Assembly: GCF_007859315.1 (NCBI RefSeq) | Contig: NZ_VOHA01000007.1 | Span: forward strand, 248,001-312,000 | DNA from: Reyranella sp. CPCC 100927 | Lineage (GTDB): Bacteria; Pseudomonadota; Alphaproteobacteria; Reyranellales; Reyranellaceae | Reading direction: 5' to 3' | Length of the DNA: 64,000 nt | Part shown: positions 1 through 64,000 of the stretch, in pieces | Layout: every line of letters begins with the position of its first letter | How positions within the stretch are numbered: position 1 is the stretch's first letter | Made by a program: the position numbers and the translations under genes | The notes under the pieces: generated by a model | The model's input: the letters and a program-made list of their open reading frames with translations, nothing else | Database searches by the model: none | Told to the model about the DNA's origin: nothing

Positions 1-857
1 AGGGCACCCTGCAGGACCGGATAGTCGCGGGTCTGGATCGCCGTCAGCAGCAGCCGCCCGAGGCCGGGAATGGCGAACAGCGACTCCACGATCACGACGC
101 CGCCCAGGATCTGGGTCAGCATCAGCCCCATGAAGGTGACCAGCGGAATGGCGATGTTGCGCAGGATGTGCTTGAAAAAGACGATGCGTGCCGGCACGCC
201 CTTGGCGATCGCGGTGCGCACATAGTCCTGGTGCAGAGCCGACACCACGTTCTGGCGCACGAACTGGCTGTAGGCCGCCGCCTGCAGCAGGCCGAGCGCC
301 AGGATCGGCAGGAAGAGAATGGCGAGGTTGTCGGCAAGCGATTCACCGGGCGCGGCGTAGACCAGCGGCGGCGACCAGCCCAGGGCGGATGACACCAGTA
401 CCAGCAGCATCAAGCCCGTCCAGAAGACGGGCGCCGCCAGGCCGAGCAGGTTGAAGGTCTGGATCAGCGTGTCCGGCCACGTGCCCTCGTAGATGCCCGA
501 GAGCAGGCCCAGCGGCACGCCGACCACGGTGGCCAGCACCAGCGTCAGCAGCGCGATCTCGAGCGTCACCAGGAAGGCGTCCACCACCATCATGGATACC
601 GGACGGCCGCCGGTCCAGCTGATGCCGAAGTCACCCTGCAGCGCCGCACCGATCCAGCGGCCGTATTGCGTCCACACCGGTTGATCCAGGCCGAAGAACG
701 CCCGCAGCGACTGGGTCGAGGCCGGATCGCTGGTCTGCCCCAGCATCTGGGCCACCACGTCGCCCGGCACCGCTCGCACGATCAGGAAGACAACGATCGA
801 TGCCAGCACCGCCGTGATGATGGAGGCTGCGAAGCGTCTGGCGAGGTAACGACCCAT
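1..857 (-). CDS. ABC importer permease, DppB/OppB type (partial)
   Basis: Inner-membrane permease of a peptide/opine/nickel-type ABC importer. Translation from ATG at 857 begins MGRYLARRFAASIITAV, with a first membrane helix and then the typical DppB N-terminal pattern (VFLIVRAVPGD, RFFGLD-like FFGLDQPVWTQYGRW). Further helices follow, then an EAA-like cytoplasmic loop (DYVRTAIAKGVPARIVFFKHILRN) and the G-GG-V-VE-LF-IPG-G-L block that couples to the ATPases. The C-terminus lies beyond the window edge. It is the distal gene of the operon read from 5972 downwards, separated from the binding-protein gene by a hairpin repeat. A second permease (DppC) is expected just outside the window. Family call is firm; substrate is unknown. 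Confidence 0.88.
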   Translation of the reverse strand, partial: MGRYLARRFAASIITAVLASIVVFLIVRAVPGDVVAQMLGQTSDPASTQSLRAFFGLDQPVWTQYGRWIGAALQGDFGISWTGGRPVSMMVVDAFLVTLEIALLTLVLATVVGVPLGLLSGIYEGTWPDTLIQTFNLLGLAAPVFWTGLMLLVLVSSALGWSPPLVYAAPGESLADNLAILFLPILALGLLQAAAYSQFVRQNVVSALHQDYVRTAIAKGVPARIVFFKHILRNIAIPLVTFMGLMLTQILGGVVIVESLFAIPGLGRLLLTAIQTRDYPVLQGA

Positions 858-873
858 GGGCGACTCTTGCGAT

Positions 874-949
874 TGTCATCCCGAGCCGAAAGCGAGGGAT
901 CTAGGCCATCCGTCGTTCACCTAGATCCCTCGCTACGCTCGGGATGACA
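874..949. repeat. Palindromic intergenic repeat, family A (complete copy)
   Basis: A near-perfect long inverted repeat. The outer arms TGTCATCCCGAGC and GCTCGGGATGACA and the inner arms GCGAGGGATCTAGG and CCTAGATCCCTCGC surround a loop of about 14 bases. It lies between the binding-protein and permease genes and would form a strong RNA hairpin in the operon transcript. Related copies occur at about 9286, 39976 and 45847. Confidence 0.85.
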
Positions 950-954
950 GACCT

Positions 955-2550
955 TCACTTCTTCAAATACGTGCGCGCGAGGCCGTAGAACCAGCCGGTC
1001 GGGTGCTGCTGGTAGTTCTGCACCGCCTCGTTGCGCACGCTGACATGGTCGGCGCTGAACAGCATCACGGTCGGCACCGTCTCGGCGAGAGCCTTCTGGA
1101 ACTGCGCATACGCCTCCTTGCGCTTGGCGCTGTCGGTCTCGGCAAGGCCGCGATCGAGCAGGGCGCTGGCATCGGCGTTGGCCCAGTTGCGGAAGTCGGC
1201 GCCTTCGGGTGCCTTGTGGAAGTGGCGATAGAACAGCAGGTGCGGATCGGGCTGCGTCGCCCAGTCGTTGAACGTCAGCCCCATCTGCTTGGACTGGAAG
1301 TTCTTGATCCAGACGCCGAGGTCGACGCGGCGGATGGCGAGATCGATGCCGGCCCGCGCCAGCTGCTGCTTCATCGTGACGGCGGCCGGATCCATCCAGT
1401 CGTAGCCGTTGATGGTGGTGAGCGTGAGGCTGAGCCCGTTGCCATGCCCTGCCGCGGCCAGCAGCGCCTTGGCTTTCTCGATGTCGGCCTTCTGGTTGGG
1501 CAGGCTGTCGAGCGGTACCCCCCAGCGGTCCTGCATGGCGGCCACCATGGTGCCGATGACCTTGCCGTAGCCGCCGACGGCGGCGCGCATGATCTCCTCG
1601 CGGTCGATGGCGAGCGCCACGGCCTGGCGCACGCGCACGTCGCCCAGTGGCGACAGCTCCGAGCCCAGGTCGAGCGCCTTCTGGTTCAGCGACGGCCAGC
1701 GCTCCAGCACCAGGCCGGGCGCCTTCTCGACCTGCTGGATGTCCTGCGGCCGGGTCAGCAGGGCAAGATCGGCGCGCTTGTTGCGCAGCGCCACGATGAG
1801 GCCGGCGCTGTTGGGCACGAACAGGATGTTGATGCGATCGAGATAGGGTGCATCCGGCTCCCAGTAGTGCTCGTTGCGCACCAGTGCGAGGTGGCTGTTG
1901 GGCTTGAACTCGGCCAGCTTGAACGGACCCGTGCCGACGCTCTTCTGGTTCAGCGCCTGCTTGGCATCCGGCGCATCGAAATAGCCTGCCGGTACGACGC
2001 CGCCATACTTGTTGCCCAGGGTCATGGGCAGTGCCGCGTTCGGCTTCGACAGCGTGATGCGCACCGTAGTGTCGTCCACCGCATCGATGGCGGCGATCAG
2101 CGCCAGGTCGCCGGCGCCGGGCGAGCCGTTCTTGGGATCGCGCAGGTAGTTGTAGCTGTACGCCACATCCTTGGCGGTCATCGGCTGGCCGCTGTGGAAC
2201 TTCACGCCGGACCGCAGCTTCACGGTGTAGACCAGGCCATCGGACGACACGGTATGGCTTTGCGCCAGCAGCGGCAGCGCTTCACCCGATGCGGCCTCAT
2301 AGAAGAGGCCCTGATACATCAGCACCGTGAAGCGGATGCGTGCGTCCGCCGCCTGATGGTAGGGATCGAGTGCCGGCGGTTCGACCAGCGAGCCGAAGGT
2401 GAGCGCGCCGCCCTTGGTGGCCTGCGCTGCCTTGGGGCCGTAGAGGTCTTGCGCCGCCGCCGGCACAGCCATGCCGGCGAGGCCAACGACGGCCGCCGCC
2501 GTCAGCGCCCAGCGCCGCCAGCGTGCCCATGGGTTCGATCCGGGCCTCAT
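955..2550 (-). CDS. ABC importer periplasmic binding protein, SBP_bac_5 family
   Basis: Periplasmic solute-binding protein (about 531 aa) of the peptide/opine class. A Sec signal peptide (RRWALTAAAVVGLAGM followed by AxA-type PAAAQ) precedes the family pattern GGALTFGSLVEPPALDPY, then DVAYSYNYLRDPKNG, VGTGPFKL and a C-terminal LARTYLKK. I prefer the ATG at 2550 because AAGGGAGAG lies 7 bases before it. An upstream ATG at 2577 overlaps the RidA stop as ATGA and would add nine residues. The gene belongs to the minus-strand importer operon and would present ligand to the permeases. Ligand cannot be read from the sequence. Confidence 0.9.
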   Translation of the reverse strand: MRPGSNPWARWRRWALTAAAVVGLAGMAVPAAAQDLYGPKAAQATKGGALTFGSLVEPPALDPYHQAADARIRFTVLMYQGLFYEAASGEALPLLAQSHTVSSDGLVYTVKLRSGVKFHSGQPMTAKDVAYSYNYLRDPKNGSPGAGDLALIAAIDAVDDTTVRITLSKPNAALPMTLGNKYGGVVPAGYFDAPDAKQALNQKSVGTGPFKLAEFKPNSHLALVRNEHYWEPDAPYLDRINILFVPNSAGLIVALRNKRADLALLTRPQDIQQVEKAPGLVLERWPSLNQKALDLGSELSPLGDVRVRQAVALAIDREEIMRAAVGGYGKVIGTMVAAMQDRWGVPLDSLPNQKADIEKAKALLAAAGHGNGLSLTLTTINGYDWMDPAAVTMKQQLARAGIDLAIRRVDLGVWIKNFQSKQMGLTFNDWATQPDPHLLFYRHFHKAPEGADFRNWANADASALLDRGLAETDSAKRKEAYAQFQKALAETVPTVMLFSADHVSVRNEAVQNYQQHPTGWFYGLARTYLKK

Positions 2551-2573
2551 GATCTTCTCTCCCTTGTCCTGGT

Positions 2574-3032
2574 TCATTCACGATAGGCGACGACGAACTC
2601 GATCTCGACCGCGGTGTTGCGCGGCAGTTCGGCGACACCGACGGCGGACCGCGCGTGCCGGCCCTTGTCGTCGAGCAGTTTCACCAGCAGGTCCGAGGCG
2701 GCATCGATCACCTTGGGTTGGTCGTTGAAACCGGGTGCCGAGGCCACGAAGCCGGTGACCTTCAGCACGCGCTCGATGCGCGCGAGGTCGCCCAGCGCCG
2801 CGGCAAGACAGGCCAGGCCCTGCAACACGCAAATGCGGGCCTCCTCGCGGGCCGTCTCGAGCGACACCTCGCCCCCGACCTTGCCGAAGACGCGCACCTC
2901 GCCGTCCACCTTGGGCAGCTGGCCGCTGACATAGGCGACACCGCGATGCAGCGTGACGGGCGTGTAGTTGAACGTGGGCTGCGCCGCGGTCGGCAGCGTC
3001 AGGCCCAGGCTCTTCAGTCGTTCGGCGATCAT
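2574..3032 (-). CDS. RidA/YjgF/YER057c/UK114 family protein
   Basis: Small (152 aa) cytosolic protein of the Rid superfamily, whose members hydrolyse reactive enamine/imine intermediates made by PLP enzymes. Visible landmarks are AYVSGQLPKVDGEV near the N-terminus, the RVLKVTGFVAS strand and HARSAVGVAELPRNTAVEIEFVVAY at the C-terminus. The last carries the arginine that is the carboxylate-binding residue in active RidA proteins. It sits between the epimerase (3 bases upstream) and the binding protein, so it is co-transcribed with the importer. This suggests that the imported compound is metabolised through an imine-forming step. That role is inference. Confidence 0.9.
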   Translation of the reverse strand: MIAERLKSLGLTLPTAAQPTFNYTPVTLHRGVAYVSGQLPKVDGEVRVFGKVGGEVSLETAREEARICVLQGLACLAAALGDLARIERVLKVTGFVASAPGFNDQPKVIDAASDLLVKLLDDKGRHARSAVGVAELPRNTAVEIEFVVAYRE

Positions 3033-3035
3033 GCA

Positions 3036-3998
3036 TCACTCCTTGGCCGAGGCGATATCGTCGATCAGGCCGGCCAGATCGATGGCCGGCGCAAATCCTG
3101 TGTCACGCCGGAAGTGGGCGTCGCTGATCAGCGGGAAGAGATCACCCGATGGCGCGATCGTATGCGTGACGTGCAGGCTGGGTTGGCGCACGGCGAGCAG
3201 CTTCACCATGTCGCTCACCGACGCCGTAAAGCCGTTGATATTGTAGATCCCGCCGAGCGGCGCGTTGTGCCTCAGCGCCATCAGGCACGCGGCCGCGACA
3301 TCGCGCACGTGCATGAGGTCGATCGGGTCGTTGTGGAAGCTGACGTGATGATTGCCGGCGGTGCGGGTCGCACGCAACAGGGTCATCAGCGCCGCCGCGG
3401 CGCCTTCGTACCAAAGTCCCGGTCCCAGCACGAGCGGCAGGCGCAGGCCGACAACCTCGATGCCATGCCGCCGCATGGCGAAGGCCGCCACTTCTTCCGC
3501 CAGATGCTTGGTAAGCCCGTAGATCGTGCGCGGCCGCTTGATCGCAGCCTCATCGACAGGCGACGCGCCATAGTCCGTCGCCGGGCCGTAGACGACCGTC
3601 GAGCTGGTCCAGACGACGCGCCGCACGCCAGCCGCCGCCGCGGCCTCCAGCAGATGGCGGAAGCCATCGACGTTGATGGCGAAGGCACGATCGGCGTCGC
3701 GTTCGCCCGAGCGCATCAATCCGTCACGTCCGGCACCGAAGGCGGCGCAGGAGATGACGGCGGCGGGTTTCGCTCGTGCCAGCACGTCGCGCACCAGGGC
3801 TGGATCCTCGACGCTGCCTGTCGTCTCGCCGATCGCGCCGGCGACGTCCGCCAGCAGATCGCAGTCCATTGCCGGACCCAGCAGGTGCGGGTGGTATCCG
3901 GCGTCCAGCAAGGCGCGCGTGATGTGCGAGCCGACGAAGCCGCGCCCGCCGACGACGAGGATGGTCTGGTGTGCGCCGTCAGAGGGTGAGGTCGTCAC
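3036..3998 (-). CDS. NAD(P)-dependent epimerase/dehydratase (extended SDR)
   Basis: Extended short-chain dehydrogenase of 320 aa. The N-terminal Rossmann motif reads VVGGRGFVGSHITRALLDAG, followed by a serine-rich WTSSTVVYG strand and a YGLTKH catalytic YxxxK. The RLPLVLGPG and HVRDVAAACLMAL segments are typical of NAD-dependent sugar epimerase/dehydratases. It overlaps the upstream DppF ATPase by 20 bases, so translation is probably coupled. Its position inside an importer operon suggests it acts on the transported substrate or a derivative. Substrate is unknown. Confidence 0.88.
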   Translation of the reverse strand: MTTSPSDGAHQTILVVGGRGFVGSHITRALLDAGYHPHLLGPAMDCDLLADVAGAIGETTGSVEDPALVRDVLARAKPAAVISCAAFGAGRDGLMRSGERDADRAFAINVDGFRHLLEAAAAAGVRRVVWTSSTVVYGPATDYGASPVDEAAIKRPRTIYGLTKHLAEEVAAFAMRRHGIEVVGLRLPLVLGPGLWYEGAAAALMTLLRATRTAGNHHVSFHNDPIDLMHVRDVAAACLMALRHNAPLGGIYNINGFTASVSDMVKLLAVRQPSLHVTHTIAPSGDLFPLISDAHFRRDTGFAPAIDLAGLIDDIASAKE

Positions 3999-4941
3999 GG
4001 ATACAAGCCTTCAGTTGGCCGGGTCGGACGGTTGTGAGGGGCGGCACATCGCGGGCGCAGTCGGCAATCGCAAAGGGACAGCGGGTGCGGAACACGCAAC
4101 CCGATGGCGGCGCCGATGGACTGGGAATTTCGCCCTTCAGCAGCAGGCGATCGCCGCCGCGCTTGCCGCCGCCGGGCGCGGCCTGCAGCAGGGCGACGGT
4201 GTAGGGATGCGCCGGGCGGCTGTAGAGGTCGTCGATCGGCGCGATCTCCATAATGCGGCCGAGATAGAGCACCATCGCGCGGTCGGAGATCACCTCGACC
4301 ACCGAGAGGTCGTGGCTGATGAACATCAGCGCCAGCCCGAATTCCTCCTGCAGGCTCTTGAGCAGGTTGACGACCTCGGCCTGGATCGAGACGTCGAGCG
4401 CCGACACGGCTTCGTCCGCTACAAGGAACCGCGGCGATGGTGCCAGGGCACGCGCGATGGCGATGCGCTGTCGCTGGCCGCCGGAAAAGGCGCGGGGATA
4501 GCGATCGAGATGTTCGGCGCTGAGCCCGACCTGCCTCAGCAGGGCGGCCGCGCGATCGCGCGCCTCGGTCTTGCCGAGGCGATCATGGAAACGCACGGCC
4601 TCGATCAACGCATCGCCGATGGTCATGCGCGGATTGAGGCTGGCGAAGGGATCCTGGAAGACCATCTGCATGTGACGCCGGAACCGTCGCAAGGCCTGTG
4701 GCGCCATCGTCGTCAGTTCGGTGCCGTCGAACGCCACCGTGCCGGTGGTCGGTTCGATCAGGCGCAGGGCGAGCCGGCCGAGGGTGGACTTGCCGCAACC
4801 CGACTCGCCCACGACGCCCAGCACCTCGCCACGCTGGATGTCGAACGAGACATCCTCGACCGCGCGGACCGGCGGCCCCTTGGCGGCGAAGTGCCGGGTG
4901 ATGCCGCGCACAGCCAGCAGCGGTGCCGCGGCTTCCGTCAC
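3979..4941 (-). CDS. ABC importer ATPase, DppF/OppF type
   Basis: Second ATPase of the importer, 320 aa from GTG at 4941, whose start overlaps the stop of the partner ATPase as GTGA. Walker A is GESGCGKST, the Q-loop is [12 protein letters not shown], the signature is [15 protein letters not shown] and Walker B is [12 protein letters not shown]. The H-loop is ISHDLSVV. The C-terminal oligopeptide/dipeptide extension ([15 protein letters not shown] ... [11 protein letters not shown]) is characteristic of DppF/OppF and contains cysteines seen in the family. A longer in-frame reading to 5409 exists, but it only covers the shadow of the upstream gene. Confidence 0.92.
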
Positions 4942-5972
4942 GACCAGATCTCCCGCCAGCGTATACAACGCGCCGTCCGTTGCGGCGCGATCGATTCGAG
5001 CGAGGGAAGAGCGGCGGCGCAGCGATCTTCGGCGAAGGCGCAGCGCGGATGGAAGCGGCAGCCGTGCGGCGTGGCCAGCGCGCTGGGCATCGTCCCCGGA
5101 ATAGGCGTCATGCGCCGGCGCGGCTGTCCGTGCTGCTGGCGCGGGATGCAGGAGAGCAGGGCGCGGGTGTAAGGATGCGCTGGTCGTGACAGCACATCGG
5201 CGACCGGTCCCTCCTCGACGACCTGGCTGGCGTACATCACGGCGACACGGTCGGCGACGTCGCCCACCAGGTGCAGGTCGTGGGTCACGAAGATCATCGC
5301 CATGCGCCGGCGGGTCTGTAGCTCGCGCAGCAAGGCAATGATCTGCGCCTGGACGGTCACATCGAGTGCCGTCGTCGGCTCGTCGGCGATCAACAGGCGC
5401 GGCTCGCACGCCAGCGCGATGGCGATCATGATCCGCTGCCGCATGCCGCCTGACAGCTGGTGCGGAAAGGTATCGACCCGCTGCGCCGGATCGGAGATGC
5501 CGACCAGCTCGAGCAGCTCGATCGCCGCCGCGCGTGCGGCGCGGCGCGACAGGCCCTTGTGCAGCCGCAGTGGCTCGGCGATCTGGTCGCCCACCGGGAA
5601 CACCGGGTTCAGGCTCGACATCGGGTCCTGGAAGATCATGGCGATCTCGCTGCCGCGCAGGCGCTCCATCGCCGCTTCCGGCTGCCGGGCCAAGTCGACC
5701 CGCTGGCCATCGCCGCGCGTGAGCCAGATCTCGCCCCCGGCGATCTCGGCACCGGTGCGGCCCAGCAGACGCATGATGGTCAGGCCGGTCACCGACTTGC
5801 CCGAACCCGACTCACCGACAATGGCTAGTGTCTCGCCTTCGCGTACGACGAAACTGACGCCGTTCACCGCCCGAACCGTGCCGGCATCGGTCGGAAAGAA
5901 GGTCTTGAGATCCCTGACGTCGAGGACCGGTCGCTGGCTGTCGCGTTCAGGCAAGGGCGCGCCTTTCGCCAT
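4938..5972 (-). CDS. ABC importer ATPase, DppD/OppD type
   Basis: First ATPase of the importer and first gene of the operon, about 344 aa. Walker A is [11 protein letters not shown], the Q-loop is [12 protein letters not shown], the signature is [15 protein letters not shown] and Walker B is [12 protein letters not shown] with VTHDLHLV as H-loop. The C-terminal extension [13 protein letters not shown] ... [15 protein letters not shown] is the usual OppD/DppD tail. The ATG at 5972 is preceded by GCAAGG at ribosome-binding distance. An ATG at 6023 would add 17 residues without family similarity. The operon promoter should lie between 5973 and about 6110. Confidence 0.92.
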
Positions 5973-6110
5973 GAGCCTTGCCGCACGGTACGCGCTGCGG
6001 CAGCAAGACGAAACGGATGTCACGGGGGCGCGACATGCACTCTTGAACCAATTTCAAACCAATTCCGGATATCCCGTGAGCCAACTTTGCGGCTTTCACG
6101 GGGCCCGTCA

Positions 6111-6175
6111 AGCCTGGGAGCGCGGGCCTCCGGCCCGCTCATATCTTGTTGCGGACGGACGCCCGCGCTCCCAGG
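6111..6175. repeat. Palindromic intergenic repeat, family B
   Basis: Outer arms CCTGGGAGCGCGGGC and GCCCGCGCTCCCAGG are exact reverse complements (15 bp), with CTCCGGCCCGCTCAT next to the left arm. The element abuts the stop codon of the following SDR gene and may serve as its terminator. Related copies occur at about 47134, 48613, 57560 and 63343. Confidence 0.85.
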
Positions 6176-7018
6176 TCAGCGCCGTCCCGTAGAGCCGTAG
6201 TTGACGCCGGGTGCGCGCAGCAGTGGATTGTCGGCGCCGGCGCCCCACAGTGTGAGACCTTGCGCCAGCAAACCGCCATCGACCTTGACCGTCTCGCCGG
6301 TGATGAAGCGCGCGTCGTCGGAGCACAGGAAGGCGGCCACCGCGGCGATGTGCTTGCCGTCGCCGCGCTCCGGCCACGGCTGGCGCGTGAATTGCGCCTC
6401 GTACTTCTCGGGCTTGCCGCGATGGAACAGCGGTGTCGAGATGATGCCGGGCGCGATCGCGTTGACCCGGATGCGGTGCGGTGCCAGTTCGGCAGCGACG
6501 TTCTCGGTCAGGCTGATGACGGCAGCCTTGGCGGCGGAGTAGGCGTGCGAGCCGGCACCGCCGATCATGCCGGCAATCGAGGCCGTGCTCAGCAGCGCAC
6601 CGCCGCGATCATGACGGCGGATGGCGAGAGAGGCATGCTTCATGCCCAGGAACACGCTGCGCACCAGCACGGCAAACGTGTAGTCCCAGCCCTCCACCGC
6701 GGTCTCGCCGATCGGCCCGAAAGCGCCGCCGACGCCGGCGTTCATGTAGGCGATGTCGAGCGTGCCGAAGGTCGCTTCCGCGGTGGCAACCATCGCGGCC
6801 ACATCGCGCTCCTCGGCCACGTCGCAGCGCGTGAACGCCACGTGATCGCCGTGTCCCTGCGCCTTGCCCAGCGCGACGGTTTCACGGCCATTGTCCTCGT
6901 TGATGTCGGCGACCAGGACGCGAGCGCCGTCCTCGAGAAACCGTAACACGGTGTCGCGACCCATGCCGCTGCCGCCACCGGTGATGATCGCGACCTTGTC
7001 CTGCAGGCGCCCCGCCAT
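6176..7018 (-). CDS. SDR-family oxidoreductase
   Basis: Classical short-chain dehydrogenase/reductase of 280 aa, probably NAD(P)-dependent and cytosolic. The cofactor motif is TGGGSGMGRDTV near residue 12. An acidic ADINED at the end of beta-2 points towards NAD. MNAGVGG replaces the usual NNAG, and the active site is STASIAGMIG ... YSAAKAA (Ser-Tyr-Lys). The start at 7018 is favoured by GGAGGAG 6 bases upstream. An ATG at 7045 would lie inside the palindromic operator. A family B repeat follows the stop. Substrate is unknown; regulation is probably through the palindrome at 7043-7064. Confidence 0.9.
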   Translation of the reverse strand: MAGRLQDKVAIITGGGSGMGRDTVLRFLEDGARVLVADINEDNGRETVALGKAQGHGDHVAFTRCDVAEERDVAAMVATAEATFGTLDIAYMNAGVGGAFGPIGETAVEGWDYTFAVLVRSVFLGMKHASLAIRRHDRGGALLSTASIAGMIGGAGSHAYSAAKAAVISLTENVAAELAPHRIRVNAIAPGIISTPLFHRGKPEKYEAQFTRQPWPERGDGKHIAAVAAFLCSDDARFITGETVKVDGGLLAQGLTLWGAGADNPLLRAPGVNYGSTGRR

Positions 7019-7042
7019 GGCTTTCTCCTCCAATTCGTGCCG

Positions 7043-7064
7043 CATATGAACGGCCGTTCATATG
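7043..7064. promoter_or_regulatory. Perfect 22-bp palindrome, likely TetR-type operator
   Basis: The half-site CATATGAACGG is followed directly by its exact reverse complement, giving complete dyad symmetry with no spacer. It lies 25 bases before the SDR start at 7018, where a repressor would overlap the promoter or leader. The ATGAACG/CGTTCAT core resembles operators bound by TetR/AcrR-family repressors. No such regulator gene is present next to it. Confidence 0.6.
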
Positions 7065-7122
7065 GAACGTCGCGCATGACGGCGCAGGAGGCAAGCGGTA
7101 AGCGCAGCGGCGGCGGTGCTCC

Positions 7123-8046
7123 CTAAAATGGCCGACCAGCGGGTCGGCGCGAGAGACGCAGAAGGATGAAGGGGATCAGCAAGAAAAATGCGAAGTAATA
7201 GGCGGTGCCGATGCGCAAGAAGATGAGATCTGTACCGTCAGGACCATGAAAGCCAAGAAACACAAGCACCAGCAATGTTATCGCTAACACGGTGCACGAC
7301 AGTCGCCACGCCCAGCGCATTGAACTCGTGCGCAAGATGTCTGCGCGAACCCAGGGCCAGATCAGCGGCACGAGCATCGCGGCGAACACTCCGGTGACGC
7401 CCGCCAGCGCGCCAGGTAGGGCTCGCGCGATGCCGAAGAAGGGCAGCCAGTGGAGCGGCGGGATGAGGTGAGGCGCGTAGAATGGCCTTTCGGCGCCTGC
7501 GGGTGGGGGCGGCCCCGACAGCAGCCAAACCAGGGTGACGGTGAAGAAGCCAGCGCCGGCGATCATGAGGGCGAAGAGCCAGAACGACCGCCGGCGCCAC
7601 GCAGGATAGTGCATGACGGCGAGATCGAACCCGAGCAGCACGATCACCGGGATGGACGAGGGCCAGGTGCCCAGCAGCCACGAGAGGTTGCTGGCGGAAT
7701 GCCAGTCAACCCTGGTGCCGATGCCCGGGATACTGGCCTGCCAGATAATGCTCCAGGGCGAGACGTAGCCGGCAAACTGGATCAATTCAGATCCGGCCCA
7801 GGTCGCGATCAGTAACAGCCAGGTCGCGGTGCGCAGGGAACCAACAATCCCGAGATAGAGCGACACCCCGATATGGATAAAGAACGCCAAAGTGAGCATA
7901 AATTCCGCTGGAGGCGGCTGCCATGGGAACGGGCCGAAGCTCCTGATCAGAATCACAAGAACGATGAACAGGCTGACGTCCTGCGCCGCTGGCGTGAGGG
8001 GAGACGTGGTTGCCGAAGCGGGTTGGCCGGTCGGCATCCGACTCAA
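7123..8046 (-). CDS. Cytochrome b-like membrane protein, degenerate
   Basis: A 307-aa polytopic membrane protein that I read as a divergent relative of cytochrome b of bc1/b6f complexes. Residues 55-110 (FFIHIGVSLYLG ... FAGYVSPWSIIWQASIP) follow the helix B/C pattern HIxRGLYYG and GYVLPWGQMS. Residues 188-300 (PFYAPHLIPPLHWLPFFGIAR, then the IGTAYYFAFFLLIPFIL tail) follow the cytochrome b C-terminal domain. His58 and His146 match one haem's ligands. The partner positions 14 residues before each are Pro44 and Ile132, and PEWY is replaced by PLHW. Its start overlaps the stop of the neighbouring PLP-enzyme gene by 4 bases. Function is unknown; no Rieske or cytochrome c1 gene is nearby. Confidence 0.6.
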   Translation of the reverse strand: MSRMPTGQPASATTSPLTPAAQDVSLFIVLVILIRSFGPFPWQPPPAEFMLTLAFFIHIGVSLYLGIVGSLRTATWLLLIATWAGSELIQFAGYVSPWSIIWQASIPGIGTRVDWHSASNLSWLLGTWPSSIPVIVLLGFDLAVMHYPAWRRRSFWLFALMIAGAGFFTVTLVWLLSGPPPPAGAERPFYAPHLIPPLHWLPFFGIARALPGALAGVTGVFAAMLVPLIWPWVRADILRTSSMRWAWRLSCTVLAITLLVLVFLGFHGPDGTDLIFLRIGTAYYFAFFLLIPFILLRLSRRPAGRPF

Positions 8047-9221
8047 GGTGTGTTGCGGCGATGCGCGATCGCCAGTGCCTGCTCGAGATCGGCGAGCAGG
8101 TCCTCCTTGGCTTCGATGCCGACGCTCAGGCGCAACAGGTCGGACGGGGCGGGCGTGCCGTCACCCTCGACGCTGGCGCGGTGTTCGATCAGGCTCTCGA
8201 CGCCGCCGAGCGAGGTCGCCCGCTTCCACAGGTTCGTATGGGCGGCCGTGGCGATGGCGGCGTGTTCGCCGCTGATGTCGGCATCGCCCCTGACCCGGAT
8301 CGACATCATGGCGCCGAAGCCGCCCCGCATCTGCTTGGCGGCGACGGCGCGGCCGGCGAACGTCGCCAGGCCGGGATAGAGAACGGCAGCGACGTGGGGA
8401 TGCGCCACCAGCCGCTCGGCCAGCCACTGCGCGTTGGCGCTGGCCGTGCGCACGCGCGGGAACAGCGTGCGCATGCCGCGCAACAGCAGGTAGGACTCCA
8501 ATGCCCCCAGAACCGTGCCGAGCTGGCCCCGGATCATCCGGACGCGCTGCCAGTAATCATCCTTGCGCGCGCTCACCAGGGCCCCGGCGATGACGTCGCT
8601 GTGGCCATTGAGGTACTTGGTGGCGGCGTGCATGACGATGTCGGCGCCCAGCTCGATCGGGCGGGTGAACACCGGCGTGGCGCACGTCGAATCGACGCCG
8701 AGGCGGGCGCCGGCGCGATAGGCGAGGTCGGACAGCGCCGCGATGTCGCTGATGGTCCACAGCGGGTTGGCCGGCGTTTCGATCCAGATCAGTTTGGTCT
8801 GGCCGGGCTGGATCGCATCCCTGACGGCGTCGATACGATCGGTGTCGACGAACTGGACTTTCAATCCCCAGTGCGTTGCGAAGTTCATCAGCCAGTTGCG
8901 CAGCGACCAGTACATGACCTTGGAGACGATGACATGGTCGCCGGGCGCCAATGCCAGGAAGCAGGCGCTGGCCGCACTCATGCCGGACGAGAACACCAGC
9001 GCATCGGCGCCGTTCTCCAGCTTGGCGAGCAGTTCCTCGGGCTGGTTGTAGTTGGGTGAATCGGCGCGGCTGTAGACACGGCCGGAGCGGTACTGGTTGT
9101 CGGGGTCTCGCAGGTACGTCGTCGATACATGGATCGGCGGCACGACGGCACGCGTCGTTTCGTCGACCCAGCCCAGCGCTTGCGCTGCCAGCGACTCGGG
9201 AGAAAGAGACTTGGATGTCAT
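8043..9221 (-). CDS. Cys/Met-metabolism PLP enzyme (cystathionine gamma-synthase/beta-lyase fold)
   Basis: PLP-dependent enzyme of the cystathionine gamma-synthase/beta-lyase superfamily, about 392 aa. Family landmarks are VVPPIHVSTTY near the N-terminus, YSRADSPNYNQPEELLAKLE, FSSGMSAASACFLAL (phosphate cradle), IWIETPANPLW and DSTCATPVFTRP. The Schiff-base lysine lies in HAATKYLNGHSDVIAGAL. The exact reaction (gamma-synthase, beta-lyase or gamma-lyase) cannot be told from these motifs. I prefer ATG 9221 because the alternative at 9281 would place the N-terminus against a palindromic repeat and beyond the family boundary. It is translationally coupled to the cytochrome b-like gene downstream. 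Confidence 0.88.
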   Translation of the reverse strand: MTSKSLSPESLAAQALGWVDETTRAVVPPIHVSTTYLRDPDNQYRSGRVYSRADSPNYNQPEELLAKLENGADALVFSSGMSAASACFLALAPGDHVIVSKVMYWSLRNWLMNFATHWGLKVQFVDTDRIDAVRDAIQPGQTKLIWIETPANPLWTISDIAALSDLAYRAGARLGVDSTCATPVFTRPIELGADIVMHAATKYLNGHSDVIAGALVSARKDDYWQRVRMIRGQLGTVLGALESYLLLRGMRTLFPRVRTASANAQWLAERLVAHPHVAAVLYPGLATFAGRAVAAKQMRGGFGAMMSIRVRGDADISGEHAAIATAAHTNLWKRATSLGGVESLIEHRASVEGDGTPAPSDLLRLSVGIEAKEDLLADLEQALAIAHRRNTP

Positions 9222-9285
9222 GAAAGTGCTGCCGTCAAGCCGGCCATGGGTGATGACCGCGCATGGCGCTGAGATTGCCATTTCC

Positions 9286-9411
9286 CGTCGTCCTGGGCGC
9301 AGCGAAGGACCTTGCGGTGTTTGATCACAGATTGTCGGTGCGGAGGATCGCCCGCGCCAGCGTTCTTCGGCAGCAACACCGCAGGATCCTTCGCTTCGCT
9401 CAGGATGACGG
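9286..9411. repeat. Palindromic intergenic repeat, family A-like (divergent, long-loop copy)
   Basis: The left arm CGTCGTCCTGGGCGCAGCGA with GGACCTTGCGGTGT is mirrored by ACACCGCAGGATCCTTCGC with TTCGCTCAGGATGACGG. A loop of about 55 bases separates the arms. It occupies the gap between the PLP-enzyme start and the glutamine amidotransferase stop and resembles family A in its GTC(A/G)TCC ends. Confidence 0.65.
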
Positions 9412-9444
9412 TAAGATCGTCCATGCCAAGGCGCGGCTGCCAGT

Positions 9445-10047
9445 CTAGGCCGCGCGCTTTTGCTGGCTGGGGTGATCGCCGCAGATCTTCAGGAAGTTCT
9501 CCAGGATCTTGTGGCCATGCTGCGAGGCGATGCTTTCCGGATGGAACTGCACGCCATGGATCGGCAGCGTCTTGTGCCGCATGCCCATGATGATGCCGTC
9601 CGGCAGGCGGGCGGTGATCTCCAAGCAGTCGGGCAGGCTGTCGCGCTCGACGATCAGCGAGTGGTAGCGCGTGGCCGAGAAGGGTGAGGGCACATCCTCG
9701 AAGACACCCTTGCCGGTGTTCGTGACCTGCGACAGCTTGCCGTGCATGGGCACCGGCGCGCGCACGACCTTGCCGCCGAACGACTGGCCGATCGCCTGGT
9801 GGCCCAGGCAGACGCCGAACAAAGGCATTTGCGCCTTGGCCGACGCCGCGATCAGGTCGAGGCAGATGCCAGCCTCGTTGGGCGTGCAGGGACCGGGCGA
9901 CAGGACGATCCCGGCCGGCTTCAACGCCAGCGCCTCGTCGACCGAGATCTGGTCGTTGCGCCGCACGATGCAGCGCCCGCCGACGTCACCGATGAAGTGG
10001 ACGAGGTTGTAGGTGAAACTGTCGTAGTTATCGATGACGAGAAGCAT
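9445..10047 (-). CDS. trpG: Glutamine amidotransferase, TrpG/PabA type
   Basis: Class I glutamine amidotransferase (200 aa), the ammonia-supplying subunit of anthranilate synthase or aminodeoxychorismate synthase. It starts with the hallmark [16 protein letters not shown], then LSPGPCTP (oxyanion strand). The nucleophile Cys80 is in [11 protein letters not shown] and the His-Glu pair in [11 protein letters not shown] 10047 has AGGAG 8-9 bases upstream. No trpE/pabB or trpD gene is adjacent, so which synthase it serves is open. Enteric trpG and pabA products are hard to tell apart by sequence, so the symbol denotes the family. Confidence 0.88.
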
Positions 10048-10193
10048 GGCCGAACTCCTGTGGGCCGGCACCCTAGACGGTGTTTTGCGGGTTGTCACGG
10101 CCTCTACAACCGGGGCACCTGTTGTTCATGACGCTTGGGGCGGCAGGACGTAAATTGGCTGCCCAAAATAGAAGCGACGCACCATTCCCCTCG

Positions 10194-11096
10194 ATGTCCA
10201 CCGTCCTTGATCCGCTGGTGATCGGCTTGCTGCTGGCGGCCGGCCTGATGCACGCATCGTGGAACGCCATCCTCAAGTCGGACGCCACCGACCGCATCAC
10301 CACCTTCGGCATCATCATGATGAGCGGCATGGTGATGGGCGTCCTGCTGGCGCCGTTCCTGCCCTGGATCGAAGCGCCGGCCTGGAAGTGGTTGCTCGCC
10401 TCGGCCGTCATCCATCTTTTCTATTATTTCTTCCTGCTGCAGGCCTATGCCCACGGCGATCTCAGCCACACCTATCCGATCGCGCGCGGCATGGGGCCGC
10501 TGCTGGTCGCCCTGGTCTCGGGTCGGCTGTTGGGCGAGGCTCTGCGGCTGCAGGACGTCGCCGGCGTGCTGCTGCTCAGCGTCGGCGTGATCACCTTGGC
10601 ACTGCCCACCCGGCGCGCGCCAGGCAAGGCGACGCTCGACGCCGTGCGCCGCCATCGTCTGGCGACGCTGTTTGCCGTCCTGACCGGGTTCAGCATTGCC
10701 GGCTACATCATTGCCGATGGACTGGGCGTGCGCGCTGCCGGGCCGACCCTGGAGCACAAGATCGCCTACATCGCGTGGCAGAACATTCTCGAGGGGCCGT
10801 GGCTGTTGCTCTTCGCGCTGGCCACGCGCCGCGAATCGGTAAGCCGCTATCTGCGGGGCGGGTGGTGGCGTGGTGCGGCGGGCGGTGCCATTGCCGCCGT
10901 CGGATACGGCATCGCCATTTGGGCGATGTCGCAGGGGCCCATGGCCCACGTGGCGGCGCTGCGCGAGACTTCGGTTCTTTTCGGCGCGCTGATGGGCACG
11001 CTGCTGTTGGGCGAACCGTTCGGCCCGCGCCGCGTCGCCGCAGCGTGTGTGATCGTTGCGGGCCTGGTGTTGATGAATGGTCCACGACTCTTCTGA
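10194..11096 (+). CDS. DMT/EamA-family membrane transporter
   Basis: Inner-membrane protein of about 300 aa with roughly ten hydrophobic segments arranged as two EamA-like halves. The first half carries GLMHASWNAILKS and AYAHGDLSHTYPIARGMGPLLVAL; the second carries GYGIAIWAMSQGPMAHVAALRETSVLFGALMGTLLLGE. Both halves end in the proline/glycine-rich pattern typical of the drug/metabolite superfamily. The start is uncertain: ATG 10194 gives the best family fit but has a weak ribosome-binding site, and ATGs further upstream extend into intergenic DNA. Direction is probably export; substrate is unknown. Confidence 0.85.
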   Translation: MSTVLDPLVIGLLLAAGLMHASWNAILKSDATDRITTFGIIMMSGMVMGVLLAPFLPWIEAPAWKWLLASAVIHLFYYFFLLQAYAHGDLSHTYPIARGMGPLLVALVSGRLLGEALRLQDVAGVLLLSVGVITLALPTRRAPGKATLDAVRRHRLATLFAVLTGFSIAGYIIADGLGVRAAGPTLEHKIAYIAWQNILEGPWLLLFALATRRESVSRYLRGGWWRGAAGGAIAAVGYGIAIWAMSQGPMAHVAALRETSVLFGALMGTLLLGEPFGPRRVAAACVIVAGLVLMNGPRLF

Positions 11097-11151
11097 GGCC
11101 CGGCCGCGGCGTGCTATAGTCGCCGCAACGATAACGGATATTCCCCCTCTG

Positions 11152-12336
11152 ATGACGCAAGGCGCGAAGCGGGCCGCCAAGACGGGCCGCAAGACGACAC
11201 GTTCCAGGAAAGGCACGCGCGGCCGTGGCAGCAAAGCGCCGGCCACCGCCGGCGCTCGTCTCGATGCCGTCCTGGCATGGGGCGTCGTGCGCTGGCAGCG
11301 CCTGCGCCAGGCGGCGGCCTCGCGTCGCATGTCGGTCGGACTGGCTGGCCTGACCGTGCTGATGATCGTGGGCGTCGGCGGCGGCTACTATCTGGCGCAG
11401 CTTTTCGTCGGCAACCCGCAACCGCGCGTGGCGGCGACGACGCGGCCGACCCCGCCGGCGGGCACCAAGAGCACGCCGCCGCCGGCACCGAAATATGCCA
11501 GCATCGACGAGCTGCCCGACCTGCCGCGCTATACCGAATCGGAAGGTCGGCCGCGGCCGGTCTTCGAGGAGCGCCCGCCGACCACCGTGGCCTCACGGCG
11601 GGCGCCGCCCGACGCCACATGGGCGCGCAACGCCATTGCCTTTCAGGACGATCGATCGCGACCGCTGATCGTGATCGTCATCGACGACATGGGGTTGGAC
11701 CGGCCACGGTCGCGCCGCGTGCTCGACCTGCCGGCGCCGCTGACGGTGTCGTTCTTGCCCTATGCACGTGATCTGCAGGATCAGGCCCGGGCAGCGCGTG
11801 GCCGCGGGCACGAGTTGATGCTGCATCTGCCGATGGAACCGATGTCGAGCGGCATGGATCCCGGGCCCAATGCGCTGCTGACGACGCTGGCGGAGGATGC
11901 CATCCGGCGGCGGACGGTGGCGGCGCTGGAAAGTTTCAGCGGCTATGTCGCGGTGAACAACCACATGGGCAGCCGCTTCACCACTTGGCGGCCCGGCGTC
12001 GAGACGGCTTTGAAGCAGATGCATACGCGTGGCTACGCGTGGCTCGATTCGCGCACCCACGCGCAGAGCGTGGGCGGCCTGGTGGCCGAGGAACTCGGCA
12101 TGCCGCATGTCGATCGCCACGTATTCCTGGATGACGTCGACAGCTCCGACAACGTGCGCCAGCAACTCGCCGAGACCGAGCGGGTCGCGCGTCGCCAGGG
12201 CATCGCCATCGCCATCGGCCACCCGCACGATGCGACCATCAAGGAGCTCGCCGAGTGGCTGCCCGGCCTGCGCGCCAAGGGCTTCATCCAGGGTCCCATC
12301 AGCATCGCCATCAAACGCCGCGGCCGCTGGGAATAG
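11152..12336 (+). CDS. Divergent polysaccharide deacetylase family protein (YibQ-like)
   Basis: A 394-aa membrane-anchored envelope protein. A lysine/arginine-rich cytoplasmic tail (residues 1-60) leads into one transmembrane helix (about 63-83, VGLAGLTVLMIVGVGGGYYLA). A proline-rich linker with TPPAGTKSTPPPAPK follows. The C-terminal NodB-like barrel begins with PLIVIVIDDMGLDRPRSRRVLDLPAPLT. Conserved-looking motifs are SFLPYA, ELMLHLPMEP, NNHMGSRFT, WLDSRTHAQS and AIGHPHDATI. This matches the divergent polysaccharide deacetylase family (formerly DUF610). A C-terminal processing protease partner is common in related genomes but absent here. Enzymatic activity in this family is not well established. 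Confidence 0.85.
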   Translation: MTQGAKRAAKTGRKTTRSRKGTRGRGSKAPATAGARLDAVLAWGVVRWQRLRQAAASRRMSVGLAGLTVLMIVGVGGGYYLAQLFVGNPQPRVAATTRPTPPAGTKSTPPPAPKYASIDELPDLPRYTESEGRPRPVFEERPPTTVASRRAPPDATWARNAIAFQDDRSRPLIVIVIDDMGLDRPRSRRVLDLPAPLTVSFLPYARDLQDQARAARGRGHELMLHLPMEPMSSGMDPGPNALLTTLAEDAIRRRTVAALESFSGYVAVNNHMGSRFTTWRPGVETALKQMHTRGYAWLDSRTHAQSVGGLVAEELGMPHVDRHVFLDDVDSSDNVRQQLAETERVARRQGIAIAIGHPHDATIKELAEWLPGLRAKGFIQGPISIAIKRRGRWE

Positions 12337-12431
12337 GGGGCTATCACCCAGGGCTCGGCCATGATCTTGTGCCCGCAAAGCACCGTTTCATGGTTCGACA
12401 AGCCCGGCATGAAGTCGTCATACTGCCGCGC

Positions 12432-13082
12432 ATGAGCTCTACCCTCGCGCGCCCCTATCGTCCGGCCGAGCGTTTGGCCGACAACATCATCCACATCGTC
12501 GGTGTTGCGTCGGGACTGATCGCCTGCGTCGTGCTGGCGGTGTTGGCGCTGCCGTCGGCCGGCGCGCGCATGGCGGTCAGCGTCAGCCTCTATGCCAGCG
12601 GCCTGATGAGCATGCTGTCGTGCTCGGCGCTGTACAACATGGCGCGCGACGGCACGTTCAAGCGCGTTCTGCGCCGCCTCGATCATTCGGCGATCTTCGT
12701 CATGATTGCCGGCACCTATACGCCCTTTGCGCTGCAGGTGATCGGCGGCACCTGGGGATTCGGTCTGCTGGCATTCGTGTGGACAGTCGCCGTGGGCGGC
12801 GTGGTGATGAAGCTGGTGTGGCCACACCGGTTCGAGCGGCTGTCGATCGTCGCCTATCTGCTGCTGGGCTGGTGCATCGTGGCGGCGCTTGAACCGTTGC
12901 TGGCCGGCATTTCGATCCCGGGCTTCGTGTTGCTGATCGCCGGCGGGGCGCTCTACAGCCTGGGCGTCGTCTTCCACCTGTGGACGCGGTTGCCATTCCA
13001 GAATGCGATCTGGCATGGCTTCGTCCTGGCGGCGGCCGGCTGCCACTATGCAGCCATCGTGTACGAGGTCGTGCCCGGCTGA
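12432..13082 (+). CDS. Hemolysin III / YqfA (PAQR superfamily) membrane protein
   Basis: Seven-helix membrane protein of about 216 aa in the bacterial hemolysin III branch of the PAQR superfamily. Diagnostic sequences are ERLADNIIHIVG near the N-terminus, SALYNMARD, the LRRLDHSAIFVMIAGTYTPFAL block and the C-terminal IWHGFVLAAAGCHYAAIV. The His/Asp residues correspond to the putative metal-binding set of the superfamily. ATG 12432 fits the family length; an in-frame ATG at 12390 would add 14 residues. The biochemical role of bacterial members is unclear and the hemolysin name is historical. Confidence 0.85.
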   Translation: MSSTLARPYRPAERLADNIIHIVGVASGLIACVVLAVLALPSAGARMAVSVSLYASGLMSMLSCSALYNMARDGTFKRVLRRLDHSAIFVMIAGTYTPFALQVIGGTWGFGLLAFVWTVAVGGVVMKLVWPHRFERLSIVAYLLLGWCIVAALEPLLAGISIPGFVLLIAGGALYSLGVVFHLWTRLPFQNAIWHGFVLAAAGCHYAAIVYEVVPG

Positions 13083-13115
13083 AACCGCGACGGCCAGAAA
13101 CCCGGAGGAACCGCG

Positions 13116-14570
13116 ATGGATCTCGGCTATCGGACGGCGACGGCGCTGCTGTCGGACCTTGAGGCGCGCCGTGTCGGCTCGCTCGAACTGCTCGACCACC
13201 TGCTCGCCAGGACCGACCGCCATAACCCGCCGCTCAACGCCGTCGTCGTGCGTGACACCGAGCAGGCACGCGAGCGCGCCCGGCAGGCCGACGATGCACG
13301 CCGGCGCGGCCAATCGTGGGGCCCTCTGCACGGGCTGCCGATGACGGTGAAGGAATGCTTCGATGTCGCCGGCCTGCCCACGACGGCGGGCTCGCCGGGG
13401 CTCAAGGCCAATGCCGCGCAGCGTCATGCCGATGCCGTGCAGCGCCTGGTCGACGCCGGCGCCATCATCTTCGGCAAGACCAACGTGCCGTTGTTCGCCG
13501 GCGACCTGCAGACCTACAACGAAGTCTACGGCACCACCAACAATCCCTGGAACACGGCATGCGGTCCCGGCGGTTCGTCCGGTGGATCGGCGGCGGCGCT
13601 GGCCGCCGGGTTGACGCCGTTGGAACTGGGCAGCGACATCGGCGGCTCGATCCGCAATCCGGCGCATTTCTGCGGCGTCTATGGCCACAAGCCGAGCTAC
13701 GGACTGGTCTCGATGCGCGGCCACGTGCCGGGTCCGCCCAACTCGCTGCTGCAGGTCGATATCGCCGTCGTCGGTCCGATGGCGCGCTCGGCCGATGATC
13801 TCGATCTGGCGCTGTCGATCGTTGCCGGACCGGACGAGTTCAATGCGCCGGCTTGGCGGGTCGACCTGCCGCCGCCGCGGCAGGTGCGACGGCAGGACTA
13901 CCGGATCGCGGTCTGCGCCGACGATCCGTTCTGTCCGGTCGACAATGAAATCACCGATCTGATCCGGGCTGCCGCGCAGGCGCTGTCCAAGGCGGGCGCC
14001 AAGGTCGCCGACGCCAAGCCGGCCCTCGATTTCGGTCAGAGTTTCCGCACCTACTACCAGATGCTCGCGGCGACGATGTCGGCTGATTTTCCGGAGCCGG
14101 TGATGCAGGGCCTGGAGGCGAAGGCCGTCGCGGCGGGGGACTCGACGGCCTATCGCGACCTTTTTGCGCGCGGCGCCACCATGCGTCATGCGACCTACAT
14201 CAAGGCCAGTGCCGTGCGGCAGAAAGAGCGGGCGATCTGGGGCACCTTCTTCCGCGACTGGGATGTCTTTCTGTGCCCGGTGCTGATGACCGCTGCATTC
14301 CCGCATGATCATGCGCCCGACATGCTGTCGCGGCGGCTCACGGTCAACGGTCAGGCCCGGCCTTATGTAGACGCGATGCGCTGGGCTGGGTTGATCGGTA
14401 ACGTGCGGCTGCCGGTGGCAACCGTGCCGGTCGGCCGCACCAAGGCCGGCCTTCCGGTCGGCATGCAGATCGTCGGACCCTACCTGGAAGATCGCACGGC
14501 GATCGATGTCGCCAAGTGGCTCGCCGACCTCATCGGGGGCTTCACGCCGCCACCGGGTTATGGCGACTGA
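13116..14570 (+). CDS. Amidase signature enzyme
   Basis: Amidase-signature family hydrolase, 484 aa, with the complete Ser-cisSer-Lys triad visible. Lys79 is in LPMTVKECFDVAG, the cis-serine in GPGGSSGGSAAALAAG (about 154-158) and the nucleophile Ser178 in GSDIGGSIRNPAHFCGV. The C-terminal GLPVGMQIVGPYLEDRTA is typical. A GGAGG box lies 7-8 bases before ATG 13116. It has no signal peptide, and the complete GatCAB context is missing, so it is more likely a catabolic amidase than a Glu-tRNA(Gln) amidotransferase subunit. Substrate is unknown. Confidence 0.92.
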   Translation: MDLGYRTATALLSDLEARRVGSLELLDHLLARTDRHNPPLNAVVVRDTEQARERARQADDARRRGQSWGPLHGLPMTVKECFDVAGLPTTAGSPGLKANAAQRHADAVQRLVDAGAIIFGKTNVPLFAGDLQTYNEVYGTTNNPWNTACGPGGSSGGSAAALAAGLTPLELGSDIGGSIRNPAHFCGVYGHKPSYGLVSMRGHVPGPPNSLLQVDIAVVGPMARSADDLDLALSIVAGPDEFNAPAWRVDLPPPRQVRRQDYRIAVCADDPFCPVDNEITDLIRAAAQALSKAGAKVADAKPALDFGQSFRTYYQMLAATMSADFPEPVMQGLEAKAVAAGDSTAYRDLFARGATMRHATYIKASAVRQKERAIWGTFFRDWDVFLCPVLMTAAFPHDHAPDMLSRRLTVNGQARPYVDAMRWAGLIGNVRLPVATVPVGRTKAGLPVGMQIVGPYLEDRTAIDVAKWLADLIGGFTPPPGYGD

Positions 14571-14596
14571 TACGCCAACACGCGAGGAGTAGAGTC

Positions 14597-15355
14597 ATGG
14601 TGTGGCGTTCCTGTCTCGCATGGGCAGCACTGGCTTTGTCGGCCGCCGGCGTTGTCGTGCCGGCGGGCTACGCCCAGGAGCGGGCGCCCCTTTGTCCGGC
14701 ACCGGCGGGCCCCGTGGTCACCACGACGCCCGCGCCGCGATCGGGCGATGCCAAAGGCATCGGCGACTGGCGCCGGCACGTGGAGCGTCAGCGCGAGACC
14801 ATGGCGAAGGCGCCTTTCGACACCTACCTCGTGGGCGATTCGCAGGCCTACAATTGGCCCCTGGATATCCTGCAGCGCCGGCTGCCGGGGCGTACCTTCA
14901 ATTTCGGCGTCAACGGCGACCGCGCCGAAAACGTGCTGTGGCGGCTTCAGCAGGTCGACTTTCCGGCCGACCTGCGGGCCGACATCATCAATCTCATCGG
15001 CACCAACAATCTCGACCGGCCGGCCTGCGAAGTGGTTTGGGGCATTGCGGCCGTGCTGGCCGAAGAGCGACGCCGCGCGCCCGCGGCCCGGCTGGTCGTC
15101 ATTTCAATGCTGCCGCGCGGTGAACGCCTCGCCAGCTTCGTCGACAAGATCAAGACGGTGAACCACGACCTGGCTCTGCTGTCGGCGGCGCAGGGCTATA
15201 CCTTCGTGCCGGTTCACGACAAGCTGCTCTGCGAGGCATACGACAAGGCGCGGTGCCACTACTACACCGGCGACCACCTGCACTTGCGCCGCGAGGGCTA
15301 CGAAGTGGTCACGGACACGCTGGCAGCGACCCTGTCGCGCGGCGGCAAGCGCTGA
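14597..15355 (+). CDS. Secreted SGNH/GDSL-type hydrolase
   Basis: A 252-aa protein with a signal peptide (CLAWAALALSAAGVVVPAGYAQ) and an SGNH-hydrolase core. Block I is YLVGDSQAYNW (nucleophile Ser). Block II is NFGVNGDRAENVLWRL, block III is IGTNNLDRP with TNN at the oxyanion position, and block V is DHLHLRREGY giving Asp-His. The overall pattern resembles the platelet-activating-factor acetylhydrolase-like branch. Four cysteines in the mature part could form disulfides. It starts 26 bases after the amidase stop with GAGGAG upstream and converges on the WcbI-like gene. It could be an extracytoplasmic esterase/deacylase; no substrate can be assigned. Confidence 0.82.
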   Translation: MVWRSCLAWAALALSAAGVVVPAGYAQERAPLCPAPAGPVVTTTPAPRSGDAKGIGDWRRHVERQRETMAKAPFDTYLVGDSQAYNWPLDILQRRLPGRTFNFGVNGDRAENVLWRLQQVDFPADLRADIINLIGTNNLDRPACEVVWGIAAVLAEERRRAPAARLVVISMLPRGERLASFVDKIKTVNHDLALLSAAQGYTFVPVHDKLLCEAYDKARCHYYTGDHLHLRREGYEVVTDTLAATLSRGGKR

Positions 15356-15373
15356 TGCGGATGCGGCGTTAGC

Positions 15374-16225
15374 TCATGCCGTGACGGTTGCCGGCTGAGC
15401 GGCCTGCGCCTGGCGCTGCAGCAGCCAGTCGATGTACTCAGAGCACAACTCGCGCTCGCTCACCTGCGTGCCCGCGCGCGACAGGTAGGTGGTGTCCGGA
15501 TGGATGAACTTGACGCCGAAGAACGCCGCGACGCTGCGGTGAATCGGCAGTTCGGCGTCGCGCAGCAGATTGCCCTGGGGTAGCTCGTCGTCCTGCAGCG
15601 TGCGAAGCCCGAGCGCGGCGAACATGCGATTGGAGATTGCGTTCACGATGTAGTTGGCGGCGTGGTAGGGCGAAAAAAACGTCTGCCGCTCGAAGATGTT
15701 CTGCGCGTAGATGTCGGAAATGGCGACGTCGCATTCGGTCTCGAGCTGCTGCATGCCACCCAGCGCCAATCGATAGAGGCCCTTGAGGTCGAACTTCTCC
15801 GCCAGATTGGCGGCGAGGTACTGCTCCAGTATCGCCGCCTTGGATCCGCCCTGGCGCACAAGATTGATCAGCAGCTTGTCGCCCCAGGGAAAGCGCCCGT
15901 GCTTGTAGCCGGGTTCCGGTTTGACCGTGTAGTCCTGGAAGAACTGGGGCCACAAGTGGCTGGCGTGCATCGCGGGGAAGCGTACGGTTCTCGCATCCGG
16001 CGGCAGCGCCGAGACAATGGCGGCGAACCTCTTGCGGAATTTCTCGCCGTGGACCATCTGCGCCAGCACCAGATCGCAACTGGCGGCAACCTCCTGGACG
16101 GCCGGATCATCCTTATAGTTCTCGACGATCCGGATGTCCGTGGTGGCCAGGTCCGGGTGAGCGCGCACGGCTTTTGCCACCACCAGGCCCTGGCAATTGG
16201 CGTAGATGAGGATCCGCTTGGCCAT
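15374..16225 (-). CDS. WcbI-like polysaccharide biosynthesis protein
   Basis: A 283-aa cytosolic protein with the WcbI-family start KRILIYANCQGLVVAKAV, where NCQ is the family signature near the presumed active site. Later segments include LAQMVHGEKFR, RFPAMHASHLWPQFFQDY, a PHGRFPWGDK-like loop and FFSPYHAANYIVNAI. WcbI was described from a Burkholderia capsule cluster as an enzyme that binds coenzyme A, probably an acyltransferase-like role. It is the last gene of a three-gene unit with an acyl carrier protein (12 bases upstream) and a fatty-acyl-AMP ligase. This suggests transfer of an activated acyl group to a surface glycan or lipid. The role is inference. Confidence 0.72.
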   Translation of the reverse strand: MAKRILIYANCQGLVVAKAVRAHPDLATTDIRIVENYKDDPAVQEVAASCDLVLAQMVHGEKFRKRFAAIVSALPPDARTVRFPAMHASHLWPQFFQDYTVKPEPGYKHGRFPWGDKLLINLVRQGGSKAAILEQYLAANLAEKFDLKGLYRLALGGMQQLETECDVAISDIYAQNIFERQTFFSPYHAANYIVNAISNRMFAALGLRTLQDDELPQGNLLRDAELPIHRSVAAFFGVKFIHPDTTYLSRAGTQVSERELCSEYIDWLLQRQAQAAQPATVTA

Positions 16226-16237
16226 GTCGGCGCCCTG

Positions 16238-16474
16238 TCACAGCGATTGCAGCAACTCGACGAGTGCGCCGACATTGGGCACATCGAAGGCGCGGTCGAT
16301 GGGAATCGTCTTGCCGAAGATGCCCTCCAATCCGACGATCAGCGAGGCATGCGCGACCGAATCCCAGCCGTTGACATCCTCCGCCGATGTCTCCGACGTG
16401 ATGGTTGCCGGGTCGACACCGAAGGTGTCGGCAATCACATCGCGGACGCGTTCGAAAGTGAGGTCCTGAGACAT
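16238..16474 (-). CDS. Acyl carrier protein
   Basis: A 78-aa stand-alone acyl carrier protein. The four-helix pattern is clear, and the phosphopantetheine attachment serine is Ser39 in GWDSVAHASLI, the usual DSL motif here being DSV. Its ATG follows the stop of the acyl-AMP ligase gene directly (TGAATG), so the two are translationally coupled. This matches the known partnership in which fatty-acyl-AMP ligases load an acyl chain onto a dedicated carrier. It is unlikely to be the housekeeping AcpP because it lies outside any fab cluster and has a non-standard serine motif. Confidence 0.9.
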   Translation of the reverse strand: MSQDLTFERVRDVIADTFGVDPATITSETSAEDVNGWDSVAHASLIVGLEGIFGKTIPIDRAFDVPNVGALVELLQSL

Positions 16475-18199
16475 TCAGCGAGATTCCCGATTGAGGTAGC
16501 GCAGGCGGTTGAGTTCGCGGCTGATCTTGCCGCTCGTCGTCTTGGTCAGCGTACCCGGCGTCTCCACCACGACCGCGTTGATGACCAGTCCCATGGCGGC
16601 GGCGACGCGGGTTTTGACCTGACGCGGCAGGGTTTGCACAGCGCCTTCATCGCGCGTTTCCAGCATGACGACGATCTGGTTCGTGCCGAGTTCAGCTGCC
16701 GGGACGTCGATGGCGACGCTACGGCCGGGAATGACTCCGGGGACGTCGTTCACGGCGTCCTCGATCTCGTGCGCATAATAGTTCCGGCCGTAGACGGTGA
16801 TGAGATCGTCCGTGCGACCGGTGACGTAGAGGTGGTCCTGCCACAGGAACCCGAGATCGCCGGTGTGGTACCAGCCGTCGCGCAGTTTGCGTGCCGTCTG
16901 TTCGGGCAGGCGATGGTAGCCGGCGAACAATGACGTGCCGCGGATGACGATCTCGCCGACAGCGCCGTCGTCGAGTTTGGCGCCGTCCTTGCCGACGATC
17001 CGTATCTGGGTGTTGGCGATCGCCGGACCGCAGGACAGGAACTCGATGGCATCGCCCTGTCCCGACACTTCCTCGATACGGTCGTGTTGGGCAAACGCGG
17101 CACGATCGGCCCGCAGGGGCTTGAAGGGCTGGGAGAGATCGGTCTGCGTCACGGCGAACACGTTCTCCGCCATGGCGTAGGAAACCTGCAATGCGTGCTC
17201 GTGTACGCCAGCGGCATGAAAGCGCTGCAGGAATGTACGGAAAGTGTTGGCCTTGCACGGTTCCGAGCAGTTGATGAACGCGCGCATCGACGACAGATCG
17301 AAGGTGCGGGTAGGGGGCACGACGCGGGCGAGATGACTGAAGGCGAAATTCGGCAGCCAGCAGAACGTGGCACGATTGGTCTCGATGACATCCAGCAGAG
17401 ACTCGGGCCGTACGACCCACTCGAAGGGATCGAGGAACACCACGCGCGAACCCACGATGAGCGGCATCATGAGCGTCGCGATGAGACCCATGTCGTGGTA
17501 GAGCGGCAGCCACGAGGCCACGACGTCATCCGGCCCGAAGTCGAGCTTCTGCGCATACGTGGTGACCTGATCGAGGATGGTGTGATGTGTCAGCATCACG
17601 CCTTTCTTCAGCGATGTGGTCCCCGAACTGTGCTGCAGCAGGGCGACCTGATCGGGGTCGATCTCCTCCATGGCAGCGGCGGTCGCTGGGTCTGTGACGG
17701 CTTCCGTCAGCAGCAGTCGATCGAGGTACTCCGGGCAATGCGCGGCGAACTTGTCGCGATTGGCGGGAAACGTGATGATCAGCTTCGGTTCGATGCGATC
17801 GAACAGTTTCTTGTGCGACGTCCAGTAGTACGCGGCGTCCTGCTTCGGCGTCGCGTAGGGCATGAAGGAGGGGATGGCGCCCAGTTCCATCACGCCGCAA
17901 AAACTTGTGGCGAGGTCGGGGCCGTGGTCGAGGATGATGATGACGACGTCACCGGGACCAACACCATGGCGCGCGCAATGCGTTGCGTACCGGCCTGAAC
18001 CCGCGAGCAGATCGGCGAACGTGAGCTGATGCGATGCGCCGCGCGCGCGAAAATCGGCAAAGACATCGTGCGGACGCTGAGCAGCGTGCTGCCGCATGGC
18101 ATCATTGATCGTGCGAATGGGCCTGCCGCCTGCTGCGATCACGTCGTGGGCGCTGCGATCAACCGTCGGGCGCGTGCGCTCGATATTTTCATACGCCAT
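16475..18199 (-). CDS. Fatty-acyl-AMP ligase (FAAL-like adenylating enzyme)
   Basis: ANL-superfamily adenylating enzyme of about 574 aa from ATG 18199. Core motifs are LLQHSSGTTSLKKGVMLTH (P-loop), SWLPLYHDMGLIATLMMPL, SYAMAENVFAVTQT and DGWYHTGDLGFLWQDHLYVTGRTDDLI. LPLYHDMGLI and the GRNYYAHEIE segment are typical of fatty-acyl-AMP ligases, which pass acyl-adenylates to carrier proteins rather than to CoA. The catalytic lysine of the C-terminal domain is in TTSGKISREL. It is the first gene of the ligase-ACP-WcbI unit and is divergent from a CaiC-like ligase. The in-frame ATG at 18244 is possible but weaker. Confidence 0.85.
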   Translation of the reverse strand: MAYENIERTRPTVDRSAHDVIAAGGRPIRTINDAMRQHAAQRPHDVFADFRARGASHQLTFADLLAGSGRYATHCARHGVGPGDVVIIILDHGPDLATSFCGVMELGAIPSFMPYATPKQDAAYYWTSHKKLFDRIEPKLIITFPANRDKFAAHCPEYLDRLLLTEAVTDPATAAAMEEIDPDQVALLQHSSGTTSLKKGVMLTHHTILDQVTTYAQKLDFGPDDVVASWLPLYHDMGLIATLMMPLIVGSRVVFLDPFEWVVRPESLLDVIETNRATFCWLPNFAFSHLARVVPPTRTFDLSSMRAFINCSEPCKANTFRTFLQRFHAAGVHEHALQVSYAMAENVFAVTQTDLSQPFKPLRADRAAFAQHDRIEEVSGQGDAIEFLSCGPAIANTQIRIVGKDGAKLDDGAVGEIVIRGTSLFAGYHRLPEQTARKLRDGWYHTGDLGFLWQDHLYVTGRTDDLITVYGRNYYAHEIEDAVNDVPGVIPGRSVAIDVPAAELGTNQIVVMLETRDEGAVQTLPRQVKTRVAAAMGLVINAVVVETPGTLTKTTSGKISRELNRLRYLNRESR

Positions 18200-18608
18200 G
18201 GTCGACTGTGGAACTCCGGCGCTGCTGCGAATATCGCAGCTCAATTACTGGACGAAGATTATGACTGTTTTCTTGAAATGCCGGCGTTTTCCATGATCCG
18301 GAAGTATATTTATTGATGTTTCAAAATAGTGATAAAACTTTATTGTAGCCGGTTCTGTTGACACTTTAGGTAACGTGCACGCTGGTGTCAACGCGCGGGC
18401 GTGCGATCACGCTGCCGTCGATCGACTCACACTGGTGCACGCAAGTTCTGAAATTGCAGATGCGGTTTGCGAGCGTGTACGGCGCGGCGCCTCGGTTTTT
18501 TGTTTAGCGGAAATATCGAGCGTTGGCGCGGCCGCTCATGTGGAAGTGCTGATGCAGATGGTTATGATGCAGTGTTCTGAGGAAACACCACGGACGAAAG
18601 TGTCGCTC
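18200..18608. promoter_or_regulatory. AT-rich divergent promoter region
   Basis: A 409-base gap between the acyl-AMP ligase (minus) and the CaiC-like ligase (plus), with an AT-rich core at about 18240-18360 unlike the surrounding DNA. It holds an inverted repeat, GTTGACAC at 18357-18364 and GTGTCAAC at 18385-18392, whose left arm contains a perfect TTGACA for rightward transcription. No good -10 follows at 17 bases. On the minus strand a TACAAT hexamer lies near 18343. No convincing gene is present; an in-frame upstream extension of the CaiC-like protein has no family similarity. Confidence 0.45.
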
Positions 18609-20219
18609 ATGTCTTCGTTTACACCCGCCGATTCGCGCGGTCGCATCGTGAATCCTTTTTCTGGCCGCGATGTCAGTTGGCTGCTCGATTTCCGTGCCGA
18701 GACGCGGCGCGATCACCCTTATCTGGTCTGGGAGCCGTTCGACGGCGAGCGCCAGGTGTGGACCTATGGCCAGTTCCGCGACCGCGTGCTGCGTGTCGCG
18801 GCCGGCCTGCACAAGCGCGGCATCAAGGCCGGCGACTCCGTGCTGGTGCACCTCGACAACTCGCCCGAGATGGAATTCCTGTGGTTCGCGTGCGCCCGGC
18901 TGGGTGCTGTCGTGGTGACCACCAACACGCGCTCGGCCGGTGCCGAGCTGGAATATTTTACCGAGCATTGCGGCGCCGTCGCCGCCATCACGCAGCCCGA
19001 GCTGGCCGAGGTCGTGGCCAAGAATGCCAGGAACATCCGCTGGCTGGCCGTGACGGAGCACCTGGTCGAGGGTGGCGCGCCGCCGGCTGGCCTGGCGCCC
19101 GATCGCGCCAGCGCGTTCTCGTCGCTCGATGGCGATCCGGCCGACCTGCCGGCACTGGCCGCCGATCCCTGGCGGCCGGGCTCGGTGCAGTACACGTCGG
19201 GCACCACGTCGCGGCCCAAGGGCGTGTTGTGGACGCAGGGCAACGCGCTGTGGGGCGCCCGCACGACGGCGGCGCACCAGATGCTGACCCAGGACGACGT
19301 TCATCACGTCGTGATGCCGTCATTTCACACCAACGCGCGTACCTATTCGATCCTGCCCACGATGTGGGCCGGTGGCACCGTGGTGATGCAGCCGAAGTTC
19401 TCGGCCCGGCGCTGGTGGGACGTGGCGCTGCGCAACAAATGCACCTGGGCCTCGACCTTGCCGTTCTTCCTCAAGGCGCTGATGCAGAACGGGATCCCGA
19501 AGCATCATTTCCGCATGTTCGGCAACGCCGTCAACGAGCCGCCCTTTGACCAGGTCTTCGGCGTGCGCACCATCGGCTGGTGGGGCATGACCGAGACCGT
19601 GAGCCAGGGCATCATCGGCGACGCGCTGCTGCGCAATCGGCCGATGTCGACCGGGCGGCCGGCGTCGGGTTACGGCATCCGCATCCTGCGCGATGACATG
19701 CAGACGCCGGTGGCGCCGGGCGAGACCGGGCATCTGCAATGCCACGGCGTGCGCGGCATCCAGATCTTCCTGGAGTACCTCAACAACCCGCAGGCCACGC
19801 AGGACAGCTTCACCGACGACGGCTGGTTCATCACCGGCGATCGCGTGACGCTCGATGCCGATGGCGCGATCACCTTCGCCGACCGCGACAAGGACATGCT
19901 GAAGGTCGGCGGCGAGAACGTCGCAGCGTCCGAGATCGAGCGCGTAATCGCCCTGGTGCCGGGTGTCGGCGAATGCGCCGTGGTGGCGCAGAAGCACCGC
20001 ATGCTCGACGAGGTGCCGGTGGCCTTCGTCATCCCGATCGAGGGCACGCCAGTCGAGGGCAACAACGAGCTACCCGAGCGGATCATGGCCGAATGCACCG
20101 CGAAGCTCGCCGACTTCAAGCGGCCACGCCAGGTGTTCCTGGTCGCCGACATGCCGCGCAGCACCTTGGAGAAGGTACACAAGGTCGAACTGCGCAAGCG
20201 CCTGCCGGTGGTGGGTTGA
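18609..20219 (+). CDS. AMP-dependent acyl-CoA synthetase/ligase, CaiC-like
   Basis: ANL-superfamily acyl-CoA ligase of about 536 aa. Adenylation motifs are VQYTSGTTSRPKGVLWTQ, WWGMTETVSQGI, DGWFITGDRVTLDADGAITFADRDKDMLKVGGENVAASEIE and a C-terminal lysine in STLEKVHKVELRK. The order and FHTNARTYSILP segment resemble crotonobetaine/carnitine-CoA ligase-like proteins, but the acyl substrate cannot be deduced. ATG 18609 is chosen because the family starts near VNPFSGRDVSWLLD; the ribosome-binding site is weak. A family C repeat follows the stop. Confidence 0.87.
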   Translation: MSSFTPADSRGRIVNPFSGRDVSWLLDFRAETRRDHPYLVWEPFDGERQVWTYGQFRDRVLRVAAGLHKRGIKAGDSVLVHLDNSPEMEFLWFACARLGAVVVTTNTRSAGAELEYFTEHCGAVAAITQPELAEVVAKNARNIRWLAVTEHLVEGGAPPAGLAPDRASAFSSLDGDPADLPALAADPWRPGSVQYTSGTTSRPKGVLWTQGNALWGARTTAAHQMLTQDDVHHVVMPSFHTNARTYSILPTMWAGGTVVMQPKFSARRWWDVALRNKCTWASTLPFFLKALMQNGIPKHHFRMFGNAVNEPPFDQVFGVRTIGWWGMTETVSQGIIGDALLRNRPMSTGRPASGYGIRILRDDMQTPVAPGETGHLQCHGVRGIQIFLEYLNNPQATQDSFTDDGWFITGDRVTLDADGAITFADRDKDMLKVGGENVAASEIERVIALVPGVGECAVVAQKHRMLDEVPVAFVIPIEGTPVEGNNELPERIMAECTAKLADFKRPRQVFLVADMPRSTLEKVHKVELRKRLPVVG

Positions 20220-20223
20220 ATCT

Positions 20224-20367
20224 CCTCTCCCGCGAGCGGGAGAGGAAGGGGCCCATCGTGCGCAGCACGATGGGAAGGTGAGGGATCAAGGACAGGGTGC
20301 CTCGTGTGTAGCCCCTCACCCGCCGGGCGCTCGCGCGCCCGTCGACCTCTCCCGCCAGCGGGAGAGG
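20224..20367. repeat. Palindromic intergenic repeat, family C
   Basis: A compound element of nested hairpins. CCTCTCCCGC GAGC GGGAGAGG stands at the left end, CCCATCGTGC GCA GCACGATGGG follows, and CGGGCGC-TCGC-GCGCCCG lies before ACCTCTCCCGC CA GCGGGAGAGGT at the right end. It fills the gap between the convergent CaiC-like and aldolase genes and could end both transcripts. Only one copy is seen here. Confidence 0.8.
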
Positions 20368-20371
20368 TTAA

Positions 20372-21307
20372 TCACACCGCCATCGTGCGTTTCTGGTGGG
20401 CGCGGCCGATCTTGGCGGTGTCCTCACGATGGCCGGCGATCACGCGCACGCCTTCGTCGATCCGGGCGACGATGTTTTCCGGCGCACATCCCTCGAGGAA
20501 CGCCAGCCCACGCCGGCGGCAGGCGGCGAGAATGCGATCGCGCGCGTCTTGCATCTCGGGCGGGTAGGGATCGCGCGGGATCGTGGTGTAGCCCAGCGAC
20601 AGGCTGAGATCGCCGGGTCCCATCTCGGCGAAGCCGAGCCCCGGCACGTCGAGGATCGCCTCGCAGTTGGCGACGCCCTCCGGGCTTTCCAGCTTCACGC
20701 CCAGCAGCAGTTCTCCCTGCGGGTTGAGCGGCCAGGGATCGCAGCGCTGCATGTAGTCATCCGGCGCCAGGCCCCAGACCGGCGCCGCTGTCGGCTCCGA
20801 GCCGCGCCCGCGCGTGCCGACTCCGAGTCGCGCATGGTCATCCGGACGGCGCGCACCCCGGAGGCGTTCCAGCGGCGAGGGCAGGGCGGGATCGACGCCC
20901 GCCAGCTGGAACGGGTAGCGGCACGACTCGACGAACGCGCGCACCGCATCGGCCGTTTCGGCCTGGCACAGCAGGATGCCATGCACGCCGCGGCCCAGGA
21001 TCTGGCGGAACTGCCAGGCGTTGAACCGCACATTGGCGGCGTCGGTGCCGTTGACCGGTGCCTCGACGATCACGCCGGGCGTGCGGTGCCCCGACCGCGT
21101 CGGCCCGCCGTCGACCAGGCCACGCATGTATTCGGCCAGCCCCGCCATGTCGAAGGCGCCATGCTCCATGCCGACATTGATGTAGTCGGCCCAGGTACCG
21201 GCGTCGTGCCGGCCCTGGGCGTAAGTCAGCACATGGCCACTGTGCGGGCCGTCGTAGTAGATCGCCTGGCCCTGGGCCAGCAGCTCGATCGCGCGGTTGA
21301 TTCGCAT
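20372..21307 (-). CDS. HpcH/HpaI-family aldolase
   Basis: Class II, metal-dependent aldolase of the HpcH/HpaI (2,4-dihydroxyhept-2-enedioate aldolase) / citrate lyase beta family, 311 aa. Typical segments are WADYINVGMEHGAFDMAGL (variant of the usual DxEHG), GVHGILLCQAETADAVRAFVESCRYPF, LLGVKLESPEGVANCEAIL (metal-ligand Glu) and GLGFAEMGPGDLSLSLGY (metal-ligand Asp). ATG 21307 has GGGGA 6 bases upstream. A decayed copy carrying both ends of this gene lies at 26172-26345, on the other side of the large NTPase gene. Aldol donor and acceptor are unknown. Confidence 0.85.
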   Translation of the reverse strand: MRINRAIELLAQGQAIYYDGPHSGHVLTYAQGRHDAGTWADYINVGMEHGAFDMAGLAEYMRGLVDGGPTRSGHRTPGVIVEAPVNGTDAANVRFNAWQFRQILGRGVHGILLCQAETADAVRAFVESCRYPFQLAGVDPALPSPLERLRGARRPDDHARLGVGTRGRGSEPTAAPVWGLAPDDYMQRCDPWPLNPQGELLLGVKLESPEGVANCEAILDVPGLGFAEMGPGDLSLSLGYTTIPRDPYPPEMQDARDRILAACRRRGLAFLEGCAPENIVARIDEGVRVIAGHREDTAKIGRAHQKRTMAV

Positions 21308-21520
21308 GGAGCGTCCCCGGTTGGTATTTTGACCACATGGTTGTCGCTCTGGCCATCTTCTGCAAGCTTCTGGATCCCACAGACCGTATTGCTGCTCGGG
21401 CCTTCTCTCACTTTGACATCCAATGAAGCGGTAGGCGGCAAGTGCTGGTCGATATCGGCCCATATACACTCGCAAGTTGCTCAAATTTTTGTCTTCAAGT
21501 ATCACTGACCAGTGAGATTC

Positions 21521-21529
21521 TGATATGAT
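21521..21529 (+). promoter_or_regulatory. Extended -10 promoter element before the STAND NTPase gene
   Basis: TGATATGAT fits TGn plus a TATGAT -10 hexamer, 42 bases before the NTPase ATG, in an AT-rich leader unlike the chromosomal background. No strong -35 stands 17 bases upstream, as is common for extended -10 promoters. Tentative. Confidence 0.4.
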
Positions 21530-21570
21530 GAGGAAATACTACTCGCGAGACAGCAAGATCGGCAAAAATA

Positions 21571-24500
21571 ATGGTAGCGCTGGGTGAACTCCTCGCCGGA
21601 AAGTTGACCAATCTGCTGATCGACAGTGTCAGCAAAGGGCTACTGAAGCGAGTAAAAGATCGCAAAGCGTGCGCCGAACTTGGTGCCATCTGTGCTTCCG
21701 CGATTGAACACGCAGCCCGGCGAGCACCGCCTCTTGCCGAAGGATTGAGGTCCGCGAGCTTTTTGGATGGCATTATCCTGCCTGTCATGCGGTCTGCTCT
21801 TGAAGATCCTTCGCAGTTGATTCAACCAGAAGACCTTGCCAATCGTTACATCGATATGTTCGTTTTGCGCTTTGCCAAGGACGGAAATGTCGATGGGACA
21901 CTTTTGCGTGTATTCCAGACTGATCGCTCTACACTGATCTTGGCCTTTGAGGCGTTCTTCGTTTCATTGAAATCGGAACTGTACTGCTCAAAGCACTGGC
22001 GTGAAGTTGTGCATCACCAAACGACCGAAGCTCTGTTCGCCGATGTCAGTCGCGTGCGTGAGATACTTGAAGGTGAGCGCGCGGATGCCAGGATCACAGT
22101 GATCGATTTGAATCGTGCGCAGATTGATGCTGCTAAAGCCTCAGCGGATTTGCAGAACTGGCCGAAGGACATTTTGGGTGTGACACTCGAACGGCCATTG
22201 CTGCAGAGCCTCCTTAATCATATTGAGAAAACTCCTGCTGGAACGTCGCTCCTCATTGGTGAGGCTGGCTCGGGGAAATCTGCTCTGCTCGCTGAGATGA
22301 TTGAACGGCTCGTTGAGCGCGGAATCATACCCTTCGCCATCAAGGCCGACATGATCCCAGCAACAGTGACGGCACTCGACGAGGTGGGGTGCGCACTTGG
22401 CATGGTCGGCGACCTGGAGGATCAGATCGCCGCACTGGCGATGCATCGTCCGGTGGCACTGCTGATCGACCAACTGGACGCCGTGAGTAATGTCATGGAC
22501 CGTCGATCGGAGCGCATGAGACTGCTGCTACGCTTGGTCCGCAATCTCCGTGAGCGCTCCTCAGGCGGTGGGATTGCGCTACGTGTTCATGCCCTGATCT
22601 CATCGAGACCGTTTGAGGCTGCCCACGATGCCCGCTTCCGTCGCCTTGGTGCTCAAGAATTTCGTCTAGATTTATTCAGCGCCGAGCAAGTGGTCGAATT
22701 GCTTGGCGTATTGGGTATCGACCAGAGCGGCATCGATCCTGGCCTACGTCAAACATTACGCAGGCCGTTTGCGCTCAAGCTCTATGCGGACCTCGTCAAA
22801 CGTGGTGTCGACGTTTCGTCCCTCGGCTCCGCTTATCTGTTGGAGCGCTGGCTGGATACAGTAGATCTGGGTGCGCCCGACGAGCGGCGTGACTGCGTTG
22901 CCTTCATGGTTCAACTGGCGTCAGAGATGATTGAAACCGAGTCGTTGTGGCGCCCCTCCGATCGATTCGAACTGGAATTCCGAGACGCCATACGATGTTG
23001 CGAGGCGTGCGGTTTGATCCGCCGGAACGGAAACACGATCGGCTTTTCACATCAGACCTGGCTCGACGATTTTCAGGCCAAAGCCTTTCGGATTGGGACC
23101 GATCTCGCCGAATATGTGTGGCAAAATCAGGACAGTCTTTTCATCAGAGCGACCGTGGCCAGGGGCCTCCAACGCCTGCGCGCATATGATCAGCAATCCT
23201 TCGTGAGGGCACTGCATGCGCTGTTTCGTGCCAAGCGGACACGCCGTCACATCCACCACCTGATAGTTGACTTGATTGCCACCAATCCAACGCCCTTATC
23301 TGCCGAGGGCGGTTGGGTCGAGACGTGGGTCAGGACCGATTTCCCTCTGGCGAGCCGGGCGCTGCGCCAAATCGCCCAACGCTGGGAGGGATGGCGAGGC
23401 GCCCTGCGCGATGCACTGCCGGCAGTGATGATGCAGCATGACCTGCGCTGGCAGGCCGTTCAACTCCTGGCCGCAGAGGCATGCGTCGACTCTGATCATG
23501 TTTGGGGGTTGGTCAATCTGCACTGGGACGCAGAGCAATTTGATCTAATCGTATTTCAGCTTCTTGATTTGACCGGCCTTATAGGTAGGGGGGCCGCCGA
23601 CCGGCTCGACACAATCTTCGGCCGAACCACGGTTGATCAGCATAACGTTAGCAGACTTGTGAGCAGGCTAAGATCTGGCGGCCGTTACGAGGAGGCGATC
23701 AAAGTCGTCCAGCTCTGGCTCTCTCGCCAAGCGATCAATCGCGATCATCATCCCAAGCTCTATGAACTGGAAAAGCTCGCCGATGCAGCGCCGTTCGGCC
23801 TAGCTCGCACACTCGTCCCTTGGTTTCTGAAGTTGGCAACGGCGGAGGTCGAAGATCCGCACCGAGTGCGCGACGAGTTTCCCAGATCACGGTCGTTGCC
23901 GTGGGACTGGGACCATCCTCATGAACTCGGAAGTGTGTTTGGAGCCTTTCTCTCTGCGCTGGAGAAGTCGGTTGTTGATCATGCCGAAGAGGCGTGGTTC
24001 CTACTCGAACCGTTGTGCGAAGTCGAAGTCGATGAAATACAACAGGTGATCGCTGCGACCCTTATCGCTGCTGGACCTAAACTTGCCCCGAAATCGGTGA
24101 GATTCTTGCTGGATGATCCTCGCCGCTTCAACATAGGCAGTGTGCACGTTGATGATGAGAACAACGTAGGTCATCTCATTCAAGGTTGGCATTCTCATGA
24201 GCTTGTTGGAGTGATAGCCCCAGAACTCGATCGGAACGTTTTGTGCGAGCTTCGTGATAGCATAGAGCGCTGGGTACAGTATGGTCCGGAGGCGTTTGAG
24301 GCAGATGCCGAACTGAAGCGGTGCCGATTGCAATGGGCAGAGGAGGCACGGCTACCTCTCCTCGAACGGCTCCCGCGGCATGTCCTCAGTGCTCGCCGGC
24401 ACCGCCAAATAAGCGAGTGGCGCGCGAAACAACCGAAGATCAAAGGGCCGCCGAATGCTCGTCGCATGGCCTCGTTGGTCGGATCGCCGATGACTGCCGC

Positions 24501-26004
24501 GGAGATGGAGCGCGCGCATGATGATGCGATCGTGGGAATGCTCAACAAAATTGACGATCAGACGAGCGACCGAAGGTTTCACAGGCCGGCCAGTCGCGGT
24601 GGTGGTGTACGGCAGCTGGCCGATGCGTTCGGAGCATTTGGAAAGGTGCATCCGGCACGCGCTTGTCGAATCGCGCGCGAGCGCATGATTGTTGGCAAAC
24701 ACGAAAGGGCGGCGGGCGACTTAGTGCGCGAACTCGCTGGCGTGAACACGATTGATCCATCGGAAGTACTAACTTTGATACTCGATTTGTGTGGGCGAGG
24801 ATTTTCATCTGAATCCTGGCGGCAGGATGCAGCCCACGCACTTGAGGCATTGGCCGATCGCCTCAGAGGGCTGAATGATGAGGTCATCGAGGTTCTCGAG
24901 TCCTGGCTCGAGGGCGATGCTGACAAAATTGCCCAGCAAGTCTCATCTCGTCGAGACTTTGAAGCAAAGAATCGCAACTCGCGAAGCGAGAAACTCGAAA
25001 GCAGCTCGAATCCTATCATGTTTGGGCGGAGGGATCGGCTCGATATCCTCCCGCACCACAACTTCACGATCTTATCGGCAATTGCTGCTGGCCTTCTTTC
25101 GCGAAATGAGTCGGACTGTGACGGTTGGCTCACAGCCTTGGAGCGACACGCGAAGCGTCATGAGGATCCCGAAATATGGGCGGCTACGTTCATTTGGCGA
25201 GGTAGGGCGCTCGCATGGACAGACAAGGCAAGGTTTGGGGCCTTGATCAGACATCTTTGGATCAAGGATCCACTCATATTCACCGATCTTCGTTTGGCGC
25301 ATTTTCTGTGGCGAATGAGGGCTGCTGTACCCAAGGAGGTTCTCGGCGGCATCCTGGCAAAGTGGTTTTCATGCAGCGACGATGATGGTCGGGCTGTACA
25401 AGCGGCCGCTGAATTCGTTTATGCGGGCCACATCGTTGAACCTGAGAACGCCCTGTACTCCGTCTTGTGGACTGGCATCGATCGTTCGATCGACGCTGTT
25501 GAACTAGGTTTGCTGTTCAGCGCAGCCGCAGCTTGGCGAGAGAACGCCCCGACACTCAGGTTGCCGGCCCATGCGACTCTAATGGAAGCCGCGCGAGCAG
25601 ATAAGGGCGCGCATGCGCGTGCGATCTCAACTGCATTCAGTTGGTCGTCAAAGCTTCCGGCCGACGAACAAACTGCGGAGCTGATTCAGGCTGCAGCTGC
25701 TAGCACGCACTTCCTTCGAGCAGCACTTAGTGATCGCTTCATCGATAGCCTTCAAGGACTGCTTCTGTATCCTGGCTTCGATGAGGTTGTTCTCAGCGTT
25801 GCTGAGAAAGCCGTTGCGCTGGTTACCAAGGCGGAGCGGCACTCTGGGATGTGGATGGTCGGGCAAGATCTCGTTCACGTCACTGTGGCGCTTCAACGGA
25901 GCGGAGGTCCTCTTCGTGCGCGCGCCATGGATCTCTATGAAGACCTACTCGACGCGGAAGTCTACGGTGCCGAGGAAGCTGCGAGAGGCAGCTTGTCTCG
26001 ATAG
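21571..26004 (+). CDS. Large STAND-type P-loop NTPase, candidate defence protein
   Basis: A 1477-aa single-gene protein. Residues 1-200 are a mostly helical N-terminal region that I do not recognise. The NTPase core has Walker A GEAGSGKS at 230-237, Walker B ALLIDQLD at 296-303, a sensor-like LISSRPFE near 342-349 and a RRPFALKLYADL motif near 398-409 where STAND proteins have GxP. Residues 430-1477 look like a long array of helical repeats, the usual sensor region of STAND ATPases. GC content is visibly lower than its neighbours, its leader is AT-rich, and it lies between an aldolase gene and a decayed aldolase copy, so recent transfer is likely. An antiphage or signalling role is inference from architecture; no known effector domain is identified. 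Confidence 0.75.
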   Translation: MVALGELLAGKLTNLLIDSVSKGLLKRVKDRKACAELGAICASAIEHAARRAPPLAEGLRSASFLDGIILPVMRSALEDPSQLIQPEDLANRYIDMFVLRFAKDGNVDGTLLRVFQTDRSTLILAFEAFFVSLKSELYCSKHWREVVHHQTTEALFADVSRVREILEGERADARITVIDLNRAQIDAAKASADLQNWPKDILGVTLERPLLQSLLNHIEKTPAGTSLLIGEAGSGKSALLAEMIERLVERGIIPFAIKADMIPATVTALDEVGCALGMVGDLEDQIAALAMHRPVALLIDQLDAVSNVMDRRSERMRLLLRLVRNLRERSSGGGIALRVHALISSRPFEAAHDARFRRLGAQEFRLDLFSAEQVVELLGVLGIDQSGIDPGLRQTLRRPFALKLYADLVKRGVDVSSLGSAYLLERWLDTVDLGAPDERRDCVAFMVQLASEMIETESLWRPSDRFELEFRDAIRCCEACGLIRRNGNTIGFSHQTWLDDFQAKAFRIGTDLAEYVWQNQDSLFIRATVARGLQRLRAYDQQSFVRALHALFRAKRTRRHIHHLIVDLIATNPTPLSAEGGWVETWVRTDFPLASRALRQIAQRWEGWRGALRDALPAVMMQHDLRWQAVQLLAAEACVDSDHVWGLVNLHWDAEQFDLIVFQLLDLTGLIGRGAADRLDTIFGRTTVDQHNVSRLVSRLRSGGRYEEAIKVVQLWLSRQAINRDHHPKLYELEKLADAAPFGLARTLVPWFLKLATAEVEDPHRVRDEFPRSRSLPWDWDHPHELGSVFGAFLSALEKSVVDHAEEAWFLLEPLCEVEVDEIQQVIAATLIAAGPKLAPKSVRFLLDDPRRFNIGSVHVDDENNVGHLIQGWHSHELVGVIAPELDRNVLCELRDSIERWVQYGPEAFEADAELKRCRLQWAEEARLPLLERLPRHVLSARRHRQISEWRAKQPKIKGPPNARRMASLVGSPMTAAEMERAHDDAIVGMLNKIDDQTSDRRFHRPASRGGGVRQLADAFGAFGKVHPARACRIARERMIVGKHERAAGDLVRELAGVNTIDPSEVLTLILDLCGRGFSSESWRQDAAHALEALADRLRGLNDEVIEVLESWLEGDADKIAQQVSSRRDFEAKNRNSRSEKLESSSNPIMFGRRDRLDILPHHNFTILSAIAAGLLSRNESDCDGWLTALERHAKRHEDPEIWAATFIWRGRALAWTDKARFGALIRHLWIKDPLIFTDLRLAHFLWRMRAAVPKEVLGGILAKWFSCSDDDGRAVQAAAEFVYAGHIVEPENALYSVLWTGIDRSIDAVELGLLFSAAAAWRENAPTLRLPAHATLMEAARADKGAHARAISTAFSWSSKLPADEQTAELIQAAAASTHFLRAALSDRFIDSLQGLLLYPGFDEVVLSVAEKAVALVTKAERHSGMWMVGQDLVHVTVALQRSGGPLRARAMDLYEDLLDAEVYGAEEAARGSLSR

Positions 26005-26171
26005 TGGATCTGCACGCTATTGCGACTATGATCTGGTGTCGAAAGCGAACGACATCGCGAAAATTTCACGAATAGCATCGATCCAGCGCCTGGCTATGAA
26101 CAACTGACTTACATAAGCTTGGATGTGCTTGGGACGATTTCGGTAGGCTGCTGGAGACGGCGATGCGAGCA
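26005..26171. other. Gap after the NTPase gene, no gene seen
   Basis: About 170 bases of lower-GC sequence between the NTPase stop and the aldolase remnant. A frame overlapping the end of the NTPase runs into it but shows no recognisable protein. It probably contains the right junction of the inserted segment. No clear terminator hairpin was found. Confidence 0.5.
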
Positions 26172-26345
26172 GTTACTCGCGATGGCCGGCAGTAACGCGG
26201 ATACCTTCGCCGATAAGCGCGATATCCTCCGAGGAACGCCAACGCCTACTGTCCCTGGGCGCAGGTCAGGACGTGGCTGCTGTGCGGGCCGTCGGTAGTA
26301 GATCACCTGGTCCTGGCGCCAGCGGCTCGATGGCGCGGTTGAGAC
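26172..26345 (-). pseudogene. Decayed, internally deleted copy of the HpcH/HpaI aldolase
   Basis: Two blocks match the intact aldolase. Positions 26172-26247 resemble 20414-20516 (shared stretches GATGGCCGGC, CGAGGAACGCCA). Positions 26249-26345 resemble 21212-21304 (shared CTGTGCGGGCCGTCG, GTAGTAGATC, GCGCGGTTGA). The roughly 700-base middle of the gene is missing and small indels break the frame. The remnant has the same orientation as the intact gene and ends next to the TPR-like gene at 26367. It therefore brackets the NTPase island together with the intact copy. Alignment was made by eye. Confidence 0.75.
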
Positions 26346-26366
26346 GAGTTGGCGGCGTGGATGGTC

Positions 26367-26801
26367 TCAGGCGTCATCCTCGTCGTACGTCAGGTTACCC
26401 AGCATGGCGCGCCACACCAGGGCCATCAGGTCGATGGCGGCCGACAGCCATTGGTTGTTGTCCCAGTAGGCCGCCATGCGCATCATCCGGGCGCCGGCGT
26501 GCGAGGGTGTCAGGCGGATCGTGGTCGACAGGTCGGCGATCGCGGTCGGGAACTCGTCGCGAAAATACCGCCCCATGCCGCGATAGTAGTGGACCTGTGC
26601 CAGATCGGCCGGCGCCAGGGTGCCGGCCTGGATCAGGCGGGTGCAGGCCGGCTCGGACTCGTCATTGATCAGGAAGTCGGCGCAGTTCTTCCAGTCGGGC
26701 GTATCGGGCGGCACCGCCGGGGCAGGCGTTGCCACGGCCATCAGCGCCGCCAGGAGCGCCAGCACGACAAAACGCACGCGGTACACTGCCAATCCTGTCA
26801 T
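26367..26801 (-). CDS. Secreted small TPR-like protein, unknown function
   Basis: A 144-aa protein with an N-terminal signal peptide (RFVVLALLAALMAVATPAPA) and a short mature domain. Residues 30-55 contain two cysteines (KNCADF ... PACTRLIQ). The segment VHYYRGMGRYFRDEFPTAIADLSTTIRLTPSHAGARMMRMAAYW has the spacing of one to two tetratricopeptide repeats. The acidic tail ends in TYDEDDA. It is divergent from the acyl-CoA dehydrogenase gene and borders the aldolase remnant. I do not recognise a specific family beyond the TPR-like pattern; a periplasmic scaffold role is only a guess. Confidence 0.7.
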   Translation of the reverse strand: MTGLAVYRVRFVVLALLAALMAVATPAPAVPPDTPDWKNCADFLINDESEPACTRLIQAGTLAPADLAQVHYYRGMGRYFRDEFPTAIADLSTTIRLTPSHAGARMMRMAAYWDNNQWLSAAIDLMALVWRAMLGNLTYDEDDA

Positions 26802-26980
26802 TCGAGGATCGCCCCTGCGGGTGGGAGGGTGTCGTAGGGCCGTTGGACCGGGCCGTCAATGCAGCGCTCCAGGCCTTGGGTTTCCGCGCCACGAAACGCC
26901 ATCTCGCCACCATTGATGGCGCTGTCGGCGGAGGATACCGTGTCGGCCAACCAAGGCACTGCCGCCCGCGAGGACCGCCC

Positions 26981-28188
<1,208 letters not shown>

Positions 28189-28192
<4 letters not shown>

Positions 28193-28878
28193 TCTCCCTC
28201 TACGATCTGGAGTTCACCGACGGCCGGCGACCCAGCCCGTTCTGCTGGCGCGCCAAGTTCGCCCTGGCGCACAAGGGGCTGGCCTGGCAGGAGGTGCCGG
28301 TCGGCTTCACCGAGAAGGACAAGATCGCCTTCTCGGGCCAGAAGCTGCTGCCGGTGATCGTCGATCACGCGCAGGGCGATGCCGTCGTGCCTGACAGTGG
28401 CGCGATCGCGGCCTATCTCGACCGCACATACCCGCAGAAGCCGCAGCTGATCGCCGATCCGGCATCCGTGCGCTTCGTCAGCAACTGGACCGGTCCGGTC
28501 GTGCACGCCGCGATATTCGCCATGATGGTCGCCGACATGTACGCGCGGGTGCGCCCGCAGGACCGCGATTATTTCCGCCAGAGTCGCGCCCGGTGGATCG
28601 GCACCGAGGATTTCGAGGCCTTCCAGGCCGCCGCCCGCACCGATCGCCTGGCGTCGTTCCGCCACAGCCTGGAGCCGCTGCGCCTGCAGCTCAAAGCCGG
28701 TCCGTTCCTGAGCGGGGAGACGCCGTCCTATCTGGACTATATCGTCGCCAGCGCCTTTCTGTGGGCGCGCAGCGTGACGTCGTTCGCCCTGCTCGACGCT
28801 GGCGATCCGATCATCCCGTGGCGCGATCGGATGATCGACCTCTACGGTTTCGGACAAAAAGCGGTGGTCGTGACCTAG
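28189..28878 (+). CDS. Glutathione S-transferase family protein
   Basis: A 229-aa GST-fold protein starting at GTG 28189, overlapping the acyl-CoA dehydrogenase stop by 4 bases. The thioredoxin-like N-terminal domain includes PSPFCWRAKFALAHKGLAWQEVPVGF (Ser/Cys near the GSH site), KLLPVIVD (cis-Pro) and VVPDSGAIAAYLDRTYP, where DS binds the glutamyl group. The C-terminal helical domain has LSGETPSYLDYIVASAFLWARSV, the N-capping box region. The coupling suggests joint action with the dehydrogenase, for example on a reactive or thioether-containing acyl substrate, which is inference. Confidence 0.88.
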
Positions 28879-28914
28879 GCGCCGGCACCGCGGCACGAAT
28901 CCTCCGTTGTTGCC

Positions 28915-30459
28915 ATGAGGCGGGCCTCATATGCCGAGATGCGCCGACGGAGGACGGCTTTGAAGCGACCCAGCAGCGATCACCGACAACTTCAGCAGAT
29001 CATCGTCGGCCTGAGCGACGGCATCGTCCTTGTCGGCACCAACCGGAAGATTCTCTGGGCCAACGACGCGGCATTGGCGATGCATGGCGTCAAGCGTAGC
29101 AGCGACCTCGGCGCCACCGCGCGAGAATATTGTCGTCGCTTCCGGTTGCGCTATCGCAACCAGCGGCCGGTGGAGCGCGGGAAGTACCCGATCGAGCGGG
29201 TCGCCGCCGGTGAGACCTTCAGCGACGTGATCGTCGAGGTGCGCCGGCCGCGCGATCCCGACTCGTTGTGGTTTCACTCCATCCGCAGCCTGGTAATCGG
29301 CGATGATGGCGATACGCCCGACTACGGCGTGCTGGTGATCAAGGACGAGACCGAGCGGTTCCTGGCCGAAGAGCGGTTCGAGAGCACGTTCAACGCCAAT
29401 CCGGCGCCGGCCATCATCTGCCGGCTGTCGGATCGCTGCTACGTCAAGGTCAATGCCGGTTTTCTGGAGCTGACGGGCTACACCCGCAAGGCCGTGATCG
29501 GTGCGTCCTTCGAACGGATCGACGTGCTGTCGGACGCAGCGCAGCGCGACCTGGCGCTGGAGCGGTTCAAGGAGGGCCGCACCGTGCCGCAGATGGAAGG
29601 GTGCCTGCCGCTGCCGGGCGGCGGCTACAGGTTCGTGATCGTTGCCGGCGAGCCCCTCACGATCGCGGACGAGGCCTGCCTTCTCTTCACTTTCGCCGAC
29701 CTTGATCCGCGCAGAAAGGCCGAGACGGCGCTGCGTCAGAGCGAGGAGCGGTTCGCCACGTCCTTCCGGCTCTCGCCCGTGCCGGCCGTGATCTACCGGC
29801 TGGAGGGACTGAAGCTGCTGGATGTCAACGAGGCCTTCAAGGCCATGTCCGGATACCAGGAGGCGGAGGCCGTCGGCCGCAGCGCGGCCGACTTGCGGCT
29901 GTGGGCCGACCGCAGCGCGCAACGCCAGTTCGAACAGGCGCTGGAGCAGACCGGCAGCGTCCGCATGGTCGATCTGCAGATGCGCACCAAGGACGAGGCG
30001 CTGGTCGATTGCCTGGTGTCGGCCGACACCGTCACGATCAACGACGAGACGTGCGTGCTGTGTGTCATCCAGGACATCACGGACCGCAAGCGCTCCGAAG
30101 ACGAGCTGATCAAGGCGATCGAGACCGTCATGGCCGACACGTCGTGGTTCAGCCGCAGCATCGTCGAAAAGCTGGCGTCGCTGCGCCAGACCTCCCGACC
30201 GCGCGCGCACGGTGCCGACCTCGATGAGCTGACATCGCGCGAGCGCGACGTGCTGGGGCTCATCTGTCAGGGCCTGAGCGATGCCGACATGAGCGAGACG
30301 CTGCGGCTGTCGCGCAACACGATCCGCAATCACATTTCGTCGCTCTATCAGAAGATCGGCGTCAATCGCCGCGGCGCCGCCATCATCTGGGCTCGCGAAC
30401 GGGGCATCACCGGCAAGGATTCGCTGGGACCCGCGCGACGCTCGCGGCGCACGCGCTGA
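28915..30459 (+). CDS. Triple-PAS sensor with C-terminal LuxR-type HTH
   Basis: A 514-aa soluble one-component regulator. Three PAS domains are visible: about 25-148 (GLSDGIVLVGTNRKILWAND), 154-265 (FNANPAPAIICRLSDRCYVKVNAGFLELTGYT) and 277-392 (FRLSPVPAVIYRLEGLKLLDVNEAF, ending IQDITDRKRSE). A short linker helix leads to a LuxR/FixJ HTH at about 436-495 (LTSRERDVLGLICQGLSDADMSE, then NTIRNHISSLYQKIGV). No transmembrane segment is present, so the signal is cytosolic. Neighbours are CsbD and a GAF/HWE kinase, suggesting a stress or redox/light-sensing group. Start could also be ATG 28939. Confidence 0.85.
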   Translation: MRRASYAEMRRRRTALKRPSSDHRQLQQIIVGLSDGIVLVGTNRKILWANDAALAMHGVKRSSDLGATAREYCRRFRLRYRNQRPVERGKYPIERVAAGETFSDVIVEVRRPRDPDSLWFHSIRSLVIGDDGDTPDYGVLVIKDETERFLAEERFESTFNANPAPAIICRLSDRCYVKVNAGFLELTGYTRKAVIGASFERIDVLSDAAQRDLALERFKEGRTVPQMEGCLPLPGGGYRFVIVAGEPLTIADEACLLFTFADLDPRRKAETALRQSEERFATSFRLSPVPAVIYRLEGLKLLDVNEAFKAMSGYQEAEAVGRSAADLRLWADRSAQRQFEQALEQTGSVRMVDLQMRTKDEALVDCLVSADTVTINDETCVLCVIQDITDRKRSEDELIKAIETVMADTSWFSRSIVEKLASLRQTSRPRAHGADLDELTSRERDVLGLICQGLSDADMSETLRLSRNTIRNHISSLYQKIGVNRRGAAIIWARERGITGKDSLGPARRSRRTR

Positions 30460-30579
30460 GATAAAACTACTAGATCGACTGGTATTTCCCTCTCTTGGTC
30501 GGCCACCCGGTGGTTCCTACGTTCCCGTGTGTCAGCAGCACCACCGTCACGGCGGTGCCAGACAGCACAGGAGCCAGCG

Positions 30580-30762
30580 ATGAACAAGGATCGGATCGAC
30601 GGCGCGGGCAAGCAGGTGAAGGGCGCCGTGAAGGCGGCGGTCGGCAAAGTCACCGGCGACAGGCAGACCCAGGCCGAAGGTGAGGCAGAGAAGGCTGTCG
30701 GCAAGGTGCAAAGCAAGATCGGCAAGGCCAAGGACGCCGTACGCGACGCGATCAGGAAGTAG
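30580..30762 (+). CDS. CsbD family stress protein
   Basis: A 60-aa highly charged protein with the CsbD signature MNKDRIDGAGKQVKGAVKAA followed by VGKVTGDRQTQAEGEAEKAVGKVQ. The family is a common general-stress marker in bacteria; its molecular role is unknown. AGGAG lies 6-7 bases before ATG 30580. It stands alone between the PAS-LuxR gene and the HWE-type kinase. I did not find a convincing GGAAC/CGTT extracytoplasmic-function promoter in the 120 bases upstream. Confidence 0.9.
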   Translation: MNKDRIDGAGKQVKGAVKAAVGKVTGDRQTQAEGEAEKAVGKVQSKIGKAKDAVRDAIRK

Positions 30763-30802
30763 CCGCTTGGCCAGCGTCGCCCCCTTTGTGCGCAGGTTGC
30801 GC

Positions 30803-31948
30803 ATGACCGACCCCACGATGGATCGAGAGCCGGATCGCCTGGCGGCGCTGCGGCGCTACGAGATCCTCGACACGCCGCCGGACCGGACTTTCGATCGCAT
30901 CGTCGCGTTGACGGCCCGGCTCTTCGCAGCGCCGATCGCGATGATCAGCTTCGTCGACGCCGACCGGATCTGGTTCAAGGCGCGTCATGGCCTTGATCTC
31001 ACGGAGATTGACCGCGACCCGGGTCTTTGCGCATCGACGATCCTGCAGGAGGAGCCCTGGGTCGTCCCCAACGCCCGGCAGGATGCCCGGTCGCGGTTCA
31101 ACCCACTGGTCACGGGTCAGGCCGGCATACGGTTCTACGCCGGTGCGCCGCTGCGCACGCACGACGGGTTCAACCTGGGAACGCTCTGCATCATGGACAC
31201 CGAACCGCGCGTGATGAGTCGCCTGCAGCTTGACCATCTTGCTGGTCTCGCGATGATCACCATGGACCACCTCGAGCAGCGGATCCTGGCCCGTCACGCC
31301 ATCTCCGGCGTCTTGGCGGAAAAAGACAAGGCGCTGCGGCGCACGAAGATGCGGGCACGGGAGCTCGAGCATCGCGTAATGAACGGCCTGCACCTGGTGT
31401 CAACGACACTGCAGCTCCAGAGCCGGGCCCAGCCCGACGCGAGCGCGGCGCGGCACCTGATGGAGGCTGCCGATCGGGTGGCCACGATCGCCCGGGTGCA
31501 TCGCCATATTCACTCCCAGGAGGCGGTCGGGCGCGTCGATTGCCGCGCATTCCTGGAGCAGTTGTGCGGCGAGCTCTCCAGTCTGGTCTCCGTCGACGAC
31601 GGGCGGGTGCTCTTTCACGGCGTCGACGCCGGCGTGGCGGCCGAGCGCGTGGCGCCGCTCGGCGTGATCGTGAGCGAGCTTGTCACCAACGCCGCCAAGC
31701 ATGGCGATGGCCGTATCACCGTGTCGCTGCGCCGGCCGGCGGCGGGCCGGCTGTCGCTCGAGGTCAGCGACGAGGGCTCGGGTTTGGCTGCCGACTTCGA
31801 TCCGGCAGCACACAGCGGCTTCGGCATGAAGCTCGTTTGCACGCTGGCACAAAGCATCGGTGGGACATTGACGTATGGCACGGCGGCAGGCCGCCCCGGC
31901 GTGTGCTTCACCGTCACGTTCGATGAGGCCACTGCTGGCATCACGTGA
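30803..31948 (+). CDS. GAF-domain histidine kinase, HWE/HisKA_2 type
   Basis: A 381-aa soluble sensor kinase. The N-terminus RLAALRRYEILDTPPDRTFDRI leads into a GAF domain (about 28-155, with LCASTILQEEPWVVPNA and FYAGAPLRTHDGFNLGTLCIMD). The dimerisation/phosphotransfer box is RARELEHRVMNGLHLVSTTLQLQSR with phosphoacceptor His190, the HisKA_2/HWE pattern of alphaproteobacteria. An HATPase region follows with VIVSELVTNAAKHG (N-box) and VSDEGSGL, then GFGMKLVCTLAQSIGG. No partner response regulator is adjacent. ATG 30803 fits the domain start; upstream frame runs over csbD. Confidence 0.87.
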   Translation: MTDPTMDREPDRLAALRRYEILDTPPDRTFDRIVALTARLFAAPIAMISFVDADRIWFKARHGLDLTEIDRDPGLCASTILQEEPWVVPNARQDARSRFNPLVTGQAGIRFYAGAPLRTHDGFNLGTLCIMDTEPRVMSRLQLDHLAGLAMITMDHLEQRILARHAISGVLAEKDKALRRTKMRARELEHRVMNGLHLVSTTLQLQSRAQPDASAARHLMEAADRVATIARVHRHIHSQEAVGRVDCRAFLEQLCGELSSLVSVDDGRVLFHGVDAGVAAERVAPLGVIVSELVTNAAKHGDGRITVSLRRPAAGRLSLEVSDEGSGLAADFDPAAHSGFGMKLVCTLAQSIGGTLTYGTAAGRPGVCFTVTFDEATAGIT

Positions 31949-31960
31949 GACCGCGGCGTC

Positions 31961-32275
31961 TCATGTGTGCGGTGGAGCCTGTTCAGCTGAGTGCTGCCGT
32001 TCGGCTGCATAGAACGCCACGAACAGTCGCACCGGGCCTAGAGGCTCGACCGCGTGCGGCTGTTCGGGCTGTACGATCCCCGGCGTCCCGGGGCACAGGA
32101 TCTCTTCGCTCGCCGGATCGAGGATGCGGTAGCGCAGCCGGCCCTCGACGACGTGGATCAACGCCCAGACGCCGGCTTTGGTGCGGTGCTCGCGGCGCAA
32201 ACCGGCCGGCAGGCTGTCCTGATCGAAGAGGGGCGTGCGCTTGTATGCGACGAGGCCCGCCGGCAGCTGCGGCAT
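31961..32275 (-). CDS. DUF1971 cupin-like protein
   Basis: A 104-aa single-domain protein matching the DUF1971/TehB N-terminal-like cupin family: LPAGLVAYKRTPLFDQDSLPAGLRREHRTKAGVWALIHVVEGRLRYRI, then GTPGIVQPEQPHAVEPLGPVRLFVAFY. The histidines REHRT and PHAVE lie where small cupins often hold a metal. Members occur fused to or beside tellurite-resistance methyltransferases, but no methyltransferase is present here. It lies 11 bases beyond the stop of the oxidase gene on the same strand and may be the last gene of the NsrR-regulated unit. Function is unknown. Confidence 0.82.
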   Translation of the reverse strand: MPQLPAGLVAYKRTPLFDQDSLPAGLRREHRTKAGVWALIHVVEGRLRYRILDPASEEILCPGTPGIVQPEQPHAVEPLGPVRLFVAFYAAERQHSAEQAPPHT

Positions 32276-32286
32276 TGCTCACGCAC

Positions 32287-33906
32287 TCACGGGTGCGGGT
32301 TCGACGTCACCTGCGGCAGGTCGTCGAAGGTGTGGAAGGGGGGCGGCGATGACACCGTCCATTCCAAGGTCGTGGCACCGTCGCCCCAGTAGTTGGCGCC
32401 CACGCGCCGTCCGGCGGTGATGGTGTAGAGGGCGACGCCAACGAACCACAGCGTCGCGGCGAAGGAGATGAAGGCGCCGATCGACGAGATCATGTTCCAC
32501 AGGTGGAAGGCGTCGGGATAGTCGATGTAGTGGCGCGGCATGCCGGCCAAGCCCGAGAAGTGCATGGGAAAGAACGTCAGGTTCACCCCGATGAACGTCG
32601 TCCAGAAATGGACCTTGCCGGCCCATTCTGGATACTGGCGGCCCGACATCTTGCCGATCCAGTAGTAGAAGCCGGCGAAGATGCCGAATACGGCGCCCAG
32701 CGACAGCACGTAGTGGAAGTGCGCGATGACGTAGTAGGTGTTGTGCAGGGCAATATCGATGCCGGCGTTGGCCAGCACGACGCCGGTGACGCCGCCGACG
32801 GTGAACAGGAAGATCAGTCCCAGGACCCACAGCATCGGCGTCGGGAACCGCAGGGCGCCGCCCCACATGGTGGCGATCCAGCTGAAGATCTTCACACCCG
32901 TCGGCACGGCGATCACCATGCTCGCGGCCATGAAGTAGGCGCGGGTGTCGACGTCCATGCCGACCGTGAACATGTGGTGCGCCCACACCACGAACCCGAT
33001 GATTCCGATCGCGACCACGGCGTAGGCCATGCCGAGATAGCCGAAGATCGGCTTGCGCGAGAAGGTCGACACGATGTGGCTCACGATCCCGAACGCCGGC
33101 AGGATCATGATGTAGACTTCGGGGTGGCCGAAGAACCAGAACAGGTGCAGGAAGAGGATCGGATCGCCACCACCGGCCGGGTTGAAGAAGCTGGTGCCGA
33201 AGTTGCGGTCGGTCAGCAGCATGGTGATGGCGCCGGCCAGGACCGGCAGCGAGAACAGCAGCATGACCGCGGTCATCAGCATCGCCCAGGCCATCAGCGG
33301 CATGCGGTGCAGGGTCATGCCCGGTGCGCGCATGTTGAAGATGGTGGCGATGAAGTTGGCGGCACCCAGGATCGAGCCGGCGCCGGCGAGGTGCAGGGAG
33401 AAGATCACGAAGTCCACCGACGGGCCGGGATGCCCCGACGCGCTCAGCGGCGCATAGATCGTCCAGCCGGTGCCGGCGCCGCCACCGAACAGCAGCGAGC
33501 AGCACAGCATCACGAACCCGGCCACCAGGAGCCAGAACGAGATGTTGTTCATGCGCGGGAACGCCATGTCGGGCGCACCGATCATGATCGGCACGAACCA
33601 GTTGCCGAAGCCGCCGATCAGCGCCGGCATCAGCACGAAGAACACCATGACCAGGCCGTGTGCGGTCACGATGGTGTTCCACAGATGGCCGCTGGGCTGG
33701 CCGTCGGCGCCAATCATGTACTGCACGCCGGGATCCATCAGCTCCAGCCGCATGTAGACCGACAGCGCCGCGCCAAACAGGCCGGCACACGCCGAGAAGA
33801 TCAGATAGAGCGTGCCGATGTCCTTGTGATTGGTGGACAGCAGCCAACGTCGCAGGAAGGTGGGGTGATCGTCGTGAAGGCTGCCGGCGACGGACACTGT
33901 GGTCAT
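32287..33906 (-). CDS. ctaD: Cytochrome c oxidase subunit I (aa3 type), orphan
   Basis: A complete 539-aa haem-copper oxidase subunit I with about 12 membrane helices. Ligands and channels are intact: His83 (haem a) in [11 protein letters not shown]-channel Asp113 and Asn residues in [11 protein letters not shown], and Cu_B His261 with Glu263-Tyr265 in GHPEVYI. Cu_B His310-His311, K-channel Lys339 in PTGVKIFSW and the haem ligands in IAHFHYVL are also present. It is therefore likely catalytic A1-type oxidase, not a nitric oxide reductase. No subunit II, III or haem-insertion gene is near. It overlaps the truncated haemoglobin gene by 4 bases (ATGA), so the pair is co-translated under NsrR-like control. 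Confidence 0.93.
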
Positions 33907-34421
33907 CCTTGCTCTCCTTCCTCGGGTGGGCTGGCCTCGGGTGGGCTGGCGCCTGCCGGCGCGGTGTTGCGCACGAAGCGCTGGCCCTTGGCCAGCAGCA
34001 CGCCGTGGCTGCAGGCGATGCCGAGCTCAAGGCTTTCGGCGATGCGCCGCGCGCGTTCGATGAAGTGGTCGGCGGCGACGGCTGGGCAGATCTCGCGGGC
34101 GGCCATCTCGAACAACGCCAGCCAGCGATCGAAATGTCGTGCGTCGATGGGCAGCGGCAGATGCTTCTGCATCGGCTGTCCGTGGTAGCGGCCGCTCATC
34201 AGCGCGACCGACGACCAGAAGGCGCACATCTTCGCCAGATGTGGTCCCCAGTCGTCGACATGCGCCGCGAAGACGGGGCCGAGCAGGGGATCCCGTCGCA
34301 CCCGATCGTAGAAGCCGTGGACCAGCCGGCCGATCATCGCGTCGTCGATGCCCGTTTCGGCCTGGACCCGAGCGGTGATGGCGGCGCGGTGTTGGACATC
34401 AGGCACAAGGGGCAGCGTCAT
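33903..34421 (-). CDS. Group III truncated haemoglobin
   Basis: A 172-aa globin of the trHbIII (Ctb-like) group. The pattern [26 protein letters not shown] covers helices A-B, then [31 protein letters not shown] with proximal His87 and the conserved Trp69. [15 protein letters not shown] follows. A low-complexity tail (about 150-172) repeats ASPPE and is unusual for the family. Related globins bind or detoxify NO and reactive oxygen. It is the first gene of a unit with oxidase subunit I, behind two NsrR-like operators. A role in protecting respiration from NO is inferred. Confidence 0.88.
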
Positions 34422-34433
34422 CAGCTGGCCTTT

Positions 34434-34456
34434 AATAGGTATTCTATAGTCCTATT
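34434..34456. promoter_or_regulatory. NsrR-like operator 1
   Basis: Inverted repeat AATAGG-N11-CCTATT spanning 23 bp, 13 bases before the globin start. The layout AATAGGTATTC-T-ATAGTCCTATT parallels the known NsrR consensus of two 11-base arms around one central base (AAGATGYATTT-N-AAATRCATCTT). An Rrf2/NsrR-type gene reads in the same direction just upstream. Confidence 0.6.
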
Positions 34457-34464
34457 ATCACATT

Positions 34465-34487
34465 AAGAGGTATATAAAATACCTATT
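34465..34487. promoter_or_regulatory. NsrR-like operator 2
   Basis: A second 23-bp dyad with a perfect core AGGTAT-ATAAA-ATACCT (34468-34484). Read on the minus strand it is AATAGGTATTT-T-ATATACCTCTT, closely matching operator 1. The two centres are 31 bp apart, about three helical turns, so two dimers could sit on one face of the DNA. Confidence 0.65.
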
Positions 34488-34552
34488 TAAGGGGCTGCGC
34501 GATTCCGTCGCTGACGATCCACGGCGTCAGTACGATCGCGTCAAGGCAGGCT

Positions 34553-35005
34553 CTATGTAACGCGCGGTTCGGCCAGCTGGTGCCGCATGCGCTGCAACGC
34601 GCGCGGGTTCTTGATCAGCTCGGCCAGCGAGTAGCGATCGAGCACGGCCAGGAAGGCGCGCAGGGCTTCGTCCAGGGGCCCCCGCAGGCCGCATGCCGAT
34701 GCGATCACGCAGGTATTGTGCTCGGCATCGAAGCATTCAACCAGCGCGAAGCCATCCTCCGTCGCGCGCACGACGGCGCCCAGGTTGATCGCCTCGGCCA
34801 GCCGGGCCAGGCGCAGGCCGCCACCGCGACCGCGCTGGCTCTCGACAAAGCCGGCCTGCACCAGCGTCTGCGTCACCTTCGTGAGATGATTGCGGGAGAT
34901 GCCATAGCGGCGGGCAACCTCTTCGACCGTGTGCAGGTCGTCCGGCTCCATCGCCAGCAGCATCAGAAGCCGCAGGGCGTAGTCGGTGTGCAGGGTCAGG
35001 CGCAT
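34553..35005 (-). CDS. nsrR: Rrf2-family regulator, NsrR-like (NO-sensing)
   Basis: A 150-aa Rrf2 regulator. The winged HTH is MRLTLHTDYALRLLMLLAM ... VARRYGISRNHLTKVTQTLVQAGFVESQRGRGGGLRLA. The C-terminal part holds three cysteines, Cys91, Cys99 and Cys105, in VECFDAEHNTCVIASACGLRG (CX7CX5C). This is the cluster-binding arrangement of NsrR-type proteins, which lose DNA binding when their iron-sulfur cluster reacts with NO. It lies 131 bases upstream of the globin-oxidase unit, and the gap holds two matching operators. IscR-type and RirA-type cysteine spacings fit less well. Confidence 0.82.
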   Translation of the reverse strand: MRLTLHTDYALRLLMLLAMEPDDLHTVEEVARRYGISRNHLTKVTQTLVQAGFVESQRGRGGGLRLARLAEAINLGAVVRATEDGFALVECFDAEHNTCVIASACGLRGPLDEALRAFLAVLDRYSLAELIKNPRALQRMRHQLAEPRVT

Positions 35006-35100
35006 TCAGTCCGTGAAGCGGTATTGTCCATGCCCATTATCGACTGATAGCACACCGATGCCGCATCGCGGAAGGCACAGCGGCCCGGTCGACGCGGGGG

Positions 35101-36153
35101 CTACGGCTGCAGCACGACTCGGCCGACGACCTTGCCGGCGCGCAGCTCCTCCAGCACGTCGTTGGCCGCGTCCAGCGGCCGCGTGGCGTAGGGCATGGCG
35201 CCGATCTTGCCGTTGCGCACCAGCGCCATCAGGGCGTGGAACTCCTCGAGCGAGCCGACATAGGATCCCTCGATCGCGGCCATCTTGAAGGGCATCGCAA
35301 TCGGCGAGAAGGGCGCATCACCGCCGAACAGGCCGACGATCACGATCTTGCCGCCGCGGCGCAGTGCGTCGAAGCCGAAACGGAACGAGGCGGCGGCGCC
35401 GACGAAATCGATGGCGGCGCAGACCCCGCCGCCGGTTTCCTGCTGCAGCGTGGCGAGCGCCCCCTCGGCCTTGGGGTTCACGACGCGATGGGCGCCGTGC
35501 TCCGTGGCTGTCTGCAATTTCTTGTCATCGATGTCGGCCACGATGATCTCGCCGTCGAAGATCGCCTTGGCCACTTCCAGGCCGGCCAGTCCGACGCCGC
35601 CGGCACCCACCAGCAGCAGCCGCTTGCGGTTCTTCACGCCGTCGGTCTTGCGGATGGCGCTGTAGGCGGTGAGGCCGGAGCAGGCGTAGGTGCATGCGAG
35701 TTCGATCGGCGAATTGCCGTGATCGACGAGGTATTTCGGGTGCGGCACCACGACATGCGTGGCATAGCCGCCGTCGCGCCGGGTGCCGAGCGTGCGCGGC
35801 GTCGCGCACAGCAACTCGTCGCCGCCCTGGCATGCAGCGCACTGGCCGCAACCAATCCAGGGGAAGACCACGAAGCGCTGACCCACACGCACGTCCTTGG
35901 CATCCGGCCCGACGGCAGTCACTTCACCGGCGATCTCGTGGCCCAGCGTGTGCGGCAGTTTCATACCGCGGTTGGTCACCTCCAGTTTCTGGCCGCCACC
36001 GAGATCGAAGAAGCCTTCCCATAGATGCAGGTCGGAGTGACAGACTCCGCTGGAGAGGATGCGCACGATGACCTCGCTGCCCTGCGGCGCCGGATCCGCA
36101 TAGGTGTTCAGCTGCAGTGGCCGGCCGAACTCGACGATTTGCATGGCGCGCAT
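35101..36153 (-). CDS. Zinc-dependent alcohol dehydrogenase family protein
   Basis: Medium-chain (MDR) dehydrogenase of 350 aa. The catalytic-zinc region contains GVCHSDLHLWEG and LGHEIAGEVTAVG. A structural-zinc lobe carries four cysteines in GCGQCAACQGGDELLC, and the Rossmann motif is LLVGAGGVGLAGLEVAK followed by ADIDDKK, consistent with NAD. GAGAGGA stands 6 bases before ATG 36153. It is divergent from the MaoC-like hydratase. Substrate is probably a primary alcohol, but this cannot be read from motifs. Confidence 0.92.
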   Translation of the reverse strand: MRAMQIVEFGRPLQLNTYADPAPQGSEVIVRILSSGVCHSDLHLWEGFFDLGGGQKLEVTNRGMKLPHTLGHEIAGEVTAVGPDAKDVRVGQRFVVFPWIGCGQCAACQGGDELLCATPRTLGTRRDGGYATHVVVPHPKYLVDHGNSPIELACTYACSGLTAYSAIRKTDGVKNRKRLLLVGAGGVGLAGLEVAKAIFDGEIIVADIDDKKLQTATEHGAHRVVNPKAEGALATLQQETGGGVCAAIDFVGAAASFRFGFDALRRGGKIVIVGLFGGDAPFSPIAMPFKMAAIEGSYVGSLEEFHALMALVRNGKIGAMPYATRPLDAANDVLEELRAGKVVGRVVLQP

Positions 36154-36211
36154 GGTGTTTCCTCTCGTAGCATCGACATAGTGAAGCGAGACATCCTAGT
36201 CGGAGGTGGGC

Positions 36212-36715
36212 GTGCCCGAAAAGGTCGGCGATACGGCGACAAAGTTCGATCCGCGAAATCACAGCTTCGGTCCCTCGCATTATTTCGAGGACCTGACGGT
36301 TGGGCAGCGCTTCTATGTCAACTCACGCACGCAGACCGAGGCGCTGTTTGCCGCCTTCCAGCTCGCCAGCGGCGACAATCATCCGATTCACTACGACCGC
36401 GTCTATTGCCAGGCGCGCGGTCATCGCGACATGCTGGCGCACGGCCTGCAGGTGGCGATCCAGGCCGCCGCCGGCGCCGGCATCTTTCCGCATGTGGTGG
36501 GCGACTCGCTGATCGGGTTCATCGAGCAGTCGTCGCGATTCCTGAAACCCGTCTATGTCGGCGACACGCTCTTCCCGATGCTGGAGATCAGTGCGCTGCG
36601 GCCGGGACGCACGACCGGTGTCGTCGTCGTCAAGATCACGATTCATAACCAGGATGGCGTGCTGGTGATGGATGGCGAGCACCAGTATCTCGTCAAGAAG
36701 CGACCGGCGGGATGA
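36212..36715 (+). CDS. MaoC-like (hotdog) dehydratase
   Basis: A 167-aa hotdog-fold protein of the MaoC/(R)-specific enoyl-CoA hydratase group. The hydratase motif is FAAFQLASGDNHPIHYDRVYCQ, with Asp and His as catalytic pair, then GHRDMLAHGLQVAIQAAAGAG and SRFLKPVYVGDTL. GTG 36212 is chosen because GGAGG ends 5 bases before it; GTG 36206 would overlap that site. It precedes an SDR and an antibiotic-biosynthesis-monooxygenase-like gene, together a small acyl or aromatic degradation set. Confidence 0.87.
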   Translation: MPEKVGDTATKFDPRNHSFGPSHYFEDLTVGQRFYVNSRTQTEALFAAFQLASGDNHPIHYDRVYCQARGHRDMLAHGLQVAIQAAAGAGIFPHVVGDSLIGFIEQSSRFLKPVYVGDTLFPMLEISALRPGRTTGVVVVKITIHNQDGVLVMDGEHQYLVKKRPAG

Positions 36716-36739
36716 CGGCCGGCAGGGAGACGCAACACC

Positions 36740-37516
36740 ATGGGATTGCTGGACGGCAAGATTGCCTGGATCACCGGCGCGGGCACCGGCATCGGCCGGG
36801 CCGGCGCCGTCGCGTTGGCCCGCGAGGGCGCGCATGTCGTGCTGTCGGGCCGCACGCGACAGACGCTGGATGAGACCGCAGATCAGGTCCAGGCGGCTGG
36901 CGGCCGCTGCGGAATCGAACTGCTGGATGTCGCCGACAAGGCGGCCGTGAAGCGCGTCGCCGACGGCGTGCTCGCGGCGCACGGCAAGATCGACATCCTG
37001 GTGAACAGCGCCGGCATCAATCTGCGCCAGCGGACCTGGGGCCAGGTGGCGGCCGAGGGCTGGGACGACATCGTGCGCGTCAACCTCGACGGCACGTTCT
37101 ACTGCTGCCACGCCGTCCTGCCGTCGATGCGGGCGCGCCGCGACGGCCTGGTGATCAACGTCTCGAGCTGGTTCGGCAAGTACATCATGGGCCTGGCCGG
37201 GCCGGGCTACACCGCCTCGAAGTTCGGTGTCGCCGCACTGACCGAAACCATCAACGTCGAGGACGGGCCCAACGGCATTCGCGCCTGCGTGCTCTGTCCC
37301 GGCGAGGCCGCGACGCCGATCATGGAGCGCCGCCCGGTGAAGCCGCCGGCCGACCAGCTCGAACGCATGCTGCAGGAGGAGGACCTCGGCCGCACGATTC
37401 TCTTCGTGGCCAGCCTGCCGGCGCGCGTCTGCATCAACGAAATCATCATCAGCCCGACGCATAACCGCTTCTATGTCGGTGGCCTTGAAGCGGCCGCGCC
37501 GTCGACGAACTCGTGA
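36740..37516 (+). CDS. SDR-family oxidoreductase
   Basis: Classical short-chain dehydrogenase, 258 aa. Cofactor motif TGAGTGIGRAGAVALAREGA with SGRTRQ after beta-2, which suggests NADP. NSAGINLR replaces NNAG and the active site is VSSWFGKYIMGLAGPGYTASKFG (Ser, Tyr, Lys). The C-terminus FVASLPARVCINEIIISPTHN is family-typical. It lies 24 bases after the MaoC-like gene with GGAG upstream and is probably co-transcribed with it. Confidence 0.9.
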   Translation: MGLLDGKIAWITGAGTGIGRAGAVALAREGAHVVLSGRTRQTLDETADQVQAAGGRCGIELLDVADKAAVKRVADGVLAAHGKIDILVNSAGINLRQRTWGQVAAEGWDDIVRVNLDGTFYCCHAVLPSMRARRDGLVINVSSWFGKYIMGLAGPGYTASKFGVAALTETINVEDGPNGIRACVLCPGEAATPIMERRPVKPPADQLERMLQEEDLGRTILFVASLPARVCINEIIISPTHNRFYVGGLEAAAPSTNS

Positions 37517-37542
37517 ACCCGCAACCCCTGAAGGAGAGAACC

Positions 37543-37827
37543 ATGCTGGGCATCATCGCGACCTTGACCATCAAGCCGGGCACCAACAAGGATTTCGAGG
37601 ACACCATGGGCAAGCTGGCCGCCGCGGTGCGCGCCAACGAGCCCGGCAACAAGCTCTACGCGCTGCACAAGACCGACGACGCTAACGTATATGTCATGTT
37701 GGAACGCTATGACGACCAGGCGGCGCTCGAGGCGCACCGGGCGGCCCCGCACTTCAAGGAACTGGGACGCAAGCTGGGCGACTACCTGGCGGGTCGCCCC
37801 GATGTGAAGGTGATGCAAGAGGTCTAG
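37543..37827 (+). CDS. Antibiotic biosynthesis monooxygenase (ABM) domain protein
   Basis: A 94-aa ferredoxin-like-fold protein: MLGIIATLTIKPGTNKDFEDTMGKLAAAVRANEPGN, KLYALHKTDDANVYVMLERYDDQAALEAHRAAPHFKEL. This is the ABM/YgiN-type quinone or polyketide monooxygenase-like pattern with a conserved late His in AAPHF. AAGGAGAG lies just before ATG 37543. A GTG at 37513, overlapping the SDR stop, is a less likely start. Function is unassigned; often oxidative or detoxifying. Confidence 0.85.
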   Translation: MLGIIATLTIKPGTNKDFEDTMGKLAAAVRANEPGNKLYALHKTDDANVYVMLERYDDQAALEAHRAAPHFKELGRKLGDYLAGRPDVKVMQEV

Positions 37828-37855
37828 CTCAGCGCACGCCGAGGAGACGGATCCG

Positions 37856-38923
37856 ATGGATGCCCTGGTTCATCGACCCATGGAGCCAGGCGCACCGCCG
37901 GGCACGCTGTCCGGCCGCGTGCCGGTCGGCGAGGAAGCGCTGCACTTCACCCTGGTCGAGTACTCGGCCGACCAGGTCCAGGTCGAGGAGGAGGTGACCG
38001 TCGAGCGCTGCTCTTTCCACCTGGCAACCCCGGAGAAGACCTGGATCGACGTCGCCGGACGGGCCAGCGCCCAGATGTTGAACTCGCTGGGCGATGCCTT
38101 CCACCTGCACCCGCTGGCGTTGGAGGACGTCTTTCATTCGCACCAGCGGCCCAAGCTCGACATCTACGACCAGCAGGGCTTCATCGTGCTCAACGATCCG
38201 CTGTATGTCGACGGCGCGATCAAGCAACGCCAGGTATCGATCTTCTTCGGTGAAAACTACGTCATCAGCTTCCATGACGAGGACGACGACATCTTCCGGC
38301 CGGTACGCGATCGCGTGCTGCGTACCGGGTCGCGGCTGCGGCGCAAGGGCATCGACTATCTGGTCTATGCCCTGGTCGATCTTGTGGTCGACCGCAAGTT
38401 CCCCGTCATCGAGAAGGTCAGCGCCCGGCTCGAGTCGCTGGAGGACGAGGCGCTGAACCGGCCAACCGGCCAGACGATGAAGCGCATCCACGAAGCGCGC
38501 CGGGCGCTGATGGCGTTCCACCGCATCCAGTGGGCCGAGCGCGAGACCGTGCTGGCGCTGATGCGGCCGGAGGTGCCGATCATCGCCAAGGAGACGCGCA
38601 CCTTCCTGCGTGACTGCTTCGATCACACCGTCGCGGTGATGGACCTGATCGAGAGCTATCGCGAGATGGCCAACGGCCTGATGGAAGTCTACCTGATGGA
38701 TTCGTCCAATCGCATGAACGAGGTGATGAAGACGCTGGCGATCATCACCGCCTTCTTCATGCCGTTGAGTTTCCTGGCCGGCATCTACGGCATGAACTTC
38801 GACCGCGACAGGGGCAACATGCCGGAGCTCGGCTGGCAGTACGGCTACCTGTTCTTCTGGGCGATCGTCGTCGTCGTCGTGGCCAGCCTGTTCATCTGGA
38901 TGAAGCGCAAACGATGGTTTTGA
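37856..38923 (+). CDS. corA: CorA-family magnesium/divalent cation transporter
   Basis: A 355-aa cation channel of the CorA/ZntB superfamily. A long soluble N-terminal part (about 1-290) forms the cytoplasmic funnel, with FHLHPLALEDVFHSHQRPKLD and IYDQQGFIVLND typical of the family. Two C-terminal helices follow, the first ending in the diagnostic AGIYGMNF, followed by the periplasmic MPELGW loop. KRKRWF is the basic C-terminus. CorA proteins carry Mg2+, sometimes Co2+ or Ni2+. No regulator is next to it; the following GST gene begins 24 bases downstream. Confidence 0.9.
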   Translation: MDALVHRPMEPGAPPGTLSGRVPVGEEALHFTLVEYSADQVQVEEEVTVERCSFHLATPEKTWIDVAGRASAQMLNSLGDAFHLHPLALEDVFHSHQRPKLDIYDQQGFIVLNDPLYVDGAIKQRQVSIFFGENYVISFHDEDDDIFRPVRDRVLRTGSRLRRKGIDYLVYALVDLVVDRKFPVIEKVSARLESLEDEALNRPTGQTMKRIHEARRALMAFHRIQWAERETVLALMRPEVPIIAKETRTFLRDCFDHTVAVMDLIESYREMANGLMEVYLMDSSNRMNEVMKTLAIITAFFMPLSFLAGIYGMNFDRDRGNMPELGWQYGYLFFWAIVVVVVASLFIWMKRKRWF

Positions 38924-38947
38924 GGAAAGAAGGGGAGGTAACCTGAG

Positions 38948-39952
38948 ATGAATGCGCCGGCCTATCGCCTATTCGGTTCCGAGCTGTCACCCTATTCGGT
39001 GAAGGTGCGATCCTATCTGCGCTTCAAGGGCATTGCGCACGAGTGGATTCCGCGCGGGCCGGCCACGGCCGCCGAGTTCCAGAAGTATGCCAAGTTGCCG
39101 CTGATCCCGCTGCTGGTCACGGCGGACGGACAGGGGTTGCAGGACTCGACGCCGATCATCGAGCGCCTGGAGGCGGCCCACCCCGAGCCGTCGCTTCATC
39201 CTGATGACCCGGCGCTGCGCTTCCTGTCTGCCTTGATCGAGGAGTATGCGGACGAGTGGGGCAACAAGCCGATGTTCCACTATCGCTGGTTCTACGACGC
39301 GGACTGCAAATCGGCGGCCGGCCGCATCGCAACGCAGCTGGCGGGCGAGGGGGCGACGCCGGAGCAGATCGCCAAGGCGGCCGAAGGTGTGGCGCAGCGC
39401 ATGGTACCGCGGCTGTCATTCGTCGGTTCGCACGCCGGCACGCGCGAGACCATCGAAGGATCGCTGCGCCGGGTGCTCGATACGCTCGAGGTTCATCTCG
39501 GCATCCGCAAGTACCTGTTCGGCGATCGCCCGTCGCTGGCCGATTTCGGCTTGTGGGGGCAGCTCTACGAATGCTGGACCGATCCCACGCCCGGCAAGCT
39601 GATCACCGACCTCTATCCCACGACGTGGCGCTGGATCGAGCGCATGCTGGACCCGAAGGTCGAGGGCGGCTGGGACCCGTGGAAATCAAGCCACTGGGGG
39701 ATCGAGCGGCTGCTGGAGGCCGAGGTCGGTGGCCTGTTCCTGCCGTGGTCGGCGGCCAACGAGGCGGCGCTGGCCAAGGGCGATGCCGAGTTCACGGTCA
39801 CGCTCGAGGGCAAGCCGTTCACGCAACAGGCGCAGAAGTACCACGCCCGGTCGCTGGCCGAGATCCGCCGTAAATACGCCGCGGCTAAGGACGTGCCCGG
39901 GCTCGACGAGATCCTGACCGAAACCGGCTGCAAACGCTGGCTGGAAGGGTAG
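38948..39952 (+). CDS. Glutathione S-transferase-like protein (long form)
   Basis: A 334-aa GST-superfamily protein, longer than the usual 200-230 aa. The N-terminal thioredoxin-like domain reads YRLFGSELSPYSVKVRSYLRFKGIAHEWI, then LIPLLVTADGQGLQDSTPIIERLEAAHPEP. The C-terminal all-helical domain includes RYWFYDA-like HYRWFYDADCKSAAGRIATQL and KYLFGDRPSLADFGLWGQLYECW. An additional tail (about 225-334) is not part of the standard GST fold. GGAGG lies 9-13 bases before ATG 38948. Enzymatic role is unknown. Confidence 0.85.
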   Translation: MNAPAYRLFGSELSPYSVKVRSYLRFKGIAHEWIPRGPATAAEFQKYAKLPLIPLLVTADGQGLQDSTPIIERLEAAHPEPSLHPDDPALRFLSALIEEYADEWGNKPMFHYRWFYDADCKSAAGRIATQLAGEGATPEQIAKAAEGVAQRMVPRLSFVGSHAGTRETIEGSLRRVLDTLEVHLGIRKYLFGDRPSLADFGLWGQLYECWTDPTPGKLITDLYPTTWRWIERMLDPKVEGGWDPWKSSHWGIERLLEAEVGGLFLPWSAANEAALAKGDAEFTVTLEGKPFTQQAQKYHARSLAEIRRKYAAAKDVPGLDEILTETGCKRWLEG

Positions 39953-39975
39953 AGCGCCTGTCATTCCGGTGCTGC

Positions 39976-40041
39976 TGTCATCCCGCGCGTAGCGAGGGAT
40001 CTAGGAAGGCGCCTGGATTCCCCGCTGCGGCCAGGATGACG
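39976..40041. repeat. Palindromic intergenic repeat, family A (partly decayed)
   Basis: Left side TGTCATCCCGCGCG and GCGAGGGATCTAGG match the complete family A copy at 874. The right side (GGATTCCCCGC and CAGGATGACGG) has diverged so the hairpin is imperfect. It lies between the convergent GST-like and cyanase genes. Confidence 0.75.
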
Positions 40042-40066
40042 GAGGCCCTCCGGTGCTGATGCAGAC

Positions 40067-40513
40067 CTAGTACGTCTTGTACGGCAGGAACTTGCCGCTC
40101 ATGGTGATCTTCACCCGATCGCCCTTGGGATCGGGCAGGCGTTCCATCACCATGTCGAAGTCGATGGCGCTCATGATCCCGTCGCCGAACTCTTCCTGGA
40201 TCAGCTCCTTCCACGTCGTGCCGTAGACCTGAACCAGTTCGTAGAAGCGATAGACCAGCGGATCGGTCGGCGGCACCGACAGCAGCGAGCCGCGATAGGG
40301 AATCTCCTGCAGCAGCAGCGTCTCTTCCTGGCCCAGGCCGAACAGCGTGGCGGCCTTGTCGGCCTGCGCCGGGGTCATCTTCATCTGGCCCAGGCAGGCG
40401 GCGCAGACCAGAATCGGTGACATGCCGCCGACGGCGGCGCCGATCTCCTTCCAGCTCAGGCCTTTCATCCGCTTGGCCGATAGAATCTTGTCGGTGACAT
40501 CGCTGCGCTTCAT
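40067..40513 (-). CDS. cynS: Cyanate hydratase (cyanase)
   Basis: Cyanase of 148 aa, converting cyanate plus bicarbonate to carbamate/ammonia and CO2. The N-terminal HTH-like domain (MKRSDVTDKILSAKRMKGLSWKEIGAAVGG) precedes the catalytic domain. There Arg89, Glu92 and Ser115, in VYRFYELVQVYGTTWKELIQEEFGDGIMSAIDF, match the known active-site triad. AGGAAAG stands 6-7 bases before ATG 40513. No cynT carbonic anhydrase, CynR or nitrate/cyanate ABC genes are adjacent, so it is a lone gene. Confidence 0.95.
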   Translation of the reverse strand: MKRSDVTDKILSAKRMKGLSWKEIGAAVGGMSPILVCAACLGQMKMTPAQADKAATLFGLGQEETLLLQEIPYRGSLLSVPPTDPLVYRFYELVQVYGTTWKELIQEEFGDGIMSAIDFDMVMERLPDPKGDRVKITMSGKFLPYKTY

Positions 40514-40671
40514 CGGACTCTTTCCTGGCTGCCGTTCTGCTGCGTGGTCGAACGTCAGCAAGCGTCATGCCAGATCGGAAAAGCAGCGAATCGCCATCCG
40601 CGCTGGCAGGTCGTGCCCGGCGGCTGCGTTCAGGACGATCAGGTTGACCGGTTTTCGCCCATGGCCGATCT

Positions 40672-41910
40672 CTACTCCGGTATCAGCGCAGCGATCTCGG
40701 CCAGGGTGGGCGACCGGCGTGCCGGGTGCTGGATCATGTCGGCCGTCGCCAGCGCGGCGTCGAAGGCACGGGCCTCGGCCTGTTTCAGTGCGATGTCGGC
40801 CGACAGGTTGTCGAACGTGATTTCGTCGGCGAGGAAAGAGACCTGCCGCGCCTCGTCGAAGCGTCCGGCCGCAATCAGGCGGCGGGCCAGCACCGCGCGC
40901 GCTTCACCGATCGTCCACGTGCCCCCTAGAAGCGCATCGATCAGCTTCTCGGCCACCTGTTTGTCGCCGCGCAGCCAGTATACGGCCGCCAGTGCGCCGA
41001 CCTCCGCCGCCAACGCCCGCGACGGTGATGGCGTGAGGTGCGTTTCCAGGGTCGTGCGCGCGCCGTCAAGGACGCCCAGCGCAATCTCGGCGCGCGCGAT
41101 GGCGGCCCAGACCTCGTCCTCGTGGCCACGGCCGTCGAAGCCTGTAGCGTAGCCGCGCGCCTCGCCGAGGCGTCGCGGGTCCTGGGTCAGGGCGGCAATG
41201 TCGGCCAGCGCCTGGGCGCGGTGGTAGCTCACGGCGCTGCGGCGCACGGCATCAAGCGCCGGTTCGAGCGCGCCGAGCTCGGCGTGCGCGACGGCGAGCA
41301 GGGGCCACAGCGCGCTTTGCTCGTAGCCGTCATCGAGCCCGCGGATGGCGGTCGCGGCACGGTCCAGGTAGCGGGAATCTCGCGTCGTCCGCGCGATCCG
41401 CACCAGGGTGCGGACCTGCATGTCGATCGACGCCAGTCCTTCCACCGCCGCGACGGCCGCCGGCATCTGGCCGGCGCGCGCCCGGGCGATGGCGATGGCC
41501 TCGGCGGCGAAGCCACCGCCATCGCCGTCGTCGAGCGTCCTGGCCGCGTCGTCGGCGAAGCCGGCCCGCGCCTGGGCCGCGGCGACCCAGCGCAGGGCGG
41601 AGCGCCGCGAGTCGGCGATCAGGTTCGCCTCGGCAGATCGCTTGGCTTCGTCGAACAGAGCCCGATCGCGTTTCGCGGCGGCGATCTCGCTGAGTCGCAG
41701 GTAGAGCAGCTGGTCCCATTCGGCGAACTGCGGATCGCGGCCTGGCGGCGCATCGTCGCGCAAGCGGGCGATGGCCTCGGCGAAGACGCAGGCCCGTGTC
41801 GGATTGCGGCGGCACGCCTGCCACTCTTCACTGGGCGGCGCCGCCGCGCCCGGCACCGCGAGCGCCACCGCCATCAGCCAGGCCGACCACCATATCCAAC
41901 GCCGGGTCAT
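40672..41910 (-). CDS. Secreted helical-repeat protein, paralogue 1
   Basis: A 412-aa exported protein. A signal peptide (WIWWSAWLMAVALAVPGAAA) is followed by the paired-cysteine motif EEWQACRRNPTRACVFAEAIARLRDDAP. The rest is alanine-rich helices with TPR-like spacing (ALRWVAAAQARAGFADDAARTL, LARRLIAAGRFDEARQVSFL). It is homologous along its length to the next gene upstream (41984-43231), sharing the motif WQACR-x2-PTR-x-C. AAGAGGA stands 6 bases before ATG 41910. I do not recognise a named family. A tandem duplication is evident. Confidence 0.75.
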   Translation of the reverse strand: MTRRWIWWSAWLMAVALAVPGAAAPPSEEWQACRRNPTRACVFAEAIARLRDDAPPGRDPQFAEWDQLLYLRLSEIAAAKRDRALFDEAKRSAEANLIADSRRSALRWVAAAQARAGFADDAARTLDDGDGGGFAAEAIAIARARAGQMPAAVAAVEGLASIDMQVRTLVRIARTTRDSRYLDRAATAIRGLDDGYEQSALWPLLAVAHAELGALEPALDAVRRSAVSYHRAQALADIAALTQDPRRLGEARGYATGFDGRGHEDEVWAAIARAEIALGVLDGARTTLETHLTPSPSRALAAEVGALAAVYWLRGDKQVAEKLIDALLGGTWTIGEARAVLARRLIAAGRFDEARQVSFLADEITFDNLSADIALKQAEARAFDAALATADMIQHPARRSPTLAEIAALIPE

Positions 41911-41983
41911 CACATCCTCTTGCTGCCGCATGCGCAGTTTACCGCCTGGGCGCACGGGCGTCCCACGCTTCGTGGTGAGCGCC

Positions 41984-43231
41984 TTACGGCGGCAGCAGAA
42001 TGGCGATCCTGGCCAGCGCCGGCGATCGGGCGCCGGGCTCCTTGACCTTGTCGATCAGTTCGAGCGCCCTGGGGATCGATTGCGCCTGCGCCATGCGCAG
42101 CGCGATGTGGGCCACGGCCCAGTCGACGTTCGGCTCATCGCTCAGGAAGGCCATCAGCAGGGCGCTGTCGAACCGGCCGGCGTCTGCCAGTCCGACCGCG
42201 AGCGCGTAGCGCGCCGGCCCCCAGAAGCGCTCGGCATAGCCGTTCAGGATATCGGTCAGCACGCCTTCTGCGCTCTTGGAGCCGCTCTTGATCCAGTATG
42301 CCGCCGCCAATGCGCCGGCGTCGTCCGCCAACGTCCCGGGCAAGGTCTCCAGTTCCGGCCGCTTGAGGCTCTGCAGGGCATCCGACAGCCGCCCCATCGC
42401 AATCTGGGTCTGGAAGATGGCGCGCCAGGCATCCTGGTCGATCGGCTGCTCGTTCAGTCCCGCCGCCCGGCGTTTCGCCTCGTCGAGAAACGCGGCATTG
42501 CCCGTCAGTCCGGCGATGTCGGCCAGCGCCAGCGCTTCGTAGGCACGCAGTCCGATATCGCGAATGGTGCGCCGGGCGCGTGCGATCTGGCCCAGATCGG
42601 CCTGGGCAACGGCGAGGTACTGGCTCTGGGCGCCGTGCTCGTAGGCATCCCCGATATCGCGGATGCTTGCCGCCGCTTTCTCCAGGTAGGCCGCATTGCG
42701 GGTCGCGCGCGCCAGGCGACTCCAGGCCTGCGCCCGTGCCGCCGGAACGGCGGTGTGCTCGGCGATGGTGAGCGCGTAGGGCAGGCGGCCCGACACGGCC
42801 AGCGCGGCGACGATCTCGGCGGGGACCGGCCCGAGATCGCCGACCCCATCGATCGTGCGCACAGCGTCGTCGACAAAGCCGGCCCGGACTTCTGCCAGGG
42901 CGATGGTCCGCAGTGCCGCCTCGCGAGACGTCTGCAGCACGGCATGCGCACTCACGACGCGCTTGGCCTCGGTGAACAGGATGCGGTCCTTCTTGGCCTC
43001 GGCGATCGCGCTGAGGCGCACGTAGAGGCCGCTTTCCCATTCGGCGTAGCGCGGGATATCGCGTGACGGGGCATCGTCGCGGACCCGTTGGATCGCTTCG
43101 GCAAACAGACAGGTGCGCGTCGGGGCTTGCCGGCAGGCCTGCCAGCGGTCGGACGTCTGGGCCTCGGCGCCGGATGTGGCCAGCGGCGCAAGGACAAGCC
43201 AGACCGAGCAATGGGCCAGGAGCCTGCGCAT
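41984..43231 (-). CDS. Secreted helical-repeat protein, paralogue 2
   Basis: A 415-aa exported protein with a signal peptide (LAHCSVWLVLAPLATSGAEAQ) and the same early motif as its paralogue, DRWQACRQAPTRTCLFAEAIQRVRDDAP. Helical repeats follow, for example ALRTIALAEVRAGFVDDAVRTI, LARATRNAAYLEKAAASI and YALAVGLADAGRFDSALLMAFLSDE. GGGGAGG stands 7 bases before ATG 43231. A much longer in-frame reading to 43999 runs antisense over the neighbouring gene and is rejected. Role unknown; conserved cysteines suggest a periplasmic disulfide. Confidence 0.75.
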   Translation of the reverse strand: MRRLLAHCSVWLVLAPLATSGAEAQTSDRWQACRQAPTRTCLFAEAIQRVRDDAPSRDIPRYAEWESGLYVRLSAIAEAKKDRILFTEAKRVVSAHAVLQTSREAALRTIALAEVRAGFVDDAVRTIDGVGDLGPVPAEIVAALAVSGRLPYALTIAEHTAVPAARAQAWSRLARATRNAAYLEKAAASIRDIGDAYEHGAQSQYLAVAQADLGQIARARRTIRDIGLRAYEALALADIAGLTGNAAFLDEAKRRAAGLNEQPIDQDAWRAIFQTQIAMGRLSDALQSLKRPELETLPGTLADDAGALAAAYWIKSGSKSAEGVLTDILNGYAERFWGPARYALAVGLADAGRFDSALLMAFLSDEPNVDWAVAHIALRMAQAQSIPRALELIDKVKEPGARSPALARIAILLPP

Positions 43232-43311
43232 CGGCGCCCCTCCCCGGATGGGGGAGGAGCATACCGCGAAATGCCTGGAACGACAGCCCCGACGCGTGGC
43301 CGGCGCTGGAT

Positions 43312-44637
43312 CTAACCGACCCGCCGCCAGTCGCGCCCGCGGGCCCTGGCCGCGGCGCGCCGCTCGGCGGTGATACTGGAGATGTCGGGCACGAAAACCC
43401 GTTGTCCCGGCCACATCTTGTTCTGGTTGACGAACTTGATGGTGCCGGCCTTGCGTTCTTCGGCCTGGGTGGCCTCGAAGATCAACGGCCACAGAAGCTG
43501 ATCGCCGTAGGCTTTCTCGGCCCTGACCGACAACCAGTCGTCGCGCGGGATGCCCTGGCGCACCGTATACCAGTAGGGCGGTTTGCCGAGGATGGTGACC
43601 TTCCAGTCCATGGGGTTGGTCCCGAGATCCGGCAGCGGCGGCGCCTTGTCGCCGAGCTTGCCCTGCAGGTATGTCCACACCGATTGGATGCCCTCGAACA
43701 GCGGGCTGCGCGGCCGCACGCCGGCCACGAACGGAATGGCGATGACGAAGGCGCCGTCCGCCATCTTCAGCAACTGGATGTACTGGCTGCTGAACTGCAG
43801 GACGGGATCCAGGCTGCTGCCGTAGAACGTCACCGCGCCCTTCGGAAGATTCCAGAGCTTCTCGAACTCGTCGATCGAGGCATACCCTTTGAACCCCTTC
43901 GCCTGACCCTCGAAGTAGTCGAGGATCTTGAGACGGCCCCAGGGATCCTTCATCGCCGTCAGCGCGTGTTCGGCGGGATTGCCGCTGGCATCGACCCATT
44001 TGACGTTGAAGGAAACCGGGCCGTCGGCCTTGCGCGCGGCATTGAGGGCGTCGTCGATCGAGTTCACGCCGTGCAGGCGTTTTACGTAGATGCCGGCGGC
44101 ATCCATGATCGCTTTCACGCGCGGCATATTGACGATGCTCAGGCGCCAGGCGCCCGTCGGCGCGCCGCCAGCCGCCAGGATGTCGTCAACCGACGCGAAG
44201 ATCTGCTTGGTCTGGCCGCGCAGCAGGGAAATCGCGTTGTTGGTCGCCACGTAGGCGCACGGGCCTTCGGCGAACGGAATGGTCTTCAGCTTGGAGGCCG
44301 CGGCCAGCCCGGCGTAGCGGCCGGCCCAGCCCAGCGCACGACCGGCCGGGCCGACCACGGATATCACCCGCAGCGCGTTGGCGCCGATGCCTTTGGTGAT
44401 CCCCCATGCCGAGGTGTCGTCCGGATCGAACGTGCCCAGCCGCAACAGGTCGGCGACCGTTCCGGTCAGGATCTTCGAGCCGGTTCGCTGCGAGGTGCGC
44501 AGCACGTTGGCCAGAGTCGTGCCGACCAGGCCGACCTCGTTTTCGTAGAGTTTCTCCAGCAGCCAGGAGTCGATGAACTCCCAGAACTGCTCTTCCCACG
44601 CCTCGAGGTCGTCGGCGAATGCGGCCGGATCGTACAT
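43312..44637 (-). CDS. Papain-like cysteine peptidase candidate with LysM-like C-terminus
   Basis: A 441-aa protein with no clear signal peptide. Residues 1-80 are helical and acidic. Residues 85-118 form a glycine/alanine-rich hydrophobic stretch (GIGANALRVISVVGPAGRALGW). The middle domain carries a possible Cys-His-Asp triad: Cys127 in EGPCAYVATNNAISLL, His224 in AEHALTAMKDPWG and Asp240 in RLKILDYF. This order fits papain-like toxin or peptidase folds. Residues about 350-420 (YTVRQGIPRDDWLSVRAEKAYGDQLLWPLIFEA ... WPGQRVFVPDI) resemble a LysM module. It could be a peptidoglycan-linked enzyme or effector. No immunity or VgrG/PAAR gene is adjacent. Confidence 0.6.
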   Translation of the reverse strand: MYDPAAFADDLEAWEEQFWEFIDSWLLEKLYENEVGLVGTTLANVLRTSQRTGSKILTGTVADLLRLGTFDPDDTSAWGITKGIGANALRVISVVGPAGRALGWAGRYAGLAAASKLKTIPFAEGPCAYVATNNAISLLRGQTKQIFASVDDILAAGGAPTGAWRLSIVNMPRVKAIMDAAGIYVKRLHGVNSIDDALNAARKADGPVSFNVKWVDASGNPAEHALTAMKDPWGRLKILDYFEGQAKGFKGYASIDEFEKLWNLPKGAVTFYGSSLDPVLQFSSQYIQLLKMADGAFVIAIPFVAGVRPRSPLFEGIQSVWTYLQGKLGDKAPPLPDLGTNPMDWKVTILGKPPYWYTVRQGIPRDDWLSVRAEKAYGDQLLWPLIFEATQAEERKAGTIKFVNQNKMWPGQRVFVPDISSITAERRAAARARGRDWRRVG

Positions 44638-44833
44638 GTCTGCCTCCTGCAGGTGGGACCGCGTTTGAGTCAGGTCCCCAAGCCTGCGATGAGGATAGGA
44701 AGGCCCTCGCAGGGGCGAAATCCGACGTTGGCCGCCGCACTATCCGAAAATGGCAATACAGCCGCAGAGGGGTTTGCTATATTTCGCGCGGGGCAGGGAA
44801 TAAATGCCGTTCAAGGCGCGTTGGCAGTGAGCA

Positions 44834-45838
44834 ATGCCGACCATGGGATCCACCGACACGCACGTTCTGCAGCACCGGCGCGTTCTGGAGAGCCGGGATC
44901 CGGACATGACGCGCGGCTTCATGGCCGCCAAGGAATTCTATCTGGACCTGCCGGCCCGCGCCGCGCGCGCCTTCGATTTCGCCGCCAGCGCCGTCTACCT
45001 GCCCAACAGCTACCTTGGCTACATCCAGTATGGCGCCGCCGCGACGGTGCGGGTGCCCGACGGCCGGGCGCGCGACGACTACTTCATTCACTTCCCCCTG
45101 CGCGGCCAAGCCGAGGTGATCAATGACAGCGGCAGTATCATCTGTCGCCCGGATCACGCCGTCATTTCGTCGCCAGCCGGCCATCTGATGCATGCCGGCG
45201 CCGACAGCACGCGTATCACCTTGTCGATTACGGCGGCCGCCATTGCCGGTCAGATCGGCGCGCTGCTCGGCGACGCGCCGCGCCAGTCGCTGCAATTCGA
45301 TCCCACCGTTGATCTGGCGACTCCAGCCGGCCGTCGCGTCCAGCGCCAGATCAGCCTGGCGATCGCCGATCTCGACGACAGTGCGCTGCCGGCCAGCCCG
45401 CTGATGGCGAGCGCCTACGAACAGCTCATCATCACCGGCCTGCTGCTCCACCAGGGCCACAATTACAGCAGCGCGCTGGAGCATCATTCGGCCCGCGTGG
45501 CGTCGCGCGATGTGCGCCGCGCACTCGACTACATACAGGGCCATCTGAGCGAGCCGGTGACCCTGGCCGACATCGTCGCGGCCTCGGGCATTCCCGGCCG
45601 GACGTTGATGAAGCACTTCAAGGACACCCGCGGCATGTCGCCGATGCGCTATCTGCGCCACGCCCGGATGGTGCGCGTGCGCGAGGCGTTGACGCGCCCG
45701 CGGCCCAGCGACAGCGTCACCGATATCGCGCTGGCCTGGGGCTTCAATCACCTGGGACGGTTCTCCGTCGAATACCGGGCCCAGTTCGGCGAAAGCCCAT
45801 CCGAAACCTTCCGTCGCAGCCGCGCCAAGCTGAGTTAG
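44834..45838 (+). CDS. AraC-family transcriptional regulator
   Basis: A 334-aa regulator. The N-terminal ligand-binding part (about 30-215, with FHFPLRG-like YFIHFPLRGQAEVINDSG and VISSPAGHLMHAG) fits the AraC-binding-like domain 2 group. The C-terminal double HTH covers about 230-330: RALDYIQGHLSEPVTLADIVAASGIPGRTLMKHFKDTRGMSPMRYLRHARM and DIALAWGFNHLGRFSVEYRAQFGESPSETFRR. It is divergent from the papain-like gene, the intervening 196 bases being its likely promoter region, but no clear operator was seen. Start may also be ATG 44843. Confidence 0.88.
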   Translation: MPTMGSTDTHVLQHRRVLESRDPDMTRGFMAAKEFYLDLPARAARAFDFAASAVYLPNSYLGYIQYGAAATVRVPDGRARDDYFIHFPLRGQAEVINDSGSIICRPDHAVISSPAGHLMHAGADSTRITLSITAAAIAGQIGALLGDAPRQSLQFDPTVDLATPAGRRVQRQISLAIADLDDSALPASPLMASAYEQLIITGLLLHQGHNYSSALEHHSARVASRDVRRALDYIQGHLSEPVTLADIVAASGIPGRTLMKHFKDTRGMSPMRYLRHARMVRVREALTRPRPSDSVTDIALAWGFNHLGRFSVEYRAQFGESPSETFRRSRAKLS

Positions 45839-45846
45839 GGCGCGAC

Positions 45847-45890
45847 TGTCATCCCGAGCGCGGCGAGGGATCCAGGAACGGCGCCTGGGC
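45847..45890. repeat. Palindromic intergenic repeat, family A (half copy)
   Basis: CTGTCATCCCGAGCGCGGCGAGGGATCC-type left half of family A (written in part), followed by GGCGCCTGGGCC as in the 39976 copy. The right arm is missing. It lies between the AraC-type regulator and the DUF2867-like gene, which converge here. Confidence 0.65.
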
Positions 45891-45924
45891 CGTGTACCCG
45901 CTCGAAATTCGAGATTTCCCCGCT

Positions 45925-46479
45925 CTACTGCGGTTGTGTTTGTGCGCAGCGTGCCAGGTTGGCCCTGACCACGAGGTGATGAAAAGGCCTGATCGCGTTG
46001 AGATAGGTGAAGCCCAAGGCATTGTGGGCCTGCACGACGGTTGTCGCGATGAGCAACGTGCCTGTTGGAGAATGGCGTCGGAGCAGCGATAGCCGGAAGT
46101 CCAGGTGTCGGTCATCCGCACCGAGCACAATTTCGTCCTTGCTCTCCCAGTGCACCGGGAAGAAGGCCACCCGTTCATGGCTGTCCCGGGACATCCTGAC
46201 CGTATCGGAGGTTTTGATGCCAAAGGGCGTAACCATGGCGTCGCGCAGCGCGATCAACGCCTTTTGCCACGCGGGTGGATTGACGAGTGTCCGGGTCGCC
46301 AGCTCGCGCATGCTCGACTGTTCCGATGCACTCAGGTCAATGCTGTAGCTGTCGAGTAAACTGGCGTTCTCGTACCAGCTCGCAACGACACTTTCCGACG
46401 GCGGCGTCGTCCGGCGAACCTGCGGTTTGCGGTCTAAACCCATGCTCGTGATGATGTCACCTGTTCTAGGGGCCATCAA
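45925..46479 (-). CDS. DUF2867 family protein
   Basis: A 184-aa protein of the DUF2867 type: [50 protein letters not shown], then [27 protein letters not shown] and [32 protein letters not shown]. The combination of ADDRHLDFR and PFHHLVVR is characteristic of this family of unknown function. No membrane segment or signal peptide is seen. It lies alone between convergent and divergent neighbours. Confidence 0.8.
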
Positions 46480-46520
46480 CTACGGGCGCGAAGACGAGGC
46501 TTAGCGTCTTGGAGTCAAAA

Positions 46521-47126
46521 ATGCTGCTGATTGGCGTGAACCGTTCTCCCTACACGCGCCGCGTGGCGATCACGCTCCATATCTACGGCGTGGCCTACGA
46601 GCAGCAGGCGCTCTCGGGTTTCAACGACCGTAGCGACGTGCGGGCGCGCAATCCGCTGGGTCGCATCCCGGCGCTGATGCTCGACAGCGGCGAGACCTTG
46701 GTCGACAGCGGCGCCATCATCGACCATCTCGACGAGGCATATGGCGGTGACGGTGCGCTGACGCCGGCCGCGGGTGCCGATCGCCGCGCCGTGCTGAAGG
46801 TGGCGGCGATCATGATGGGTGCCTGCGACAAGGCCCTGCAGGCGGCCTACGAGCGCAACCACCGCCCGGCGGAAAAGGTGCATCAGCCTTGGATCGAAGA
46901 CTGCATGGCGCAGGTCGAGGCTGCGCTGGTTTCAATCGCGGCGATGCTGGGGCCGGACCAGCCCTACCTGTTGCTGGGCCGCCTTACCCAGGCTGACGTC
47001 ACAGCTTTTGTCGCCGAGCGCCTCGCACGGGGCGTCGGCCTGGACACCGAGGCATGCGTGCCCCGCCTGCACGCCTACACGCGGCGGCTGTTGGGCATAC
47101 CCGCCTTCCGCGACACCGAGCCCTGA
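46521..47126 (+). CDS. Glutathione S-transferase family protein
   Basis: A 201-aa GST of standard length. The N-terminal domain has MLLIGVNRSPYTRRVAITLHIYGVAYE (Ser at the GSH site), NPLGRIPALML (cis-Pro) and LVDSGAIIDHLDEAYGG (glutamyl-binding DS). The C-terminal domain has YLLLGRLTQADVTAFVAERLARG, the N-capping region. GGAG lies 6 bases before ATG 46521. Together with the two other GST-like genes in the window it suggests broad detoxification capacity; substrate unknown. Confidence 0.88.
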   Translation: MLLIGVNRSPYTRRVAITLHIYGVAYEQQALSGFNDRSDVRARNPLGRIPALMLDSGETLVDSGAIIDHLDEAYGGDGALTPAAGADRRAVLKVAAIMMGACDKALQAAYERNHRPAEKVHQPWIEDCMAQVEAALVSIAAMLGPDQPYLLLGRLTQADVTAFVAERLARGVGLDTEACVPRLHAYTRRLLGIPAFRDTEP

Positions 47127-47133
47127 CAGGTTC

Positions 47134-47236
47134 TCCTGGGAGCGCAGGCCTCTGGCCCGCTCATGTCATGGCCACACACACAGGCGAAAGCAGGGCTTTC
47201 GCCTGAAATGCGCGCGAGACGCCCGTGCTCCCAGGA
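47134..47236. repeat. Palindromic intergenic repeat, family B (long form)
   Basis: Outer arms TCCTGGGAGC and GCTCCCAGGA, a left inner CTCTGGCCCGCTCATG, and an internal stem CAGGCGAAAGC/GCTTTCGCCTG. It lies between the convergent GST and glutaryl-CoA dehydrogenase genes and is almost the same as the copy at 48613. Confidence 0.85.
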
Positions 47237-47242
47237 AGCTCC

Positions 47243-48481
47243 TCAGGCCCCCGTGAACGACTGCATGCCGGTCATGGCGCGGCCCAGGATCAGGGCGTGC
47301 ACGTCGTGCGTGCCCTCGTAGGTGTTGACCGCCTCGAGGTTCATGACGTGGCGGATGACGTGGTACTCGTCCGACACGCCGTTGCCGCCGTGCATGTCGC
47401 GCGCGACGCGGGCGATGTCGAGCGCCTTGCCGCAGTTGTTGCGCTTGATCAGGGAGATCATCTCCGGCTGCGCCTTGCCTTCGTCCTTCAGGCGGCCCAC
47501 CCGCAGGCAGGCCTGCAGGCCGAGCGCGATCTCGGTCTGCATGTCGGCGAGCTTCTTCTGGATCAGCTGGTTGGCGGCCAGCGGCCGGCCGAACTGCTTG
47601 CGCTCCATGGTGTAGTCGCGCGCCCGCTGCCAGCACGACTCGGCGGCACCCATGGCACCCCAGGCGATGCCGTAGCGTGCGTTGTTGAGGCAGCCGAACG
47701 GACCGCCCAGCCCGGAGACGTTGGGCAGTAGGTTCTCCTCCGGCACGAACACGTCGCCCATCATGATGGCGCCGGTGACCGAGGCGCGCAGGCTGAACTT
47801 GCCCTCGATCTTGGGCGTCTCGAGGCCCTTCATGCCACGTTCCAGGATGAAGCCGCGGATGACGCCGTCATCGTTCTTGGCCCACACCACGGCCACGTCG
47901 GCGATCGGCGAGTTGGTGATCCACATCTTGGAGCCGTTGAGCTTGAAGCCACCGGCCACCTTGGTGGCGCGGGTCTTCATGCCGCCGGGATCGGAACCGT
48001 GGTCGGGCTCGGTCAGGCCGAAGCAGCCCACCCATTCGCCCGACGCCAGCTTGGGCAGGTACTTCTGACGCTGCTCCTCGGTGCCGTAGGCATAGATCGG
48101 ATGCATCACCAGCGACGACTGCACGCTCATGGCCGAGCGATAGCCGCTGTCGACCGCCTCGACCTCGCGCGCCACCAGGCCGTAGGTGACGTAGTTGGTG
48201 GCGGCGCAGCCATATTTCTCGGGCAGGGTGCTGCCGAGCATGCCCAGCGCGCCCATCTCGTTCATGATCTCGCGATGGAATTTCTCGTGGCGATTGGCCT
48301 CGATCACCCGCGTCAGCAGCTTGTCCTGGCAGTACTCGCGCACCGCATCGCGGATCTGGCGTTCTTCCTCGCTGAGCTGGGTATCGAGGAAGAAGGGGTC
48401 CTTCCAGTCGAACGGCGGCGCACCTTCTCCGGTACCCCGGGCGTTGGCGATCTTGGTGGCGGCGGCGATGGCGGAAGACAT
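47243..48481 (-). CDS. gcdH: Glutaryl-CoA dehydrogenase
   Basis: FAD-dependent glutaryl-CoA dehydrogenase (about 412 aa), which dehydrogenates and decarboxylates glutaryl-CoA to crotonyl-CoA in lysine, tryptophan and aromatic degradation. Family-specific sequences are [60 protein letters not shown] and [22 protein letters not shown]. The catalytic Glu lies in [20 protein letters not shown], matching the human enzyme. ATG 48481 is preferred over an upstream GTG at 48493. It is divergent from an HxlR-type regulator and flanked on both sides by family B repeats. Confidence 0.92.
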
Positions 48482-48612
48482 GGCGGATCCCACTGCTGTT
48501 GCTCACGTACTGACCGCCCTATATCAGACGCCGTTCCACGGGGCGACAGGTCTTGTGGGGGGGCGCCGGCCGGTCCGGAATCCGTACCGTTCCGACGCCC
48601 CCGGCATGTTAA

Positions 48613-48710
48613 AGCCTGGGAGCGCGGTCCTCCGGCCCGCTCATGCATGGCGCACAGGCGAAAGCAAAGCTTTCGCCGAAGATGCAGGCGGGACGTCCGC
48701 GCTCCCAGGG
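48613..48710. repeat. Palindromic intergenic repeat, family B (long form)
   Basis: Outer arms GCCTGGGAGCGCGG and CCGCGCTCCCAGG, inner CCTCCGGCCCGCTCATG, and an internal stem GGCGAAAGC/GCTTTCGCC. It is a close relative of the copy at 47134 and sits in the divergent gap between gcdH and the HxlR-type regulator, about 20 bases before the regulator start. Confidence 0.85.
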
Positions 48711-48731
48711 CCAACTTGGCGGGGTACGCTC

Positions 48732-49415
48732 TTGGTCGGATATGGTCAATTCTGCGCCGTGGCGCGCGCCCACGAGGTTCTGGGTGGCCGCTGGACCCTG
48801 CTGGTCGTGCGTGAACTGCTCTGTGGCAGCCGGCGTTTCAACGATATCCGCCGCGGCATCCCGCGGGTTTCGCGCACCGTGCTGTCGGAGCGGCTTCAGG
48901 CCCTGGTCCACGTCGGCGCGGTGGTCCGGCTGGACGGCGAGCATGGTCCCGAATACAGGTTGACCGACGCCGGGCAGGAACTGGCCAACCTGGTGAGCGC
49001 GCTCGGCACCTGGGGGCAGCGCTGGCTGCCCCGGCATGCCGCGACCGAGGATCTCGAACTGGATCCGTTGCTGGTGGACATGCAGCGTCGCGTTCGCCTG
49101 GCGGCGTTGGGCAGGGATCCCATCGTCACACGGTTCGAGATCAAAGGCTGTCAAACCCGCTTCATGCTGCTGAAGCCGGCCGAGGCCTCGGTCTGCCTGC
49201 AGAACCCGGGCTTTCCCGAGCCCTTGCGCGTCCGCGGCGCGTTGCCGGCGCTTGTCGCATGGTGGCGGGGCGATGTCGGTTTCATCCAGGCGCAGCGGAT
49301 GGGGCTGGTGATCGACGGACCGCGGCCGCTCGTGCGCGCGTTTCCGGAGTGGTTCGGCCGCTATCAGTTCGCCCATGTCGGCCCGGTTCGCGAGGCCTTG
49401 CACGCAGCGACCTGA
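48732..49415 (+). CDS. HxlR-family winged-helix regulator
   Basis: A regulator of about 227 aa, longer than the usual 110-150 aa. The HxlR pattern begins GYGQFCAVARAHEVLGGRWTLLVVRELLCGSRRFNDIRRGIPRVSRTVLSERLQALV and continues to the wing HGPEYRLTDAGQEL. The C-terminal half (about 110-227) contains RFEIKGCQTRFMLLKPAEASVCL and resembles an SCP2-like extension seen in some family members. No ATG lies at the domain start: TTG 48732 with GGGG upstream is the best choice, GTG 48759 the alternative. It probably regulates the divergent gcdH gene. Confidence 0.78.
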   Translation: MVGYGQFCAVARAHEVLGGRWTLLVVRELLCGSRRFNDIRRGIPRVSRTVLSERLQALVHVGAVVRLDGEHGPEYRLTDAGQELANLVSALGTWGQRWLPRHAATEDLELDPLLVDMQRRVRLAALGRDPIVTRFEIKGCQTRFMLLKPAEASVCLQNPGFPEPLRVRGALPALVAWWRGDVGFIQAQRMGLVIDGPRPLVRAFPEWFGRYQFAHVGPVREALHAAT

Positions 49416-49455
49416 CACGATGGACGGCCGCAACGGCAACGGGTCGCCTGCGGCC

Positions 49456-49484
49456 TTGACAGGGCGCACACCAATCTAAATTCT
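49456..49484 (+). promoter_or_regulatory. Candidate sigma-70-type promoter
   Basis: A perfect TTGACA at 49456-49461 followed 17 bases later by AATTCT, with a TAAATT also close. It stands 76-100 bases before the Liv-type binding-protein start in an AT-richer patch. The -10 is weak, so the call rests on the -35. Confidence 0.4.
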
Positions 49485-49559
49485 ACCGTCGGGTCGTTAA
49501 ATTTTGCGACGCCGGGGGTGTCGCTGCGCGGCTCAACCAACCGCACCAGGAAGGAAACA

Positions 49560-50744
49560 ATGAGGAACCGATTGCCGGCACTCGGCGGCATGCTTGTCGG
49601 CGCCATGATTTTGACGGGGCCTGCCGTGGCCAAGGACGGGCCGGGCGTGTCCGACACCGAGATCAGGATCGGCCATACCGTGCCCTACAGCGGTCCGGTG
49701 TCGGCTTACGGCTCGGCCGGCCGTGCGATGGCTGGCTATTTCAAGAAGATCAACAGCGAAGGCGGCATCAACGGACGGCAGGTGAACTTCCTGTCACTGG
49801 ACGATGCCTACAGTCCGCCCAAGACCGTGGAGCAGACCCGCAAGCTGGTCGAGCAGGACCAGGTGTTGCTGATCTTCGGCACGACCGGCACGCCCACCAA
49901 CACGGCGACCCATCGCTATCTCAACAGCAAGCAGGTGCCGCAGCTCTTCATCCAGACCGGCGCATCGAAGTTCAACGACACGGCCAAGTATCCGTGGACG
50001 ACGCCGCTCTATCCTTCCTATCACCTCGAGCAGAAGATCTACGCCGAGTACATCCTCAAGCAGCGGCCCAACGCCAGGATCGCCGCCATCTATCCCAATG
50101 ACGATTTCGGCAAGGACCATCTCAATGGTCTGAAGCAGGCGCTGGCCGCGAAGGGCAAGACGCTGGTGGCCGAGCAGAGCTACGAGACTACGGACGCGAC
50201 CGTGGACTCGCAGATCATCACGCTCAAGGGTTCGGGCGCCGACGTCTTCGTGAACATCAGCACGCCGAAGTTCGCAGCCCAGGCCATTCGCAAGGCGACC
50301 GACATCGGCTGGGCGCCGCTGCAGCTCATCGTCAACGCGTCCAGCTCGATCAGCACGGTGCTGGCGCCGGCGGGCCTCAACAATGCCGAGGGGATTATCA
50401 CGGCCGCCTTCATCAAGGAGCCCAGTGATTCGGTCTGGGCACAGGACGAGGACGTCAGGGCCTATGTCGCCTTCCTGAAGAAGTGGGATCCGCAGGATCC
50501 GCCCGACGACGTCGTGGGCATCATGGGGTATGTTGCGGCCAACACGCTGCACCATGTCCTGCAGCGCGCCGGCAAAACGCCAACCCGCGACAGCGTCATG
50601 GCGGTAGCGAAGAATCTCGATGCCTTCCGGCCGCCGATGCTGTTGCCGGGGCTCGCGCTCACGACGACACCGCAAGATGTCGGCGCCTATCGCCAGCTTC
50701 GCCTGCAGCGCTTCAACGGCCAGAAGTGGGTTCTGCTCGACTGA
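49560..50744 (+). CDS. Branched-chain amino acid-type ABC binding protein (orphan)
   Basis: Periplasmic binding protein of the LivK/Peripla_BP_6 class, 394 aa. A signal peptide (MLVGAMILTGPAVAK) precedes IRIGHTVPYSGPVSAYGSAGRAMAGYFKKINSEGGINGRQVNFLSLDDAYSPPKTVEQTRKLVEQDQVLLIFGTTGTP-type sequence (in parts), then IAAIYPNDDFGKDHLNGL. AGGAAGGAAAC precedes ATG 49560. It is not next to any permease or ATPase gene, so it may feed the Liv system at 55178 or one elsewhere. Such orphan binding proteins often take aromatic acids, amides or urea; the ligand is not evident. Confidence 0.9.
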   Translation: MRNRLPALGGMLVGAMILTGPAVAKDGPGVSDTEIRIGHTVPYSGPVSAYGSAGRAMAGYFKKINSEGGINGRQVNFLSLDDAYSPPKTVEQTRKLVEQDQVLLIFGTTGTPTNTATHRYLNSKQVPQLFIQTGASKFNDTAKYPWTTPLYPSYHLEQKIYAEYILKQRPNARIAAIYPNDDFGKDHLNGLKQALAAKGKTLVAEQSYETTDATVDSQIITLKGSGADVFVNISTPKFAAQAIRKATDIGWAPLQLIVNASSSISTVLAPAGLNNAEGIITAAFIKEPSDSVWAQDEDVRAYVAFLKKWDPQDPPDDVVGIMGYVAANTLHHVLQRAGKTPTRDSVMAVAKNLDAFRPPMLLPGLALTTTPQDVGAYRQLRLQRFNGQKWVLLD

Positions 50745-50813
50745 AGCCTGACAACGTTTCCCGCCGGGGAGAGGTACGGCATCTGATCCCAGGCAGACGA
50801 TCAAACGCTGGGG

Positions 50814-50841
50814 CGCGCCACTCTGTGGCGCGTCTTCGTTT
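50814..50841 (+). terminator. Probable rho-independent terminator
   Basis: Stem CGCGCCAC/GTGGCGCG with a TCT loop, followed by the T-rich TCTTCGTTT, 70 bases after the binding-protein stop. The U-tract is interrupted, so strength is moderate. Confidence 0.5.
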
Positions 50842-50979
50842 GTGAAGCTCAGCAAATGCTAGAAGTCGCGCCATCCGTAAGCGTGCCGCAGGATTGGTCC
50901 GTAATCCGTACCCCACGCACCCCGGCAGTCAGCTCATAACGCCTTTCGTTGCACCCGAAGCAACGTGAAGGAGCCTGTG

Positions 50980-51291
50980 ATGACTGCCCACCTGCTGATC
51001 CTCTATCCGTATCCCCAGAACGCCGGCGAATTCGATCGCGCCTATCGCGAGGAGCATCTGCCCTATGCCGGGCCGCGGCTCGCCGGCGCCACGAGTGTCG
51101 CTACCAAGCGCGTGGTGGGGCCGGCATTTGCACCGCCGCCGTACCACCTGATGTCGGACGTGAGCTTTCCCACGATCGAGGCGCTGAAGGCGTGTGCCAC
51201 CTCGAGCGGCGGCCAGGAAGCGCTGGCCCATGCCGCGTCGATCAGCTCCGGCGGTGCGCCGACCATCCTCGTGGTTGCTGACGATCGCTGA
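50980..51291 (+). CDS. EthD-like small protein
   Basis: A 103-aa ferredoxin-like-fold protein resembling the EthD family: MTAHLLILYPYPQNAGEFDRAYREEHLPYA, then a mid-protein PYHLMSDVSFPTIEALKACATSSGGQEALAHAASISSGGAPTILVV. The EEHLPYA segment carries the His common in this family. GAAGGAG stands 7 bases before ATG 50980. The next gene starts 31 bases downstream on the same strand. EthD-type proteins accompany various degradative oxygenases; no such oxygenase is present here. Confidence 0.8.
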   Translation: MTAHLLILYPYPQNAGEFDRAYREEHLPYAGPRLAGATSVATKRVVGPAFAPPPYHLMSDVSFPTIEALKACATSSGGQEALAHAASISSGGAPTILVVADDR

Positions 51292-51322
51292 CATCCGCGA
51301 ACCATCGATCGGAGGTGTTGTC

Positions 51323-52261
51323 ATGACCCTGGTGCGTCGGGACATCCTGCACTCGATTGGCAACACCTCCCTGGTGCCCTTGCGCAGGATCGCGCTGCCC
51401 AACGCCGCGCGTATCCTGCTGAAGCTGGAAAGCGAGAATCCCACCGGCAGCATGAAGGATCGCATGGCCCTGGCCATGATCGAGGCGGGGGAAGCGGATG
51501 GCCGCCTTACGCCGGGCGGTGTGGTGGTCGAATACACCGGCGGCAGCACCGGCGTGTCGCTGGCGCTGGTTTGCGCGGTAAGGGGCTACCCGCTGCACAT
51601 CGTGACGTCGGATGCTTTCGCCCAGGAGAAGCGTGATCACATGCAGGCCCTGGGCGCCCGGCTGCATATCGTGCCCAGTGACAGCGGGCGCATGACCGAG
51701 AAGCTGACGCGCGACATGGTCGATGCCGCACGACTCATCGCAGCGGAAACCGGCGCCTTCTGGACCGACCAGCTGAACAACACCGACCAGATCACCGCCT
51801 ATCATGCGTTGGCGGCTGAGATCTGGGCGCAGACCGAGGGGCGTATCGACGGCTTCGTCCAGAGTGTCGGAACGGCAGCATCGCTGCGCGGCACAGGCGA
51901 GGCGTTGTGCCGCTATAACGAACGGATTCGCATGGTTGCCGTGGAGCCGGCCGAATCGGCGGTTCTGTCGGGCGGACCGTCGGGCGCCCACAGGATCGAC
52001 GGGGTCGGTGCCGGGTTTGTCGTGCCGCTGTGGCATGCGGACATCGCCGACGACATCGAGCGCGTATCCACCGGCGAGGCCGTGGCCATGGCGCTGCGCC
52101 TGGCGCGGGAGGAGGGGATCTTTGCCGGTACCTCCACCGGCGCCAACGTGATCGCCGCCGCGCGGCTGGCCGGACGCCTCGGACAAGGCGCGACCGTCGT
52201 CACCGTGATGTGTGATACCGGAATGAAGTACCTCAAGACCTATGGCGTGCACGGCGCATGA
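51323..52261 (+). CDS. Cysteine synthase/cystathionine beta-synthase-family PLP enzyme
   Basis: Fold-type II PLP enzyme of 312 aa related to O-acetylserine sulfhydrylase. Landmarks are SIGNTSLVPLRRI, the PLP lysine in NPTGSMKDRMALAMIE (Met replaces the usual Val/Ile before Lys), VVEYTGGSTGVSLAL (substrate loop, where CysK has TSGNTG), SVGTAASLRGTGEAL and GTSTGANVIAA for the phosphate and pyridine sites. The changed TGGSTG loop suggests the substrate may differ from O-acetylserine. GGAGGTG precedes ATG 51323. It may be co-transcribed with the EthD-like gene. Confidence 0.88.
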   Translation: MTLVRRDILHSIGNTSLVPLRRIALPNAARILLKLESENPTGSMKDRMALAMIEAGEADGRLTPGGVVVEYTGGSTGVSLALVCAVRGYPLHIVTSDAFAQEKRDHMQALGARLHIVPSDSGRMTEKLTRDMVDAARLIAAETGAFWTDQLNNTDQITAYHALAAEIWAQTEGRIDGFVQSVGTAASLRGTGEALCRYNERIRMVAVEPAESAVLSGGPSGAHRIDGVGAGFVVPLWHADIADDIERVSTGEAVAMALRLAREEGIFAGTSTGANVIAAARLAGRLGQGATVVTVMCDTGMKYLKTYGVHGA

Positions 52262-52278
52262 GTCGCGCGGCGCCTGGA

Positions 52279-53250
52279 CTAGAGATGGTCGCGAAAGAAT
52301 GTCGCGATTTCCATGCCGATCCGCACCTGCAAGGACGCGCGATCGACGCCGGGCGGATCATCGCACCACGCTTCCTGGGATCGTGCCTCGGGTGGACAGG
52401 TATCGAGGAAGACGAAATGGCCACCGGGGGTCATTTCCAGCCGCGGCGGATGTGACAGCGCTGCGGCGAGCGCCAGCGCGTTGCCGTCGGCGCGCAGCAG
52501 GCTGTCCTGCGGGCGGTACAGCAGGGTCGGCATGGTCACGTCGGCAAGGCCCGCGCGATCGAAGGGCACTGCCAACGGATCGAGCAGGACGATGGCCTTG
52601 AGCGGCAGGCGCGTCAGCGACGCGATGATGCCCGACGGCGGCGCCTCGCGCACGCCGCCATCGTTGCCGCCGGGTCGGGTGCAAGCCAGGGTGTCTTCCG
52701 GATGCGCGCCACAGTAGGCCGCCATATGGCCGACGTTGACCGCGCCACCGGCGAGAACCAGGGTCACCGCGCCGCCGAGTGAAAAACCGAGCATGCCAAG
52801 GCGCGTCGGATCGGCATGGCCGGCCATGCGAGGCGCCGCCAGCACCGCGTTGAGTGCTGCCGCGATCTGACGTGGCCGATTGACGAAGCTGCGCGCGGTC
52901 GTGCCGTGAAACGGCGCCACGACAATGTAGCCTTGCCGCGCCAGGCTGGCCGATAGCGTCCGCAGGGTGAGCGGTGATCCGCCGCGCAAGCCACCGCCGT
53001 GCGACAACAGGATGATCGGAAATATTCCCGGCGCCAACGCGGCGTCGCGGCTGGCGGGGATGGCAAAGATGCCCTCATGCCAGGGCGTCTCCGCGGCCGG
53101 GGTGGGATACCATACGAGGACATCGAACGGTGTGCCATCACTGTCGGCGGAGAGACGCGAGATGCCGGCGTGAAACGGCTGGGCATTGGCCACCGCCGTC
53201 AGCAGCCAAACCGTGGCGAATATGATGATCGCGCGAATGGATCGATGCAC
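52279..53250 (-). CDS. Secreted alpha/beta hydrolase (dienelactone hydrolase-like)
   Basis: A 323-aa alpha/beta hydrolase with an N-terminal signal peptide (AIIIFATVWLLTAVANAQ). The fold reads VLVWYPTP, FPIILLSHGGGLRGG (oxyanion region) and LGMLGFSLGGAVTLVLAGG, the nucleophile elbow with Ser in GFSLGG. KAIVLLDPLAVPF gives the acid region and TPGGHFVFLDTCP the catalytic His. Cysteines in ACTRPGG, DTCPPEARSQEAWC suggest disulfides in the periplasm. It resembles predicted dienelactone hydrolase / PAF-acetylhydrolase-like proteins. It lies 9 bases downstream of the GIN-domain gene and may share its transcript. Confidence 0.83.
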   Translation of the reverse strand: MHRSIRAIIIFATVWLLTAVANAQPFHAGISRLSADSDGTPFDVLVWYPTPAAETPWHEGIFAIPASRDAALAPGIFPIILLSHGGGLRGGSPLTLRTLSASLARQGYIVVAPFHGTTARSFVNRPRQIAAALNAVLAAPRMAGHADPTRLGMLGFSLGGAVTLVLAGGAVNVGHMAAYCGAHPEDTLACTRPGGNDGGVREAPPSGIIASLTRLPLKAIVLLDPLAVPFDRAGLADVTMPTLLYRPQDSLLRADGNALALAAALSHPPRLEMTPGGHFVFLDTCPPEARSQEAWCDDPPGVDRASLQVRIGMEIATFFRDHL

Positions 53251-53259
53251 GTGTGCCTC

Positions 53260-54000
53260 CTACGGAGCGCGCCGGACTTTCCCTGAGCCGGATATGTGGG
53301 TCTGGAGCTTGCCGGGTTCGCCATGCAGCGTGATCGACCCGCTGCCTGCGATCCTGATGTCGGCCTCGTCCCGCGGCGCGATGGCCGCGTCGCCGCTGCC
53401 GTGGATCGTCACGGTTGCCCGGCGCACGGCCAGCTTGCTCAGGTCGGCGTTGCCCGAGCCGGCGACGTCGAGCGAAACCAGCTGCGCACGACCGCTCGCA
53501 TTCACGTTGCCGCTGCCACGGATTCTGAGGTGAAGCGTGTCCTGGTCGATCGCCGACAGAACCAGGCGCGCCGAACCATGCAGCAGCCAGTTCGTGACGG
53601 GCGGACCCGTGAGCTGCACCACGATGTGCTCGGATGGCAGACAGACGGTATCGAGGGCGCCGTCCCACGCCAGCTTGCCGTCCTGCAGCCGCACGTGACG
53701 GATGAGCGCGCTGTCGCCGCTGATGATCGCCTCGGCTTTGGCGCCGGATTGGTACGTCACCGCGGCGGGCAGGTTGATCGTGATGGCCTCACCGCCGTTC
53801 CACGGAAGCGTGATCGTTCCGGGTTGACCGCTGTGAATATCGGGCGGAAGCGGCTCGAAGCCGAGCGTGCGCGCCAACGGCATCCGCCAGCAGCCGGCGA
53901 CCCGGCTCGGCGCTGCGCTGGCGATCCAGGCTGCTGCGATCAGCGACACCGCCGAGGTGGCGAGCCCAATGGCAGCTGTCCAGGCGAGGCGTCGATTCAT
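53260..54000 (-). CDS. GIN-domain (DUF2807) exported protein
   Basis: A 246-aa protein with an N-terminal signal/anchor (AAIGLATSAVSLIAAAWIASAAP). A C-terminal right-handed beta-helix-like repeat begins with LHIRGSGNVNASGRAQLVSLDVAGSGNADL and continues HGSGDAAIAPRDEADIRIAGSGSITL with HISGSGKVRR. The recurring G-SG-[NDS] turns are typical of the GIN/DUF2807 domain. In many bacteria this domain follows a PadR regulator and a DUF1700 membrane protein, as it does here. Role is unknown, probably envelope-related. Confidence 0.83.
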   Translation of the reverse strand: MNRRLAWTAAIGLATSAVSLIAAAWIASAAPSRVAGCWRMPLARTLGFEPLPPDIHSGQPGTITLPWNGGEAITINLPAAVTYQSGAKAEAIISGDSALIRHVRLQDGKLAWDGALDTVCLPSEHIVVQLTGPPVTNWLLHGSARLVLSAIDQDTLHLRIRGSGNVNASGRAQLVSLDVAGSGNADLSKLAVRRATVTIHGSGDAAIAPRDEADIRIAGSGSITLHGEPGKLQTHISGSGKVRRAP

Positions 54001-54019
54001 GAATCCTCTCCGTCGGATG

Positions 54020-54577
54020 TCAGGGAGACGTCGTCGGTTTGATCAGGCGGTAGTGCAGGCGCGCGTAGCGGCTCAGCAGCGTCAGCGCGCCGTTGACGGC
54101 GAGCAGCACCAGGGCGCCGACACCTACGCCACCGGCAGCCAGCCCAAACCCCGCCAGCGCGGCCGCCCAATGGGTCGCGTGCCCGAAGGGCAGGGCGCCG
54201 GCGAGCATGCCGAGCCCGACCACCGTCAGTGCGATAACCACAAGACCGGTGACCAGCGCGGCCAGCGCCAGGACGAGGAGCAGGGGCAACAGGATGAAGA
54301 CGTCCACGGTGGCCAGGCCGCCCAGCGCAAGCAGCGCCGCGCCGACGGTTGCGGCGCTGCGCTGTGTTTCCCAGCGCCGCAGGCCCGCCTCGGCCCGCAA
54401 CTCGCGCGCCAGTTGACGCGCATCGCCCAGCGCCGCCGCGACATCTTCTTCTCTGCGTCCCAGAGCCAAGCCTTCATCGAAGTGGGTGGCGTAGTCGGCC
54501 ACGATGTCGTCGACCTCCGCGGCCGGCAGGCCCTTCAATCCGGCGCGCAGCACGGACAGGAAATCCGCGCGCGTCAC
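54020..54577 (-). CDS. DUF1700 (HAAS) membrane protein
   Basis: A 185-aa protein with a cytosolic helical N-terminal domain (VTRADFLSVLRAGLKGLPAAEVDDIVADYATHFDEGLALGRREEDVAAALGDARQLARELRAE, quoted in part by position 1-65). Four hydrophobic segments between about 70 and 165 follow. GLALGRREEDVAAALG is the hallmark of HAAS/DUF1700 proteins. It starts with GTG 54577, overlapping the PadR stop as GTGA, so the two are coupled. Proteins of this type act with a PadR repressor in envelope-stress or antimicrobial responses in other bacteria. Confidence 0.85.
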   Translation of the reverse strand: MTRADFLSVLRAGLKGLPAAEVDDIVADYATHFDEGLALGRREEDVAAALGDARQLARELRAEAGLRRWETQRSAATVGAALLALGGLATVDVFILLPLLLVLALAALVTGLVVIALTVVGLGMLAGALPFGHATHWAAALAGFGLAAGGVGVGALVLLAVNGALTLLSRYARLHYRLIKPTTSP

Positions 54578-54900
54578 CGGCTCTCTCCCAGCAGCTCGCT
54601 GACAGCGCTGACGAAGTGGCGCCATTCGCGCTTCTGCGCCTCGAAGGCGCTCCGACCGGCGGATGTCAGCCGGTAGTACTTGCGCGAAGGACCGCTGGCC
54701 GACTCGACGAGGTGCGTGTCAACGAGGCCGTCGTTCTGCATGCGCCGCATGAGCGGGTAGATCGTGCCTTCGCCGGTGCCCATCGCGACCGCCAGCGTGC
54801 TGGCAATCTCGTAGCCGTAGCTTTCGCGGCGGGACAGCAGCGCCAGCACGCACAATTCGAGAGCCCCCTTCTTGAGCTGGATCTGGATCGACTCGGTCAT
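54574..54900 (-). CDS. PadR-family transcriptional regulator
   Basis: A 108-aa PadR regulator: LKKGALELCVLALLSRRESYGYEIASTLAVAMGTGEGTIYPLMRRMQNDGLV is the winged HTH, followed by the wing SGPSRKYYRLTSAGRSAFEAQKREWRHFVSAVSELLG and a short C-terminal helix for dimerisation. It is the first gene of the PadR-DUF1700-GIN cluster. A promoter with a palindrome inside its spacer lies directly upstream (54926-54958), which suggests negative autoregulation. Confidence 0.9.
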   Translation of the reverse strand: MTESIQIQLKKGALELCVLALLSRRESYGYEIASTLAVAMGTGEGTIYPLMRRMQNDGLVDTHLVESASGPSRKYYRLTSAGRSAFEAQKREWRHFVSAVSELLGESR

Positions 54901-54925
54901 GCGATAGTTGTGACGCTCATAGGGT

Positions 54926-54958
54926 TATATATAGCAAGGTACCTTGTTATGCAAGGTA
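54926..54958 (-). promoter_or_regulatory. padR promoter with operator in the spacer
   Basis: Read on the minus strand: -35 TTGCAT (54949-54954), a 17-base spacer, and -10 TATATA (54926-54931). The spacer contains the perfect palindrome CAAGGTACCTTG (54935-54946). It overlaps a second dyad, TACCTTG-N5-CAAGGTA (54940-54958). A repressor bound here would block polymerase. Confidence 0.65.
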
Positions 54959-55177
54959 TAGTGACCAACACCGCGTCGCATTGGTTCTTTCACTCGCGCG
55001 CTTGCTGTCAGCGCCTTGATGTGGCGGATTGACCTGTGGGTGGCTTGTTGTCGTGCGCTTGCTCACAACCGCACGATCGGGTTTAGTTCGATCCGAACCG
55101 GCCGATGAACGGCCGGCATGAAAAATGCGATGGACCGGGCAGGAATGCTTGCACCGGTTCACGTGTCACAGGGAAGC

Positions 55178-56092
55178 ATGGAATATTTTCTTCAGCAGCT
55201 GATCAATGCCCTGACCCTGGGCGCCATCTACGGGCTCATCGCCATCGGCTACACGATGGTCTACGGCATCATCGGCATGATCAATTTCGCCCACGGCGAC
55301 ATCTTCATGGTGGGCGGCTTCATCGCCTTGATCGGCTTCATGATCTGCGCCGTGCTCGGCATCGGCTGGGCGCCGCTGGCCATCGTGCTGGTCCTGCTGA
55401 TGGCGATGGCATTCACCTCCGTCTATGGCTGGGCTGTCGAGCGCATGGCCTACCGGCCGCTGCGCGGCTCGTTTCGGCTGGCGCCGCTGATCTCGGCGAT
55501 CGGCGTGTCGATCGTGCTGCAGAACTTCGTGCAGCTGGCGCAGGGCGCGCGGCCCAAGCCGCACAATTCCCTGGTCACGGGATCGATCAAGCTGCACGAG
55601 GCCGACGGCTTCGCGGTCAATGTCAGCTACATCCAGATCGTGATCGTGATCGTGACCGTTGCGCTGATGACGGGCTTCACGCTGCTGATCACCCGCACGG
55701 CACTGGGCCGCCAGCAGCGCGCCTGCGAGCAGGACATGAAGATGGCGTCGCTGCTGGGCGTCGACGTCAACCGCACGATCTCGTTCACGTTCGTGATGGG
55801 CGCGGCGCTGGCGGCGGTCGCCGGCATGATGTTCATGATGTACTACGGCGTCGTCGACTTCTTCGTCGGCTTCCTCGCCGGCATCAAGGCCTTCACGGCG
55901 GCCGTGCTGGGCGGCATCGGCTCGCTGCCGGGGGCCATGCTGGGCGGCCTGCTGATCGGCCTGATCGAGGTGTTCTGGGCCGGCTACTTCTCCAGCGAAT
56001 ACAAGGACGTCGCCGCTTTCTCGGTGCTGGTGCTGGTGCTGATCTTCCGGCCCACCGGCCTGCTCGGCAAACCCGAGATCGAAAAGGTCTGA
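55178..56092 (+). CDS. livH: Branched-chain amino acid ABC permease, LivH type
   Basis: Inner-membrane permease of 304 aa with about eight helices. The family start [41 protein letters not shown] is complete (quoted by positions 1-42) and fixes the start at ATG 55178, although an upstream in-frame ATG exists at 55118. [30 protein letters not shown] is the ATPase-contact EAA-like region, and [26 protein letters not shown] is characteristic. It begins the liv operon; livM follows 2 bases after its stop. Confidence 0.93.
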
Positions 56093-56094
56093 TC

Positions 56095-57546
56095 ATGGCC
56101 ATCGCCCAACCCGCCGCCCCGGCCGGCACACCCTCGAACTGGCCGGCGGCGGTGTGGGACGCCGTTGTCACCGGGCTGCTCGCCGGCGCCCTGGGCCTCT
56201 TCATGGTGGGTTTCCGCACTGTCGATTCCGGCGCGGCGGGATTGCAGTTCGACTATCACCTCGTTGACCTGCTCGTTGCCTGCGTGGCGATCGTCCTCGG
56301 CCGGCTGGCGCTGACGGCCGCGTCCAACGGCTGGCCGCTGGTGACCTTTGTGATCGGCGCCGTCCTGCTGGCGGTGGCGCAGGGACTGAAGCTGCCGTCA
56401 TCCTTCCTGACGGTGGTGATCAGCCTGGTCGGCGCCGCATTGATGCTGCGCGCGCTGTGGCTCTGGCTGCGTCGCTCCAGCGGTGGCGGCGCGGCGATCG
56501 CCGGCTTGTCGAGCAGCGTCGGGCAGAGCACGCAGCGGCTCTATCCGTGGCTCGGCGCGGCGCTGCTGACCTTCGCCGTGGTCCTGCCGTTCCTGCCGTT
56601 CTCGGACCAGAAGGTCATGGACCTGGGCATCCTGATCCTGACCTACGTGATGCTGGGCTGGGGCCTGAACATCGTGGTCGGCCTCGCCGGCCTGCTCGAC
56701 CTTGGCTACGTCGCGTTCTATGCCGTCGGTGCCTATGCCTACGCGCTGCTCTCGACGCAGCACGGCTGGAGCTTCTGGATGTGCCTGCCCGTGGCCGGCG
56801 TCATGGCGGCGATGTTCGGCGTGCTGCTGGGCTTTCCCGTGCTGCGCTTGCGCGGTGACTACCTCGCCATCGTGACTTTGGGGTTCGGCGAGATCGTGAA
56901 GATCGTGATCCAGAACTGGGTCGACTTCACGGAGGGCCCGGCCGGCATCGGCGGCATTCCCGGACCGACCATCTGGGGACATGTCTTTGCCGAGCAGGCG
57001 CCGGAGGGCAAGACGACGTTCCACGAATGGGTGGGCATCGAGTTCTCCGGGAACCATCGCCTGATCTTTCTCTATTTCGTGATCCTGGCCCTGGCGCTGG
57101 TCACCAATTTCGTGACCCTGCGTCTGCGGCGCCTGCCCGTTGGCCGCGCCTGGGAGGCGCTGCGCGAGGACGAGGTGGCCTGCCAGGCGTTGGGTATCAA
57201 CCCCACCAACACCAAGCTGACGGCCTTCGCCATCGGCGCGATGTTCGCCGGCTTCGCCGGCTCGTTCTTCGCCGCCAAGCAGCGCTTCATCAGCCCCGAG
57301 AGCTTCGTCTTCATCGAGTCAGCGATCATCCTGTCGATCGTGGTGCTGGGCGGCATGGGCAGCCAGTTCGGTGTGGTGCTGGCCGCGATCCTGCTGATCG
57401 GCCTGCCGGAGTGGTTCCGCGATCTGGGCGAGTACCGCATGCTGGCGTTCGGCTTGGCGATGGTCCTGATCATGGTGTTCAAGCCCAAGGGCCTCGTATC
57501 CCACCGTGATCCGACCGTGCGACTCCATCCTGCGGGCGCGGGCTGA
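56095..57546 (+). CDS. livM: Branched-chain amino acid ABC permease, LivM type
   Basis: Second permease of the Liv importer, 483 aa. The C-terminal 310 residues are typical Liv[68 protein letters not shown], and [40 protein letters not shown] (EAA-like loop). A long N-terminal extension of about 160 residues adds several hydrophobic helices, as found in many alphaproteobacterial LivM proteins. It is tightly linked to livH; a family B repeat separates it from livG. Confidence 0.93.
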
Positions 57547-57559
57547 TGCGCATGAGAGT

Positions 57560-57670
57560 TCCTGGGGGCGCGGGCGTCTCGCCCGCATCGGTATGTCAGT
57601 GCCGCGGGGACAATGTCGCCCTCCGCTTACGCTATGGGCGAATGCGGGCAGGATGCCCGCGTTTCCGGGC
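57560..57670. repeat. Palindromic intergenic repeat, family B (divergent long form)
   Basis: Left CCTGGGGGCGCGGGCGTCTCGCCCGC (in part) and right GCGGGCAGGATGCCCGCG with CCGGG form nested hairpins. Compared with other family B copies the internal part differs. The element lies inside the liv operon between livM and livG, close before the livG start. Confidence 0.7.
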
Positions 57671-57685
57671 CCGGGTCGTGCGCGC

Positions 57686-58496
57686 ATGACGCCGTCATTG
57701 ATCCAGGTCGACCACCTGACCATGCGGTTCGGCGGTCTTGTCGCCATCGACAATGTGTCCTTCGCGGCCGAAAGCCGGCAGATCACCGCCATCATCGGTC
57801 CCAACGGCGCCGGCAAGACGACAGTGTTCAACTGCATCACCGGCTTCTACCGGCCGACCGTGGGGCGCCTGGCGGTCTATCACAACGGGCGCGAGTTTCT
57901 GCTGGAACGCATGGCCGGCTTCGAGATCGCCGCCAAGGCGCGGGTGGCGCGCACGTTCCAGAACATCCGGCTGTTTCCGGGCATGAGCGTGCTGGAGAAC
58001 CTGCTGGTGGCTCAGCACAACAAGCTGATGCTGGCCTCGGGCTATACGTTCCTGGGCGTCCTGGGACTGGCAAGCTATCGCGCCGCCGAGGCGCGGGCCA
58101 TCGACAAGGCGCGCGGCTGGCTGGATCGCATCGGGCTTCTGGCGCACGCCGATCGCGAGGCGGGAGAACTGCCCTACGGCTACCAGCGGCGGCTGGAGAT
58201 CGCGCGCGCCATGTGCACCGATCCGCTGCTGCTGTGCCTGGACGAGCCGGCCGCCGGCCTCAATCCGCGCGAATCGGCTGAGCTCAACGACCTGCTGATC
58301 TCCATCCGCGATCGCGACGGCATCGGCGTCCTGTTGATCGAACACGACATGAGCGTGGTGATGACCATCTCCGACCACATCATCGTGCTCGACTACGGCC
58401 GCAAGATCGCCGACGGCACGCCGGCGGCGGTGCGCGCCGATCCGGCCGTGATCCGCGCCTATCTCGGCGAGGAGGAAGACAGCGCGGGGGCCGGCC

Positions 58497-58504
<8 letters not shown>
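57686..58504 (+). CDS. livG: Branched-chain amino acid ABC ATPase, LivG type
   Basis: ATPase of 272 aa. Walker A is GPNGAGKTTVFNCITGFY, a LivG-specific RTFQNIRLFPGMSVLENLLVAQH follows, the signature is LPYGYQRRLEIARAM (Pro for the usual Ser in LSYGQ) and Walker B is LLLCLDEPAAGLNP with LIEHDMSVVM as H-loop. The C-terminal ADGTPAAVRADPAVIRAYLGEE is characteristic of the group. ATG 57686 begins at the family boundary, but no good ribosome-binding site precedes it. It overlaps livF by 8 bases. Confidence 0.93.
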
Positions 58505-59249
<745 letters not shown>

Positions 59250-59260
59250 AGAGCGACGAC

Positions 59261-59614
59261 ATGGACCCGGCACCCATCCTCGGCAATACGCTCGGCATCT
59301 TTCTGCTGCTGACGTTCGTGGTGTTCGGCTGGGCGGCGTTTGCCACCGGCAACGGCATCGCATCGCGCTGGCAGTCGCCGGTGTGGGTGGCGGTCTATTG
59401 CACGCTCCTGGCGGCGGCGGAGCGGTTCGTCGACTACGCCCTGGCCGGAGGGGATCTGCTGTCGCCGCTAGGCTTCCTGGCGTCGGCGCTGATCCTGGTC
59501 GTGATCGGCCTGGTGGCGTGGCGGCTCACGCAGGCGCGCATGATGATCAGGCAGTATCCATGGCTTTATGAGCCGGCCGGACCGTTCGGTTGGCGCGAAA
59601 AAGCCGATCGCTGA
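59261..59614 (+). CDS. Small membrane protein of the liv operon (DUF6867-like)
   Basis: A 117-aa protein with three predicted membrane helices (LGIFLLLTFVVFGWAAFATG; VWVAVYCTLLAAAERFVDYAL; LGFLASALILVVIGLVAWRL) and a cytosolic tail MMIRQYPWLYEPAGPFGWREK. It starts 11 bases after livF and precedes the binding-protein gene. Similar small proteins occur in this position in other alphaproteobacterial Liv operons, and I believe the family is DUF6867. Possibly an accessory of the transporter; no direct evidence. Confidence 0.75.
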   Translation: MDPAPILGNTLGIFLLLTFVVFGWAAFATGNGIASRWQSPVWVAVYCTLLAAAERFVDYALAGGDLLSPLGFLASALILVVIGLVAWRLTQARMMIRQYPWLYEPAGPFGWREKADR

Positions 59615-59727
59615 GCACGCGGCGTCTTGGCGCCGTACCGAGGCCGCGATAGGCTTTCCTCAGTCGCTCCAGTCGGGGCGGAGCGCGGGGCACAGCCCCG
59701 CATACAGGGTGAAGAGGGAGACCGTTC

Positions 59728-60849
59728 ATGACAAGGTTTGCTGTATCGCTGGGCACCGCGACGGCCATGGCGCTGGCGCTGGGTGCGGGCTCGGCATGGG
59801 CGCAGATCAAGATCGGCTCGGCCGGTCCCATGACCGGCCAGCTCGCGGCTTTCGGCGAGCAGTTGCGCCGTGGCGCCGAGATGGCGGTGGCCGACATCAA
59901 CGCCGCCGGCGGCGTGAACGGCCAGAAGCTGCAGCTGGTCGTGGGCGACGATGCCTGCGATCCCAAGCAGGCCACGGCGGTGGCCAACAAGATGGTGTCG
60001 GACAAGGTCGCGTTCGTGGCCGGCCACTTCTGCTCGGGCTCGTCAATCCCGGCCTCCAAGATCTACAAGGAAGGCAAGGTCCTGCAGATCACGCCGGCAT
60101 CCACCAATCCCAAGCTGACGGACGATGCGGCAGCCGAGGGCAATACGACGATCTTCCGCACCTGCGGTCGTGACGACGTACAAGGCATCACCGTCGGCAG
60201 CTACCTGCTGAAGCATCACAAGGACAAGAAAGTCGCGATCCTTCACGACAAGTCGCCCTATGGCAAAGGCGTCGCCGACGAGACCAAGAAGACCATCAAC
60301 AAGGCCGGCATGAAGGAGGCGATGTACGAGGCGTACACCGACACCGACAAGGACTTCACGGCCCTCATCAACAAGATGAAGCTGGCCAAGATCGACATCA
60401 TCGTGCTCGGCGGCTACCACCCCGCCGGCGGCCTGATCATCAAGCAGGCGCGCGAGCAGGGGCTGGGCGCCCAGATGATGGGCTTCGACTCGCTGCAGAC
60501 GGCGGAGTTCGCCCAGATCGGCGGCGCCGCCACCAACGGCGTGCTGTATTCCTTCCCGCCGGCGGCCGAGAACGATCCCAAGAACGCAGCACTGGTCCAG
60601 AAGTTCAAGGACCAGAAGTACAATCCCGAGGGCTATACGCTCTTGAGCTACGCCGCCATCAAGGTCTGGGCCGAAGCCGCCACCAAGGCCAAGTCGACCG
60701 ACGCCGCGGCCGTCGCCAAGGTGCTGCGCACCGGCAAGTACGACTCGGTGATTGGCCCGCTGGAGTTCGACGCCAAGGGCGATATCAAGAACCCGGTGTA
60801 CGACATCTATGTCGTGAAGGACGGCAAGTCGTTCACGGCCCCGAAGTAG
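59728..60849 (+). CDS. livK: Branched-chain amino acid ABC binding protein, LivK type
   Basis: Periplasmic binding protein of 373 aa, last gene of the liv operon. A signal peptide (ATAMALALGAGSAWAQ) leads to IKIGSAGPMTGQLAAFGEQLRRGAEMAVADINAAGGVNGQKLQLVVGDDACDPKQATAVANKMV (positions about 20-85, quoted in part). AFVAGHFCSGSSIPASKIY follows, containing the SS pair that binds the ligand amino/carboxylate group in LivJ/LivK. YTDTDKDFTALINKMK and the C-terminal YDIYVVKDGKSF follow. A single disulfide (Cys in DDACDP with HFCSG) is plausible. A strong terminator follows. Confidence 0.93.
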   Translation: MTRFAVSLGTATAMALALGAGSAWAQIKIGSAGPMTGQLAAFGEQLRRGAEMAVADINAAGGVNGQKLQLVVGDDACDPKQATAVANKMVSDKVAFVAGHFCSGSSIPASKIYKEGKVLQITPASTNPKLTDDAAAEGNTTIFRTCGRDDVQGITVGSYLLKHHKDKKVAILHDKSPYGKGVADETKKTINKAGMKEAMYEAYTDTDKDFTALINKMKLAKIDIIVLGGYHPAGGLIIKQAREQGLGAQMMGFDSLQTAEFAQIGGAATNGVLYSFPPAAENDPKNAALVQKFKDQKYNPEGYTLLSYAAIKVWAEAATKAKSTDAAAVAKVLRTGKYDSVIGPLEFDAKGDIKNPVYDIYVVKDGKSFTAPK

Positions 60850-60891
60850 GTCTGGCTGGACCGCCTCCCGTCCCGGGACGGCGGTGGATTT

Positions 60892-60925
60892 ACGGTCCGG
60901 CGGTCGCACCGCCGGACCGTTTTTT
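60892..60925 (+). terminator. Strong rho-independent terminator of the liv operon
   Basis: A perfect 13-bp stem ACGGTCCGGCGGT/ACCGCCGGACCGT with a CGC loop, followed by TTTTT, 43 bases after the livK-type stop. Confidence 0.92.
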
Positions 60926-61052
60926 CTCGTAAAATGAACATGTTACGCAGGACCGCTGATCTTCACATCCAGCCATAGTGCGAGATTGGCGTCGGTCGGC
61001 GAGATATGGTATCGGTGCGCCGCCTGCCAACAGATATTGGGTCTGTCAGCCG

Positions 61053-61499
61053 ATGTCGGCGCAAACCATAGCCATGGCGTCGGACCACGCCGGTTTCGAC
61101 CTGAAGGAACTCCTGAAGCGCGAGCTGCAGGCGGCAGGCCATGACATTCTCGACCTCGGGACCACCGGCAGCGCGACGTCGGTCGACTATCCCGACTTCG
61201 GCACCGCGCTCGCCAAGGTGATCCGCGACGGCGGTGCCGGCCGGGGTGTGCTGGTGTGCGGCACCGGCATCGGCATCTCGATCGCCGCCAACCGCGAGCC
61301 CGCGGTGCGGGCCGCCGTGGTGCACGATGTTACGTCCGCCCGCCTGGCGCGCCAGCACAACGATGCCAACGTGATCGCGCTGGGTGCGCGCCTGGTCGGC
61401 ACCGAGGTCGCCAAGGACTGTGTCCGCATCTTCCTGGAAACGCCTTTCGAGGGCGGCCGCCATGGCCCACGCGTGGCCAAGCTCTCGGCCGCCCGCTAG
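61053..61499 (+). CDS. rpiB: Ribose-5-phosphate isomerase B
   Basis: RpiB/LacAB-family sugar-phosphate isomerase of 148 aa (ribose-5-phosphate/ribulose-5-phosphate). Characteristic sequences are MASDHAGFDLKELLKREL, SVDYPDFGTALAKVI, VLVCGTGIGISIAANR (catalytic Cys and anion hole) and VHDVTSARLARQHNDANVIALGAR with the catalytic His region. ATG 61053 gives the standard length. It precedes glyA by 21 bases in the rpiB-glyA-nrdR order common in alphaproteobacteria. Confidence 0.93.
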   Translation: MSAQTIAMASDHAGFDLKELLKRELQAAGHDILDLGTTGSATSVDYPDFGTALAKVIRDGGAGRGVLVCGTGIGISIAANREPAVRAAVVHDVTSARLARQHNDANVIALGARLVGTEVAKDCVRIFLETPFEGGRHGPRVAKLSAAR

Positions 61500-61520
61500 C
61501 CATTCCTTTCCGGAGCGTCC

Positions 61521-62825
61521 ATGACCGTCACCGCCCCGCAAGCCCCTGTCGTTCCATCGGGCTTCTTCACCGCGCCGCTGGCCGATGCCGACGCCGAACT
61601 GAAGCACATCGTCGACGGTGAGCTGCAGCGGCAGAAGGACTGGATCGAGCTGATCGCGTCGGAGAACATCGTCTCGCGCGCTGTGCTGGAAGCGCAGGGC
61701 TCGGTGCTGACCAACAAGTATGCCGAGGGTTATCCCGGCCGGCGCTACTACGGCGGCTGCGAGGAGGTCGACAAGGCCGAGGCGCTGGCCATCGCGCGCG
61801 CCTGCAAGCTGTTCGGCTGCAGCTACGCCAACGTGCAGCCGCACTCGGGCGCGCAGGCCAACCAGGCCGTGTTCTTCGCGCTGATGAAGCCGGGTGACAC
61901 GTTCCTGGGCATGTCGCTGAACGAGGGTGGCCATCTCACGCACGGCTCGCCCGCCAACCAGTCGGGCAAGTGGTTCAAGGTCGTGTCCTACGGCGTGCGG
62001 CCCGATACGCACCTGATCGACTACGAGCAGATGGAAGCCCGCGCCCGCGAGCACAAGCCCAAGATCATCGTCGCCGGTGCCTCGGCCTATTCGCGCCACA
62101 TCGACTTCGCGCGCTTCCGCAAGATCGCCGACGAGGTCGGTGCCGTCTTCATGGTCGACATGGCGCACTACGCCGGCCTGGTCGCGGCCGGCGTCTATCC
62201 CAGCCCGCTGCCGCACGCCCATGTCGTCACCACCACGACGCATAAGACCTTGCGCGGACCGCGCGGCGGCATGGTGCTGTCGAACGATCCCGACATCGGC
62301 AAGAAGATCAACTCGGCGGTGTTCCCCGGCTTGCAGGGCGGCCCGCTGATGCACGTGATCGCCGCCAAGGCGGTGGCGTTCGGCGAGGCGCTGCAGCCGG
62401 AGTTCGCGACCTATGCCCGCCAGGTGGTCGAGAACGCCAAGGTGCTGTCGGCGACCCTGATCGAGCGCGGCCTGGACATCGTGTCCGGCGGCACCGACAG
62501 CCACCTGATGCTGGTCGACCTGCGGCCCAAGCGCACCACCGGCACCATCGCCGAGAAGGCGCTCGACCGCGCCGGGCTGACGGTGAACAAGAACGGCATT
62601 CCCAACGATCCCGAGAAGCCGACCGTGACGTCGGGTGTGCGCATCGGCACGCCGGCGGGCACCACGCGCGGCTTCGGCCCGGCCGAGTTCCGTCAGGTCG
62701 GCCACCTGATCGCCGACGTGCTGGATGGCCTGTCGGCCAACAGCGCCGAGGGCAACCGGCTGGTCGAGGAGCAGGTCCGCGCCAAGGCGCTGGAGCTGTG
62801 CCGGCGGTTTCCGATTTATCGCTAG
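61521..62825 (+). CDS. glyA: Serine hydroxymethyltransferase
   Basis: PLP-dependent SHMT of 434 aa, interconverting serine and glycine with tetrahydrofolate as one-carbon carrier. Landmarks are [44 protein letters not shown] (positions about 30-75, given in part), [12 protein letters not shown], the [17 protein letters not shown] block and the Schiff-base lysine in [17 protein letters not shown]. The C-terminal [17 protein letters not shown] is complete. It lies between rpiB and nrdR. Confidence 0.96.
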
Positions 62826-62876
62826 AACTGGACGCGGCCGCGCGCGGCCGCCACGGATGAGACAGGGGGGCGGCTG

Positions 62877-63338
62877 ATGCGGTGTCCGTTTTGCGGCCAC
62901 GACGATACGCAGGTGAAGGACTCGCGTCCGACGGAAGACAACTCCGCCATTCGTCGGCGGCGTTACTGTCCGTCCTGCGGTTCGCGCTTCACGACATTCG
63001 AGCGCGTGCAGCTGCGTGAGTTGACGGTGGTCAAGAAGAACGGCCAGCGCGTGCAGTTCGATCGCGACAAGCTGGCGCGCTCCATCACGGTGGCGTGCCG
63101 CAAGCGGCCGGTCGACCCCGATCGCATCGAGCGCGTGGTGAACGGCATCGTGCGCCGCCTGGAAAGCTCCGGCGAAAGCGAGATCCCCTCGACCCAGGTC
63201 GGCGAGCTGGTGATGGACGCGCTGCGCGCGCTCGATCCGGTCGCCTATGTGCGCTTCGCCTCGGTCTACAAGAACTTCCGCGAGGCCAAGGACTTCGAGG
63301 ATTTCGTCAGCGACCTCGGCGACGTCGTACGCGATTGA
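62877..63338 (+). CDS. nrdR: NrdR transcriptional repressor of ribonucleotide reductase genes
   Basis: A 153-aa NrdR. The N-terminal zinc ribbon has Cys3, Cys6, Cys31 and Cys34 ([39 protein letters not shown], in parts). The ATP-cone follows ([22 protein letters not shown] ... [23 protein letters not shown]). The protein senses ATP/dATP and represses nrd genes by binding NrdR boxes. The start is fixed by the metal-binding motif. A short family B repeat follows. Confidence 0.96.
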
Positions 63339-63342
63339 TCTG

Positions 63343-63370
63343 CTGGGAGCGCGAGCGCCCGCGGTCCCAG
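63343..63370. repeat. Palindromic intergenic repeat, family B (short form)
   Basis: CTGGGAGCGCG and CCGCGGTCCCAG arms around a short loop, one mismatch. It lies 5 bases after the nrdR stop and may act as its terminator. Confidence 0.6.
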
Positions 63371-63441
63371 GTCCCGCAATGCACCGGTAATCTTCGCTGC
63401 CGATAAGCCAACGCCGATCGGTAGACGAGGTGATACGGGAC

Positions 63442-64000
63442 ATGCGCGTTCTTCTGGTGGAGGACGAGCCGCAGATGGCGGCCGCGCTGCGTTCGGCGTT
63501 GGGTCGCCATGACATGGTGATCGACCATGTCCAGACGCTCGCCGACGCCGAAGTGGCCGTCGCCAACGCCACCTACCAGGCCGTGCTGCTCGACCGCGGT
63601 CTGCCCGATGGCGACGGACTGACGCTGATCCCGCGCGTCCGCGCCAAGACGGTCTGGGTGCCGGTGATCGTGCTGACGGCGCGGGGCGACGCAGCCGATC
63701 GCATTCACGGTCTCGACAGCGGCGCCGATGACTATCTGCCCAAGCCGTTCCTGGTCGAGGAATTGCTGGCGCGGCTGCGCGCCGTGGTCCGCCGCCGCGC
63801 CACGCCCGGTTCCGACGTCGTGCGCATCGGCCGCCTGGCCTTCGATGTCGTGCATCGCGAAGCCAGTGTCGGCGGCGTGCCGGTGTCGATGGCGCGGCGC
63901 GAGCTTCTGGTGCTGGAGGCGCTGATGCGCCGCGCCGGTCGCGCCGTGCTGCGCGAATTCCTCGAGGAGACGGTGTACGGCTTCGACGATGAGATTTCCT
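63442..64000 (+). CDS. OmpR/PhoB-family response regulator (partial)
   Basis: Response regulator truncated by the window end (186 aa visible). The receiver domain reads MRVLLVEDEPQMAAALRSAL with the acidic pair, phosphoacceptor Asp51 in LLDRGLPDGDGL, VIVLTARGDAADRIHGLDSGADDYLPKPF with Thr and Lys, and VEELLARLRAVVRR. The winged-helix DNA-binding domain begins at about 130 (LAFDVVHREASVGGVPVSMARRELLVLEALMRRAGRAV, in part), matching the OmpR type. A cognate sensor kinase is probably just downstream, outside the window. Confidence 0.9.
   Translation, partial: MRVLLVEDEPQMAAALRSALGRHDMVIDHVQTLADAEVAVANATYQAVLLDRGLPDGDGLTLIPRVRAKTVWVPVIVLTARGDAADRIHGLDSGADDYLPKPFLVEELLARLRAVVRRRATPGSDVVRIGRLAFDVVHREASVGGVPVSMARRELLVLEALMRRAGRAVLREFLEETVYGFDDEIS

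Follow-up and report, generated by a model that had tools for sequence, protein, structure and literature searches.

A candidate single-gene STAND immune receptor with an all-helical N-terminal domain in Reyranella sp. CPCC 100927

In plant CC-NLR resistosomes and fungal HeLo proteins a hydrophobic N-terminal helix lies ahead of a STAND motor. Avs proteins are described as having a tripartite layout (PMC12931631). The STAND group considered here stands out by keeping one long putative sensor and carrying many effectors, and among its members the protein of the present locus has an N-terminal domain in which no enzyme can be recognised. The gene lies at 21571..26004 on the forward strand of a 64,000-nucleotide stretch of DNA from Reyranella sp. 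CPCC 100927, the whole of which is called the window below. An initial annotation had proposed it as a single-gene defence candidate, a proposal supported by differing N-termini on a conserved core, by the defence and mobility neighbours of relatives and by signs of horizontal acquisition. Judged from its sequence, the gene very probably encodes a modular, mobile single-gene STAND immune receptor.

The STAND NTPase gene has an ATG start and an intact open reading frame for 1477 amino acids. Across 200 mononucleotide shuffles of 21305-26252, the mean length of the longest open stretch was 165 codons and the maximum 360, as compared to 1477 codons in the real gene. Its GC content was 0.565 versus 0.662 in the remaining window, with values of 0.664, 0.442 and 0.587 at codon positions 1, 2 and 3, and a codon model trained on other long genes of the window passed over it. 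Both parts of the P-loop core named in the initial annotation are present: GEAGSGKS at residues 230-237 (22258..22281), which we take to be Walker A, and ALLIDQLD at residues 296-303 (22456..22479), presumably Walker B. They are followed by ISSRPFE at residue 343, RRPFALKLY at residue 397 and GFSHQTWLDD at residues 491-500 (23041..23070), all on the forward strand. The last of these we read as the His motif of the winged-helix-like region, with the role presumed from general knowledge; of its residues, F, H and Q do not vary across the 18 aligned cores. Walker A, Walker B, sensor Arg, a downstream Pro motif and the winged-helix His motif thus occur in the order of STAND proteins, if the meanings generally given to these motifs are assumed, and the same motifs are kept in all six full-length members with a helical N-terminus that were aligned. 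This order, together with differing N-termini on a conserved core, backs the STAND layout that had been proposed.

The motifs fall in an NTPase and winged-helix-like region at residues 187-570 (22129..23280, forward strand), over which phmmer matched PDB 9n00 at E 1.8e-20. Pfam matches to the protein were confined to the NTPase and all lay under the curated cut-offs, with 26.7 bits for AAA_16 (cut-off 32.6), 19.2 for nSTAND_NTPase5 (34) and 16.8 for NACHT (26.7). The initial annotation had also proposed about 1000 residues of helical repeats, but no repeat family was among these matches. Residues 571-1477 (23281..26001, forward strand) form a conserved region common to the window protein and to relatives with different N-termini, and are the putative C-terminal sensor. 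It includes a block at approximately residues 926-1036 (24346..24678, ends approximate) that is co-linear in PDB 9n00. A second match to the window protein was not found in its own genome. The same genome has another NACHT-domain match, above the Pfam cut-off, in a 1681-codon frame (L001, G000:C12:376612-377103).

A profile scan of genome contigs revealed at least 34 loci, from many phyla, that encode relatives. Any match to the window protein was present in 3 of 193 related genomes and the helical N-terminus in 1 of 385 genomes of the class, the own genome being included in both counts and the only one in the second. Aligned by blastp almost from end to end, the core shared 45-47% identity with L015 and L016 and 26-28% with L017-L023 and L046, and in an alignment it was 24% identical to the core of the SEFIR protein L008. 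The N-termini upstream of the core were scanned with Pfam at ten loci, giving TIR_2 (L017), HNH (L018), Mrr (L019, just at the cut-off), DUF4062 (L020), Abhydrolase_6 (L021) and PNP (L022), and no family for L029, L009, L012 and L026. DUF4062 has been described as an NADase of TIR-like type that acts in antiphage defence (PMC13174449). By resemblance, L011, L023-L025 and L038 carry a PNP (nucleoside phosphorylase) N-terminus, L046 an HNH and L027 a TIR, and by record annotation L008 carries SEFIR and L010 a caspase. A tree of 18 cores with ten N-terminus labels, one of which ('unk') is L043, taken as helical by later inference, required at least nine label changes. This is the minimum possible, so the labels cluster and the tree gives no sign of frequent swaps inside lineages. 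On this tree TIR needs two origins, DUF4062 (L020) is sister to the hydrolase (L021) and TIR (L017) to the HNH pair, and the window protein groups with L015, L016 and L043 at 100/100.

Homologue context, which the initial annotation had put forward as a check, lends some support to a candidate role in defence: several relatives adjoin Hachiman, DISARM, Dsr1-like, integrase or resolvase genes. The AbiV-like neighbour of L016 gave no PADLOC match at 1e-10, and inspection by eye showed neither a recombinase nor a defence gene beside L080. Two loci of the helical type, L015:1027-5746 and L079:12668-16664, have a resolvase and three further genes in common (by eye), a block that looks like part of a shared mobile element with the receptor gene as its cargo. 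A decayed copy of the helical N-terminus, interrupted by stop codons, was observed in the region of L077 and L078 (L083, in G1147), which suggests loss as well as gain.

The window gene itself stands alone, as had been stated initially, among metabolic-looking neighbours; by eye, the gene list of the window holds no defence or mobility gene beside it, and no integrase was seen at the insert. An aldolase-like gene lies on its left, and on its right are a small gene as well as an acyl-CoA-dehydrogenase-like one (all named by eye). The 5' end of the aldolase-like gene (21213..21304, reverse strand) marks the left edge of the insert and a decayed second copy of it (26253..26346, reverse strand; 80/92 identical, 2 gaps) the right edge. 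The two copies form an imperfect direct repeat around an insert of about 5 kb, the far copy having indels; compared with G001, the intact 5' end is identical at 83/92 positions and the decayed copy at 79/92. Such a duplication fits single-crossover integration or integration at the 5' end of the gene. In G001, G002, G003 and G007, the first three being same-genus genomes within the 193 scanned, the aldolase-like and dehydrogenase-like orthologues are approximately 0.95 to 3.9 kb apart, and a STAND match at E <= 1e-5 was found at 0/4 of these syntenic junctions. On the basis of the alien GC content and the lack of a STAND match at the junction in four relatives, the STAND gene was probably acquired horizontally. 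In G002, 3.8 kb of other genes with a host-like GC content of 0.686 occupy the same junction (L068:2733-6505), which may therefore be a variable site. A metallo-hydrolase-like gene (by eye) precedes the acyl-CoA-dehydrogenase-like gene in relatives (L066 and L067) and is missing at 26786-26981 of the window.

Residues 1-186 (21571..22128, forward strand) form an N-terminal domain that recurs in seven other loci, giving an alignment of eight. The first 200 residues had been described as lacking a recognisable effector and as possibly new. Consistent with this, Pfam assigned no family to residues 1-195 at E up to 1, and the structure prediction that had been suggested for the N-terminus (AlphaFold2, residues 1-186) returned helices only, with a mean pLDDT of 76.8 and a pTM of 0.66. 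Foldseek gave no match of this domain to a solved fold at E <= 0.001, and neither Foldseek nor VIA-align listed a pore-former, a CC domain or a HeLo domain among solved folds. The first helix of the model (residues 2-19, 21574..21627, forward strand) coincides largely with the protein's most hydrophobic 17-mer, as none of the 1461 possible 17-mers exceeds residues 1-17. A hydrophobic first helix is present in 8/8 aligned N-termini of the helical type, two of these rows being fragments, in a hydropathy test that was chosen after the sequences had been seen and whose control rows followed a slightly more permissive start rule. The hydropathy peak in the window protein is only KD 1.45, and the hydrophobicity of this helix could just reflect a place at the centre of a helical bundle. 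Invariant polar residues in the eight N-termini are E36, E46, R60, S61, S63, D79, T117, S140, E153 and D186, with no invariant His, Cys, Lys or Asn. NNH2 (PF22734) appeared at E 0.057 in one of the eight, and a genome search for it gave 0/200, the controls being silent too. The unassigned N-termini of L026, L036 and L039, on related cores, could not be aligned to the helical domain and also start with the most hydrophobic stretch, or nearly so. Should the helical N-terminus act as a membrane pore or channel, effectors of that kind may have arisen several times.

Taking plant CC-NLRs as the analogy, we consider it possible, if somewhat short of an even chance, that the helical domain attacks the membrane after oligomerisation. 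The C-terminal region 571-1477 would sense an infection-derived partner, presumably of phage origin, and binding of this partner would let the ATP-bound NTPase oligomerise. Oligomerisation would then cluster the N-terminal helical domains and free their hydrophobic first helices, which may then enter the inner membrane and make it permeable, so that the infected cell would be killed or arrested in an abortive outcome. A bacterial resistosome in the narrower sense, with the helical N-terminus turning into a membrane pore or channel upon activation, where relatives have enzymatic effectors on the same core, is a more doubtful proposition. The modelled all-helical fold and the lack of catalytic-looking invariants would also suit an adaptor in a death-fold-like or EAD-like role, which would bring in an effector encoded by another gene once the receptor has oligomerised; the Caulobacter STAND protein LypB is described as depending on its N-terminal domain for binding to the LypA CARD (PMC13236601), and helical coupling adaptors have been proposed in related conflict systems (PMC7159879). 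However, the loci of the helical type have no common effector-like neighbour by eye and the window gene looks like a single insert, which makes an adaptor rather unlikely.

The hydrophobic first helix found in all eight N-termini could also merely tether the receptor to the membrane, the effector being what is left of the helical domain or some unseen activity. In PaAvs5 a hydrophobic segment at the N-terminus (residues 2-30) is predicted to serve localisation, and its deletion is reported to abolish protection (PMC12931631). A Sir2 effector can be recognised in PaAvs5 as well, however, whereas no other effector is visible in the window protein; we regard a simple tether as improbable. A new helical enzyme at residues 1-186 would be in line with the six Pfam-assigned N-termini among the ten scanned, all of them enzymes or likely enzymes, and with weak matches in other helical N-termini to DUF446 (3/8, best E 0.015) and RNAse_A_bac (2/8, best E 0.079). 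The domain of the window protein matches neither of these, and its invariant polar set, lacking the four residues named above, also argues against catalysis, leaving an enzyme highly improbable. A housekeeping regulator of the MalT type, outside defence, is suggested by the metabolic-looking neighbourhood and is given the slightest chance, since the protein occurs patchily, the syntenic junction is empty of matches in four relatives, different effectors sit on the same core and Pfam finds no DNA-binding domain at E up to 5. Among these readings membrane attack by the helical domain is the most likely, with adaptor recruitment and membrane tethering as its chief competitors.

The initial annotation had likened the protein to Avs sensors, which held for the layout and failed for membership by sequence. 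The likeness to Avs (AVAST) consists in the order of N-terminal effector, NTPase and C-terminal sensor, in different effectors on related cores and in the single gene, whereas the sequence similarity is at the level of the P-loop only (PADLOC Avs2 E 0.043, residues 225-251; core profile against the solved Avs2 9o4e, E 0.88, P-loop only), and on these two values Avs membership was rejected. With bNACHT the protein shares a NACHT-like P-loop domain, and Pfam NACHT was found at E <= 0.01 in 16/18 core members; membership of the window protein by sequence was rejected at 16.8 bits against a cut-off of 26.7. The PADLOC candidate PDC-M54A is matched weakly by the window protein (E 4.6e-4) and at 1e-9 to 2e-15 by six relatives, the best stretches being restricted to the NTPase and winged-helix part of its 1621-1657 positions.

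By profile comparison, PDB 9n00 is the nearest solved relative and links the group to a solved STAND-type protein. The core profile aligned with it in two stretches only, the NTPase at E 4.3e-45 and the co-linear sensor block at E 0.0015. The likeness to 9n00, 9n01 and 9yix ('AAA family ATPase', 1523 aa) comprises the NTPase, the winged-helix-like region and one sensor block, and the N-terminus of the window protein is unmatched in 9n00. A Tolypothrix plasmid protein annotated as caspase (L010:6783-11909) is far closer to 9n00 (E 3.7e-194) and is flanked by genes annotated as trypsin-like peptidase and caspase. Plant CC-NLRs and fungal HeLo proteins, to which neither sequence nor fold comparison gave a match, serve as a working analogy. 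If membrane permeabilisation holds true, the Reyranella protein would be a one-gene bacterial counterpart of the plant CC-NLR resistosomes.
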